Translations under genes and position numbers: made by a program
Notes under the pieces: generated by a model
What the model was told of the DNA's origin: nothing
Database searches by the model: none
What the model saw: only the letters and a program-made list of their open reading frames with translations
From: an uncultured Bacteroidales bacterium
GTDB lineage: Bacteria; Bacteroidota; Bacteroidia; Bacteroidales; UBA932
Assembly (NCBI GenBank): GCA_900320795.1
Contig: ONTQ01000014.1
Span: 1-37,066 of the forward strand
Direction of reading: 5' to 3'
Length of the DNA: 37,066 nt
Shown: positions 1-37,066 of the stretch, piece after piece
Layout: each line of letters begins with the position of its first letter
Numbering within the stretch: position 1 is the stretch's first letter

Positions 1-132
1 GGCATGCTCCGCCGTCAGGATGGGATTCTCGTAACGCTCGTAAACGCCGTTTCCTTCGATTGGCGCATTGGGCTTTCCAATCAATTCCGCATGGCACTTC
101 CTGAGCCATGCGAGTCTCTCATCAAAGTTCAT
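1..132 (-). CDS. GH130 4-O-beta-D-mannosyl-D-glucose phosphorylase, N-terminus only (cut by window edge)
   Basis: Only the first 44 codons are present, beginning at the ATG at 132 and running off the left edge. The peptide starts MNFDERLAWLRKCHAEL and continues through an N-G-V-Y-E-R-Y-x-N-P-I-L-T-A-x-H pattern. That pattern resembles the N-terminus of Bacteroidota GH130 mannosylglucose phosphorylases, cytoplasmic enzymes that split mannosyl-glucose with phosphate into mannose 1-phosphate and glucose. The start overlaps the end of the upstream GH26 gene by 11 bases, so the two are probably translationally coupled in the mannan operon. In the characterised Bacteroides fragilis pathway this enzyme follows a mannobiose 2-epimerase, whose gene could lie beyond the edge. 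The assignment rests on a short N-terminus recalled from memory plus strong context. Confidence 0.72.
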   Translation of the reverse strand, partial: MNFDERLAWLRKCHAELIGKPNAPIEGNGVYERYENPILTAEHA

Positions 133-1219
133 CGGACAGAAATACTATATTATCTTTTTCACTGAAGGCCTTCATATCGGCCTCATTTTCAAATCCTTTC
201 CAAGCCGCATAGAAGTGGCCGGGCTTGTCGTGGGCATTGCGCCAGGTAAGCACGTAGGAGATGGGGAACTCCTGTATGGCCGGAAGCAGGCGTGCGGTCC
301 ACCACTGCGAATCCGGAATGCCTTCGAGGCCCGTTTCACTGAGACACATCAGTTTCTGATGCTCATAAGAAAGGGCAGTCAGGTAGGTAAGTTGGTCCCT
401 GATTTCCTGCATGAAGCGGGCTCCAGCCTCTTCCAGGCTGCTTCCGCCCGCATATTCATAGGTATCGATACCCATGATGTCCACAAATTCATCTCCGGGA
501 TAACGGCTCATATAGGCTTCCGGGCCACAATTCCCGTTGGGGGAATAGCACCAGAGGATATTTGTCAGGCCGCGGTCCTTTGTGAGATAGAGCCAAGTCA
601 TACGGTACAGCTCCTGATACTCCTGGGGCGTGCACAGTTCGCCGCCCCACCAGAACCAACTTCCCAGATTCTCATGCCAGGGCCGGAAGATGACAGGCTG
701 GCCGATGGATTCGATGAAATCGGCCGCACGCTGAAGCCAGAGCATGAACTGGCCCTGTTTTTCTCCGTCGCGGAGGATGGATTTTACCACCTGGTCGGAA
801 CTGGTGTCCCAGGCATCGCCACCGGTAAGCGGATTGCGAGGATGCCACGAGAGCGTAACAATACCACCCCGCTCCACGTGAAACTGCGCCGCTTTCCGGA
901 TGAGGCCGAAGGGAACGCCATCCAGATTCTCAGCACTACCGAGCTCGATACCGCCCAGGTCAAAACCAACCATCATGGGGTATTTTCCTGTGACATCCTT
1001 TACATCGGAACGCTCCAACGGATCATTCTCCCAATCTTCCACGCACCAGGCATGGCCATAGGCCAGGTCGTCCTGATGGCCATAGGCAATCTGACCATTC
1101 TCCGCAAAGGTAAAAAGCTGGTGTACCAACTGGTCTTTAGGTGTTTCCATCGGTTTTTTGTTTCCCGTACTGCACGCCGCAAAGATTGCAGCCAGCAGAA
1201 GAAAAATTGTTTTTTTCAT
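122..1219 (-). CDS. GH26 beta-mannanase lipoprotein (single domain)
   Basis: This 365-residue protein has a lipoprotein signal peptide with the lipobox ending at Cys16, followed directly by one GH26 catalytic domain. The acid/base Glu lies in the R-P-W-H-E motif (Glu183), followed by the W-F-W-W-G stretch typical of GH26. The nucleophile is probably Glu295 in C-L-S-E-T-G. GH26 enzymes hydrolyse beta-1,4-mannosidic bonds with retention, often releasing mannobiose. Its ATG overlaps the stop of the preceding GH5 reading frame by one base (TGATG), and its own end overlaps the GH130 start. Unlike the other GH26 in the operon it lacks a BACON domain. Position next to the phosphorylase suggests it makes mannobiose, possibly in the periplasm; that location is inference. 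Confidence 0.88.
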   Translation of the reverse strand: MKKTIFLLLAAIFAACSTGNKKPMETPKDQLVHQLFTFAENGQIAYGHQDDLAYGHAWCVEDWENDPLERSDVKDVTGKYPMMVGFDLGGIELGSAENLDGVPFGLIRKAAQFHVERGGIVTLSWHPRNPLTGGDAWDTSSDQVVKSILRDGEKQGQFMLWLQRAADFIESIGQPVIFRPWHENLGSWFWWGGELCTPQEYQELYRMTWLYLTKDRGLTNILWCYSPNGNCGPEAYMSRYPGDEFVDIMGIDTYEYAGGSSLEEAGARFMQEIRDQLTYLTALSYEHQKLMCLSETGLEGIPDSQWWTARLLPAIQEFPISYVLTWRNAHDKPGHFYAAWKGFENEADMKAFSEKDNIVFLSDEL

Positions 1220-2719
1220 CAGAATTTAGGGGCTGAATTATAGACTGTATCCAAAGTATAACCATCTGCAGAAGTGAACCACGCCTTCTTCATCAGGTCG
1301 ATGATTTCCTTGCTGTTGCCGATAGGCTGGCCGGTACCATGATGCACGTATCCGTGCTTTTCCTGGCCGTTTCCGGTGGCTCCGTTGTCCCAGAGGTAAC
1401 AAGGCAGGCCATACGTCCTGGCAGCCTTTACAACATACTCGATGTAGTACCGGTAGAAAGCCCAGGCACGAGTGTCGCTCTTGGACCGCATGGAACAGCC
1501 GAATTCGCCCAGATAGACGGGAATGCCATGTGAAACGTATTTGGTGTACAAGTTGTTGAAGACAGCTTTCACATGGTCTTCATCCCCGCCGCTGGCCTTC
1601 TTGTCGGCCGCACCGGTATGTCCCCAGTCGGAATACTGCTTCTCGCCGATGGTGTAGTCGGAAGGATCGTAGAAATGGACGGCCAGCATGGTCTTTTTTG
1701 CCGGATCCGTGGGCAGGGTCGCATATTTTTCGAATTCCGGATTGGCCGCATAGGTGGGAACACCCAGCCAGCGGGTTCCGGAAATCGGTGCTCCAGCCCC
1801 AGCCGCCATCGTTGAGCTCATTGAAACTCTCCATGATGAGCCAATCTTCACAGTCCTTGAACTTGTTCGCGATTTGCGTCCACACCGCCTTGATCTCCGC
1901 CTTGATAGCCTCATTCTTCGCGCTGCTGTTGGAGGCGCCCAGGATATCCAGCCACTGATAGGTGTTGCTGACGCCGTGGTTCTCATCATGATGCGTATTG
2001 ATGATGACCATCAGGCCCGCCTTGTGGGCAAAACCGGCCACTTCATAAATGCGGTTCATCCAGGCTTCATTGATTGTGAAATCCGGGGCCGAACCAATCA
2101 TCTTAAGCCACGAGATAGGGATACGGACGCTGGTGAAGCCGAGCGCCTTGACGCCATCGAAGGTGGCTTGCGTGGCCAGATGGCTCTTGTCCGGCTGCCA
2201 GGCCAGTTCATCCGGATAGCCTTCTTTTTCGCCGGCCCAGGAACCATTGTAAAAGCCGTCAAAGTGGTTGCCCATGTTCCAGCCCAGGCCCATCGCATCG
2301 ATGATGGCCTGGTTCACCTCCGTTCCAGGCGTCGGATCGACCGGCTTTTCGGCGGCTTCCTGCGAAATGGTAAACGTAACCTCGGAAACGCCGGTAGCCT
2401 TGAGGGCCACCGTGGCCGACCGGGCCTCGTAGGTGGTATTGGCAGCCGCCACAAGCGTATAAGTAATCTGGTACTTGTCAAATGTTCCGTCTTTTACCGT
2501 AATCCAGGAAGGTGTTCCGGAAAAAGAGGGGCGGAAGGGGGCTTTTACGGTCAGGGAAGCCTCTCCCCCCTCTTTACTGAAGGAAAAACTGCCCTGGCTG
2601 AGCGTAATGGCCGTTGGAGCCTTCTCCACAGGGGCCGGTGCGGGTTCAGAATTGTTTTCCTGGCACCCCGAAAGCAATGCCGGTATGGCAAAAAGAGTTA
2701 GTAGTCTGAATAATTTCAT
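1219..2719 (-). pseudogene. BACON-GH5 endo-glycanase lipoprotein, interrupted by a frame change with missing codons
   Basis: The 5' part (start 2719) encodes a lipoprotein signal with Cys19, a BACON domain at about residues 35-122, a Q-E-A-A-E-K-P linker and the first half of a GH5 domain up to the acid/base Glu301 in F-N-E-L-N-D-G-G-W-G-W. Homology then breaks at about 1775-1795. It resumes in another frame at T-R-W-L-G-V-P and continues through the nucleophile motif Y-L-G-E-F-G (Glu codon 1504-1506) to the stop at 1219. Related Bacteroidota GH5 proteins (subfamily-4-like, from memory) carry roughly 30 extra residues between these two segments, so this looks like an internal deletion that also shifts the frame. 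The unrepaired 5' frame ends at 1580 after 379 residues. A recent mutation or an assembly error would both explain it. It lies 6 bases after the BACON-GH26 gene and was probably a surface endo-mannanase or glucanase. Confidence 0.8.
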
Positions 2720-2725
2720 CTGGTG

Positions 2726-4150
2726 CTATTTTAAGGAAGGCATCTTTTCACGCGAGAGAACGCGCTCCGTACCCATCAGGGTTCTCCAATAATTGTCTGT
2801 ATTCAAGGCAAAGTTTTCCAAATCCCAGGTAAGGAACCAACTCCAGGTTTCTCCAGCCTGGAAACATTTGGCCGGGTCCGGAATATTTCCGCACTCACTC
2901 ACCGTCACCATCTTATGGCCGCCGCTCAGGGCTACGGCCGCCTTATACTGGCGCTGCTTGGCATCGGTATCGTTGGCATAGATATCCACGCCGACGATGT
3001 CCACCAGGTCGTTCCCGGGATACCAGGCCGCATAATCGGCCTCGGCCCCTTCGGTGACATCCAGCGTCCATACCCAGATGAGATTATCCAGGCCGTATTC
3101 CCCCTCCAGTTTTTCCCGAAGGAGTTTCCACAATTTCTTGCAAGGTTCCGCCCCACCGCGTCCCCACCAGAACCAGGCGCCATTCTTACCATATATGTTG
3201 TAATTGCCGGCCGCCTCATGCAGAGGGCGCCAAAGAACGGGAATGCCTTCTTTCTGAAGGAGTTTCAGATAAGATGCAACCTTTTCGATATCCTTGAGGA
3301 TGAAATCATTCTCCCAGGTACCGCTCTCAAGAGCCTTGTTGATGTCAAAACTGGTCTTGTCGCTATAGAAAGCATATCCGGAGAAATCGTATTCATTTAC
3401 GCCCTTGTCCCAGTCCGCTTTGGAGGCGGGGACATTCCAGTGCCACATGAAAGAAACAAGGCCATTCTTCTCCCACTGCTCCTTGGGAGCCGAGATATCC
3501 CCATAGTTCACGACCCATGACCAATCCTTGGGAGTGGGCGAATACTGCAGGAAAAGATAATCATATCCAGCCAAGGCAGGGTGTTTCCCCGTCTTGGAGA
3601 AGATCGCGTTTATATTGTCGTTGTTGTTGGCCGTACCTCCGGACTGGACACCGCTGAGGATATGGTTTCCCTGCTGAGAGAGCAGGAACTCATAAACCTT
3701 TTGGGCATTTTCACTGGCTTTGGCATTGGTAAGCGACTTGTCCGGTTCTGCGGCAGGGTCCGGGTCCGGATCAGCCGGCTTCTCGGCTGCAGCCTGTTTG
3801 ACGGATACCGTCTTGGACAGCGAGCCGCTATTGACGGTGAGGGTCACTGTGCGTTCCTGATAATCGGCATTGGCCGATACGGAAATGCCATACGTGATCT
3901 TGTAATTGGAATAGGTTCCGTCCGTAATGCTCACCCAGGAAGAGGGATTGCTGATTGTGGGCCGGGAGGGCCCGGTCACCGTCAGGGAATAAGTTCCTCC
4001 TTCCGTAGGGACATCCAGGGCCGAAAGGCTCAGGGTCATGTCTTTGGGAACATTGTCCGGCTCCGGAACGGGGTCCGGATTGTTCTTGCCGCAAGACCAG
4101 AAGGTCAGAAGGCTTGCTATGGACAATAGATAGGCTGTTATTCTATTCAT
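2726..4150 (-). CDS. BACON-GH26 endo-beta-1,4-mannanase lipoprotein
   Basis: The 474-residue product has a lipobox (W-S-C, Cys20), a Pro/Asp-rich linker, a BACON domain at about residues 38-120 and a second Asp/Pro linker. The GH26 catalytic domain starts near residue 145. Catalytic motifs are R-P-L-H-E (Glu312) and the later V-S-E-C-G (Glu419), with the W-F-W-W-G motif at 326-330. BACON domains in Bacteroidota are thought to bind mucin or carbohydrate or to act as spacers, lifting enzymes off the outer membrane. It is predicted to be a surface endo-mannanase that makes oligosaccharides for the SusCD pair. A strong hairpin separates it from the upstream binding-protein gene, so its transcript level may differ from that of the sus genes. 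Confidence 0.9.
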   Translation of the reverse strand: MNRITAYLLSIASLLTFWSCGKNNPDPVPEPDNVPKDMTLSLSALDVPTEGGTYSLTVTGPSRPTISNPSSWVSITDGTYSNYKITYGISVSANADYQERTVTLTVNSGSLSKTVSVKQAAAEKPADPDPDPAAEPDKSLTNAKASENAQKVYEFLLSQQGNHILSGVQSGGTANNNDNINAIFSKTGKHPALAGYDYLFLQYSPTPKDWSWVVNYGDISAPKEQWEKNGLVSFMWHWNVPASKADWDKGVNEYDFSGYAFYSDKTSFDINKALESGTWENDFILKDIEKVASYLKLLQKEGIPVLWRPLHEAAGNYNIYGKNGAWFWWGRGGAEPCKKLWKLLREKLEGEYGLDNLIWVWTLDVTEGAEADYAAWYPGNDLVDIVGVDIYANDTDAKQRQYKAAVALSGGHKMVTVSECGNIPDPAKCFQAGETWSWFLTWDLENFALNTDNYWRTLMGTERVLSREKMPSLK

Positions 4151-4187
4151 AGATTCTTCACCGCTTTCAGAATGACAAATCGGGAAC

Positions 4188-4213
4188 CCGGAGGGAGGGT
4201 CAGCCCCCTCCGG
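4188..4213 (-). other. Perfect 8-bp stem hairpin in the operon between binding-protein and enzyme genes
   Basis: CCGGAGGG (4188-4195) pairs with CCCTCCGG (4206-4213) around a 10-base loop that can pair further. It lies in the 72-base gap between the stop of the IPT-repeat lipoprotein (4223) and the start of BACON-GH26 (4150). No T-run follows on the minus strand, so it is more likely a partial attenuator or 3'-end stabiliser than a full terminator. Confidence 0.5.
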
Positions 4214-4222
4214 ATTAAGAGA

Positions 4223-6607
4223 TTAGATGTAGGCGAGTTTGTTCACCACCAGGTTCTTACCCTGGATGATGAGGGCAAAGCCCCACCAGGCATGCGTCGT
4301 GAGCAGGTTGAAGGCATCACCCTCGGCCTTGAAGGAGACATAACCCTTTTCAACGGCCTCGGGAGAGTTCTCCGCATTCCACTGCACACCGTTGGGCGTG
4401 ACAAACCCCATACCGTTCCAGTGGCCGTCGAAGATCTGGATGGACCAGTCGCTGGGATCGTCCGGCGTGAAATAGATTCGCACCTCGGCACCGTCCCAGA
4501 GTTCGGCGTTCACCCAGTCGTCTTCACCGCCCAGTTCGAGGTTCAGGGCATAGTCTCCGGTGTGGGCGCTGGGGCCTTCCCAGACTACGGTTTCGGTAGC
4601 GCCGAAGTGAATCATGGAGACACCTGTGATGATGACACTCTCACCCTGGCAGAGCAGGGCACCGCCCCATCCGCCGACGGAGGTGAGGGTTCCGAGGTTA
4701 TCCTCCGTCACCTCGAAGGTGAAGAAGGTGGCATCCGGAGCAGCGTTATTGGGGTTCACCGTATTACCGCCACCCAATTCCGGGAAGGTCATGCCCTCCC
4801 AGTGGCCTCCATAAATCTGGAACTGCCACCAGTCGGCCGTAGGCGTGTAGTAGATACGAATCTGGTCGCCAACAACGAGGCCCAGTTCGGCAAAGGCGCC
4901 GTCGGCACCGAACATCGGCTGGTTGCTCCAACTGCCCAGGTCCTCGGAGCCTTCGAAGATGAAGGTCTCGGTGTAAGGAGCCGTGATGGCGAAAGGAACG
5001 GGCCAGGTGAGTTCAGTACCGTCCACCAGGGTGATGCCAAGGCGATAGACACCGGGGCCGATGCCTTCCGGCATCTCGAAGGTCATGGCTTCGTCAGTGC
5101 GTACACTGTAGGAAGGAACCTTGTTGCCCTTGATGTAGATGCTTTCAATCTTGAGGAGGTTGGAACCGCTGATGGAGATGGGACGGCCCAGGCCATAGGA
5201 TTCGGCATCGAAAAGGATGGTGACAGGCTCGGAGTAGGACACCACAATAACGTCGGTACCCGTTTCGTAACCGCTTTCTGCCGTGAGGGTGAGCGGGCCG
5301 GTATAGGCATCGCGCGGAATGGTGACAGAGAGCGTTCCATCGGCACCGTTGAAGACAAATTCGCAAGGAATCAGCCCCTGTTCCTTATTGCCGATGACCA
5401 CGGAGGTAACCAGATCCAGGTCCGCACCGGTGACCGTCACCACAGAAGCGCTGGCGGTGGCTTCGGTGAGGTCGATGCCGGTAGCAATCGGTTTCACTAC
5501 CTCGATTTCCTCCGTGAAGGCCTGCTTCCCGGATTCCAGGGTAACGGTGATGGCACCGTCCTTGGCGGTAGAAGGCTGCGTGGCAAAGATCTTGCCGTCG
5601 GACAGGTAGTAGGAAGCCTCAGCCCCGTTGAATTCCACCTTGGTCACCAGATCCAGGTCTTCACCGGTAATTTCCACCGTGCATCCTGCTTTGAAACGCT
5701 CATCCTCGGCCAGGGACTTGACAGCCAGCCCAGACACGGTAACCGTCTCAATCTCCCCGGCGTCGAAAGTGTCACCGGCAAAGGAAGTGAGGACGATATT
5801 GCCATCCGTCGCCTTGGCGGGCAGAGTGAAGGTGATGGTCTTTCCATCCTCGGAAAGGTCGAAGACCAGATCCTCCACCTGAGGCAGGGTAATACTGGCA
5901 ATCATATCCAGATGCTCGCCGGTCACCGTCACCAGGTCACCGCTCTTGTAAGTAGCCTTCTGGGCCTTCACGACGGTAGGCTGGCCGATGGTGAGTTCGG
6001 TAGCGGAATAAATCTGGTTGGGGATGGTGGTGAGATCGTTCACCTCGTCCACATCGCTCACGATCACGGGACCCGTGATGGCATTGTAAGGGACAGCCAC
6101 CTTGAGTTCGTGGCGGGACTGGCTCACGAATTCGTTCACCTTTACCTCTCCGCCGAAGATGACGCACTTCACATTCTGGAGATATTCACCCGTAACGGTA
6201 ATGATATCTCCGGAAAGGGCGGTGGCGGGAGAGAAGGAACTCTGTTCGATGGGTTCGGAATATTCCAGGTCGAAACGGGTGGAAGCCCTGAGGCCGTCCT
6301 TGGTCACCACCGTGACAGGACCCACAATGGGACCATCCATGGGAACGGTGACGCGGATTTCACTGCGTTCGCCCTTGGCCACTACTTCGATATCGGTTAC
6401 AGAGACATTGCCGGCGAACTGCACCTCGGAGACATTCTCCAGACCGTTGCCCACAATGCGGAGTTGAGCGCCGCGCATCACCGGGTTGGGAGCAATGGCA
6501 GCCAGCGAGAAACCTTTGAACTGGTCGGTTTCCAGTGCCTTCTTACATCCTGTAAGTGCAGAAAAGGCCAGTACGGCAAGAAGGGAATATTTCAGTATCT
6601 TTTTCAT
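4223..6607 (-). CDS. Surface glycan-binding lipoprotein: six IPT/TIG-like repeats plus two tandem C-terminal modules
   Basis: The 794-residue protein begins with a lipoprotein signal (L-T-G-C, Cys21). About six Ig-like IPT/TIG repeats of roughly 83 residues follow between residues 38 and 540. Each has the pattern V-T-V-T-G-x-x-L-x-x-V with a small beta-strand domain. Two related C-terminal modules (about 547-667 and 673-794) share R-I-Y-[YF]-T-P, W-x-[FI]-Q-I-[YF]-x-G-H-W-x-G-M and a Gly/Trp-rich W-G-x-A-L strand. The position after susC, susD and another binding protein fits the SusE/SusF or SGBP slot. It is predicted to present tandem carbohydrate-binding modules on an extended stalk at the cell surface. 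I do not recognise a named family for the C-terminal modules; mannan as ligand is inferred from context. Confidence 0.82.
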   Translation of the reverse strand: MKKILKYSLLAVLAFSALTGCKKALETDQFKGFSLAAIAPNPVMRGAQLRIVGNGLENVSEVQFAGNVSVTDIEVVAKGERSEIRVTVPMDGPIVGPVTVVTKDGLRASTRFDLEYSEPIEQSSFSPATALSGDIITVTGEYLQNVKCVIFGGEVKVNEFVSQSRHELKVAVPYNAITGPVIVSDVDEVNDLTTIPNQIYSATELTIGQPTVVKAQKATYKSGDLVTVTGEHLDMIASITLPQVEDLVFDLSEDGKTITFTLPAKATDGNIVLTSFAGDTFDAGEIETVTVSGLAVKSLAEDERFKAGCTVEITGEDLDLVTKVEFNGAEASYYLSDGKIFATQPSTAKDGAITVTLESGKQAFTEEIEVVKPIATGIDLTEATASASVVTVTGADLDLVTSVVIGNKEQGLIPCEFVFNGADGTLSVTIPRDAYTGPLTLTAESGYETGTDVIVVSYSEPVTILFDAESYGLGRPISISGSNLLKIESIYIKGNKVPSYSVRTDEAMTFEMPEGIGPGVYRLGITLVDGTELTWPVPFAITAPYTETFIFEGSEDLGSWSNQPMFGADGAFAELGLVVGDQIRIYYTPTADWWQFQIYGGHWEGMTFPELGGGNTVNPNNAAPDATFFTFEVTEDNLGTLTSVGGWGGALLCQGESVIITGVSMIHFGATETVVWEGPSAHTGDYALNLELGGEDDWVNAELWDGAEVRIYFTPDDPSDWSIQIFDGHWNGMGFVTPNGVQWNAENSPEAVEKGYVSFKAEGDAFNLLTTHAWWGFALIIQGKNLVVNKLAYI

Positions 6608-6625
6608 ATTCTGCTGCTCGTTAGA

Positions 6626-7930
6626 TTATTTGTAAGGAACCGCACGGATGTTGTCAATCTTGATAATCGGGGTGCACTCGGTGCCGGCTTCTTCCATACC
6701 TCCCTTGCAGATGAAGAGCCAGAGGCTGGCGAAACTTTCGGCATTGAGGGTACCGGATGCCGGATTGCCGTTCCAGCCGTAGGTAAAGTCTTCCAACGGG
6801 AGCGTCACGGTAATCCACTTGTCACCCGTGTCAAAACTGCCCGTGGCAGCCCAGGGCCGATAGAGGCCGCGGGGGGCGTCATTGCCGGACAAATAGGTAT
6901 TGTTGGCACCTGCGCACTGGTTTCCGTAGATATCCTTCACGGCACCGCCGAAGGAAACCACATTCACACCGGCCATCACGACCTGCATGGGCGTTCCGGT
7001 CCAAGGATTGCTGGAAGGGATGAACATCTCGAACTTGAGCGCCATGTTCTTCCAGTCGGAGAAATCGGCCAGGTCAATCAGACGCGCGCCCTGGAGACCA
7101 TCCTGATAATTCTCGGGATCGTTCCAGGAACCGGGCCAGTACACGAAGGACCAGTGGGCCTCTTCCCAGTCACCGGTGAGCGGGGTGGCCCCGTCGCCAA
7201 ACTGTAAGAATCGGCCGCTGATACCGGTACCGTCATCGTCCTGGGAGGAGTGACCGTTCCAGCCGTGGTTGTCCAGACCGGTTGCTCCGTCGAAGTCGAA
7301 GAGCATGCCGCGGCTGTCCTTGTACATGAACACGGACTGGGCCGTACCGGAAGCGGTGGTGACTTTGATCTTGCCGGGCTGGGCGCCTTCGGGGACCTTC
7401 ACATCCACGGAAGGGCCGGAAGCGGTAGCCACCTCCACGGGATCCACACCGGGGAATTCCACGGAAAGGGGGCCGAAGAGGTAAGAACCGTAAATGGTAA
7501 CGGTTTCACCCGGCTTTGCCCATTCCAGGGACATGGAGGAAATCTTCGGGGCCGGAGGCAGCACCTTGAAATCGTAAGATACGACAGTGCTGTCCTTGGT
7601 GATGAGGTAAACCTTGTCGGTCTGTTCCGCAGGCATATTCTTGGGAACGGAGACCACCAGGGTCTTGGCCGTCATGTAACTGGAGTTCAGGACAGCCTTC
7701 TGGTCGTTGAAGTAGAGGTCGTGCACACTGGTAAGGTTGTCGCCCACGATGCAGACGACTTCTTCCATGTTGGCCTGGGTGATGATGACATCTTTATCGG
7801 CATAGCGGATAAAGTCCACCTTCGGAGTGCCGGACGTCTGCACGAAGCGGTCGGGATAGTCGATGGACGTGCAGGAAGCCGCCAGTACCAGACCGAGGAG
7901 CAAACCGGTATATTTTGTCAGATTTTTCAT
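6626..7930 (-). CDS. Surface glycan-binding protein, IPT/TIG plus SGBP-B-like C-terminal domain
   Basis: The 434-residue lipoprotein has a lipobox at A-A-S-C (Cys20). Two IPT/TIG-like domains follow (about 35-120 and 125-205), then a C-terminal domain of about 225 residues rich in Trp and Asp, with W-x-x-x-[WF]-x-x-W-P-G-S-W and a closing I-I-K-I-D-N-I-R. This layout matches the surface glycan-binding protein B group, first described for xyloglucan loci in Bacteroides ovatus. There the C-terminal domain holds the glycan site. The start follows the susD stop by 11 bases, so it is part of the same operon. A mannan or glucomannan ligand is inferred from the neighbouring enzymes. Confidence 0.85.
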   Translation of the reverse strand: MKNLTKYTGLLLGLVLAASCTSIDYPDRFVQTSGTPKVDFIRYADKDVIITQANMEEVVCIVGDNLTSVHDLYFNDQKAVLNSSYMTAKTLVVSVPKNMPAEQTDKVYLITKDSTVVSYDFKVLPPAPKISSMSLEWAKPGETVTIYGSYLFGPLSVEFPGVDPVEVATASGPSVDVKVPEGAQPGKIKVTTASGTAQSVFMYKDSRGMLFDFDGATGLDNHGWNGHSSQDDDGTGISGRFLQFGDGATPLTGDWEEAHWSFVYWPGSWNDPENYQDGLQGARLIDLADFSDWKNMALKFEMFIPSSNPWTGTPMQVVMAGVNVVSFGGAVKDIYGNQCAGANNTYLSGNDAPRGLYRPWAATGSFDTGDKWITVTLPLEDFTYGWNGNPASGTLNAESFASLWLFICKGGMEEAGTECTPIIKIDNIRAVPYK

Positions 7931-7941
7931 CGTCTCAGAGA

Positions 7942-9723
7942 TTAAAAGTCATAGGAATATTCCGCCCGGACATCTACGTGGATTGCCTCTGCGTCAGAAG
8001 CTACGTTGGGATTCATCACAACGTCTTCCGTAGGGAACGGGATGGTGAACATGGAGGCCTTTACGTCGGTGAGTTCACCGGAGGTATCGTAAGTTACGGC
8101 ACTGGCATCCCACGGACGGGCGCCGGGGCCTGCATAGTTGCCCTGTTCGTCGGTCACGAACGTCTTGTAAACAGCGTCCAGACCGCTCCAGGTGGAACGG
8201 CGCTGGGCCAGGAGATCGTTGATGCAACCCTGGGCGTCGTAGTAGGAACGGCGGACAAAGTCGTACCAGTTGTCACCTTCGAGGGCCAGTTCCAGACGGC
8301 GCTCTTTCCAGATGTCGTTGATGGTGATGGTGGTGTAAAGAGAAGCGTGGGCACGGGCGCGTACCTTGTTCACATATTCCAGTGCGGTGGCGGTGTCACC
8401 GGTGAGGAATGCGGCTTCGGCATAGACCAGATAGATGTCACCCAAACGGAGGATATGGGTGGGAAGTTGGTTGTACATGCCGAAGGAAGGATAACCGAAG
8501 GCAGCCACGTGGTCGGCCACGTCACCGTAGAGGTGCTTGGCATAGTTGGCGCCGGAGCCGCAGCCGAAACTCTTGCTGGAAGCGTTGGCGCTGAGGCCGC
8601 CCGGGCAATAAGAATCGTCATAGAAGAAACGGTAGAAGTCGAAGCCGCCCTTGTCGGACCAGAAATAGTCGTACTGGTCGCCGAACATCATCATGGTGGC
8701 TTGACGGCGGTCATCGTTGTTCACGCGGTTCTGGGGATTCTCGGTAGCGGAAACGCCGAAGAGGTCCTGCAGGTCCACGGAAGGGCCTTTCCAGTCTCCC
8801 CAGAGGTTACCGTTCTCGTCGAAGCCCACCAGGCCTACGTCGCACTGGATGGAGTTCTGGGAGGTCCAGGTCTCCTGCTTGCACTGCCAGTGCCAGGTGA
8901 AGAGTTCCTCACCGGTCTGCTGGAACTGGGCGGGAGTCATGCGGAAGATGTCGGAGTACTTGGGGGTAAGGGTACGGCCGGAGTTCAGGATGACATCTTT
9001 GGCGTAGTCGCGGGCCTTTTCCAGGTCTGACTGGCTCAGGGCACCGGTAACACCGGCTTTGGTGAGATAAACCTTGGCAAGGAGAGCCTCTGCCGCATAG
9101 TAGTCGATGCGGTTCAGTTTGCCGATATAGGCATTCTTCGGAAGCAGTTCCATGGCTTTCTCCAAGGTCATGATGATGTACTCATAGACATCGGCCTTCT
9201 GGACTTTGTAAACGTCATTGTAACTGGCTTCCTTGATGGTTTCGGTGTTGTCGTGGATAATGGGGACGTCACCGAAGGTGCGCACAAGGAAGAAATAGGT
9301 CATGGCCTTCCATGCCAGCACTTCACCGATGCAACGCTCATAGGTAGCCCAGGTGATATCCGGGCTGGTGGAAGCCTGGATGTTGCGGATGACCGTATTA
9401 CACTGGGCGTTCACGGCCCACAGGGAATAAGCCATGTTCTTGAGGTCCTGGTCCGTACCGTTCACGGTAAGGGTGGAATAGGCGTTCTGGCCCTGATAGA
9501 CATTGCCGCACATGGTTTCGGAACCATAGATATAGAAGCGGATGATATCGTACCAGGGAGAGTTGTAGAGGTAGTTGATGCCCTGTTCCAACTGGGCGTC
9601 GTTCTGGTAGAAGAGCGCAGTGGTGTAACTGTCCTCGGAAGGACGGTTGAGGAACTTGGAGCAGGAGGATGCGCCGAAAGCGATAACCGCGACAAGCGCA
9701 ATGTATTTCAATGCATTTTTCAT
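7942..9723 (-). CDS. susD: SusD/RagB-family starch-binding-like lipoprotein
   Basis: The ATG at 9723 gives a 593-residue protein with a clear lipoprotein signal (A-S-S-C, Cys21). A longer reading frame reaches 9771 but would start inside susC. A GGAGG sequence sits 8 bases before this ATG, which favours it over the in-frame ATGs at 9729 and 9738. The mature part has typical SusD features: the L-N-R-P-S-E-D start, TPR-like helices, L-R-L-G-D-I-Y-L-V-Y-A-E-A and the W-K-E-R-R-L-E-L-A-L-E-G motif. SusD proteins form the lid over the SusC porin and help load oligosaccharides. It begins 17 bases after the susC stop. Confidence 0.96.
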   Translation of the reverse strand: MKNALKYIALVAVIAFGASSCSKFLNRPSEDSYTTALFYQNDAQLEQGINYLYNSPWYDIIRFYIYGSETMCGNVYQGQNAYSTLTVNGTDQDLKNMAYSLWAVNAQCNTVIRNIQASTSPDITWATYERCIGEVLAWKAMTYFFLVRTFGDVPIIHDNTETIKEASYNDVYKVQKADVYEYIIMTLEKAMELLPKNAYIGKLNRIDYYAAEALLAKVYLTKAGVTGALSQSDLEKARDYAKDVILNSGRTLTPKYSDIFRMTPAQFQQTGEELFTWHWQCKQETWTSQNSIQCDVGLVGFDENGNLWGDWKGPSVDLQDLFGVSATENPQNRVNNDDRRQATMMMFGDQYDYFWSDKGGFDFYRFFYDDSYCPGGLSANASSKSFGCGSGANYAKHLYGDVADHVAAFGYPSFGMYNQLPTHILRLGDIYLVYAEAAFLTGDTATALEYVNKVRARAHASLYTTITINDIWKERRLELALEGDNWYDFVRRSYYDAQGCINDLLAQRRSTWSGLDAVYKTFVTDEQGNYAGPGARPWDASAVTYDTSGELTDVKASMFTIPFPTEDVVMNPNVASDAEAIHVDVRAEYSYDF

Positions 9724-9740
9724 ATTCATTTCCTCCATCA

Positions 9741-12700
9741 TTAGAAAGTAATGTTCACACCGAAGGAACAAGTCATCGGGGAAGGATAACGTCCGTTATC
9801 CACACCGAAGGTAAGGCCGGAAGAATCCTGCGTGGATGCACCCACTTCAGGATCGAAACCTTTGTATTTGGTGAAGGTATAGAGGTTCTGGATATTCATG
9901 TACAGGCGGATGTTTTCAATCTTGGCCTTTTCCAGAAGACTCTTCGGGAAAGTGTAACCGAGGGTGATGTTCTTGATGCGAAGATAAGAGCCATCCTCGA
10001 TGTAACGGGTGCTCAGACGGTCGTTGTCGTTCGGGTCCTGAATGGACGGACGCGGAGTCTTGGTGCCACTGTTGGAGACACGCACGTTGGAGATGTCATC
10101 CTGCCAGGAAGAGCCGTCGGCATAGGTCTTGGCGGGATCGATAACCTCCAGGCGGGCGCGTTCCTTGATGTCCACGTGCTGGTTGGTCCAGGTGCTGTTC
10201 ATGTGCACCAGACCGTTGTAACCCTGGCCCATCATGTTGTAGTTGAGAACCTTGTTGCCCACGGAGCCGTTGAGGAAAATGGAGAGGTCCACATTCTTGT
10301 AACGGAAGGTGTTGGTCCAGCCGAAGGTGAACTTCGGAAGCGGGGAACCGATATTGGTACGGTCCTTCTCGTTGATGACACCGTCATTATTCACATCCTT
10401 GAATTTGAGGTCGCCGGGCCATACCGTGGTGTAACGGTTGAAGACGCCGTCCTCGGGGAACTTCTCGGCCTTCGGGGAGTTCATGATGTCGTCGAAGTCC
10501 TTGTAAACGCCTTCCACCACATAACCGTAGAAGTTATAGAGGGACTCGCCGATTTCGGTCACGGAGACGATATCGCTCCACTGGCCGTAACCCACGAGTT
10601 GTGCGTTGGCGCTGCCGTCCAGGGCCATCAGTTTGTTCTGGTTGAAGGAAACCTGGAGGTTGGAATCCCAGCCGAAGTTCTTCTTGTCGATCGGGTGGGT
10701 ATCCAGGGTGATTTCCAGACCGCGGTTGCGGATGGTGCCGTAGTTGCCCTTCGGGGCGGCCAGGGCGGAAGAGCCGTTACCCTGGGTACCCATATAGGAA
10801 GGAAGGGTCATGGACATGAGCATGTCGGAGGAAATCTTCTGGTAGAGGTCCACCGTAAGGTTAATCTTGTTCTCCAGGAAACTCAAATCCAAGCCGATGT
10901 TCACCTGCTCCTGCTTCTCCCAGTGGATACCGGTGTTGGCAATATTGGAAGGACGCTGGCTGTCACCGAGGCCGGTAGGCATCTTGCTCATGCCGGACTC
11001 CCAGGCGCCGCCACCGATGTTGGCGTTACCGGTCTGACCCCAGCCCAGACGAATCTTACCGCTGTTGAGGCCGATGGTCTCGCTGAAGTTCTTCAGGAAT
11101 TTCTCGTTGGTGAAACGCCAGCTGCCGGCCACGGAATGGAAGCCCGCCCAACGGTTATCCGGACCGAAGTTGGAAGAACCGTCATAACGGAAGGTGTAGG
11201 TGAGCAGATAGCGGTTGTCGTAGTTGTAGGTCTCACGGGTGAAGAAGGAGGCCATGGCGGAGGAACCGAAACCGGAGCCCACCGTGGGGTTACCCGTTGC
11301 CAGACGCAGGTTGTGGATTTCGTCGGAAGGAAGGCCGGTGTTGGAAGCGCTCAGGTAATTCCATTTGGATTCCCAGGCCTCCTGGCCGATCATGGCGGTG
11401 AGGCTGTGCTTTCCGAAGGTGTTGGAATACGTGAGGTAGTTCTTCAGGGACCAGTACGTGCTGGCATTGCGCTGGGCACTCATGGAGTTGTTGCCGCGCT
11501 GCCAGCCGCCCAGGTTCACCATGGGCTTGTAAGTGGTGGCCTCGGAGTGGCTGAAGTCGAAACCGACCTCGCTGCGCCATACGAAATGCTTGATGGGCGT
11601 GAGTTCGGCATAGACGTTACCGGTGAGTTTCTGACGTTTGAGGAGGTTCTCGTCCAGCATAGCCAGGGCCACCGGGTTGGCGGAGGTGTAACCCTCGCGG
11701 ACCGTAGTGGAATAATTGCCGTCCAGGTCATAGACCGGGATGTCGGGCAGCGTGGACAGGGAGTAGAAGATGACACCTTCCTGACCGTCGGCCAATTTGA
11801 TATTGTCGTTGGTAATGGCGTAGGTGGCATTCACACCCAGTTTGAGCCATTCCTTGAGTTGGGCGTCCAGATTGGTACGGAAACTCAGACGGTTGAAGTT
11901 GGAACCGATGATGGTACCTTCCTGGTTCATGTAGGAACCGGAGACATAGTACTGCACTTTCTCGGAACCGCCCTGGGCGCTCACCTGATGCTGGTGCTGG
12001 AGAGCGGTGCGGAACACCTCGTCCTGCCAGTTGGTACCCTTGCCGAGGATGGAAGGATCGGCATACCAACCGTTGTGGTCCACCAGGCCCAGATCCACCA
12101 TGTCGTTGTAATACTCGGCGAATTCGCGGAGGTTCATCATGTCGATGCGGCTGGTCTGGCGCGATACGGCCACCATGCCGTCATAAGAGAACTTGGCGTC
12201 GCCGGCCTTACCGTGCTTGGTGGTGATGAGGACGACACCGTTTGCGCCCTGGGCACCGTAGATGGCCGTTGCAGAGGCATCTTTCAGGATTTCCATGGAT
12301 ACGATATCGGCCGGGTTGATGGTGGCCAGCGGGGAGATGGTGGACACCTTGCCGTTGCCCAGGCCGCCCAGACCGAAGTCTCCTCCGGAATTACCGCCAC
12401 CCTGGATGATTACACCGTCGATAACGTACAGCGGCTCGGCATTGGCGTTGACCGTCGCCTGACCACGCACGCGGATGGAGGAAGAAGAACCCGGGGCACC
12501 GGAAGTCTGCACGGCAGACACACCGGCTGCACGTCCCTGCAGGGACTGGTCCAGCGAAGAAATGATGGAGCCTTTCAGGTCTTCCTCCTTCATGGAAACG
12601 GAAGCACCGGACAGGTCACTTCTTTTCATGGTACCGTAACCCACGACGACGACCTCGTCGAGGAATTCGGTATCCTCTTTCAGGAGCACGTTGATGACAG

Positions 12701-12953
12701 TCCGGCTGCCCACAGCAATCTCCTGGGTTGCATAGCCGATGGAAGAGAACACGAGCGTAGCACCGGGCTTCACCGTGATCACGTAGTTTCCATCAAGGTC
12801 TGTGATGGCACCATTGGAGGTGCCCTTCTCCATGACACTGGCTCCGATGACCGGGCCGATATCGTCGGAGACGGTACCGGTCACCTTGGTCTGTGCGAAC
12901 AAGGCAGTGGTAGCGAGGAGCGCCAGCATGAAGGTCACAAATTTTTGTTTCAT
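9741..12953 (-). CDS. susC: SusC/RagA-family TonB-dependent outer-membrane transporter
   Basis: The 1070-residue protein has a Sec signal peptide ending near F-A-Q (residue 21) and an N-terminal carboxypeptidase-regulatory-like domain (about 22-95). A TonB-box region D-E-V-V-V-V-G-Y-G comes next. A plug domain includes the S-S-I-R-V-R-G and P-L-Y-V-I-D-G motifs, followed by a large beta-barrel that ends in a terminal aromatic residue (N-I-T-F). It imports mannan oligosaccharides across the outer membrane with its SusD lid, energised through TonB. The gene follows the GH5 mannanase by 22 bases and precedes susD. Length and motifs are normal for the family. Substrate is inferred from the locus. 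Confidence 0.96.
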   Translation of the reverse strand: MKQKFVTFMLALLATTALFAQTKVTGTVSDDIGPVIGASVMEKGTSNGAITDLDGNYVITVKPGATLVFSSIGYATQEIAVGSRTVINVLLKEDTEFLDEVVVVGYGTMKRSDLSGASVSMKEEDLKGSIISSLDQSLQGRAAGVSAVQTSGAPGSSSSIRVRGQATVNANAEPLYVIDGVIIQGGGNSGGDFGLGGLGNGKVSTISPLATINPADIVSMEILKDASATAIYGAQGANGVVLITTKHGKAGDAKFSYDGMVAVSRQTSRIDMMNLREFAEYYNDMVDLGLVDHNGWYADPSILGKGTNWQDEVFRTALQHQHQVSAQGGSEKVQYYVSGSYMNQEGTIIGSNFNRLSFRTNLDAQLKEWLKLGVNATYAITNDNIKLADGQEGVIFYSLSTLPDIPVYDLDGNYSTTVREGYTSANPVALAMLDENLLKRQKLTGNVYAELTPIKHFVWRSEVGFDFSHSEATTYKPMVNLGGWQRGNNSMSAQRNASTYWSLKNYLTYSNTFGKHSLTAMIGQEAWESKWNYLSASNTGLPSDEIHNLRLATGNPTVGSGFGSSAMASFFTRETYNYDNRYLLTYTFRYDGSSNFGPDNRWAGFHSVAGSWRFTNEKFLKNFSETIGLNSGKIRLGWGQTGNANIGGGAWESGMSKMPTGLGDSQRPSNIANTGIHWEKQEQVNIGLDLSFLENKINLTVDLYQKISSDMLMSMTLPSYMGTQGNGSSALAAPKGNYGTIRNRGLEITLDTHPIDKKNFGWDSNLQVSFNQNKLMALDGSANAQLVGYGQWSDIVSVTEIGESLYNFYGYVVEGVYKDFDDIMNSPKAEKFPEDGVFNRYTTVWPGDLKFKDVNNDGVINEKDRTNIGSPLPKFTFGWTNTFRYKNVDLSIFLNGSVGNKVLNYNMMGQGYNGLVHMNSTWTNQHVDIKERARLEVIDPAKTYADGSSWQDDISNVRVSNSGTKTPRPSIQDPNDNDRLSTRYIEDGSYLRIKNITLGYTFPKSLLEKAKIENIRLYMNIQNLYTFTKYKGFDPEVGASTQDSSGLTFGVDNGRYPSPMTCSFGVNITF

Positions 12954-12975
12954 GCTACTTGATTTTGGTTAATAA

Positions 12976-14250
12976 TTATTGTTGGTTTAGATTGTCGATT
13001 GCCGCTTTGATGACATCCACCGTAGTATCGGTGATATAGACGCCGTTCAGGCCCTGCGCCTCCTGGGCCGGATCTCCCGTGTAAGGATCGCCGCTTTCCC
13101 ACTGACTGTGAAGGGGCTGGGCGTAACCGCTCCATCCCCAGAAGTTGACACCCTGGAGAGAATTTCCCACCAAAGAGAACATATATTTATAATAGCCGTC
13201 ACGGCCCACAGTGGAAGCTTCGCGGGAGGGATTGAAACCGTCGCGGGGATAGCCGAACTCCTCACACACGATGGGCTGGCCCAGCTTTCGCGCCAGTTCC
13301 CGGTGAAGGCCGATATAGTTTTCTGTCTTGGCGATGGCCTCGGGAAGGTCTTCCACCAGATGCTCCGGACGGGCCCAGCTCCAGTTGTAGGGCCAGATGT
13401 GGATGGTCATATAGTCAACGCCGGGGATGCTGCAAACCCTTTCCAGGAGGGCGGCGTCATTCTCGCAGCCCCACTCCCCCTCACTGCCAACAGACAACAG
13501 GTGGTTGGGATCCAGTTCCTTGATCATGCGGGCACTTTCCGTGAGCCAGCCGATAAAGCCGTCCTGGATTTCCTTTTCGGAAGAAAAGCAGCGGGGTTCG
13601 TTGCCAATCTGCCAGGCAAAAATGGCCGGATCTTCCTTGTAGGGTTTGCCGGTGATGCTGTTGGTGCGGCCCACAATCGCCCTTACATGGTTGTAAAAGA
13701 GCTCTTGAGCATCCCGGGAAGTCTGGAACTTACGCATCTGCTGCATGAATGGCCAGTAGCCGTCAATCAACGGGATGAGAGCCTTCTCTCCGGTGGCCCA
13801 TTCCAGATATTGGCCGTAGCCACCGCTCCATTCCCAGGAATTGTTCATATACAGGACAGCCTGCATGCCGCGCTTGCCCAGTTCGGCCAGGAAACGGTCC
13901 AAGCCGACCAGGAGCGTGTCATTATAGACACCGGGCGCTTTCTGGAGCGTGGGCTCCACGCGGGAGAACACACCATCCTCTCCGTCTGCGCCCACCAGAA
14001 CACGGAGATTGTCGATTCCCATGGCGTGAAGGCAGTCCAGTTCTTTTGTCAGACGTGCAAAATCGCCTCCACGGCCTTCAGAAGCCAGGATGGGACCGTA
14101 CCAGAAATTGGTCCCGATGTAAGTGTAAGGCTTGCCGTCACGGACAAACTGACCGTCAACTATGGTAACAAAAGCTGTTTCCTCGTTGGAACAGGAAAAA
14201 ACCCCGCCGGAAAACAAAAGCCCCAGCAGACATTTCAGTGCTATTTTCAT
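12976..14250 (-). CDS. GH5 endo-beta-1,4-mannanase lipoprotein (subfamily 7-like), first gene of the operon
   Basis: I chose the ATG at 14250 (424 residues) because it places the lipobox V-F-S-C at Cys20 and leaves a short leader after the promoter; the in-frame ATG at 14265 is possible. The catalytic domain starts G-Q-F-V-R-D-G-K-P-Y-x-Y-I-G-T-N-F-W-Y, typical of GH5_7 mannanases. It has the acid/base in Q-I-G-N-E-P-R (Glu218) and the nucleophile in C-E-E-F-G (Glu331). The residues after the lipid Cys (S-N-E-E) are acidic, consistent with surface export signals of Bacteroidota. It is likely a surface endo-mannanase. Being first in the operon, ahead of susC, is somewhat unusual, as susC is often first. 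Confidence 0.9.
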   Translation of the reverse strand: MKIALKCLLGLLFSGGVFSCSNEETAFVTIVDGQFVRDGKPYTYIGTNFWYGPILASEGRGGDFARLTKELDCLHAMGIDNLRVLVGADGEDGVFSRVEPTLQKAPGVYNDTLLVGLDRFLAELGKRGMQAVLYMNNSWEWSGGYGQYLEWATGEKALIPLIDGYWPFMQQMRKFQTSRDAQELFYNHVRAIVGRTNSITGKPYKEDPAIFAWQIGNEPRCFSSEKEIQDGFIGWLTESARMIKELDPNHLLSVGSEGEWGCENDAALLERVCSIPGVDYMTIHIWPYNWSWARPEHLVEDLPEAIAKTENYIGLHRELARKLGQPIVCEEFGYPRDGFNPSREASTVGRDGYYKYMFSLVGNSLQGVNFWGWSGYAQPLHSQWESGDPYTGDPAQEAQGLNGVYITDTTVDVIKAAIDNLNQQ

Positions 14251-14273
14251 TATGTTGGCCGACATAAATATTT

Positions 14274-14312
14274 GTACATTGCAAATGTACGCGATTCTCC
14301 CTGCGCGGAAAA
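14274..14312 (-). promoter_or_regulatory. Predicted mannan-operon promoter with a 7-bp inverted repeat over the -7 box
   Basis: On the minus strand TACATTTG (14289-14282) matches the Bacteroidota -7 consensus TAnnTTTG. The -33 position, 20 bases upstream, reads TTT instead of TTG, as expected for an activator-dependent promoter. GTACATT-gca-AATGTAC (14274-14290) is a perfect inverted repeat covering the -7 box. Predicted transcription begins near 14278. Confidence 0.6.
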
Positions 14313-14331
14313 ATGAAAAATTGACTAAATC

Positions 14332-14348
14332 TGATACTTTTTTAACAT
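14332..14348. repeat. 17-bp motif, copy 1 (candidate AraC-regulator site)
   Basis: TGATACTTTTTTAACAT lies just after the araC stop and about 20 bases upstream of the mannan-operon -33 position. It matches the copy at 15267-15283 at 16 of 17 bases. Both copies are in intergenic DNA flanking the araC gene. Confidence 0.6.
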
Positions 14349-14351
14349 CCG

Positions 14352-15230
14352 CTAGACAAATACCCTGTTCTTGGTGAAAAGCGTGCGGAAATCCCGGGGC
14401 GTGTACCCCCTTCGCGTCTTGAACATCCGGTTGAAATTGGACAGGTTATTGAAACCGCAGGCATAACAGATTTCGCTGATGCTGGCAGAGGTATCGACCA
14501 GCATTCTGGCAGCGTTGCCAAGTCGCGTATCGATGATGAAATCCACTAGGGTCCGGTTGGCATGCTGCTTGAAAAAACGGCTGAAGGCACTGGGGGCCAT
14601 GCCCACCAGAGAAGCCAAATCCTCCAGGCGCAGTGGTTCCGCATAATGAACTGAAATATAATCCTTTACCTTTGCCACTCGCCGGCTTTCACGGGCATCG
14701 TCGCGATGGGTGAAAGAAGAGGAAGCCAGGGTACGGGCATCCGGATCAAGAGACAGTTCGTTCAAAATCTTGAGCATGGTGAGGAACTGTTCGAAGTGCT
14801 CTTCCAGCGAGGCGATGCTGTCCAGATAACCGTACACTTTCATGATGGCGGGCATGGAAAAAGTGACGCCCAGCCGGGCCCGTTCGAACATCTTCCGGAT
14901 AGAGGAAAACTGATTGCGGCTCAGGAGTTTCGCGTCCAGCAGATCGGCCGAAAACTGAATGGTGATTTCCCGCACGTCCGCCTCTGTACAGTTGCCCTGC
15001 CGCCAGGCATGTTCCAGGCCGTCCCCGGTAACAAGGGTAAGTTCGTAGTCTCCAATCTCTTCAATGCTGTCGCCTACAACACGCTGAACCCCTTTTCCCC
15101 GCTCAATGAAGTTGAGTTCGAATTCTTCATGGGAATGGATGGGATACAGGAACTCGCTTTTGTGCCTTTCTACAATATAAAAGCAGTCTTTGTCCGTAAT
15201 GGGCGGTATTTCCCGCAGGATTTTGGTCAT
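14352..15230 (-). CDS. AraC-family transcriptional regulator of the mannan locus
   Basis: The 292-residue protein has an N-terminal cupin-like sensor domain (about 1-150, with H-S-H-E-E-F-E-L-N). The C-terminal AraC double helix-turn-helix lies at about 190-285, including L-E-D-L-A-S-L-V-G-M-A-P-S-A-F-S-R-F-F-K and the signature G-F-N-N-L-S-N-F-N-R-M-F-K-x-x-x-G-Y-T-P. There is no signal peptide or membrane segment, so it is a cytoplasmic one-component regulator rather than a hybrid two-component system. It sits between the mannan operon (same strand, downstream) and the divergent GH36 gene. It is expected to sense a mannan or galactomannan breakdown product and activate both units; the 17-bp repeats are candidate sites. 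Effector and direction of control are inference. Confidence 0.92.
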   Translation of the reverse strand: MTKILREIPPITDKDCFYIVERHKSEFLYPIHSHEEFELNFIERGKGVQRVVGDSIEEIGDYELTLVTGDGLEHAWRQGNCTEADVREITIQFSADLLDAKLLSRNQFSSIRKMFERARLGVTFSMPAIMKVYGYLDSIASLEEHFEQFLTMLKILNELSLDPDARTLASSSFTHRDDARESRRVAKVKDYISVHYAEPLRLEDLASLVGMAPSAFSRFFKQHANRTLVDFIIDTRLGNAARMLVDTSASISEICYACGFNNLSNFNRMFKTRRGYTPRDFRTLFTKNRVFV

Positions 15231-15249
15231 TTCTTGTCCTTCTTTTGGA

Positions 15250-15280
15250 CAAAGATAGAGTTTTTTTGATACTTTTTCAA
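15250..15280 (-). promoter_or_regulatory. araC promoter (TTG-N20-TATCTTTG)
   Basis: The minus strand reads TTG (15280-15278), 20 bases, then TATCTTTG (15257-15250), a full match to the Bacteroidota consensus. The -33 TTG lies inside the second copy of the 17-bp motif, which suggests autoregulation. Predicted leader is about 16 bases. Confidence 0.72.
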
Positions 15281-15283
15281 CAT
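15267..15283. repeat. 17-bp motif, copy 2 (candidate AraC-regulator site)
   Basis: TGATACTTTTTCAACAT differs from the copy at 14332-14348 at one base. It covers the araC -33 element and ends 3 bases before the -33 position of the divergent GH36 promoter, a typical activator position. Confidence 0.6.
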
Positions 15284-15286
15284 AAT

Positions 15287-15317
15287 TTCTTCTTTTGCCA
15301 AATTCTCTCTACCTTTG
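15287..15317 (+). promoter_or_regulatory. GH36 promoter (weak -33, TACCTTTG -7)
   Basis: TACCTTTG (15310-15317) is a full -7 match, placed 18 bases before the start codon. The -33 position reads TTC instead of TTG, so an activator may be needed. Confidence 0.55.
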
Positions 15318-15335
15318 AGGAAACAACAGAATGAC

Positions 15336-17567
15336 ATGAAACTGATTGCCTTCCTTGCAGCCACCCTGATGGTGCTGCCCGCCCCCCAGGCCAGAAAAGC
15401 CAAAAAGCCCGCCAAACCTCCGGTAACGCCTCCTGCCGTTCAGCAACAGGTGGTATCCGTGGAGACGGAAAATACCTCCTTGATCCTCCTGATAGATGGG
15501 AAAGGGCAGGTCTATACCCGGCATTACGGAGCCCGTATCGGTCAGCCGGGACTGTATTTGGAAGAAGCCCTCGGCGAGGAAGACTACAATACCTGCGACG
15601 GCCTTGCCTATCCCGCCACCGGCGGCCGTTTCGTCGGCGAACCTGCCCTGCAGGTAAAATATGCCGATGGCACCCACAACACCGAACTGTACTTCACCGG
15701 CGTGTCCTCCGAGGAGCGCGGAGGATGCAGCGTAACCACCCTTTCGCTCAAAGACTACGTGACGGAACTGTCCGTCAAGCTGGTTTTCGAGGCTTATCTC
15801 CAAGAAGATATCATCGTGGAGCATACGGAAATCCTCAATGGCGGCAAACAGCCGCTGGAACTCCTGAATTATGCCTCCTCCTCCCTCTATGTCCAGGCCG
15901 ATGATTACCTCCTCACCCACTTCTGGGGTGCCTGGGCGGCCGACATGCAGATGGAACACGAACTTCTGGGACACGATCTGAAAGTGATCGAAAGCCGGCG
16001 CGGCACACAGGCGACCCAGGGGAACAACCCCTCGTTCCTCCTGAGCCTCGGCACCCGGGAATTCAGCGAGACGGCCGGCGAGGTCATCGCCGGAGCCCTG
16101 GCCTGGAGCGGAAATTTCCGGCTCAGTTTCGAGCGTGACAATGGCGGAAGGCTCAACATCCTCGCGGGAATCAGTCCCTTTGCCAGCGCCTATCCCCTGG
16201 CCGCCGGAGCCAGCTTTACCACCCCGGACATGATCTACACCTGGTCCGGCGAAGGTGCCGGGAAAGCGTCCCGCAACCTGCACCGCTGGGCCCGTAAATA
16301 CAGTGTATATGACGGCGGAGAGGTGAATCCCACCCTTCTGAACAGCTGGGAAGGTGCCTATTTCAACTTCACGACCGAAACCCTCCTGCGCATGATGGAC
16401 GATGCGGCCGGAATGGGTCTTGAGATGTTTGTGCTGGACGACGGCTGGTTCGGCAACAAATTCCCGCGCAACGGGGACAATGCCGGCCTCGGCGACTGGG
16501 AAGTCAATACTTCCAAACTGCCGGAAGGGATTGATTTCCTGGCCTCCTACGCCCATTCCAAAGGACTCAAATTCGGTATATGGATTGAACCGGAAATGGT
16601 GAATCCCCGATCGGAACTGGCCCGGAACCATCCCGAATGGGTTGTCCAGAGCCACGGCCGGGAGGTTTATCAGGGCCGGAACCAGTGGGTGCTGGACCTT
16701 TCCAATCCCGCCGTAGAGGATTTTGTCTTCGGCATCTTTGACCGGACCATGCAGCTCGCCCCGGGCATCGACTATATCAAATGGGACTGCAACCGCGTAA
16801 TCCAGAGCTTCGGAAGCACCTACCTGGGCGCCCAGCAGGACCGGTTCTTTGTAGAATACTGCCAGGGGCTGTACAATGTCATGCGCCGCATCCGGGAAAA
16901 GTATCCCCGCGTGCTGGTACAATGCTGCTCTTCCGGCGGCGGCCGCGTGGACTACGGCTCCCTGCGTTACTGCAATGAAATCTGGACCAGCGACAATACC
17001 GACGCCCGTTCCCGTGCCTTCATCCAGTACGGAACCAGCCTGATCTATCCGGCCTGTGTGATGGGTTCCCATGTGTCCACCGTTCCCAACCACCAGACAG
17101 GCAATGTGACACCGCTCAAATTCCGTTTCGACATGGCCTGCGCCGGCCGTCTGGGGATGGAACTGCAGCCCAAGAACTTATCGGCCGACGAACGCGCCCT
17201 GGCCGACCGCTGCATCCGCTCCTATAAGCAGTACCGAGATCTCGTCTTTACCGGAGACCTGTACCGGCTGGCCTCCCCGTACGACGGAAAGTATTACGGA
17301 CTCATGTATGTATCGGAGGACAAGTCCCGCGCAGTTGTTTTCACGTATTGCCTGGATTACGAGCCCCGGAACGTGGGCGGAAAGACATTCCGCCTGCAGG
17401 GCCTGGACCCGTCCCGTACCTACCGCGTAACCGAGCAGAACGTCGACAAGTCCTGCTGGTGGGGCAACGGCAAGCGCTTTACGGGAGATTTCCTGATGGG
17501 AGGCGCCTTCAACCCCCGCCTCCCCCAGATCTACAGTTCCGCCGTTTTCGTACTGGAAGCGGAATAG
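15336..17567 (+). CDS. GH36 alpha-galactosidase
   Basis: The ATG at 15336 gives 743 residues and an immediate signal peptide; the frame opens at a TTG at 15315, but that start fits less well. The protein has the GH36 layout: an N-terminal beta-sandwich (about 40-310), a (beta/alpha)8 barrel with L-D-D-G-W-F-G and G-I-W-I-E-P-E-M-V-N, and a C-terminal domain. The nucleophile is Asp484 in Y-I-K-W-D-C-N-R and the acid/base Asp553 in W-T-S-D-N-T-D-A. Length is normal for the family. It removes alpha-1,6-galactose from galactomannan, most likely in the periplasm, since no lipobox is seen. It is divergent from araC and convergent with the next gene, with one base between stop codons. Confidence 0.95.
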   Translation: MKLIAFLAATLMVLPAPQARKAKKPAKPPVTPPAVQQQVVSVETENTSLILLIDGKGQVYTRHYGARIGQPGLYLEEALGEEDYNTCDGLAYPATGGRFVGEPALQVKYADGTHNTELYFTGVSSEERGGCSVTTLSLKDYVTELSVKLVFEAYLQEDIIVEHTEILNGGKQPLELLNYASSSLYVQADDYLLTHFWGAWAADMQMEHELLGHDLKVIESRRGTQATQGNNPSFLLSLGTREFSETAGEVIAGALAWSGNFRLSFERDNGGRLNILAGISPFASAYPLAAGASFTTPDMIYTWSGEGAGKASRNLHRWARKYSVYDGGEVNPTLLNSWEGAYFNFTTETLLRMMDDAAGMGLEMFVLDDGWFGNKFPRNGDNAGLGDWEVNTSKLPEGIDFLASYAHSKGLKFGIWIEPEMVNPRSELARNHPEWVVQSHGREVYQGRNQWVLDLSNPAVEDFVFGIFDRTMQLAPGIDYIKWDCNRVIQSFGSTYLGAQQDRFFVEYCQGLYNVMRRIREKYPRVLVQCCSSGGGRVDYGSLRYCNEIWTSDNTDARSRAFIQYGTSLIYPACVMGSHVSTVPNHQTGNVTPLKFRFDMACAGRLGMELQPKNLSADERALADRCIRSYKQYRDLVFTGDLYRLASPYDGKYYGLMYVSEDKSRAVVFTYCLDYEPRNVGGKTFRLQGLDPSRTYRVTEQNVDKSCWWGNGKRFTGDFLMGGAFNPRLPQIYSSAVFVLEAE

Positions 17568-17568
17568 T

Positions 17569-18888
17569 TTAGATTTGCGCGATGATGTCTCTCAGGAGAC
17601 CGTTGAGGTCAATCACATGATCCGGCTTGGGCGAATAGCCCAGAATCACCACCACCAGTTCTTTGGACGGGATGATGTAAATCTGCTGGCCGTCATGCCC
17701 GTTGCAGGAAAACATGTCTTCCGGAACATCCGGGCACACATGGCAGCGGTTAAGCCAGAAGGAAGCGCCGTACCGGCCCTCGCTGGCCGAGGCGGGAGTA
17801 ACCGTGTAGTCCACCCATCCTTCTGGGAGAATCCGCTCATCACCCACGCAGCCATCGTTCAGGTAAAGTTGGCCGAAACCGGCGAAGTCACGGGCCGTCA
17901 CATACAGATAGGAAGAGCCCACGGGCGTTCCGCTCATGTCGGGTTCAAAATATGCGTTCCGGATGCCCAGCGGTGCGAAAAGGCGCTCACGGATATAGCC
18001 GAGGAATTCGGCATCGGAGCCGAATTTGCCACGAAGATAACGCATGACGATGTTGGTGCTGCCGCTGGAATAATACCAGCGGGTGCCGGGCTTGTCCACA
18101 AGAGGCTTGGAAAGGGCAAAAAGTCCCATGTCCTTCTCACGGTGCAGCATCAGATTCACATCCGAGCGGTTGCCGTAGTTCTCATTCCACTCCAGTCCGC
18201 TCTGCATCTGCAGCAAGTCATTGAGGGTGATTTCCTTCCTTCCATCCTCCTGCCACTGGGGAATATCCAAGGGGGCAAAGACATCCACCAGGCCGTCCTT
18301 GCTCATGATACCTACCAGGGCATTGACAAAACTCTTTCCCATGCTCCAGCTCAGAAGTTTCGTATCGGCCGATATCCCCTCGCGATAGCGCTCCGCGACC
18401 ACGCCGCCCTTGTGAAGGACGACAAAGGCGAAAGGAGTGCCGTTGTATCTCCGCTCATCGACAAATGCTTTTGCAAGGGGGGCAAGCCGCGCCGAAAGGG
18501 CCGAATCTCCCGGGTGCAGGACGGGGACGGCTTCCGTTTCCTTCTCCAGCGGGAAGGTCTCCGCCCGCAACTGGGCGGCATTCTTTCCCCGAAGAAGGGT
18601 TACGCCGTATCCTTCCCGAAAAACGGCCGTGGATTTGGCCCAAAGAAAACGGCTGGTCACCATCTTGTTCTCATCATCCACTTTATTGTGGTTGTACTGA
18701 ATGAAAGAAAAATGCAGGTCCAGATTCTCCACATCGGCCGGTTCTCTGCCGGAAACGAACACGGCAGAAGCCAGATTCTTGGCGGCATAACCCGTGATGA
18801 TGGGCATCAGTGTGTTCAGATAAAGGCATCCCCCCAGCAAGATCAGCAACAGAATGGCAAGGGACCAACGGAGAATTTTTTTCATCAT
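17569..18888 (-). CDS. Serine hydrolase of the class C beta-lactamase/esterase superfamily
   Basis: The frame extends far upstream inside the kinase gene, but the real start is the ATG at 18888 (or 18885), 1 base after the kinase stop. The product has 440 residues with an N-terminal hydrophobic segment and a possible lipobox (L-L-G-G-C, Cys21). The catalytic S-x-x-K motif is S-M-G-K (Ser182, Lys185), the Tyr motif is Y-S-S (273-275), and the third motif is probably the late G-H-D-G-Q. This matches penicillin-binding-protein-like amidases and esterases (Pfam Beta-lactamase), not necessarily antibiotic resistance. It is the third gene of the rlmH-kinase operon. Substrate unknown. Confidence 0.85.
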   Translation of the reverse strand: MMKKILRWSLAILLLILLGGCLYLNTLMPIITGYAAKNLASAVFVSGREPADVENLDLHFSFIQYNHNKVDDENKMVTSRFLWAKSTAVFREGYGVTLLRGKNAAQLRAETFPLEKETEAVPVLHPGDSALSARLAPLAKAFVDERRYNGTPFAFVVLHKGGVVAERYREGISADTKLLSWSMGKSFVNALVGIMSKDGLVDVFAPLDIPQWQEDGRKEITLNDLLQMQSGLEWNENYGNRSDVNLMLHREKDMGLFALSKPLVDKPGTRWYYSSGSTNIVMRYLRGKFGSDAEFLGYIRERLFAPLGIRNAYFEPDMSGTPVGSSYLYVTARDFAGFGQLYLNDGCVGDERILPEGWVDYTVTPASASEGRYGASFWLNRCHVCPDVPEDMFSCNGHDGQQIYIIPSKELVVVILGYSPKPDHVIDLNGLLRDIIAQI

Positions 18889-18889
18889 A

Positions 18890-21800
18890 TTAAGCTTTCG
18901 GATATTTAACGGTGAAACAAGCGCCTCCCAGATTGAAAGAACGCGCATAGGAAATGGTTCCGCCGCAGTGTTCCACGATTCGGCGGCAGATGGCCAGACC
19001 CAGTCCGGAACCACTGGTCTTGGTGGTGAAGTCCGGCGTAAATATCTTTTCCTGATTCTTCTCGTCCACACCCGGGCCGTTGTCTTCCACGACGATGTCG
19101 TAATAACCGTCTTCCATGGCATTGCGGAGCGACACCACCAGGCGTTTTTCCCCTTCCTGGCCGTCCACGGCCTGGATGGCATTGGTGATCAGATTCACCA
19201 CCACGCGGGTCAGTTGCGGACGGGGAGCCTCCACGATGGCATCGGACAGGCCGAAGTAATCCAGTGTAATGTCGTCCCGGGAGTCGAAGAGGTCCACCTC
19301 CTGCCGGATGAGGGCGTCGAGGTCCAAGCGTTCCGCTTTCTGGTCATACATCTTGGCGAAGGTGGAGAACTGGTCGGCCGAATCGGCCAGCAGGTCCACG
19401 TGGTAGAGGACGGTCTGGGCCACTTCGTCAAAACGCTCCTGCCACAGCGGGTTGCCGGACGCCTTCATGCGCATAAGCATCTGCAACTGCAGTTTGATGG
19501 GCGTGAGCGGGTTTTTGAGGTCGTGGGCCACCCGGCGGGCCATGTCGGTCCACGCCTTGTCGCGCTCCACCTGCGCCAGGCGGCGGGAACTCTCGCCAAG
19601 GTCGTACACCATGCGGTTGTAGGCCTGCACCAGCGGCGTAATCTCGTCATCCTGGTCGTATTCCAGCGGTTCCAGGTAATTGATGTCCGTGACACTCATC
19701 TTCCTGCGAAGCTCGGAGATGGGCCGGAACATACGGCTCACTACTTCAGAAGTAACGAAACGGGAAATGAGAAGAAGCAACAGGAAAATGGTAATGACCG
19801 TGGCAATGTGCAGGATGGCTTCGCTTTCGAGGTCATGGGTGATGTCGGTAAAGGGGGAAGACACGATGGCCACCATTCGGCCGCTGCTGTTCATCACAGG
19901 AGCATACAGGGCATAGTAGCTGCGCCGTCCCACCTTTTCCCGGTGCATATAGAAACGCTTGTGGGCATACATGATTTGCTGGAAAGCATTGTCTTCCAGC
20001 CGATGTCCCAGAATCATCCGGTCGTAAACCTCCGGGGTCGTGCTCATGACCACGCGGCCGGCAAGGTCGAACAGGGAGATGTCGCACTTGAGGTTGTTCC
20101 CCACGCCTTCTATGGTTGCCATCACCTCCGCCGTACGGATGTCTTCCGGATGGTCCATCTGCCGCAGGCGCTCCTGCAGCATGGCCTGCAGCGAATTGAT
20201 GCGGGCGGTCATGATGCTCTCCATATCGGCATTGTTCCGCTTGTACACAAACCAGACGCTGAAGCCCGCCATGGCCACCAAGGTCAGCAGAAGGGAAAGG
20301 TACATCACCATGCCGATCCTGTTCTGGAAATAACGTCTTCCGCCATTGCCGCGGCGCCGCCAGGTGAGGGCAGATATGAACAGAAAAGCCAGAATGGCAA
20401 ACAGGAAGCCCTCCACCACATAGTACAGCCATTCCGTACTGGGCCGGGAGATGACGATGACCTCCCCTTCAGAGACATTGTGGACGAAGTGGCACCAGCC
20501 TTCCTGGTCCACATGGCCGGAAGGCTGTTCGTCGGCCAGCTTTTTCAGACGCCCCGAGTGAACGGTGGGATACGGGTAAAGCCCCTTGTACTGCACCAGA
20601 TGTTCATCGGCATATTTGGCCCAGGAATAGACAGGCGGAAGGGTCACCCGTCCTGGGTCTGCAATGCCCAGGAGGCTCAGATAGCCCCGGTCTTCGCGGT
20701 TGTGCTTGGATTCTACCGTAACCAGCACCGAACGCGGGCCGTAACCCCTTATATAGTAGGAAAACAGTCCCGTATAGGATGCGCGTCCGCTGCCGATGGT
20801 GCTGTAAAAGAAGTGGGAGCTCTCGCTGAGCGGAACCCCTCCCTGGACACGCTCCTGGAAAAGGGCATTGGCGCCGATGTCGTCGCCCGGCAGCAGGACA
20901 GCGATGTCGTAGTCTTGGGAAATGCGCCCCATATACGTACTGACGAGACGGTTGCGGATGATGTCCGCGCTGCCTTCCAGTACGGACAAGGCCCCGATCA
21001 TGGCATCGGTCAAAATGGCATTTTCCGTACTTCTCAACTGGATTTCCAGGGCGATGTCGCGGTCCATGGCCAGCCGGTTGGCCCAGACGTCCACCCGGTT
21101 TTTCTCTTTTTCGAAACCCTGCATGGACGATGCCGTCACAAAATACACACCCACTACGATAGCATATCCGATTCGGCCGCGCATGGAAAACATGTCATAT
21201 CTAAAGCCCGTAAGGGAACGGAGGATGGGCGACAGAATCTGGATCAGCAGCGGAATGGTAATGGAAAGAGCCAGGAAGGAGATGTAGACAATAGCCGTAT
21301 AATGGCTCAAGAGGGTGATTTTATACAGCTCCAGCGTAATACTGGAATTGACCGAGATACTCTGGAAAGTAAGGTGGATGTACAGGATGATGACGGCAAT
21401 CATAACGCCGATGCCAAGCGCTGCAATCACCTGCAACCAGCGGCTGTTCCAGCGCCGGAGGCCCTTCAGGAGCGTCCAACGGACCATATACAGGTCCATG
21501 ACGAAGAGCGTAACCGCCAGATTGATGACGACCACGGCACCCAGCGAATACAGGAGCGGGCCGTCGGCATACAACAGAGGTGAAAACAACTGGGAAGACG
21601 GAGCCAGGTTCCGGCCATAGAAATACATCCATCCGAGTACCGCCACCTGTATGAGGAGGACGACAAGCAGCGAAAGCCGGCTGGGATAGACGCTCAGGAA
21701 CATCAGGAGCCCGGAGAACAGAAGCGCAATGGCCAGCCACAGAAAGACCGAATGCCGCTGGGAGGATTCCGCTTCCCCTTCCGACGTGAGTTTGAACAGC

Positions 21801-22396
21801 GGCATATTGCCCACGACCACAGGTTCACCAACCCCGGCCGACAGGGGACGGATCCGATAACGCCCTTCCACCCGGAAATGGGGATTCACGCCATTGAGGG
21901 AACCTGCCCTGAGTTCATCCACTATCTCCAGGCCGGCAATGACCTGACTCCTGTCAGAGATGACCTTCTTTACCAGATACCATTTGGAGCCGTGGTTGAC
22001 GAACGTAGGATACTCGCTCACATCCCTGAGCGGAGACACGAAACTGTTCCGGCTGTCTCCCAGACGCTGCACAAGCGCTTGCGGACGGATGTCATCATTC
22101 CGGATGGGGAACTGGTTGGCCCAGCTTTGCAAGGTATCTTCCACATAGCGGTAAACCACCATGTCTTCCGGAAGGTCGCTGAGGTTCATCCAGTCTGCGG
22201 GGTCGCCTGCCAGGGCCTTCTCTATATAGTTATCCAGGACCTTCATGCGCTTTTCCACTTTTTCGCTCAAATCCCGGGCAACCCCGTCGATGTGGGCCCG
22301 GCCGATGCCGGAGAAAAAAGAAGCGGTGAACGCAAGGAAAGCAGCCGTCATGAAAGCGACGGAAATCCAATGCCGTATGATTCTTTTCTTATTCAT
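18890..22396 (-). CDS. Giant NtrY-like membrane sensor histidine kinase
   Basis: The start ATG at 22396 overlaps the rlmH stop by 8 bases; the open frame runs further but within rlmH. The 1168-residue protein has a first membrane helix near residue 10-30 and an extracytoplasmic region. Several closely spaced membrane helices follow, then a second extracytoplasmic domain and further helices. A HAMP-like linker then leads to a HisKA/HATPase core. The phospho-acceptor is His958 in V-A-H-D-L-K-N-P-L-T-P-I-K, an NtrY-type H box. The N box N-L-I-T-N-A-I-Q-A-V and the D-N-G-P-G-V and G-S-G-L-G-L-A-I ATP motifs follow. No receiver domain is attached. The likely partner is the NtrX-like regulator at 29582-30730, which is inference. 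About nine membrane helices is a large number for the class. Confidence 0.88.
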   Translation of the reverse strand: MNKKRIIRHWISVAFMTAAFLAFTASFFSGIGRAHIDGVARDLSEKVEKRMKVLDNYIEKALAGDPADWMNLSDLPEDMVVYRYVEDTLQSWANQFPIRNDDIRPQALVQRLGDSRNSFVSPLRDVSEYPTFVNHGSKWYLVKKVISDRSQVIAGLEIVDELRAGSLNGVNPHFRVEGRYRIRPLSAGVGEPVVVGNMPLFKLTSEGEAESSQRHSVFLWLAIALLFSGLLMFLSVYPSRLSLLVVLLIQVAVLGWMYFYGRNLAPSSQLFSPLLYADGPLLYSLGAVVVINLAVTLFVMDLYMVRWTLLKGLRRWNSRWLQVIAALGIGVMIAVIILYIHLTFQSISVNSSITLELYKITLLSHYTAIVYISFLALSITIPLLIQILSPILRSLTGFRYDMFSMRGRIGYAIVVGVYFVTASSMQGFEKEKNRVDVWANRLAMDRDIALEIQLRSTENAILTDAMIGALSVLEGSADIIRNRLVSTYMGRISQDYDIAVLLPGDDIGANALFQERVQGGVPLSESSHFFYSTIGSGRASYTGLFSYYIRGYGPRSVLVTVESKHNREDRGYLSLLGIADPGRVTLPPVYSWAKYADEHLVQYKGLYPYPTVHSGRLKKLADEQPSGHVDQEGWCHFVHNVSEGEVIVISRPSTEWLYYVVEGFLFAILAFLFISALTWRRRGNGGRRYFQNRIGMVMYLSLLLTLVAMAGFSVWFVYKRNNADMESIMTARINSLQAMLQERLRQMDHPEDIRTAEVMATIEGVGNNLKCDISLFDLAGRVVMSTTPEVYDRMILGHRLEDNAFQQIMYAHKRFYMHREKVGRRSYYALYAPVMNSSGRMVAIVSSPFTDITHDLESEAILHIATVITIFLLLLLISRFVTSEVVSRMFRPISELRRKMSVTDINYLEPLEYDQDDEITPLVQAYNRMVYDLGESSRRLAQVERDKAWTDMARRVAHDLKNPLTPIKLQLQMLMRMKASGNPLWQERFDEVAQTVLYHVDLLADSADQFSTFAKMYDQKAERLDLDALIRQEVDLFDSRDDITLDYFGLSDAIVEAPRPQLTRVVVNLITNAIQAVDGQEGEKRLVVSLRNAMEDGYYDIVVEDNGPGVDEKNQEKIFTPDFTTKTSGSGLGLAICRRIVEHCGGTISYARSFNLGGACFTVKYPKA

Positions 22397-22862
22397 GGTG
22401 ATACGGCTCTCCCCTGAGGATGGTGAAGGCACGATAGAGTTGTTCTGCAAAGACCGTGCGAACCATCTGATGGGAGAAAGTCATCCTGGAAAGGGAGATT
22501 TTTCCCTGAGCACGGGAATAGACCGCTTCGGAGAAACCGTATGCTCCGCCAATGACAAAAACGAGATTGCGAGCGCCGGAGGAGAGTTGCCGCTGCACGT
22601 AGTCGGCAAACTCCAGGGAGCGGAACTCCCTGCCGTGTTCGTCCAAAAGAATCAGGACATCGGAGGGAGACAACTGCTTCAAGATCAGTTCCCCTTCTTT
22701 CTCCTTGATTTGCTGTTTGGTCAGGGCCGACACTTTTTTGAGTTCGGGGATTTCGTTGACGGAAAAGGGGACATAATGCACCAGCCGGGATGCATACAGA
22801 TCCAGGCCTTCCTTCACCCATTTGACGTCGGTACGGCCGACCGTCAGTAAAACGATATTCAT
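22389..22862 (-). CDS. rlmH: 23S rRNA pseudouridine(1915)-N3 methyltransferase
   Basis: The ATG at 22862 gives 157 residues, the normal RlmH length; the longer open frame upstream has no homology. The SPOUT-fold knot motifs are clear: L-L-D-E-H-G-R-E at 72-79, F-V-I-G-G-A-Y-G-F at 102-110 and S-L-S-R-M-T-F-S-H-Q at 123-132. RlmH methylates pseudouridine 1915 in helix 69 of 23S rRNA using S-adenosylmethionine. It is the first gene of an operon with the histidine kinase and the serine hydrolase, and is divergent from the DUF4783 gene. Confidence 0.96.
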   Translation of the reverse strand: MNIVLLTVGRTDVKWVKEGLDLYASRLVHYVPFSVNEIPELKKVSALTKQQIKEKEGELILKQLSPSDVLILLDEHGREFRSLEFADYVQRQLSSGARNLVFVIGGAYGFSEAVYSRAQGKISLSRMTFSHQMVRTVFAEQLYRAFTILRGEPYHHE

Positions 22863-22868
22863 CGAACG

Positions 22869-22899
22869 CAAAAGTAACAATTCGGCGCGGAATTTGCAA
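22869..22899 (-). promoter_or_regulatory. rlmH operon promoter (TTG-N20-TACTTTTG)
   Basis: The minus strand reads TTG (22899-22897), 20 bases, TACTTTTG (22876-22869). The -7 box ends 6 bases before the ATG, so the predicted leader is only about 3 bases. The TTTGCAA at 22893-22899 may also hold the end of a divergent -7 box for the DUF4783 gene. Confidence 0.68.
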
Positions 22900-22912
22900 G
22901 ATAATGTTCTGA

Positions 22913-23368
22913 ATGAAAAAGACGTTCCATATTCTTTTGTCGGCCGTGTTGCTGTGTTTTTGCGTAGGTGCACAGGCTCAGTCAATGTTCATGAGCAGCA
23001 CAAAAAGCCTCCAACAGACCCCTGAAGACGGTTTTTCCGTCTTCTCTTCCATCACAAAATACCTGGCCGCCGGAGATGCGGCATCGCTCTCCACCTGGTT
23101 TGCCGACAATTTGGACGTCACCATCATTTCCTCTTCCCGCAACTGTTCCAAAAAACAGGCCCGCGAAATTCTCCGCAGTTTCTTCCAAGCCAATACGCCA
23201 CGTTCTTTCCAAGTGACGCACAAGGCTTCGGAGAGTAATAAGAAATATATGATCGGCCTGCTGAATGCCGGCGGAGAGCTTTTCCAAGTGACCATTTACG
23301 CCACCTCTTTCGCAGGTGAACCCTACAAAATCCAGCAACTGAATATTTCCCGTCAGACGGCGTATTAG
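22913..23368 (+). CDS. DUF4783 secreted protein, function unknown
   Basis: The 151-residue protein has a Sec signal peptide ending at A-Q-A-Q (about residue 23). The mature domain fits DUF4783, a family of small Bacteroidota secreted proteins: S-S-I-T-K-Y-L-A-A-G-D-A near 46-57, the helix Q-A-R-E-I-L-R-S-F-F, then strands ending in Y-K-I-Q-Q-L-N-I. An NTF2-like fold seems likely but is inference. No catalytic residues are evident. Its stop overlaps the hrpB stop by 3 bases on the opposite strand. Confidence 0.82.
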   Translation: MKKTFHILLSAVLLCFCVGAQAQSMFMSSTKSLQQTPEDGFSVFSSITKYLAAGDAASLSTWFADNLDVTIISSSRNCSKKQAREILRSFFQANTPRSFQVTHKASESNKKYMIGLLNAGGELFQVTIYATSFAGEPYKIQQLNISRQTAY

Positions 23369-25863
23369 GATTCTCTTTTCTTCACGCCCCGTACGGGATT
23401 GCTTTCCAGGGGATTATCCGGCCATGCGTGTTTGGGATAACGGCGCCGGAGTTCTTTCCGTACTTCAAAATAGGTCCCTTCCCAGAAACTCCTGAGGTCG
23501 GAAGTCAGCTGCACGGGTTTGTATCCCGGAGACAGAAGTTCCATCAGAACCGGCAGGCGGCCACCGTCCACGCGCGGGGTGTCCAGCAGGCCGAAGCATT
23601 CCTGAAGACGAACCCGCAGGACCGGGGCTTCGGCACCCTGGCGGTAATCCAGGCGAATCCGGCTGCCCGTAGGAACCTCGATATGGGAAGGGGCCAGCCG
23701 CTCAATCTGCTGTCGGAGAGCGTACGGGATGAAACTCCAGACAACTTCTTCCATATCAATCCTTTTGAGGGCCGCGCCAGTCCGGGCATGGCCGGCAAAG
23801 GCCGGAAGCCAGGCATCCGCTTTCGCGAGAACGGACGCAGTGTCCACTTCCGGGATTTCCAGTTCCGGATGCCAGGCCGATATGGCAGCGATTCTCCGCT
23901 GGAGCGCCTGTACATCTTCCGAAAAATCAAACATCGAAAGGCCGTCCTTCCGGGCAGCCGACGCAATGACCCGCCATACTTCTTCTTCCGGAACATCCGG
24001 AAGCGGTTTTTCAGCCAGGAGATGGACACCCAGCCGGGTTTCCCGCCGGGCAATCAGGGCGAGCGACTTGCTGTCCCAGAAGAGTACATCCCGGGAAGAA
24101 GCCATCCCCAGCAGGTCCTCCGGAGCAACAGGACTGGCCAGGAAAACCCGTCCCACGCCGCCGGGCTTTGCATTCATGCTGCCGACGGACACCCATTCGG
24201 AAGCCGACAGAGGGTCTGACGAATCCACGGCCACCAACTCTCCTCCCGAAAGAAGATAGCGCCCGGCACCCTCCTTCCAGAGGCGGCCAATCCTTTCCGG
24301 ATAAGCTGCCGCCAGGAGCGCTCCCGCCTCGTAAGGATCGGCCGGACCGTCGTCAGTCGCGACACAGACCATCGCGGCATACTGGGCAGCGATTCTGAGC
24401 ACCCGCTCCCAGCGGCCAGGCTGACAGTCCCTACGCGCTTTCCGAAGTGCCTGCAGACGGATATCCAGGCCGGCATCCGATTCGTCTCCCATCGGATCCC
24501 TCTCTTCCAGAAGGGCCGCGACATCGGCCGCAAGAGCCTTTTCCCGAACTGTTTCCGAACAAAGCAGCATCCGGGCAATCCGCGGATGGCACGGGAGGGC
24601 CGACAGCGCTCTTCCCGCCGGCGTTATGACTCCGTCCGGGCCGATGGCTCCCAGAGACTGCAGAAGAGCCCGCGCGCTGCGAAGAGACACCTCAGGCGGA
24701 GGCGTCAGCCAGGGAAGTGCCGCCAGGTCAGACTCTCCCCAGGCAGCGGCATCCAGGACAAGGCCGCAGAGATCGGCCGACAGGATTTCCGGGGTCCGCA
24801 CCGCCGCCATCCGGGATTCCGTGGCGGTACTCCAAAGTCGATAACACACCCCGGGGGCTACCCGCCCGGCACGGCCGCTGCGCTGGGCGGCCATATCCAG
24901 GCTGATGCGCACCGTCTCCAGCCGGCTGAGACCGCTTCGGGAATCATAGACCATCTTCCGGCATAGTCCGGAATCCACTACGACGCGCACTCCTTCTATG
25001 GTGAGCGATGTTTCGGCGATGGGCGTTGCCAGGACCACTTTTCTCTCCCCGGGGGCGCTGGGTGCGATGGCTGCCCGCTGCGCAGAACTGGAGAGGAGCC
25101 CGAAGAGCGGGAACACTTTCGTAGCGCCGAGTGAGTCTCCAAGCAGCGCAGCGCAGCGGCGGATATCGGCCTCTCCCGGAAGGAAGGCCAGGATATCGCC
25201 CTCCTGGGAGCCGTGTGCTTCCCGGACCGTTCTGGCGACCACCTCCGCGACATTTTTATCGTCCGCTTCAACGGAACCCCGGACCAGTTCGACCGGGAAC
25301 ATGCGTCCTTGGCTTTCCACGACCGGCGCCCTCAGGGATGCAGAAAGAGCCGATGTGTCGATGGTGGCCGACATGACCACGATACGAAGGTCTTCCCGAA
25401 AGAACGCCTGAGCCTGCCGAGTCAGTGCCAGGGCTTCATCCGAGACAAGGCTCCGCTCGTGGAATTCGTCGAAAACGACTACGGAAACTCCCTCCAGGCC
25501 CGGGTCCTCGATAAGCATGCGGGTCAGAATCCCCTCCGTAAGTACCTCAAGGCGGGTCTTCCGGGATACCTTGCTTTCGAAACGGATCCGGTAACCGACC
25601 GTCTCCCCCACTTCCTCTCCCAGCAACCAGGCCATCCGCCCGGCAATCTGGCGGGCGGCCACCCTTCGGGGTTCCAGCATGAGAATCTTTCCGTCGGAGG
25701 GAAGCGCCTCCAGGATGGTCAGGGGCAGGAGCGTGGATTTTCCGGCTCCGGGAGGGGCCGTGATGACCAACGAACGGTTTTCCCTGAGTGCGTCATTAAC
25801 CGCTCCGGCTATGGCAGAAGCCGGAAGCCGGGAACTTTCGCGTATGAGACGGTCACTTTCCAT
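23365..25863 (-). CDS. hrpB: ATP-dependent RNA helicase HrpB
   Basis: The ATG at 25863 gives 832 residues, the usual HrpB length. It shows the DEAH/RHA-type helicase motifs: Walker A in T-A-P-P-G-A-G-K-S-T (Lys42), the DEAH-box variant V-F-D-E-F-H-E-R-S, motif III M-S-A-T-I-D, motif V A-T-P-I-A-E-T-S-L-T and motif VI A-A-Q-R-S-G-R-A-G-R. The helicase-associated region and the HrpB-specific C-terminal domain (ending S-F-W-E-G-T-Y-F-E-V-R-K-E-L-R-R-R-Y-P-K) follow. The cellular role of HrpB is poorly defined. The Bacteroidota -7 box TACCTTTG at 25876-25869 ends 5 bases before the ATG. Confidence 0.95.
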   Translation of the reverse strand: MESDRLIRESSRLPASAIAGAVNDALRENRSLVITAPPGAGKSTLLPLTILEALPSDGKILMLEPRRVAARQIAGRMAWLLGEEVGETVGYRIRFESKVSRKTRLEVLTEGILTRMLIEDPGLEGVSVVVFDEFHERSLVSDEALALTRQAQAFFREDLRIVVMSATIDTSALSASLRAPVVESQGRMFPVELVRGSVEADDKNVAEVVARTVREAHGSQEGDILAFLPGEADIRRCAALLGDSLGATKVFPLFGLLSSSAQRAAIAPSAPGERKVVLATPIAETSLTIEGVRVVVDSGLCRKMVYDSRSGLSRLETVRISLDMAAQRSGRAGRVAPGVCYRLWSTATESRMAAVRTPEILSADLCGLVLDAAAWGESDLAALPWLTPPPEVSLRSARALLQSLGAIGPDGVITPAGRALSALPCHPRIARMLLCSETVREKALAADVAALLEERDPMGDESDAGLDIRLQALRKARRDCQPGRWERVLRIAAQYAAMVCVATDDGPADPYEAGALLAAAYPERIGRLWKEGAGRYLLSGGELVAVDSSDPLSASEWVSVGSMNAKPGGVGRVFLASPVAPEDLLGMASSRDVLFWDSKSLALIARRETRLGVHLLAEKPLPDVPEEEVWRVIASAARKDGLSMFDFSEDVQALQRRIAAISAWHPELEIPEVDTASVLAKADAWLPAFAGHARTGAALKRIDMEEVVWSFIPYALRQQIERLAPSHIEVPTGSRIRLDYRQGAEAPVLRVRLQECFGLLDTPRVDGGRLPVLMELLSPGYKPVQLTSDLRSFWEGTYFEVRKELRRRYPKHAWPDNPLESNPVRGVKKRES

Positions 25864-25868
25864 CAAGA

Positions 25869-25876
25869 CAAAGGTA
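25869..25876 (-). promoter_or_regulatory. hrpB -7 box (TACCTTTG)
   Basis: Full match to TAnnTTTG on the minus strand, with no TTG 20 bases upstream. The predicted transcript would start about 2 bases before the ATG, so the hrpB mRNA may be leaderless. Confidence 0.45.
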
Positions 25877-25898
25877 CGTTTTTTTCGTGAAAGAAAAT

Positions 25899-25929
25899 TT
25901 GCAGAAAATACTACAAATCGTTAATTTTG
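25899..25929 (+). promoter_or_regulatory. efp promoter (TTG-N20-TAATTTTG)
   Basis: TTG at 25899-25901, 20 bases, then TAATTTTG at 25922-25929. Predicted leader is about 37 bases and AT-rich, fitting a strongly expressed translation factor. Confidence 0.68.
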
Positions 25930-25969
25930 CGAGTTAATACGACGAAACAATTAACTAAATACCAATTTT

Positions 25970-26539
25970 ATGGCAACAACTGCTGATCTGAAGAATGGAA
26001 TGTACATCATGTTCAACGGCAAACCTTGCGCTGTAGTGTACTTCCAGCATGTGAAACCCGGAAAGGGCCCGGCCTTCGTAAAAACCAAGCTGCGCAACCT
26101 GGAAAACGGCCGCATTCTTGAGAATACTTTTACTGCCGGTGTAAAACTGGACACCATCTCCGTAGAGCGCCGTCCCTACCAGTTCCTCTATGATGACGGA
26201 GAGGCCTTCAACTTCATGCACGAGGAAACCTACGAACAGATTACCCTGCCTCACGATGTCGTGTACAACGTAGACCTTATGAAAGAAGGCCAGCACGTGG
26301 AAATGATGTTCATGACCGAACCTGAAGAGCGCTGCCTCACCTGCGAGCTTCCCACCTACGTAACCCTGGAAGTCACCTACAGCGAACCCGCCGTAAAGGG
26401 CAACACCGCCTCCACTTCCGCCCTGAAGGAAGTCACCCTGGAGACCGGTGCCAAGATCATGGTTCCGTTGTTCATCGAAACCGGCGAAATCATCACCGTC
26501 AATACCACCGACCGCAGCTACGGCCAGCGCGTGAAATAA
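25970..26539 (+). CDS. efp: Translation elongation factor P
   Basis: The 189-residue protein has the three-domain EF-P layout: an N-terminal KOW-like domain (about 1-65), a central OB domain (about 68-128) and a C-terminal OB domain ending with I-x-V-N-T-T-D-R-S-Y. The tip Lys is Lys32 in K-P-G-K-G-P-A-F. EF-P binds between the P and E sites to relieve stalling at polyproline. No EpmA/EpmB-type modification gene is in the window, so modification of Lys32 cannot be judged. The stop abuts the stop of the opposing radical SAM gene with no gap. Confidence 0.97.
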   Translation: MATTADLKNGMYIMFNGKPCAVVYFQHVKPGKGPAFVKTKLRNLENGRILENTFTAGVKLDTISVERRPYQFLYDDGEAFNFMHEETYEQITLPHDVVYNVDLMKEGQHVEMMFMTEPEERCLTCELPTYVTLEVTYSEPAVKGNTASTSALKEVTLETGAKIMVPLFIETGEIITVNTTDRSYGQRVK

Positions 26540-27589
26540 TCACAGCGTCTTGGAATAGTGGCACTGGAGAAGCTCGCAAGAGGAGCCGTGCCAGTTATGC
26601 ATGCCATTGCCAAGGCAGTTTTTCCACTGGGCACAGGAAGCACAAGAACCCTTCCTGGCCCAGTTTCTTTTTCTATAAGGAAGGAATTTTCCCTCCCACA
26701 CTTCATAGAAATTGTCCTCGTAAATACTGCCCTGTGAAAACAGGTCCCGGTCTATGTTGGGACAGGCGCAGATGCGGCCGTCTATGAGAATGGAGGCGAT
26801 GTTCACCCCTGCCCGGCAGAAAAAACGGGTATCGCGGACCTGCTCCTCGTATCGGCCCAGGAAACCTTCGCAACTGAAGGTCACTTTCATTCTGCCCTTC
26901 TGCTCCCGTCTCTCCCGGATGAATTCCATCAGGCGCACGAACTCATCCTTGGAAAGGTGCATCTCCGGATCCCGGGCGGCCCGGCCGATGGGAATCACCG
27001 TGAAAAGTCTCCACTGCGCCACCCCGAGGCCGGTCAGGACATCATGAATCTGAGGCAGTTCCGAAAGATTCTTCTTGTTGACACACGTCACGACATCGGC
27101 ATTGAGCCGGGGATCCGCCGCAGACAGGCCGATCGCGCGGACGGCACGGGTATAACTCCCTTTCAGGCCCCGCATCCAATCGTGAGAGGCTTCCAGGCCA
27201 TCCAGACTGATGGTGAGGGCTCCCATCCCGGCTCCCAGGAGCCTGGCATGCGCGGCTTCGTCATAGAACCAGCCGTTCGAAACCATTCCCCAGCCGAATC
27301 CACGTTCCCGTATGGCCCTTCCCACCGTTTCGATATCGGGCCTCAGAAGCGGTTCTCCGCCCGTAAGGACCACGATGAAATCTTTGGGCCTGTGCGAGGA
27401 GGGAATGGTATCCAGCGCCCGTAAAAAATCTTCCAGCGGCATGTCCTTCTCCCGGCTCTGGACAGAGCAGTCGCTCCCGCAATGCCTGCAATGAAAGTTG
27501 CACCGGGTGGTGCATTCCCAAAACAGATAATTGAGTTCGTGGACACGGACTTCGTTATCGCGGAAAAGACGGAATACAAACGGATTCAT
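26540..27589 (-). CDS. Radical SAM/SPASM enzyme of the rSAM/lipoprotein system
   Basis: The ATG at 27589 gives 349 residues. The canonical CxxxCxxC cluster motif is Cys30, Cys34 and Cys37 (C-N-F-H-C-R-H-C), with an extra Cys26 before it. G-G-E-P-L-L-R-P and I-S-L-D-G-L-E follow as in the radical SAM core. The C-terminal part is Cys-rich (C-R-A-G, C-A-C-P-N, C-A-S-C, W-K-N-C-L-G-N) and matches a SPASM domain that binds auxiliary iron-sulfur clusters. It resembles a group that, from memory, NCBIfam describes as a Bacteroidota radical SAM enzyme encoded next to a small lipoprotein (TIGR04133/TIGR04134). The divergent lipoprotein at 27629 fits. By analogy with other SPASM enzymes it may modify a peptide or protein, possibly that lipoprotein; no substrate is known to me. 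Confidence 0.88.
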   Translation of the reverse strand: MNPFVFRLFRDNEVRVHELNYLFWECTTRCNFHCRHCGSDCSVQSREKDMPLEDFLRALDTIPSSHRPKDFIVVLTGGEPLLRPDIETVGRAIRERGFGWGMVSNGWFYDEAAHARLLGAGMGALTISLDGLEASHDWMRGLKGSYTRAVRAIGLSAADPRLNADVVTCVNKKNLSELPQIHDVLTGLGVAQWRLFTVIPIGRAARDPEMHLSKDEFVRLMEFIRERREQKGRMKVTFSCEGFLGRYEEQVRDTRFFCRAGVNIASILIDGRICACPNIDRDLFSQGSIYEDNFYEVWEGKFLPYRKRNWARKGSCASCAQWKNCLGNGMHNWHGSSCELLQCHYSKTL

Positions 27590-27593
27590 ACAT

Positions 27594-27627
27594 TTGCAAA
27601 TATAGAAAAGAATCGTTTTCTTTGCAA
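27594..27627. promoter_or_regulatory. Fully interlocked divergent promoters of the radical SAM gene and the lipoprotein gene
   Basis: Minus strand: TTG (27627-27625), 20 bases, TATATTTG (27604-27597), a full match that drives the radical SAM gene. Plus strand: TTG (27594-27596), 20 bases, TTTCTTTG (27617-27624), one mismatch, for the lipoprotein gene. The ends form an inverted repeat TTGCAAA/TTTGCAA and the centre another, GAAAA-gaatcg-TTTTC. Each predicted start lies within 2-5 bases of its ATG. Confidence 0.65.
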
Positions 27628-27628
27628 T

Positions 27629-28009
27629 ATGAAATGGTTGCACAATTTACTCAAAGGCGTCTCCGTCACCGGAGCCCTCTTTGTTTTCCAAGCCTGCTAC
27701 GGCTCGCCCCAGCATCCCCTCTATGAAACCGGAGAGGCGCCGATGCGTTTCTCCCTGGTATCGGATCAGACCGGGAAACCGCTGGAAGGAATCGACATTC
27801 TGACCAAGTCCTGCAAGAATGGTGATTTCATCCAGATCGGGACCACCGGGGCTGACGGAACATGCGATGTAAACATCCCTTTCATCCGTAACGAAGAAGG
27901 GCCGCTCATCCATTTTTCAGACGGGAAAGGAGTGTATGTTTCCCAAGACACGACGCTCACCGATCTTCGGGAAAGGGACATCGTCATCAAAATGGAGCAG
28001 TGCCTTTAG
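27629..28009 (+). CDS. Small lipoprotein partner of the radical SAM enzyme
   Basis: The ATG at 27629 gives 126 residues. A lipoprotein signal leads to Cys23 (F-Q-A-C), followed at once by Y-G-S-P; a C-Y-G-x-P start is, from memory, the hallmark of radical SAM-associated Bacteroidota lipoproteins (TIGR04134). The mature part looks like a small beta-sandwich of transthyretin or carboxypeptidase-regulatory type (P-L-E-G-I-D-I at 51-57, T-G-A-D-G-T-C-D near 73-80). It contains three further cysteines: Cys62, Cys79 and the penultimate Cys125. It is the obvious candidate substrate or partner of the enzyme at 26540-27589, which is inference. The stop overlaps the ispH stop by 3 bases on the opposite strand. 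Confidence 0.85.
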   Translation: MKWLHNLLKGVSVTGALFVFQACYGSPQHPLYETGEAPMRFSLVSDQTGKPLEGIDILTKSCKNGDFIQIGTTGADGTCDVNIPFIRNEEGPLIHFSDGKGVYVSQDTTLTDLRERDIVIKMEQCL

Positions 28010-28875
28010 CGGAGTTCGCGCACGGCGGAAGCCATTTTCTCCAACAGCCATTTCGGCGTAGAAGTGGCACCACAGATTCCTACCCGGTCCCGGTCCCTGA
28101 ACCAGGCCGGGTTTATTTCATCCATGCTGCCGATGACATACGTCCTGGCGTTCACGCTGCGGCAGAGGTCGCTGAGAACTTTCCCATTGGAAGAAGACTT
28201 TCCGGCAACGAAAAGAATGACATCGTGATCCCTTGCAAAGGCAGCCAGGTGCTCGTGTCGGTTGGCTACCTGCGCACAGATGGTATCGTGAACGGTGAGC
28301 TGCGCACCGTAATCCCGAAGCATTTCACAGACCCTGGCATATTCCGAAGGGCTTTTTGTCGTCTGGGAGAAAACCTCTATAGGCTGCGTAAAGTCCAGTT
28401 TATCAATCTCTTTAAGCAACATCTCCGTGTTTTCCACCACCAGGGCATCTCCGCCGACCTGCCCCAGCAGGCCCAGCACCTCTGCATGGCCCACCCGGCC
28501 GAAGATGATTACTTGCCCGTGGGCGCCGTCCTGATGCAGGCGGGCGTACGCCTCGCGGATCCGACGCTGGAGTTGCAGCACCACGGGACAGGAACAGTCA
28601 ATCACTTCCAGATGATGGGTGGCCGCCGCTTCGTAAGTGGAGGGCGGTTCCCCGTGCGCACGGATAAGGACCGTCCCGGAGTCGGGGACCTCGGAAAGGC
28701 TTTCCACCGTCACCAGGCCGCGCTCCTCCAGACGGGACAGCTCTGCCTCGTTGTGAACGATGGCCCCCAGGGAATATAACCGATCGTGGCCAGCAAGGTA
28801 ATCCTCGGCCCGGGTAATGGCACGGATTACTCCTCCACAGAAGCCGGAGCCGCCGTCTATCTCCACATTCAGCAT
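28006..28875 (-). CDS. ispH: 4-hydroxy-3-methylbut-2-enyl diphosphate reductase
   Basis: The ATG at 28875 overlaps the cmk stop by 7 bases and gives 289 residues, normal for IspH. The three iron-sulfur-binding cysteines are visible: Cys13 in G-F-C-G-G-V, Cys96 in C-S-C-P and Cys200 in D-T-I-C. The catalytic Glu132 lies in G-H-A-E-V and the R-A-H-G-E-P-P and S-S-N-G motifs are present. It performs the last step of the MEP isoprenoid pathway, giving IPP and DMAPP. It is the third gene of the regulator-cmk-ispH operon; cmk next to ispH is common in Bacteroidota. Confidence 0.95.
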   Translation of the reverse strand: MLNVEIDGGSGFCGGVIRAITRAEDYLAGHDRLYSLGAIVHNEAELSRLEERGLVTVESLSEVPDSGTVLIRAHGEPPSTYEAAATHHLEVIDCSCPVVLQLQRRIREAYARLHQDGAHGQVIIFGRVGHAEVLGLLGQVGGDALVVENTEMLLKEIDKLDFTQPIEVFSQTTKSPSEYARVCEMLRDYGAQLTVHDTICAQVANRHEHLAAFARDHDVILFVAGKSSSNGKVLSDLCRSVNARTYVIGSMDEINPAWFRDRDRVGICGATSTPKWLLEKMASAVRELR

Positions 28876-29585
28876 GACAGACCGGGGCTTTCCAACAGGC
28901 CGAATTTCCCTTGAAGCAGGCCCAGCATCCACACGACCTCTTCATGAAGGGTCATGTGCGTGTTGTCCAGGACATAGGCATCGTCGGCCTGGCGGAGCGG
29001 TGAAGTGGGCCGGTGCGAATCCCTGTAGTCGCGGTCCTGCAGATTGGCCAGGACCTCCTCCAACGTAGTGCTTTCCCCTTTGGCCACCAGTTCATCATAC
29101 CGCCGCTGAGCCCTTACGGCAGGGTCTGCCGTCATGAAAATCTTGAGTTCCGCATTCGGGAAAACCGTGGTGCCGATATCCCGGCCGTCCATGATGACGC
29201 GCCCCCCTTCCGAGAAGGCATGCAGCCGATCATCCACCCAGTTACGAACCCAAGGGATGGCACTCACCGGGCTCACATACTGGGATACGGCCCAGCCGCG
29301 GATTTCGGTCTCAATGCAACGCTCTCCCAGATAAAGCCGGGTAGCACCCTCTTCCTGGCGGAAATGAAGCGGCAGCGGTCCGATAATCTTCCGAAGCCCC
29401 TCCTCATCTATCTTTCCGTCACCGATAACGCCGGCCTCCATGCCGGCCAGGGTGACACCCCGGTACATGGCACCGCTGTCCAGATAGAGGAAAGTGAATT
29501 CCTTGGCGATTAACTTGGCGAAAGTACTCTTTCCCGTAGAAGAATAGCCGTCTACGGCAATGATGATGTCGGGAATGCTGCTCAT
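28869..29585 (-). CDS. cmk: Cytidylate kinase
   Basis: The 238-residue protein has a P-loop G-Y-S-S-T-G-K-S-T (13-21). It has the CMP-kinase motifs Y-L-D-S-G-A-M-Y-R, G-R-D-I-G-T-T-V-F-P and A-x-x-R-A-Q-R-R. It phosphorylates CMP and dCMP in nucleotide salvage. Its ATG overlaps the stop of the upstream response-regulator gene by 4 bases (ATGA), and its end overlaps ispH. Length and motifs are normal. Confidence 0.96.
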   Translation of the reverse strand: MSSIPDIIIAVDGYSSTGKSTFAKLIAKEFTFLYLDSGAMYRGVTLAGMEAGVIGDGKIDEEGLRKIIGPLPLHFRQEEGATRLYLGERCIETEIRGWAVSQYVSPVSAIPWVRNWVDDRLHAFSEGGRVIMDGRDIGTTVFPNAELKIFMTADPAVRAQRRYDELVAKGESTTLEEVLANLQDRDYRDSHRPTSPLRQADDAYVLDNTHMTLHEEVVWMLGLLQGKFGLLESPGLSC

Positions 29586-30730
29586 ATTACATAGTCTTTT
29601 ACATCTTGTGCACTGACGGGGGTCCCGCCCAGAATCAGCAGGCGTTCCACCACGTTGCGGAGTTCACGGATATTACCGGGCCACGAGCGCTCCTGAAGGA
29701 GTCGCATGGCTTCGGGATCGAAGGGACGGACCGGTTTTCCGCTCTCGGCCGATATCCGCTCCGAAAAGTGTTCCACCAGCAGCGGAATATCGTCCTTGCG
29801 GTCGTCCAGGGCAGGGACCTTGAGCACGATGACGCTGAGCCGGTGGTAGAGGTCTTCGCGGAAATTGCCCTTCTGGATCTCCTCCTGAAGGTTTTTGTTG
29901 GTTGCAGCGATTACGCGCACATCCACGGTAATCTCCTTGTCGCCACCCACCGGAGTGAGCTTGCGTTCCTGCAGGACCCGAAGCACCTTGGCCTGGGCCG
30001 CCAGGGACATGTCTCCGATCTCATCCAGGAAAATGGTGCCGCCATCGGCCTGTTCGAATTTGCCTTTGTGGTCCCGGATGGCCGAAGTGAAAGAGCCCTT
30101 CTTATGGCCGAAAAGCTCACTATCAATCAATTCCGAAGGAATGGCCGCGCAGTTCACTTCCACGAAAGGCATCATGGAGCGCTCCGACAGTTGGTAAATA
30201 CTTTGGGCTACAAGCTCCTTACCGGAGCCGTTGGGGCCAGTGATGAGGACGCTGGCCTGGGTGGGAGCCACCTTGCCGATCATGTCCTTCAAGTGCTGGA
30301 TAGGCTCCGACGCACCAATCATCTCCCGCCCGTAGATTTTCTTCTTGAGGATTTTGGTTTCCTTTACCAGGGAGGCCTTGTCGGTGGCATTCTTCAGGGT
30401 GATGAGGATGCGGTTCAGATCCAGGGGCTTTTCGATAAAATCGAAGGCGCCCCGTTTGATGCAATCCACCGCCGTGGAGATATCGGCATGGCCGGAAATC
30501 ATGACAACGGGGGTTTCAATTCCTTCTTCGATGAGTTTGGAAAGCATTTCCGTACCATCCATCTCCGGCATCTTGATGTCACAGAAAATGGTGTCGTATT
30601 TTTCTTTTTCCGCTTTCTCCAGTCCTTCACGGCCGTTTTCCGCCGATTCCACCTGATAGTTTTCCATCTCCAGGATTTCCTTCAGGGAATAGCGGATGGC
30701 CCTTTCGTCGTCAACAATAAGAACTTTCAT
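29582..30730 (-). CDS. NtrX-like response regulator: receiver plus AAA+ domain, no DNA-binding domain
   Basis: The ATG at 30730 gives 382 residues; the frame runs further upstream into non-coding antisense. The receiver domain (1-120) has Asp7/Asp8, the phospho-acceptor Asp51 and Lys101. The sigma-54-type AAA+ domain (about 136-365) has Walker A G-P-N-G-S-G-K-E (Lys171), Walker B G-G-T-I-F-L-D-E-I-G-D and the sensor P-G-N-I-R-E-L. The sigma-54 contact loop reads GSFTSA (212-217) instead of the usual GAFTGA. The protein stops right after the AAA+ domain, so the Fis-type helix-turn-helix is missing. I recall similar shortened forms elsewhere in the phylum. The NtrY-like kinase at 18890-22396 is a likely partner. 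It is first in an operon with cmk and ispH. Confidence 0.9.
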   Translation of the reverse strand: MKVLIVDDERAIRYSLKEILEMENYQVESAENGREGLEKAEKEKYDTIFCDIKMPEMDGTEMLSKLIEEGIETPVVMISGHADISTAVDCIKRGAFDFIEKPLDLNRILITLKNATDKASLVKETKILKKKIYGREMIGASEPIQHLKDMIGKVAPTQASVLITGPNGSGKELVAQSIYQLSERSMMPFVEVNCAAIPSELIDSELFGHKKGSFTSAIRDHKGKFEQADGGTIFLDEIGDMSLAAQAKVLRVLQERKLTPVGGDKEITVDVRVIAATNKNLQEEIQKGNFREDLYHRLSVIVLKVPALDDRKDDIPLLVEHFSERISAESGKPVRPFDPEAMRLLQERSWPGNIRELRNVVERLLILGGTPVSAQDVKDYVI

Positions 30731-30749
30731 GTCTGTTTTTTGCTTTATG

Positions 30750-30781
30750 CAAATATCGCAATAAATCGTAACTTTGCAAAG
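30750..30781. promoter_or_regulatory. Divergent promoter region between the response regulator and the AsmA-like gene
   Basis: Plus strand: TAACTTTG at 30769-30776 is a full -7 match for the AsmA-like gene. Minus strand: TTG (30779-30777), 19 bases, GATATTTG (30757-30750), one mismatch, for the regulator. The palindrome CTTTGCAAAG (30772-30781) joins the plus-strand -7 to the minus-strand -33. Confidence 0.55.
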
Positions 30782-30787
30782 AGTAAA

Positions 30788-33700
30788 ATGAAGGTCGGAA
30801 AAATCATACGGAATGTTGTACTGGGGTTCGCAGGAGTGGTCTTGCTGCTGCTCATCGGCCTGCAGATTGCTCTCCGGCCCAAAGTACTCACCGGCATGGT
30901 GAACGGTATCGCGACGGAACTGGTGGACGGAAAGGTGGAATTCCGGGAAATCAAAGCCCATGTCATCAAGAGTTTTCCCTTCCTGCATCTGGAGGCCGAA
31001 GATTTCTCTATTACCTACCCCAGTCCGCTGGTAGAGGGACGAACGGACACCCTGGCTTCGCTCCGCCGGCTGGATCTTTCGCTGGATTACGTCGCCCTGG
31101 CTAAGGGGAAATACAATGTCCACAACCTGGAACTCATCCGGCCACGCCTTTTCCTGCACTATTACGATTCCACCACCTCCAACCTGGACATTCTCCCTTT
31201 CGGGAAAGACAGCGTCAGATCAGACTCCCTGGACACACCGCTGGTCCTGCCGGAAATCAGCGTCCATCATGTGAGCCTGCAAGACCGTCCGCTGCTGCTT
31301 CTGATCACGCCCACAGATTCCGTAGCGATACGCATGGACGGTCTGGACGCCTCCTTCAAGGACAGGCAACTTGCGTTGGAGGCCGATGCCGGGGCATCGC
31401 TCCGCACGGCGGCCTACGGGCGTCTGCTAGTTCCCATCCATCTGGATGCGGACGCTTCGCTTCCCGAAACTGCACCCGGAGACCTGGCCGTTGACATCCA
31501 CCGCCTGAAACTGGGTCTTTCCTCCATCTGCCTGGACGGCGCCGGGAGCTTCCGGATAGCAGCGGACGGAAGGTTGGACATGGACCTTTCTGCCGCTATT
31601 AACGACTGTCCGCTGGGAGATTTGGCGAAAGAGTATCAGAACAATATCCCTTTCCTCAAGAAGATGGACACAGACGCCAGAATCAGCCTGGATGCCCAAG
31701 TGAAAGGTTCCTGGGGAGAAGGGCTTACGCCGCAGGTGAACGCACACCTCCTGGTTCCTCCCGCCTCCGTGGAGTATGAAGGAGTGGGACGCAAAGGCCG
31801 GCTGGCCGTAGATGCCTCCGTCAACACCGACGACCTGCAGGTCATCCATGCCGATATCAAGAAACTTTTCGTGGATATCGTGGGAGCCCGCATCAACCTG
31901 ACCGGCCATGCCCGGGACATCCTGGGAGAGGATCCGCTGTTGGGACTTGATGGCACCCTCCACGCCCGCGTGGATTCCCTTACCCGCGCCTTCACCCGTG
32001 AAATGGGAATCGAGGGCAACGGACAAATCGACGCCCGGCTCAGTGGCCGCGCCCGGCTTTCCCAACTGAACGCCGCACGAATCGGGAGCAGCGCCATCAA
32101 CTGCGACCTCGCCGCACGGGACCTGTACGTCGAGATGCCCTCCGACAGCCTGACGGCCAGGCTCCCCCGATTGGATGTCAACCTGGCCACCAAAGCCAAC
32201 AGCATTGACAGGAATCTCAAGAAGGGCGCCCGCGTCCTTGCCCTCAAGGCCGATGCCGACACCCTGGACGTGAACATCGGCCATATGTTCGTCAAGGGCG
32301 GCGGAGTCCGGCTCCTGCTGCAGAATTCGGCCGACATCCTCCGAGGTGGAAAAGAGCTGACAGCCCTGATGGGGCTTCTGAAAGTGAACAATTTACGTTT
32401 GAAAGACGAAGAAGGGTTAAGCCTGGGCCTCAAAGAGAATACGGAGACCTTCCGGGTGACACCGGCCACCCGGGAAAGACCTTCGCCAAGACTGTCCCTT
32501 ACCTCCGGAAGCAGGCGTCTGCGCCTCCGCACCGGCGAAAACATGTATGCCCTGCGAGACGCCACGTTCAAAGTGGCCGCTTCCAGGCATGTGACCCGGC
32601 AGAGGCCCCCACGGGACAGCACCCGCCGCTTTCGCCGCCTGCGTCCGCACACGAATGACGATTTCGCCCGGGCCGACATCCGGATCAACCTGGGAGAAAG
32701 CCTCAGGAAATATGTCCGCGAATGGGACATCAGCGGCCATCTGGACTTGGGCAGCGGCCGGGCTGTCCTGCCATCGTTCCCGCTCCGCACACGCGTAGAG
32801 GCCGTAAAAGGCTCTTTCGGGAGCGACACCCTGAACCTGCAGAGCATCACCCTGAAAGCCGGAGAATCGGACGTGACGGCAAGGGCACAGCTTTCGGGGC
32901 TCCGAAGGGCACTCGTCGGCCGGGGGCCCAGCCGCCTGAGGCTCAAGGCCGATGTCCAAAGCCAATACATCGACGTCAACGAACTCCTGCGGGGCTATGC
33001 GTATTATGCTACCTATTCGGCCCCCAAGACCCTTTCGGAGGCCAGTGACGAGGCAGTGGAGAAGGCTGTGGACCAGGCGCAGCTTCCGCCGGACAGCACC
33101 GTCAGCCGGCTGCTCGTACTGCCGTCCAATCTGGATGTGGATTTCTCGCTGGAAGCCAGCAGCATCAAATATGACAGTCTCCTCATAAGCTGGGCGGCGG
33201 CCGATGTAGCCATGCGGCAGCGCACCCTCCAGATTACCAATGCCGTCGCCGCCTCCAACATGGGGGACATCTATTTCGAAGGCTTCTACGCCACCCGCGC
33301 CAAGGACGACATAAAAGCCGGATTCGACCTCAACCTGGTGGACATTACGGCCGAAAAAGTAATTACCCTCTTCCCCGCCGTGGACAGCATCATGCCCATG
33401 CTTACCAGTTTCGGCGGAGACCTGAACTGCTCCCTGACCGCCACTTCGGACATCGATACGCTGATGAACCTCGTGAAGCCCTCCATCAACGGCATCATGA
33501 AGATTTCCGGCAAGGACCTCACGCTGAAAGACAGCAAGGAGTTCACCAAGATTGCCAACATGCTCATGTTCCGCAACCGGGCATCGGCCCATATCGACGA
33601 GATGACCGTCACAGGCATGGTCCGCAACAATGTATTGGAGGTGTTCCCCTTCGTGATGAATGTGGACCGGTATCAACTGGCTGCGAGCGGCATCCAGCAC

Positions 33701-34141
33701 CTGAACCGGCAGTTCGATTACCATATTTCAGTCATCCGCTCTCCCCTTCTGGTGAAATTCGGGCTCAATGCCCGGGGACAGGATTTCGACAAAATCCACT
33801 ACAGTCTAGGAAAAGCCAAGTATTTGAATGCGACCGTACCTGTTTATACCAGGCAACTGGATACCGTACAGTACAGTCTGGTAGCGGCCATCCACAATGT
33901 CTTTGAATTGGGTGTGGAAAAAGCCCTGCAGGAGAATCATACCGGTGAGTATCTGAAGCAGGCTTCCTCCCCGGAAAACGCGGACAGTCCGGCTCAGGAG
34001 CCCGCTCCCGATTCCATAGAGCATTTCTCTGCGCTCATCGAGCAGGTGGAAAAGCATGCCCGAAGCCGGCGGGACGCCTTGAAGGAAGAGATTATCGGCC
34101 TGGCCAAAGAGGCCGCCTTAAAAAAAGAAGACGATGAATAG
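30788..34141 (+). CDS. Large AsmA-like membrane-anchored protein
   Basis: The ATG at 30788 gives 1117 residues; the open frame upstream is antisense to the regulator gene. One membrane helix lies near residues 8-28, followed by L-R-P-K-V-L-T-G-M-V-N and a long beta-rich periplasmic region. The pattern resembles AsmA/TamB-like proteins, including the C-terminal AsmA-like region (I-N-G-I-M-K-I-S-G-K-D-L-T-L-K-D and S-G-I-Q-H-L-N). These proteins are thought to form long grooves that carry phospholipids between membranes or help outer-membrane assembly. The last segment is charged and may be a coiled coil. The gene overlaps the prmA start by 8 bases. Confidence 0.82.
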   Translation: MKVGKIIRNVVLGFAGVVLLLLIGLQIALRPKVLTGMVNGIATELVDGKVEFREIKAHVIKSFPFLHLEAEDFSITYPSPLVEGRTDTLASLRRLDLSLDYVALAKGKYNVHNLELIRPRLFLHYYDSTTSNLDILPFGKDSVRSDSLDTPLVLPEISVHHVSLQDRPLLLLITPTDSVAIRMDGLDASFKDRQLALEADAGASLRTAAYGRLLVPIHLDADASLPETAPGDLAVDIHRLKLGLSSICLDGAGSFRIAADGRLDMDLSAAINDCPLGDLAKEYQNNIPFLKKMDTDARISLDAQVKGSWGEGLTPQVNAHLLVPPASVEYEGVGRKGRLAVDASVNTDDLQVIHADIKKLFVDIVGARINLTGHARDILGEDPLLGLDGTLHARVDSLTRAFTREMGIEGNGQIDARLSGRARLSQLNAARIGSSAINCDLAARDLYVEMPSDSLTARLPRLDVNLATKANSIDRNLKKGARVLALKADADTLDVNIGHMFVKGGGVRLLLQNSADILRGGKELTALMGLLKVNNLRLKDEEGLSLGLKENTETFRVTPATRERPSPRLSLTSGSRRLRLRTGENMYALRDATFKVAASRHVTRQRPPRDSTRRFRRLRPHTNDDFARADIRINLGESLRKYVREWDISGHLDLGSGRAVLPSFPLRTRVEAVKGSFGSDTLNLQSITLKAGESDVTARAQLSGLRRALVGRGPSRLRLKADVQSQYIDVNELLRGYAYYATYSAPKTLSEASDEAVEKAVDQAQLPPDSTVSRLLVLPSNLDVDFSLEASSIKYDSLLISWAAADVAMRQRTLQITNAVAASNMGDIYFEGFYATRAKDDIKAGFDLNLVDITAEKVITLFPAVDSIMPMLTSFGGDLNCSLTATSDIDTLMNLVKPSINGIMKISGKDLTLKDSKEFTKIANMLMFRNRASAHIDEMTVTGMVRNNVLEVFPFVMNVDRYQLAASGIQHLNRQFDYHISVIRSPLLVKFGLNARGQDFDKIHYSLGKAKYLNATVPVYTRQLDTVQYSLVAAIHNVFELGVEKALQENHTGEYLKQASSPENADSPAQEPAPDSIEHFSALIEQVEKHARSRRDALKEEIIGLAKEAALKKEDDE

Positions 34142-34979
34142 TTTTGATTATCTGGAAGTTTCCGTAAAAATGAATCCTTTCACGGAAGAAATGGCCGAAA
34201 TCCTGACGGCCGAACTGTCCGAACTGCCTTTCGATTCTTTTGTGACGGAAGAACCTTACCTCAAATGTTACATCCAAACGTCGGAGTACAGGGCCTCGGA
34301 CGTGAAGGTGGTCCTGAGCGGCTATCCGGCCGTAGAAGCTTTCAGCGCCACGCCCGTACAAGGCCAGAACTGGAACCAGACCTGGGAAAACAGTTTCCAG
34401 CCCATCGTCGTGGATGGCACCGTCACGGTGAAGGCCAAGTTCAATGCCGATGTTCCCCGCACCCGTTTCAACATCTGGATAGACCCCCAGATGGCTTTCG
34501 GGACCGGCTATCACCATACCACTTACATGATGATGCAGCGGATGCTGGGGATTGAGGAAGCCATCAAGGGGCACAGCGTGGTGGACATGGGCTGCGGAAC
34601 GGCCATCCTGGCCATTCTGGCAGCCAAAATGGGGGCGCGGAAGGTCTTCGCCGTGGATATCGATGCCGTGGCTGCCCACTCGGCCTGGGGGAACGCCCGC
34701 TGGAACCGGGTAGGCACCCGTGTGGAGACCGCCTGCGGAGATGCCTCACTCCTGCAGATGGGCACCTACGATGTGCTCCTGGCCAATATCCATCGCAACA
34801 TCATCCTGGAAGACCTTCCCACCTATGTGCGGTCCCTTCGCCGCGGCGGGCATCTGCTTCTGAGCGGTTTCTTCACGACCGATACGCCCGCCATCTATGA
34901 GGCCGCCCTCTCCCTCGGGCTCACGTGGGCCGGAGAATCGGCCCGGGAAGGCTGGGCCTGCCTGGAATTCGTCAAGTAA
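34134..34979 (+). CDS. prmA: Ribosomal protein L11 methyltransferase
   Basis: The 281-residue protein has the PrmA layout: an N-terminal substrate-recognition domain (1-95), a linker with P-Q-M-A-F-G-T-G-Y-H-x-T-T, and a class I methyltransferase domain. The SAM-binding motif I is V-V-D-M-G-C-G-T at 149-156, with V-D-I-D at the acidic end of strand 2 and L-L-A-N-I-H-R-N-I in the catalytic loop. PrmA trimethylates ribosomal protein L11. Its ATG overlaps the end of the AsmA-like gene by 8 bases, so the two share a transcript. Confidence 0.94.
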   Translation: MNSFDYLEVSVKMNPFTEEMAEILTAELSELPFDSFVTEEPYLKCYIQTSEYRASDVKVVLSGYPAVEAFSATPVQGQNWNQTWENSFQPIVVDGTVTVKAKFNADVPRTRFNIWIDPQMAFGTGYHHTTYMMMQRMLGIEEAIKGHSVVDMGCGTAILAILAAKMGARKVFAVDIDAVAAHSAWGNARWNRVGTRVETACGDASLLQMGTYDVLLANIHRNIILEDLPTYVRSLRRGGHLLLSGFFTTDTPAIYEAALSLGLTWAGESAREGWACLEFVK

Positions 34980-34990
34980 TTTTTTTTCCT

Positions 34991-34998
34991 TATCTTTG
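34991..34998 (+). promoter_or_regulatory. -7 box of the outer-membrane-like protein gene (TATCTTTG)
   Basis: Full TAnnTTTG match just after the prmA stop, with TTC instead of TTG at the -33 position. The predicted leader is about 17 bases. Confidence 0.55.
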
Positions 34999-35018
34999 CA
35001 GTCTCAACTGTTAGTAAG

Positions 35019-35780
35019 ATGAAAAAAATTCTCACTTTTGTTATGGCGCTCTGCATCGCCACCGGAGCCTTTGCACAGGGATTCGGTTCGCATGCAGCGG
35101 GCATTAATGAAATGGAGATCGGAGACCGCTTCAATTTTGAGGTCATCAGTTACCTCCATTTCGGTTTCAACGGAATCGTAAAGAACGACAATATCTCCAG
35201 CAAAACCGGTCTTTTCAGCAGCCAGCAGTTCGGTCTCAACATGTTGGAACTCGGTTTCCTGCCCTATGAAGACGGAAAACTCTCCATCGGGGCCGATGTG
35301 GAATGGAACTGGTATCATCTCAACAAAGACTATGTTTGGGTTCCCCTGAGTGACGGCAGTTCCCAGAACTACACTTCCGGAGGTTCCATCCTGGGAGTTC
35401 TTCCCAAGGAAATAGCTGGGGTGAGCGAAGTGAAACGCTCCGTTTTCACCATCTGCACATTCGGCTTCCCCGTGAACTTCACCCATCATTTTGGGAAACT
35501 GGCCCTGCAGGTGGGCGTAACGCCGGAACTCAACCTCAACGGCCGTGTACAGTTCAAAGGGGTCAATTTTGCCGGCGAGAATGTGAATGACGCGCGTTCC
35601 GGCGCACGTTTCTCCAAGAATATCAAGACCAGCCTCTTTACCTGGAATGCACACGCAGCCATTTCCTATGGCGGTCTGGGCATTTACTTCAAGTACAGTC
35701 CCCAAAATGTGCTCCAACAGAACTATGGTCCCCAGTTCAACACCTTCACGGTGGGCCTGATTCTGGGTCTTGGAATGTAA
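35019..35780 (+). CDS. Predicted small outer-membrane beta-barrel protein, function unknown
   Basis: The 253-residue protein has a Sec signal peptide ending A-F-A-Q (residue 20). The mature part alternates polar and hydrophobic residues in strand-like stretches, many with aromatic ends (S-Y-L-H-F-G-F, W-N-W-Y-H-L, L-G-I-Y-F-K-Y). It closes with T-V-G-L-I-L-G-L-G-M. This resembles porin-family or PorT-like small barrels of Bacteroidota, but I do not recognise a specific family. It has its own promoter and stands between prmA and tRNA-Leu. Confidence 0.72.
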   Translation: MKKILTFVMALCIATGAFAQGFGSHAAGINEMEIGDRFNFEVISYLHFGFNGIVKNDNISSKTGLFSSQQFGLNMLELGFLPYEDGKLSIGADVEWNWYHLNKDYVWVPLSDGSSQNYTSGGSILGVLPKEIAGVSEVKRSVFTICTFGFPVNFTHHFGKLALQVGVTPELNLNGRVQFKGVNFAGENVNDARSGARFSKNIKTSLFTWNAHAAISYGGLGIYFKYSPQNVLQQNYGPQFNTFTVGLILGLGM

Positions 35781-35790
35781 CTTTTTACGC

Positions 35791-35808
35791 GCCGGGCGTC
35801 TTCCCGGC
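35791..35808 (+). other. Small GC-rich hairpin between the barrel gene and tRNA-Leu
   Basis: GCCGGG (35791-35796) pairs with CCCGGC (35803-35808) around a six-base loop. No T-run follows, so it is not a clear terminator. It lies 7 bases before the tRNA and could be a processing or 3'-end structure. Confidence 0.35.
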
Positions 35809-35815
35809 AACCCAT

Positions 35816-35897
35816 GCGGGTGTGTTGGAATTGGTAGACAACCCAGACTTAGGATCTGGTGCCTTACGGCGTATGGGTTCGAGTCCCTTCACCCGCA
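35816..35897 (+). tRNA. tRNA-Leu, anticodon TAG
   Basis: The acceptor stem GCGGGTG (35816-35822) pairs with CACCCGC (35890-35896), with discriminator A at 35897. The anticodon stem CCAGA/TCTGG encloses the loop CT-TAG-GA, with the anticodon at 35850-35852, reading CUA and, by wobble, other CUN codons. The long variable arm is typical of leucine tRNA. The CCA end is not encoded. Confidence 0.96.
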
Positions 35898-35956
35898 CGA
35901 ACTTACACTAACGCGCAGGCTTACGCTTCGTAAGTCCGCCCACGTTACCCACTCCC

Positions 35957-35985
35957 AAGCCCTCCCCTCGGGGGAGGGCTTTTTG
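35957..35985 (+). terminator. Rho-independent terminator after tRNA-Leu
   Basis: AAGCCCTCCCC (35957-35967) pairs with GGGGAGGGCTT (35971-35981) around a three-base loop, followed by T residues. Between it and the tRNA lies a small hairpin, CTTACG-ctt-CGTAAG (35920-35934). Confidence 0.85.
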
Positions 35986-35990
35986 TAGGA

Positions 35991-36848
35991 CTATTGGATT
36001 TCCGGGGTACTTGTGCCCGTATCCAGGGCGGGTTTATCCTTGGCATTTAAGGCGGAAATCACTGTGCTGCCCACCCTTTTTTCAATGTTCTCGCGGGCGT
36101 CTCCGGCAATGTTGCCACCTTCACGTGCAATTTGTCTGCTCTGTGAAAAGGTGTCCGGTTGGCGTGCTTGTGAGATGGCTTTGGTGGATACTTCGGCAAG
36201 CATATTCAAGACCAACTCTATGTCAGTCATATTGTCCCTTAGGTTTTCCTTCTTCAAACCCTTGAGGTCTTTATACTCCCGAACCGTGAGTCCACTCCAG
36301 GCTTTGGTCATTTCGTTCGTGAGGATGGCGTATTCTTTTTCCTTCTGTATACCTCTGGCTTTCCATTCATCGGTAAGCTCTTTGCGCATCTTAATGGACT
36401 GGAGACGTTGGTTAATCCAACTTTCAGAATAGCCTTTTGCCCTGTAGTAATCGGCCCCACGCAGGATAGCGAGTTCGGGATCCTGGATTTCATCGATACG
36501 CTCACTCGCAACGTTTGCGATCCACTGCTTGAAGGGCTCCGCCTTTGGCGATGGGATTGACTGAATAAGGCGGAATAGTTGCTGCTGGTCAGCAACATCC
36601 GTCTGGCGCATCTTGCCATCTGCGGCGCGCAATTTCAACTGGTGACAATTTGTCACCGTTTCATTTCCTTCCTCAACTAGCCTCTGTTTGAGTTTGTTCC
36701 AGTACTTCCTAGCCGTCAGATAGTCTTTACTATCTGTCAGGACCTCGCATACATCCACAATAGAGAAATACCATTTCTCCTCCTCCTGATTCCAGGCTGT
36801 TCTGATTCTCTTCTCTCCGAATAACTGGAGCGCTTCTTTATTTCCCAT
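35991..36848 (-). CDS. Bro-N domain protein (phage antirepressor/DinD-like)
   Basis: The 285-residue protein begins with a Bro-N-like domain (about 5-115; W-Y-F-S-I-V-D-V-C-E-V-L-T near 26-38, then A-R-K-Y-W-N-K-L-K). A second, helical charged region (about 120-225) follows, then a Ser/Gln-rich tail. Bro-N domains occur in phage antirepressors and in DNA-damage-inducible proteins of the DinD type, and bind DNA. The gene looks less GC-rich than its neighbours and uses different codons, so transfer is likely. It is alone on the minus strand between tRNA-Leu and the next gene. Target and trigger are unknown. Confidence 0.78.
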   Translation of the reverse strand: MGNKEALQLFGEKRIRTAWNQEEEKWYFSIVDVCEVLTDSKDYLTARKYWNKLKQRLVEEGNETVTNCHQLKLRAADGKMRQTDVADQQQLFRLIQSIPSPKAEPFKQWIANVASERIDEIQDPELAILRGADYYRAKGYSESWINQRLQSIKMRKELTDEWKARGIQKEKEYAILTNEMTKAWSGLTVREYKDLKGLKKENLRDNMTDIELVLNMLAEVSTKAISQARQPDTFSQSRQIAREGGNIAGDARENIEKRVGSTVISALNAKDKPALDTGTSTPEIQ

Positions 36849-36866
36849 AACTCACATCATTTTCTG

Positions 36867-36897
36867 CGAAATTAACCATTCTTCCCTGTAGAAACAA
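36867..36897 (-). promoter_or_regulatory. Bro-N promoter (TTG-N20-TAATTTCG)
   Basis: The minus strand reads TTG (36897-36895), 20 bases, TAATTTCG (36874-36867), one mismatch from consensus. Predicted leader is about 15 bases. Confidence 0.55.
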
Positions 36898-36950
36898 GGA
36901 AAAACTGCAATCCAAACAGATATATCGCTTCAAAGTCCTCAAGAATGGTT
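36874..36950. repeat. 10-bp inverted repeat spanning the Bro-N upstream region
   Basis: AACCATTCTT (36874-36883) and AAGAATGGTT (36941-36950) are perfect inverted copies separated by 57 bases. The left arm touches the -7 box and the spacer holds the -33 element of Bro-N. It may be an operator pair, a recombination site or chance. Confidence 0.4.
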
Positions 36951-36975
36951 TGATAATTGTCCCATTGCCCGCACG

Positions 36976-37002
36976 AAACTCCCTCTAACGGGGAGTTTTT
37001 TT
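36976..37002 (+). terminator. Plus-strand Rho-independent terminator with no clear gene before it
   Basis: AAACTCCC (36976-36983) pairs with GGGAGTTT (36991-36998) around a seven-base loop, then a T-run to 37002. No plus-strand gene lies between the tRNA terminator and this one. It may be the displaced original terminator of tRNA-Leu. Confidence 0.7.
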
Positions 37003-37014
37003 GTGCCTTTTTTG

Positions 37015-37022
37015 TATATTTG
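37015..37022 (+). promoter_or_regulatory. -7 box of the last gene (TATATTTG)
   Basis: Full TAnnTTTG match. The ATG at 37024 is too close to be used from this promoter, whereas the in-frame ATG at 37030 would lie about 4 bases into the transcript. Confidence 0.5.
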
Positions 37023-37029
37023 CATGGAT

Positions 37030-37066
37030 ATGTCAAAGAAAGAATGCATACAGGGCTTTTCGGACT
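37030..37066 (+). CDS. Start of an unidentified gene (cut by window edge)
   Basis: Twelve codons are visible, reading MSKKECIQGFSD from the ATG at 37030; an in-frame ATG at 37024 would add two residues. A -7 box directly precedes it. The fragment is too short to assign to a family. Confidence 0.5.
   Translation, partial: MSKKECIQGFSD

Follow-up and report, generated by a model that had tools for sequence, protein, structure and literature searches.

A radical SAM/SPASM enzyme of Bacteroidales and the Tyr-Gly motif of its partner lipoproteins: a candidate splicease-type system

What does a radical SAM/SPASM enzyme of the Bacteroidales do to the small lipoprotein encoded next to it? The question is raised by two genes in the window, the 37,066-nucleotide stretch analysed here from an uncultured Bacteroidales bacterium (contig ONTQ01000014.1). 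The initial annotation had placed there a divergent gene pair, an enzyme and a 126-residue lipoprotein that begins C-Y-G-S-P after its signal and carries three more cysteines, one of them penultimate, and its description of the genes, their positions and their layout was borne out in every point (Table 1). The enzyme has 349 residues when counted from the ATG at 27589, the raw reading frame extending to a GTG at 27643, and beside the radical SAM cluster motif the cysteines at 240, 258, 276, 316, 319, 325 and 343 are invariant among 16 aligned proteins. In the lipoprotein, the signal ends with LFVFQA directly before Cys23, the lipobox reads MKWLHNLLKGVSVTGALFVFQA-C by inspection and by script, and the further cysteines are residues 62, 79 and 125. 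The structure prediction (pLDDT 90.7) shows a helix for the signal, then a short linker and a single transthyretin-like beta-sandwich, for which the PDB matches are weak (best E 1.1e-4).

Table 1. Features of the enzyme and lipoprotein genes, in positions of the window
Feature	Position	Strand	Basis
Radical SAM/SPASM enzyme, 349 aa, TIGR04133 family	26540..27589	-	466 bits, cut-off 425
Radical SAM cluster motif C30xxxC34xxC37, then GSDC41	27467..27502	-	invariant in 16 aligned proteins
SPASM-type region, residues 240-343, includes CEGFLGRYE	26561..26872	-	alignment, SPASM profile
Intergenic stretch, 39 bp, between divergent start codons (both ATG)	27590..27628	.	sequence
Partner lipoprotein, 126 aa	27629..28009	+	sequence, profile comparison
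Lipoprotein signal peptide, residues 1-22; CYG-type consensus about GLSLTTALFVFQA	27629..27694	+	conserved in CYG type
C23-Y24-G25-S26-P27, lipid Cys then YGxP; proposed X-Y-G modification site, X = lipid Cys	27695..27709	+	
Predicted single beta-sandwich (transthyretin/carboxypeptidase-regulatory-like), residues 34-122	27728..27994	+	structure prediction, profile comparison

The pair had been assigned to the NCBIfam families TIGR04133 and TIGR04134, both classed 'hypoth_equivalog'. The enzyme half of this assignment held, with 466 bits against a cut-off of 425 over residues 5-347, and the enzyme also passes the cut-offs of Radical_SAM PF04055 (62.1 against 29.5 bits, with CxxxCxxC at 30/34/37) and of SPASM PF13186 (28.9 against 21.5 bits). 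The lipoprotein half held in part: TIGR04134 is its sole NCBIfam match, below the cut-off (16.7 against 39.8 bits, E 0.0056), and hhalign finds an alignment of its relatives homologous to one of TIGR04134-type lipoproteins (99.2%, E 5.4e-20), so that on this profile comparison the protein is a divergent relative of TIGR04134. The same genome carries, on another contig, a second pair, of type A and with the motif MYGQP, made up of an enzyme (560 bits) and an adjoining TIGR04134 lipoprotein (80.8 bits), as well as one unlinked TIGR04134 lipoprotein (90 bits).

The two family names say only that the pair exists, though TIGR04133 is found at E ≤ 1e-60 in 97 of the 393 Bacteroidales genomes sampled, 87 of them above its cut-off. 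TIGR04134 exceeds its cut-off in 58 of the 393, and 55 of these 58 have the enzyme (E ≤ 1e-60). A draw of 296 genomes across the phylum, the genome of the window included, gave two matches, that genome and G576. The pair also occurs on a plasmid of Treponema saccharophilum, whose lipoprotein reads SCYGMPENYY.

The enzyme's relatives outside TIGR04133 were ranked in several ways. The window enzyme fails the cut-off of TIGR04103 (116.6 against 725 bits), which we take to be IPR026482, and scores slightly higher with NirJ2, TIGR04053 and heme b synthase than with TIGR04103. Over 16 relatives, the best single E-value outside the family is that of TIGR04103 (2.3e-42), with TIGR04053 (2.5e-42) and heme b synthase (5e-41) close behind. 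Profile rank was rejected as a guide to the nearest family: these best E-values are close, and the count of matches is uninformative because every one of the 25 families listed matches 16 of 16 proteins. Enzyme phylogeny alone was set aside as well, since the 30-protein tree does not settle the neighbour of TIGR04133, the TIGR04103 group included; MftC, NirJ, TIGR04053 and TIGR04347 form a clade of their own in it (98/99). Nor does the fold single out a family, the PDB matches being generic SPASM maturases (the Foldseek matches include SkfB, SuiB, anSME and PqqE). The antiviral pVip (viperin) hit from PADLOC, with 61.9 bits, reflects the shared radical SAM core (residues 23-222) and falls far behind the 466 bits of TIGR04133. 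Among plasmid records, TIGR04133 itself left aside, the window enzyme matches an Agathobacter protein best (148 bits) and then a Nostoc enzyme (129 bits), followed by the GDL type (108), MftC (101), TIGR04053 (97) and NirJ (95 bits).

The comparison of partners covered 133 enzyme loci without identical enzyme cores: 78 of the 80 from a genome collection, in which 582 candidates encode a relative and the set was capped at 80, and 55 from whole-genome searches. Ten loci (L005, L037, L039-L044, L054 and L062) were dropped as repeats before counting, and the drop list also names L003, L004 and L038, at which the script found no family enzyme. Partners were sought as lipoprotein-like ORFs at most 250 bp from the enzyme, the motif being unused in their detection, with 96 lipoprotein-like ORFs more than 2 kb from the enzyme at the same loci as controls. 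At 127 of the 133 loci at least one such ORF adjoins the enzyme; Tyr-Gly stands at most 50 residues from the lipid Cys at 121 of these 127 loci, and YGxP at 99. Counted by protein, YG occurs in 124 of 153 adjoining ORFs against 14 of 96 controls (Fisher 4e-26) and YGxP in 102 against 2 (Fisher 5e-28), both sets including chance frames from a detector that is a crude script. Among representatives of less than 40% identity, the figures are 58/83 against 13/85 for YG (Fisher 4e-13) and 45/83 against 1/85 for YGxP.

The residues around the motif were tallied in 141 motifs, taken as occurrences of YG that have a Pro close by or lie near the N-terminus, in which Tyr and Gly are thus present by definition. 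Before Tyr stand C (78), E (32), M (12), V (6), A (5), L (3) and others; after Gly stand T (72), S (14), V (13), P (12), M (11), others and one G; and the next position, the Pro of YGxP, is P in 112. Judged from these motifs, Tyr-Gly is the fixed element and its flanks are free. The window enzyme belongs to a divergent TIGR04133 clade whose partners carry lipid-Cys-Tyr-Gly, and the two genes are divergent for 8 of the 78 partners of this CYG type. The scaffolds that bear the motif are unrelated: some are Ig-like, others are coiled-coil-looking with one to three copies of the motif (L149, L014, L152), and 15 are tiny lipoproteins with a mature part of 38-54 residues, apparently acidic and unstructured. 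The distance between the lipid Cys and the motif ranges from one residue to more than 70; some proteins repeat the motif, and it can stand at the C-terminus, as at L150, where it forms a tag on a long linker. At L206 five co-directional, unrelated lipoproteins precede one enzyme, and every one of them has YG, in turn CYGSP, MKYGTP, CMYGAP, MKYGCIP and TKYGIP.

Six of the 133 loci (L026, L068, L120, L025, L036 and L093) showed no lipoprotein-like ORF within 250 bp. At L025 the partner is about 1 kb off, L036 is at a contig end and the partner of L093 is truncated by the contig start; at L026, L068 and L120 no YG lipoprotein was found nearby. In six more (L006, L008, L057, L075, L109 and L143) the adjoining lipoprotein has no early YG. 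The partners of L006 and L008 have YAVP close to the C-terminus, L075 and L109 are both at a contig end, and L143 has a YG lipoprotein farther away. A few loci, for example L146, have an additional lipoprotein that does not carry YG. When neighbouring genes were clustered, the lipoprotein cluster was present at 114 of 133 loci and was the only neighbour found at most of them. A cluster of 20 loci was taken for antisense frames of the enzyme, and one of 11 loci is a secreted, barrel-like protein in near relatives of the window.

We then asked whether Tyr-Gly goes with the enzyme, using models of the Ig-like domain only, with the motif left out to avoid circularity. After L004, L005, L037, L039-L044, L054, L062, L178-L188 and L209-L216 were dropped, these models matched 140 homologues at the loci; in 134 of them YG falls either in the 45 residues ahead of the domain or in its first six. 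The six others are L201 (genome G330), L202 (genome G393), L207, L104, and one additional copy each at L079 and L011. L207 is a paralogue in G153 on a contig stretch that does not carry the enzyme, and the match at L104 is weak and probably unrelated. In G330 and G393 the enzyme was not found by profile, with all candidates scored, nor by a sequence search that ran without a positive control, G393 being 75% complete. In their lipoproteins, the place at which most aligned relatives have EYGxP followed by A-x-F/Y is taken by VAGNGSPYAKF and EDNKTPHADY: Tyr, or Tyr and Gly, is gone (NG, NK), and the Pro and the flank are kept. Tyr-Gly therefore seems tied to the enzyme and the Pro seems to persist without it, on a small sample of two losses in one family. 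A lipoprotein that occurs in genomes lacking the enzyme had been named beforehand as evidence against the pairing. For the TIGR04134 proteins the pairing stands in 55 of 58 genomes, and two of the three exceptions have lost YG; the third, G251 (94% complete, 300 contigs), is a counter-case, with a CYGSPQ lipoprotein on its contig C265 and no enzyme found.

This motif-blind count (134/140) is the unbiased one for YG. Alignment A4, by contrast, draws 21 members from the 46 non-CYG YG partners, hand-picked as full-length and Ig-like, and adds the two proteins from enzyme-less genomes, and the invariance of Tyr and Gly among its 21 is a selection artefact because the 46 were defined by YG; alignment A2, with 46 of 63 long CYG-type lipoproteins, was likewise selected by CYG. 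For the converse, the 393 genomes were searched with a degenerate DNA pattern encoding FQACYG, which gave 36 matches in 34 of them. Twenty-four of these are no more than about 0.5 kb from a TIGR04133 match and were taken as partners, the sequence being checked for some. Of the other 12, one is such a lipoprotein in G046, next to a fragment of the enzyme where the contig ends; six fall in frames that lack a lipoprotein signal, and five fall outside any frame of at least 30 aa. No enzyme-free FQACYG lipoprotein was found among the 36 matches in 393 genomes. Taken together, these comparisons make YG as the enzyme's site a well supported assignment, and we regard it as very probably correct.

What chemistry the site may undergo is suggested by the PlpX spliceases, which are described as excising tyramine at X-Y-G (PMC10533398). 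The splice tags given there include PIRPLYGLPI and PIRPGYGLPI, which have the form X-Y-G-x-P, and also GYGVVFP, so that PlpX tags do not always have YGxP either; most splice tags were rejected at the FtsZ sites tried (PMC10533398). In the partner lipoproteins, too, Tyr-Gly is fixed and its neighbours are free, and a splicease-type site is therefore favoured. No other radical SAM chemistry that uses a fixed Tyr-Gly and free neighbours is known to us.

The alternative that survives best is another chemistry at the Tyr of YG, such as side-chain or C-alpha/C-beta cleavage, beta-oxidation or dehydrogenation, with no splicing of the backbone. The comparative evidence for YG applies equally to it, and in profile scans heme, mycofactocin and other maturases score near the PlpX family. 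Simple side-chain chemistry leaves unexplained, however, why a Gly is fixed after the Tyr between free flanks, which is the X-Y-G pattern of the spliceases, and we consider this alternative unlikely. A three-residue cyclophane, in which the Tyr ring is bonded to the C-beta of the residue two positions on (Y-G-x), appears less likely still. Radical SAM/SPASM cyclophane enzymes typically use aromatic-x-x sites, and x is Thr in 72 of the 141 motifs; yet x is unrestricted, being Pro in 12 of the 141 and in one case (L104, CYGGP) a Gly, which has no C-beta, and the position that is fixed is the middle Gly.

About as improbable as the cyclophane is that the lipoprotein is not a substrate at all, and that YG serves in sorting or binding while the enzyme acts on some other molecule. 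Bacteroidota do use the residues after the lipid Cys for sorting, and G251 keeps CYGSP with no enzyme detected. Against this reading, YG sits anywhere from one to over 70 residues away, in some proteins in repeats or at a C-terminus; it has disappeared from the homologues of two enzyme-less genomes; and the lipoprotein, whose cluster is present at 114 of 133 loci, is the only neighbour found at most loci. The idea of the initial annotation that the extra cysteines are sites of a thioether or another modification is the least probable of all: SPASM maturases often make thioethers and the window protein has three such cysteines, but the lipid Cys is the sole cysteine in 50 of 78 CYG-type partners and in 21 of the 46 others with YG, a penultimate one occurs in 1 of 78, the window protein only, and a cysteine thioether is rejected as the general chemistry, Cys not being conserved.

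Signal peptides as a rule diverge quickly. Among the 78 CYG-type partners, nevertheless, the 18 residues before the Cys have a mean pairwise identity of 55%, compared with 16% for the 18 after the motif and 11% for the signal peptides of control lipoproteins. Common descent contributes to this conservation, yet it applies equally to the mature part. The initial annotation had pointed out that a cytoplasmic enzyme must act before export; this is right in principle, and it agrees with a CYG-type signal more conserved than what follows the motif. The enzyme, judged by its length, has little sequence outside the radical SAM and SPASM parts for any RRE, and no conserved third gene was found among ORFs of at least 60 aa within 3 kb of the enzyme at 133 loci, many of them with a flank of 1.5 kb. 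Taken together, the conserved signal, the scant room for an RRE and the failure to find a conserved third gene near the enzyme make the signal peptide the likely recognition element of the CYG type. The idea is limited to this type because in the 46 non-CYG YG partners the conservation of the signal (18.5%), although above the control, is not higher than that of the stretch following the motif (20.2%).

We propose that a splicease-like radical SAM/SPASM maturase acts on the X-Tyr-Gly of its partner before export. The enzyme would bind the signal peptide as a leader in the cytoplasm and remove the Tyr as tyramine from X-Tyr-Gly, and the protein would then be exported, lipidated and cleaved; in the window, X would be the lipid Cys itself. 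The product would be an alpha-ketoamide anchored in the membrane, whose most likely role would be that of a tethered protease inhibitor or another electrophilic trap. That nearly every enzyme locus adjoins a YG lipoprotein, and that YG is common to partners of unrelated fold, supports this reading by comparison, and the excision of tyramine from these lipoproteins by a splicease-like enzyme seems to us, on sequence comparison and analogy, somewhat better than an even bet. Several points count against it: Lgt and LspA must tolerate a spliced X that is the lipid Cys, the cut-off of TIGR04103 is failed, the tree is open at the key fork, other families score alike and no PlpY gene was seen among ORFs of at least 60 aa near the enzyme. 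The broader proposal falls a little short of even: a class of Bacteroidales lipoproteins may be backbone-spliced by an RRE-free splicease with the signal peptide as leader, at least in the CYG type, and the clade of the window may splice the Cys of the lipid anchor to leave a membrane-proximal alpha-keto-beta-amino lipid anchor. Such an anchor would to our knowledge be a new lipoprotein modification, and we know of no case of splicing in which X is a lipid Cys.

The YG motif reduces the question to one mass measurement, a predicted loss of 135.08 Da at one residue. If spliced, the window lipoprotein would present an alpha-ketoamide at its lipid anchor, and natural membrane proteins of gut bacteria would more generally carry electrophilic ketoamides, possible tethered protease inhibitors, that could be labelled by tetrazines. 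Since spliceotide products are described as protease inhibitors (PMC11117315), a membrane-tethered protease inhibitor or electrophilic trap is, by analogy, the leading guess for the product in the window. RRE-free enzymes that read a signal peptide would also be useful as protein-labelling tools. Among the papers searched, none matched either accession or the TIGR04134 product name, the one related match being PMC11002830 for IPR026482, and no title or abstract start of the splicease papers listed ties spliceases to Bacteroidota lipoproteins; splicease papers in Chem (2022) and Chem Sci (2024) may already cover the family.

How does the system compare with known ones? MftC, PqqE, SkfB, SuiB and other SPASM maturases share the fold and have other substrates and motifs. 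The TIGR03913 GDL-motif maturases of three Azospirillum plasmids, which occur with DUF1843 peptides, share 47.5-48.4% identity with the Nostoc protein; some of these peptides have LYGV, PYGV or PYGA, but they are small and soluble, and others have YAA or YMA rather than YG. In the wider group, L158 has six KYGYP copies beside the enzyme and a protein at L156 ends in LLYGTPPVPLYQAPSK (YGTP); the enzymes of L155 and L156 are close to each other, and the precursor at L155 ends in VLYMAHSK, against the pattern; at several other loci (L157, L160-L163) no clear YG precursor was seen. The TIGR04133/TIGR04134 pair matches the window in an enzyme above the cut-off, a homologous lipoprotein and adjoining genes, and differs from it in that the motif of the window directly follows the lipid Cys and the genes are divergent.

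The closest parallel is with PlpX and PlpY. Spliceotides came to light through nif11 precursors encoded next to orphan radical SAM enzymes (review, PMC8868522), and PlpX, which is IPR026482, works with the RRE protein PlpY (PMC11002830). The substrate candidate of the window differs in being a lipoprotein with a signal peptide instead of a Nif11 or nitrile-hydratase-like leader; no PlpY/RRE gene was seen at the TIGR04133 loci among ORFs of at least 60 aa near the enzyme; and X is often the lipid Cys in TIGR04133 partners. A relative of the window enzyme in Nostoc C057, a nif11-class maturase (853 bits against the TIGR04103 cut-off of 725), follows a Nif11 precursor ending in RGSIALYGLPPELF, so that this PlpX-type locus carries ALYGLP beside it. 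The window and Nostoc enzymes share 28% identity over 294 aa in a direct alignment, with GFLGRYE aligned to GYYGPYE before the SPASM cysteines. Both systems have a SPASM maturase, a G-aromatic-x-G-x-Y-E stretch and an X-Tyr-Gly site, in some cases X-Y-G-x-P; the X-Tyr-Gly that a PlpX-type enzyme would require of its partner is present in the window as C-Y-G, and YG occurs at 121 of the 127 loci with an adjoining lipoprotein.

The genome that contains the window also encodes an unlinked lipoprotein of the TIGR04134 family, which retains the Tyr-Gly (YG) motif, the proposed site of the enzyme, as MYGPP; one enzyme may therefore serve several lipoproteins. At another locus (L206), five lipoproteins, all co-directional but unrelated in sequence, lie ahead of a single TIGR04133 enzyme; every one of the five carries a YG motif, which is C-terminal in two of them. 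Tandem TIGR04133 enzymes, two per locus, are present at L097, L098, G322:C2 and G386:C81 (genome:contig). An enzyme closely related to that of the window (L036) has its C-terminal part in a different reading frame, close to the end of its contig; either the gene is broken or the assembly is wrong there.

Coordinates of the additional loci
Locus	Contig	Positions	Feature
L038	G000:C178	3481-3930	unlinked lipoprotein
L206	G153:C61	2379-4048	five lipoproteins, enzyme
L036	G003:C64	3233-4318	enzyme
L165	pTS1	2782-5074	enzyme/CYG-lipoprotein pair
L208	G576:C41	1744-2244	EYGV protein
L158	G189:C3	2955-3596	repeat protein

Outside Bacteroidota, the pair is found on a plasmid of Treponema saccharophilum, adjoining a gene annotated as a master DNA invertase Mpi family recombinase; this host and this neighbour suggest transfer and, perhaps, phase variation. 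The secreted-looking neighbour of a non-Bacteroidales enzyme (L208) carries EYGV without a lipobox Cys, a hint that lipidation is dispensable for the system.

The 214-residue protein of L158, with six KYGYP repeats, gave no match in NCBIfam (0.001) or Pfam (0.1); it adjoins a radical SAM enzyme akin to TIGR03913 (GDL-motif maturase) and TIGR04103 (nif11-class, PlpX-type).
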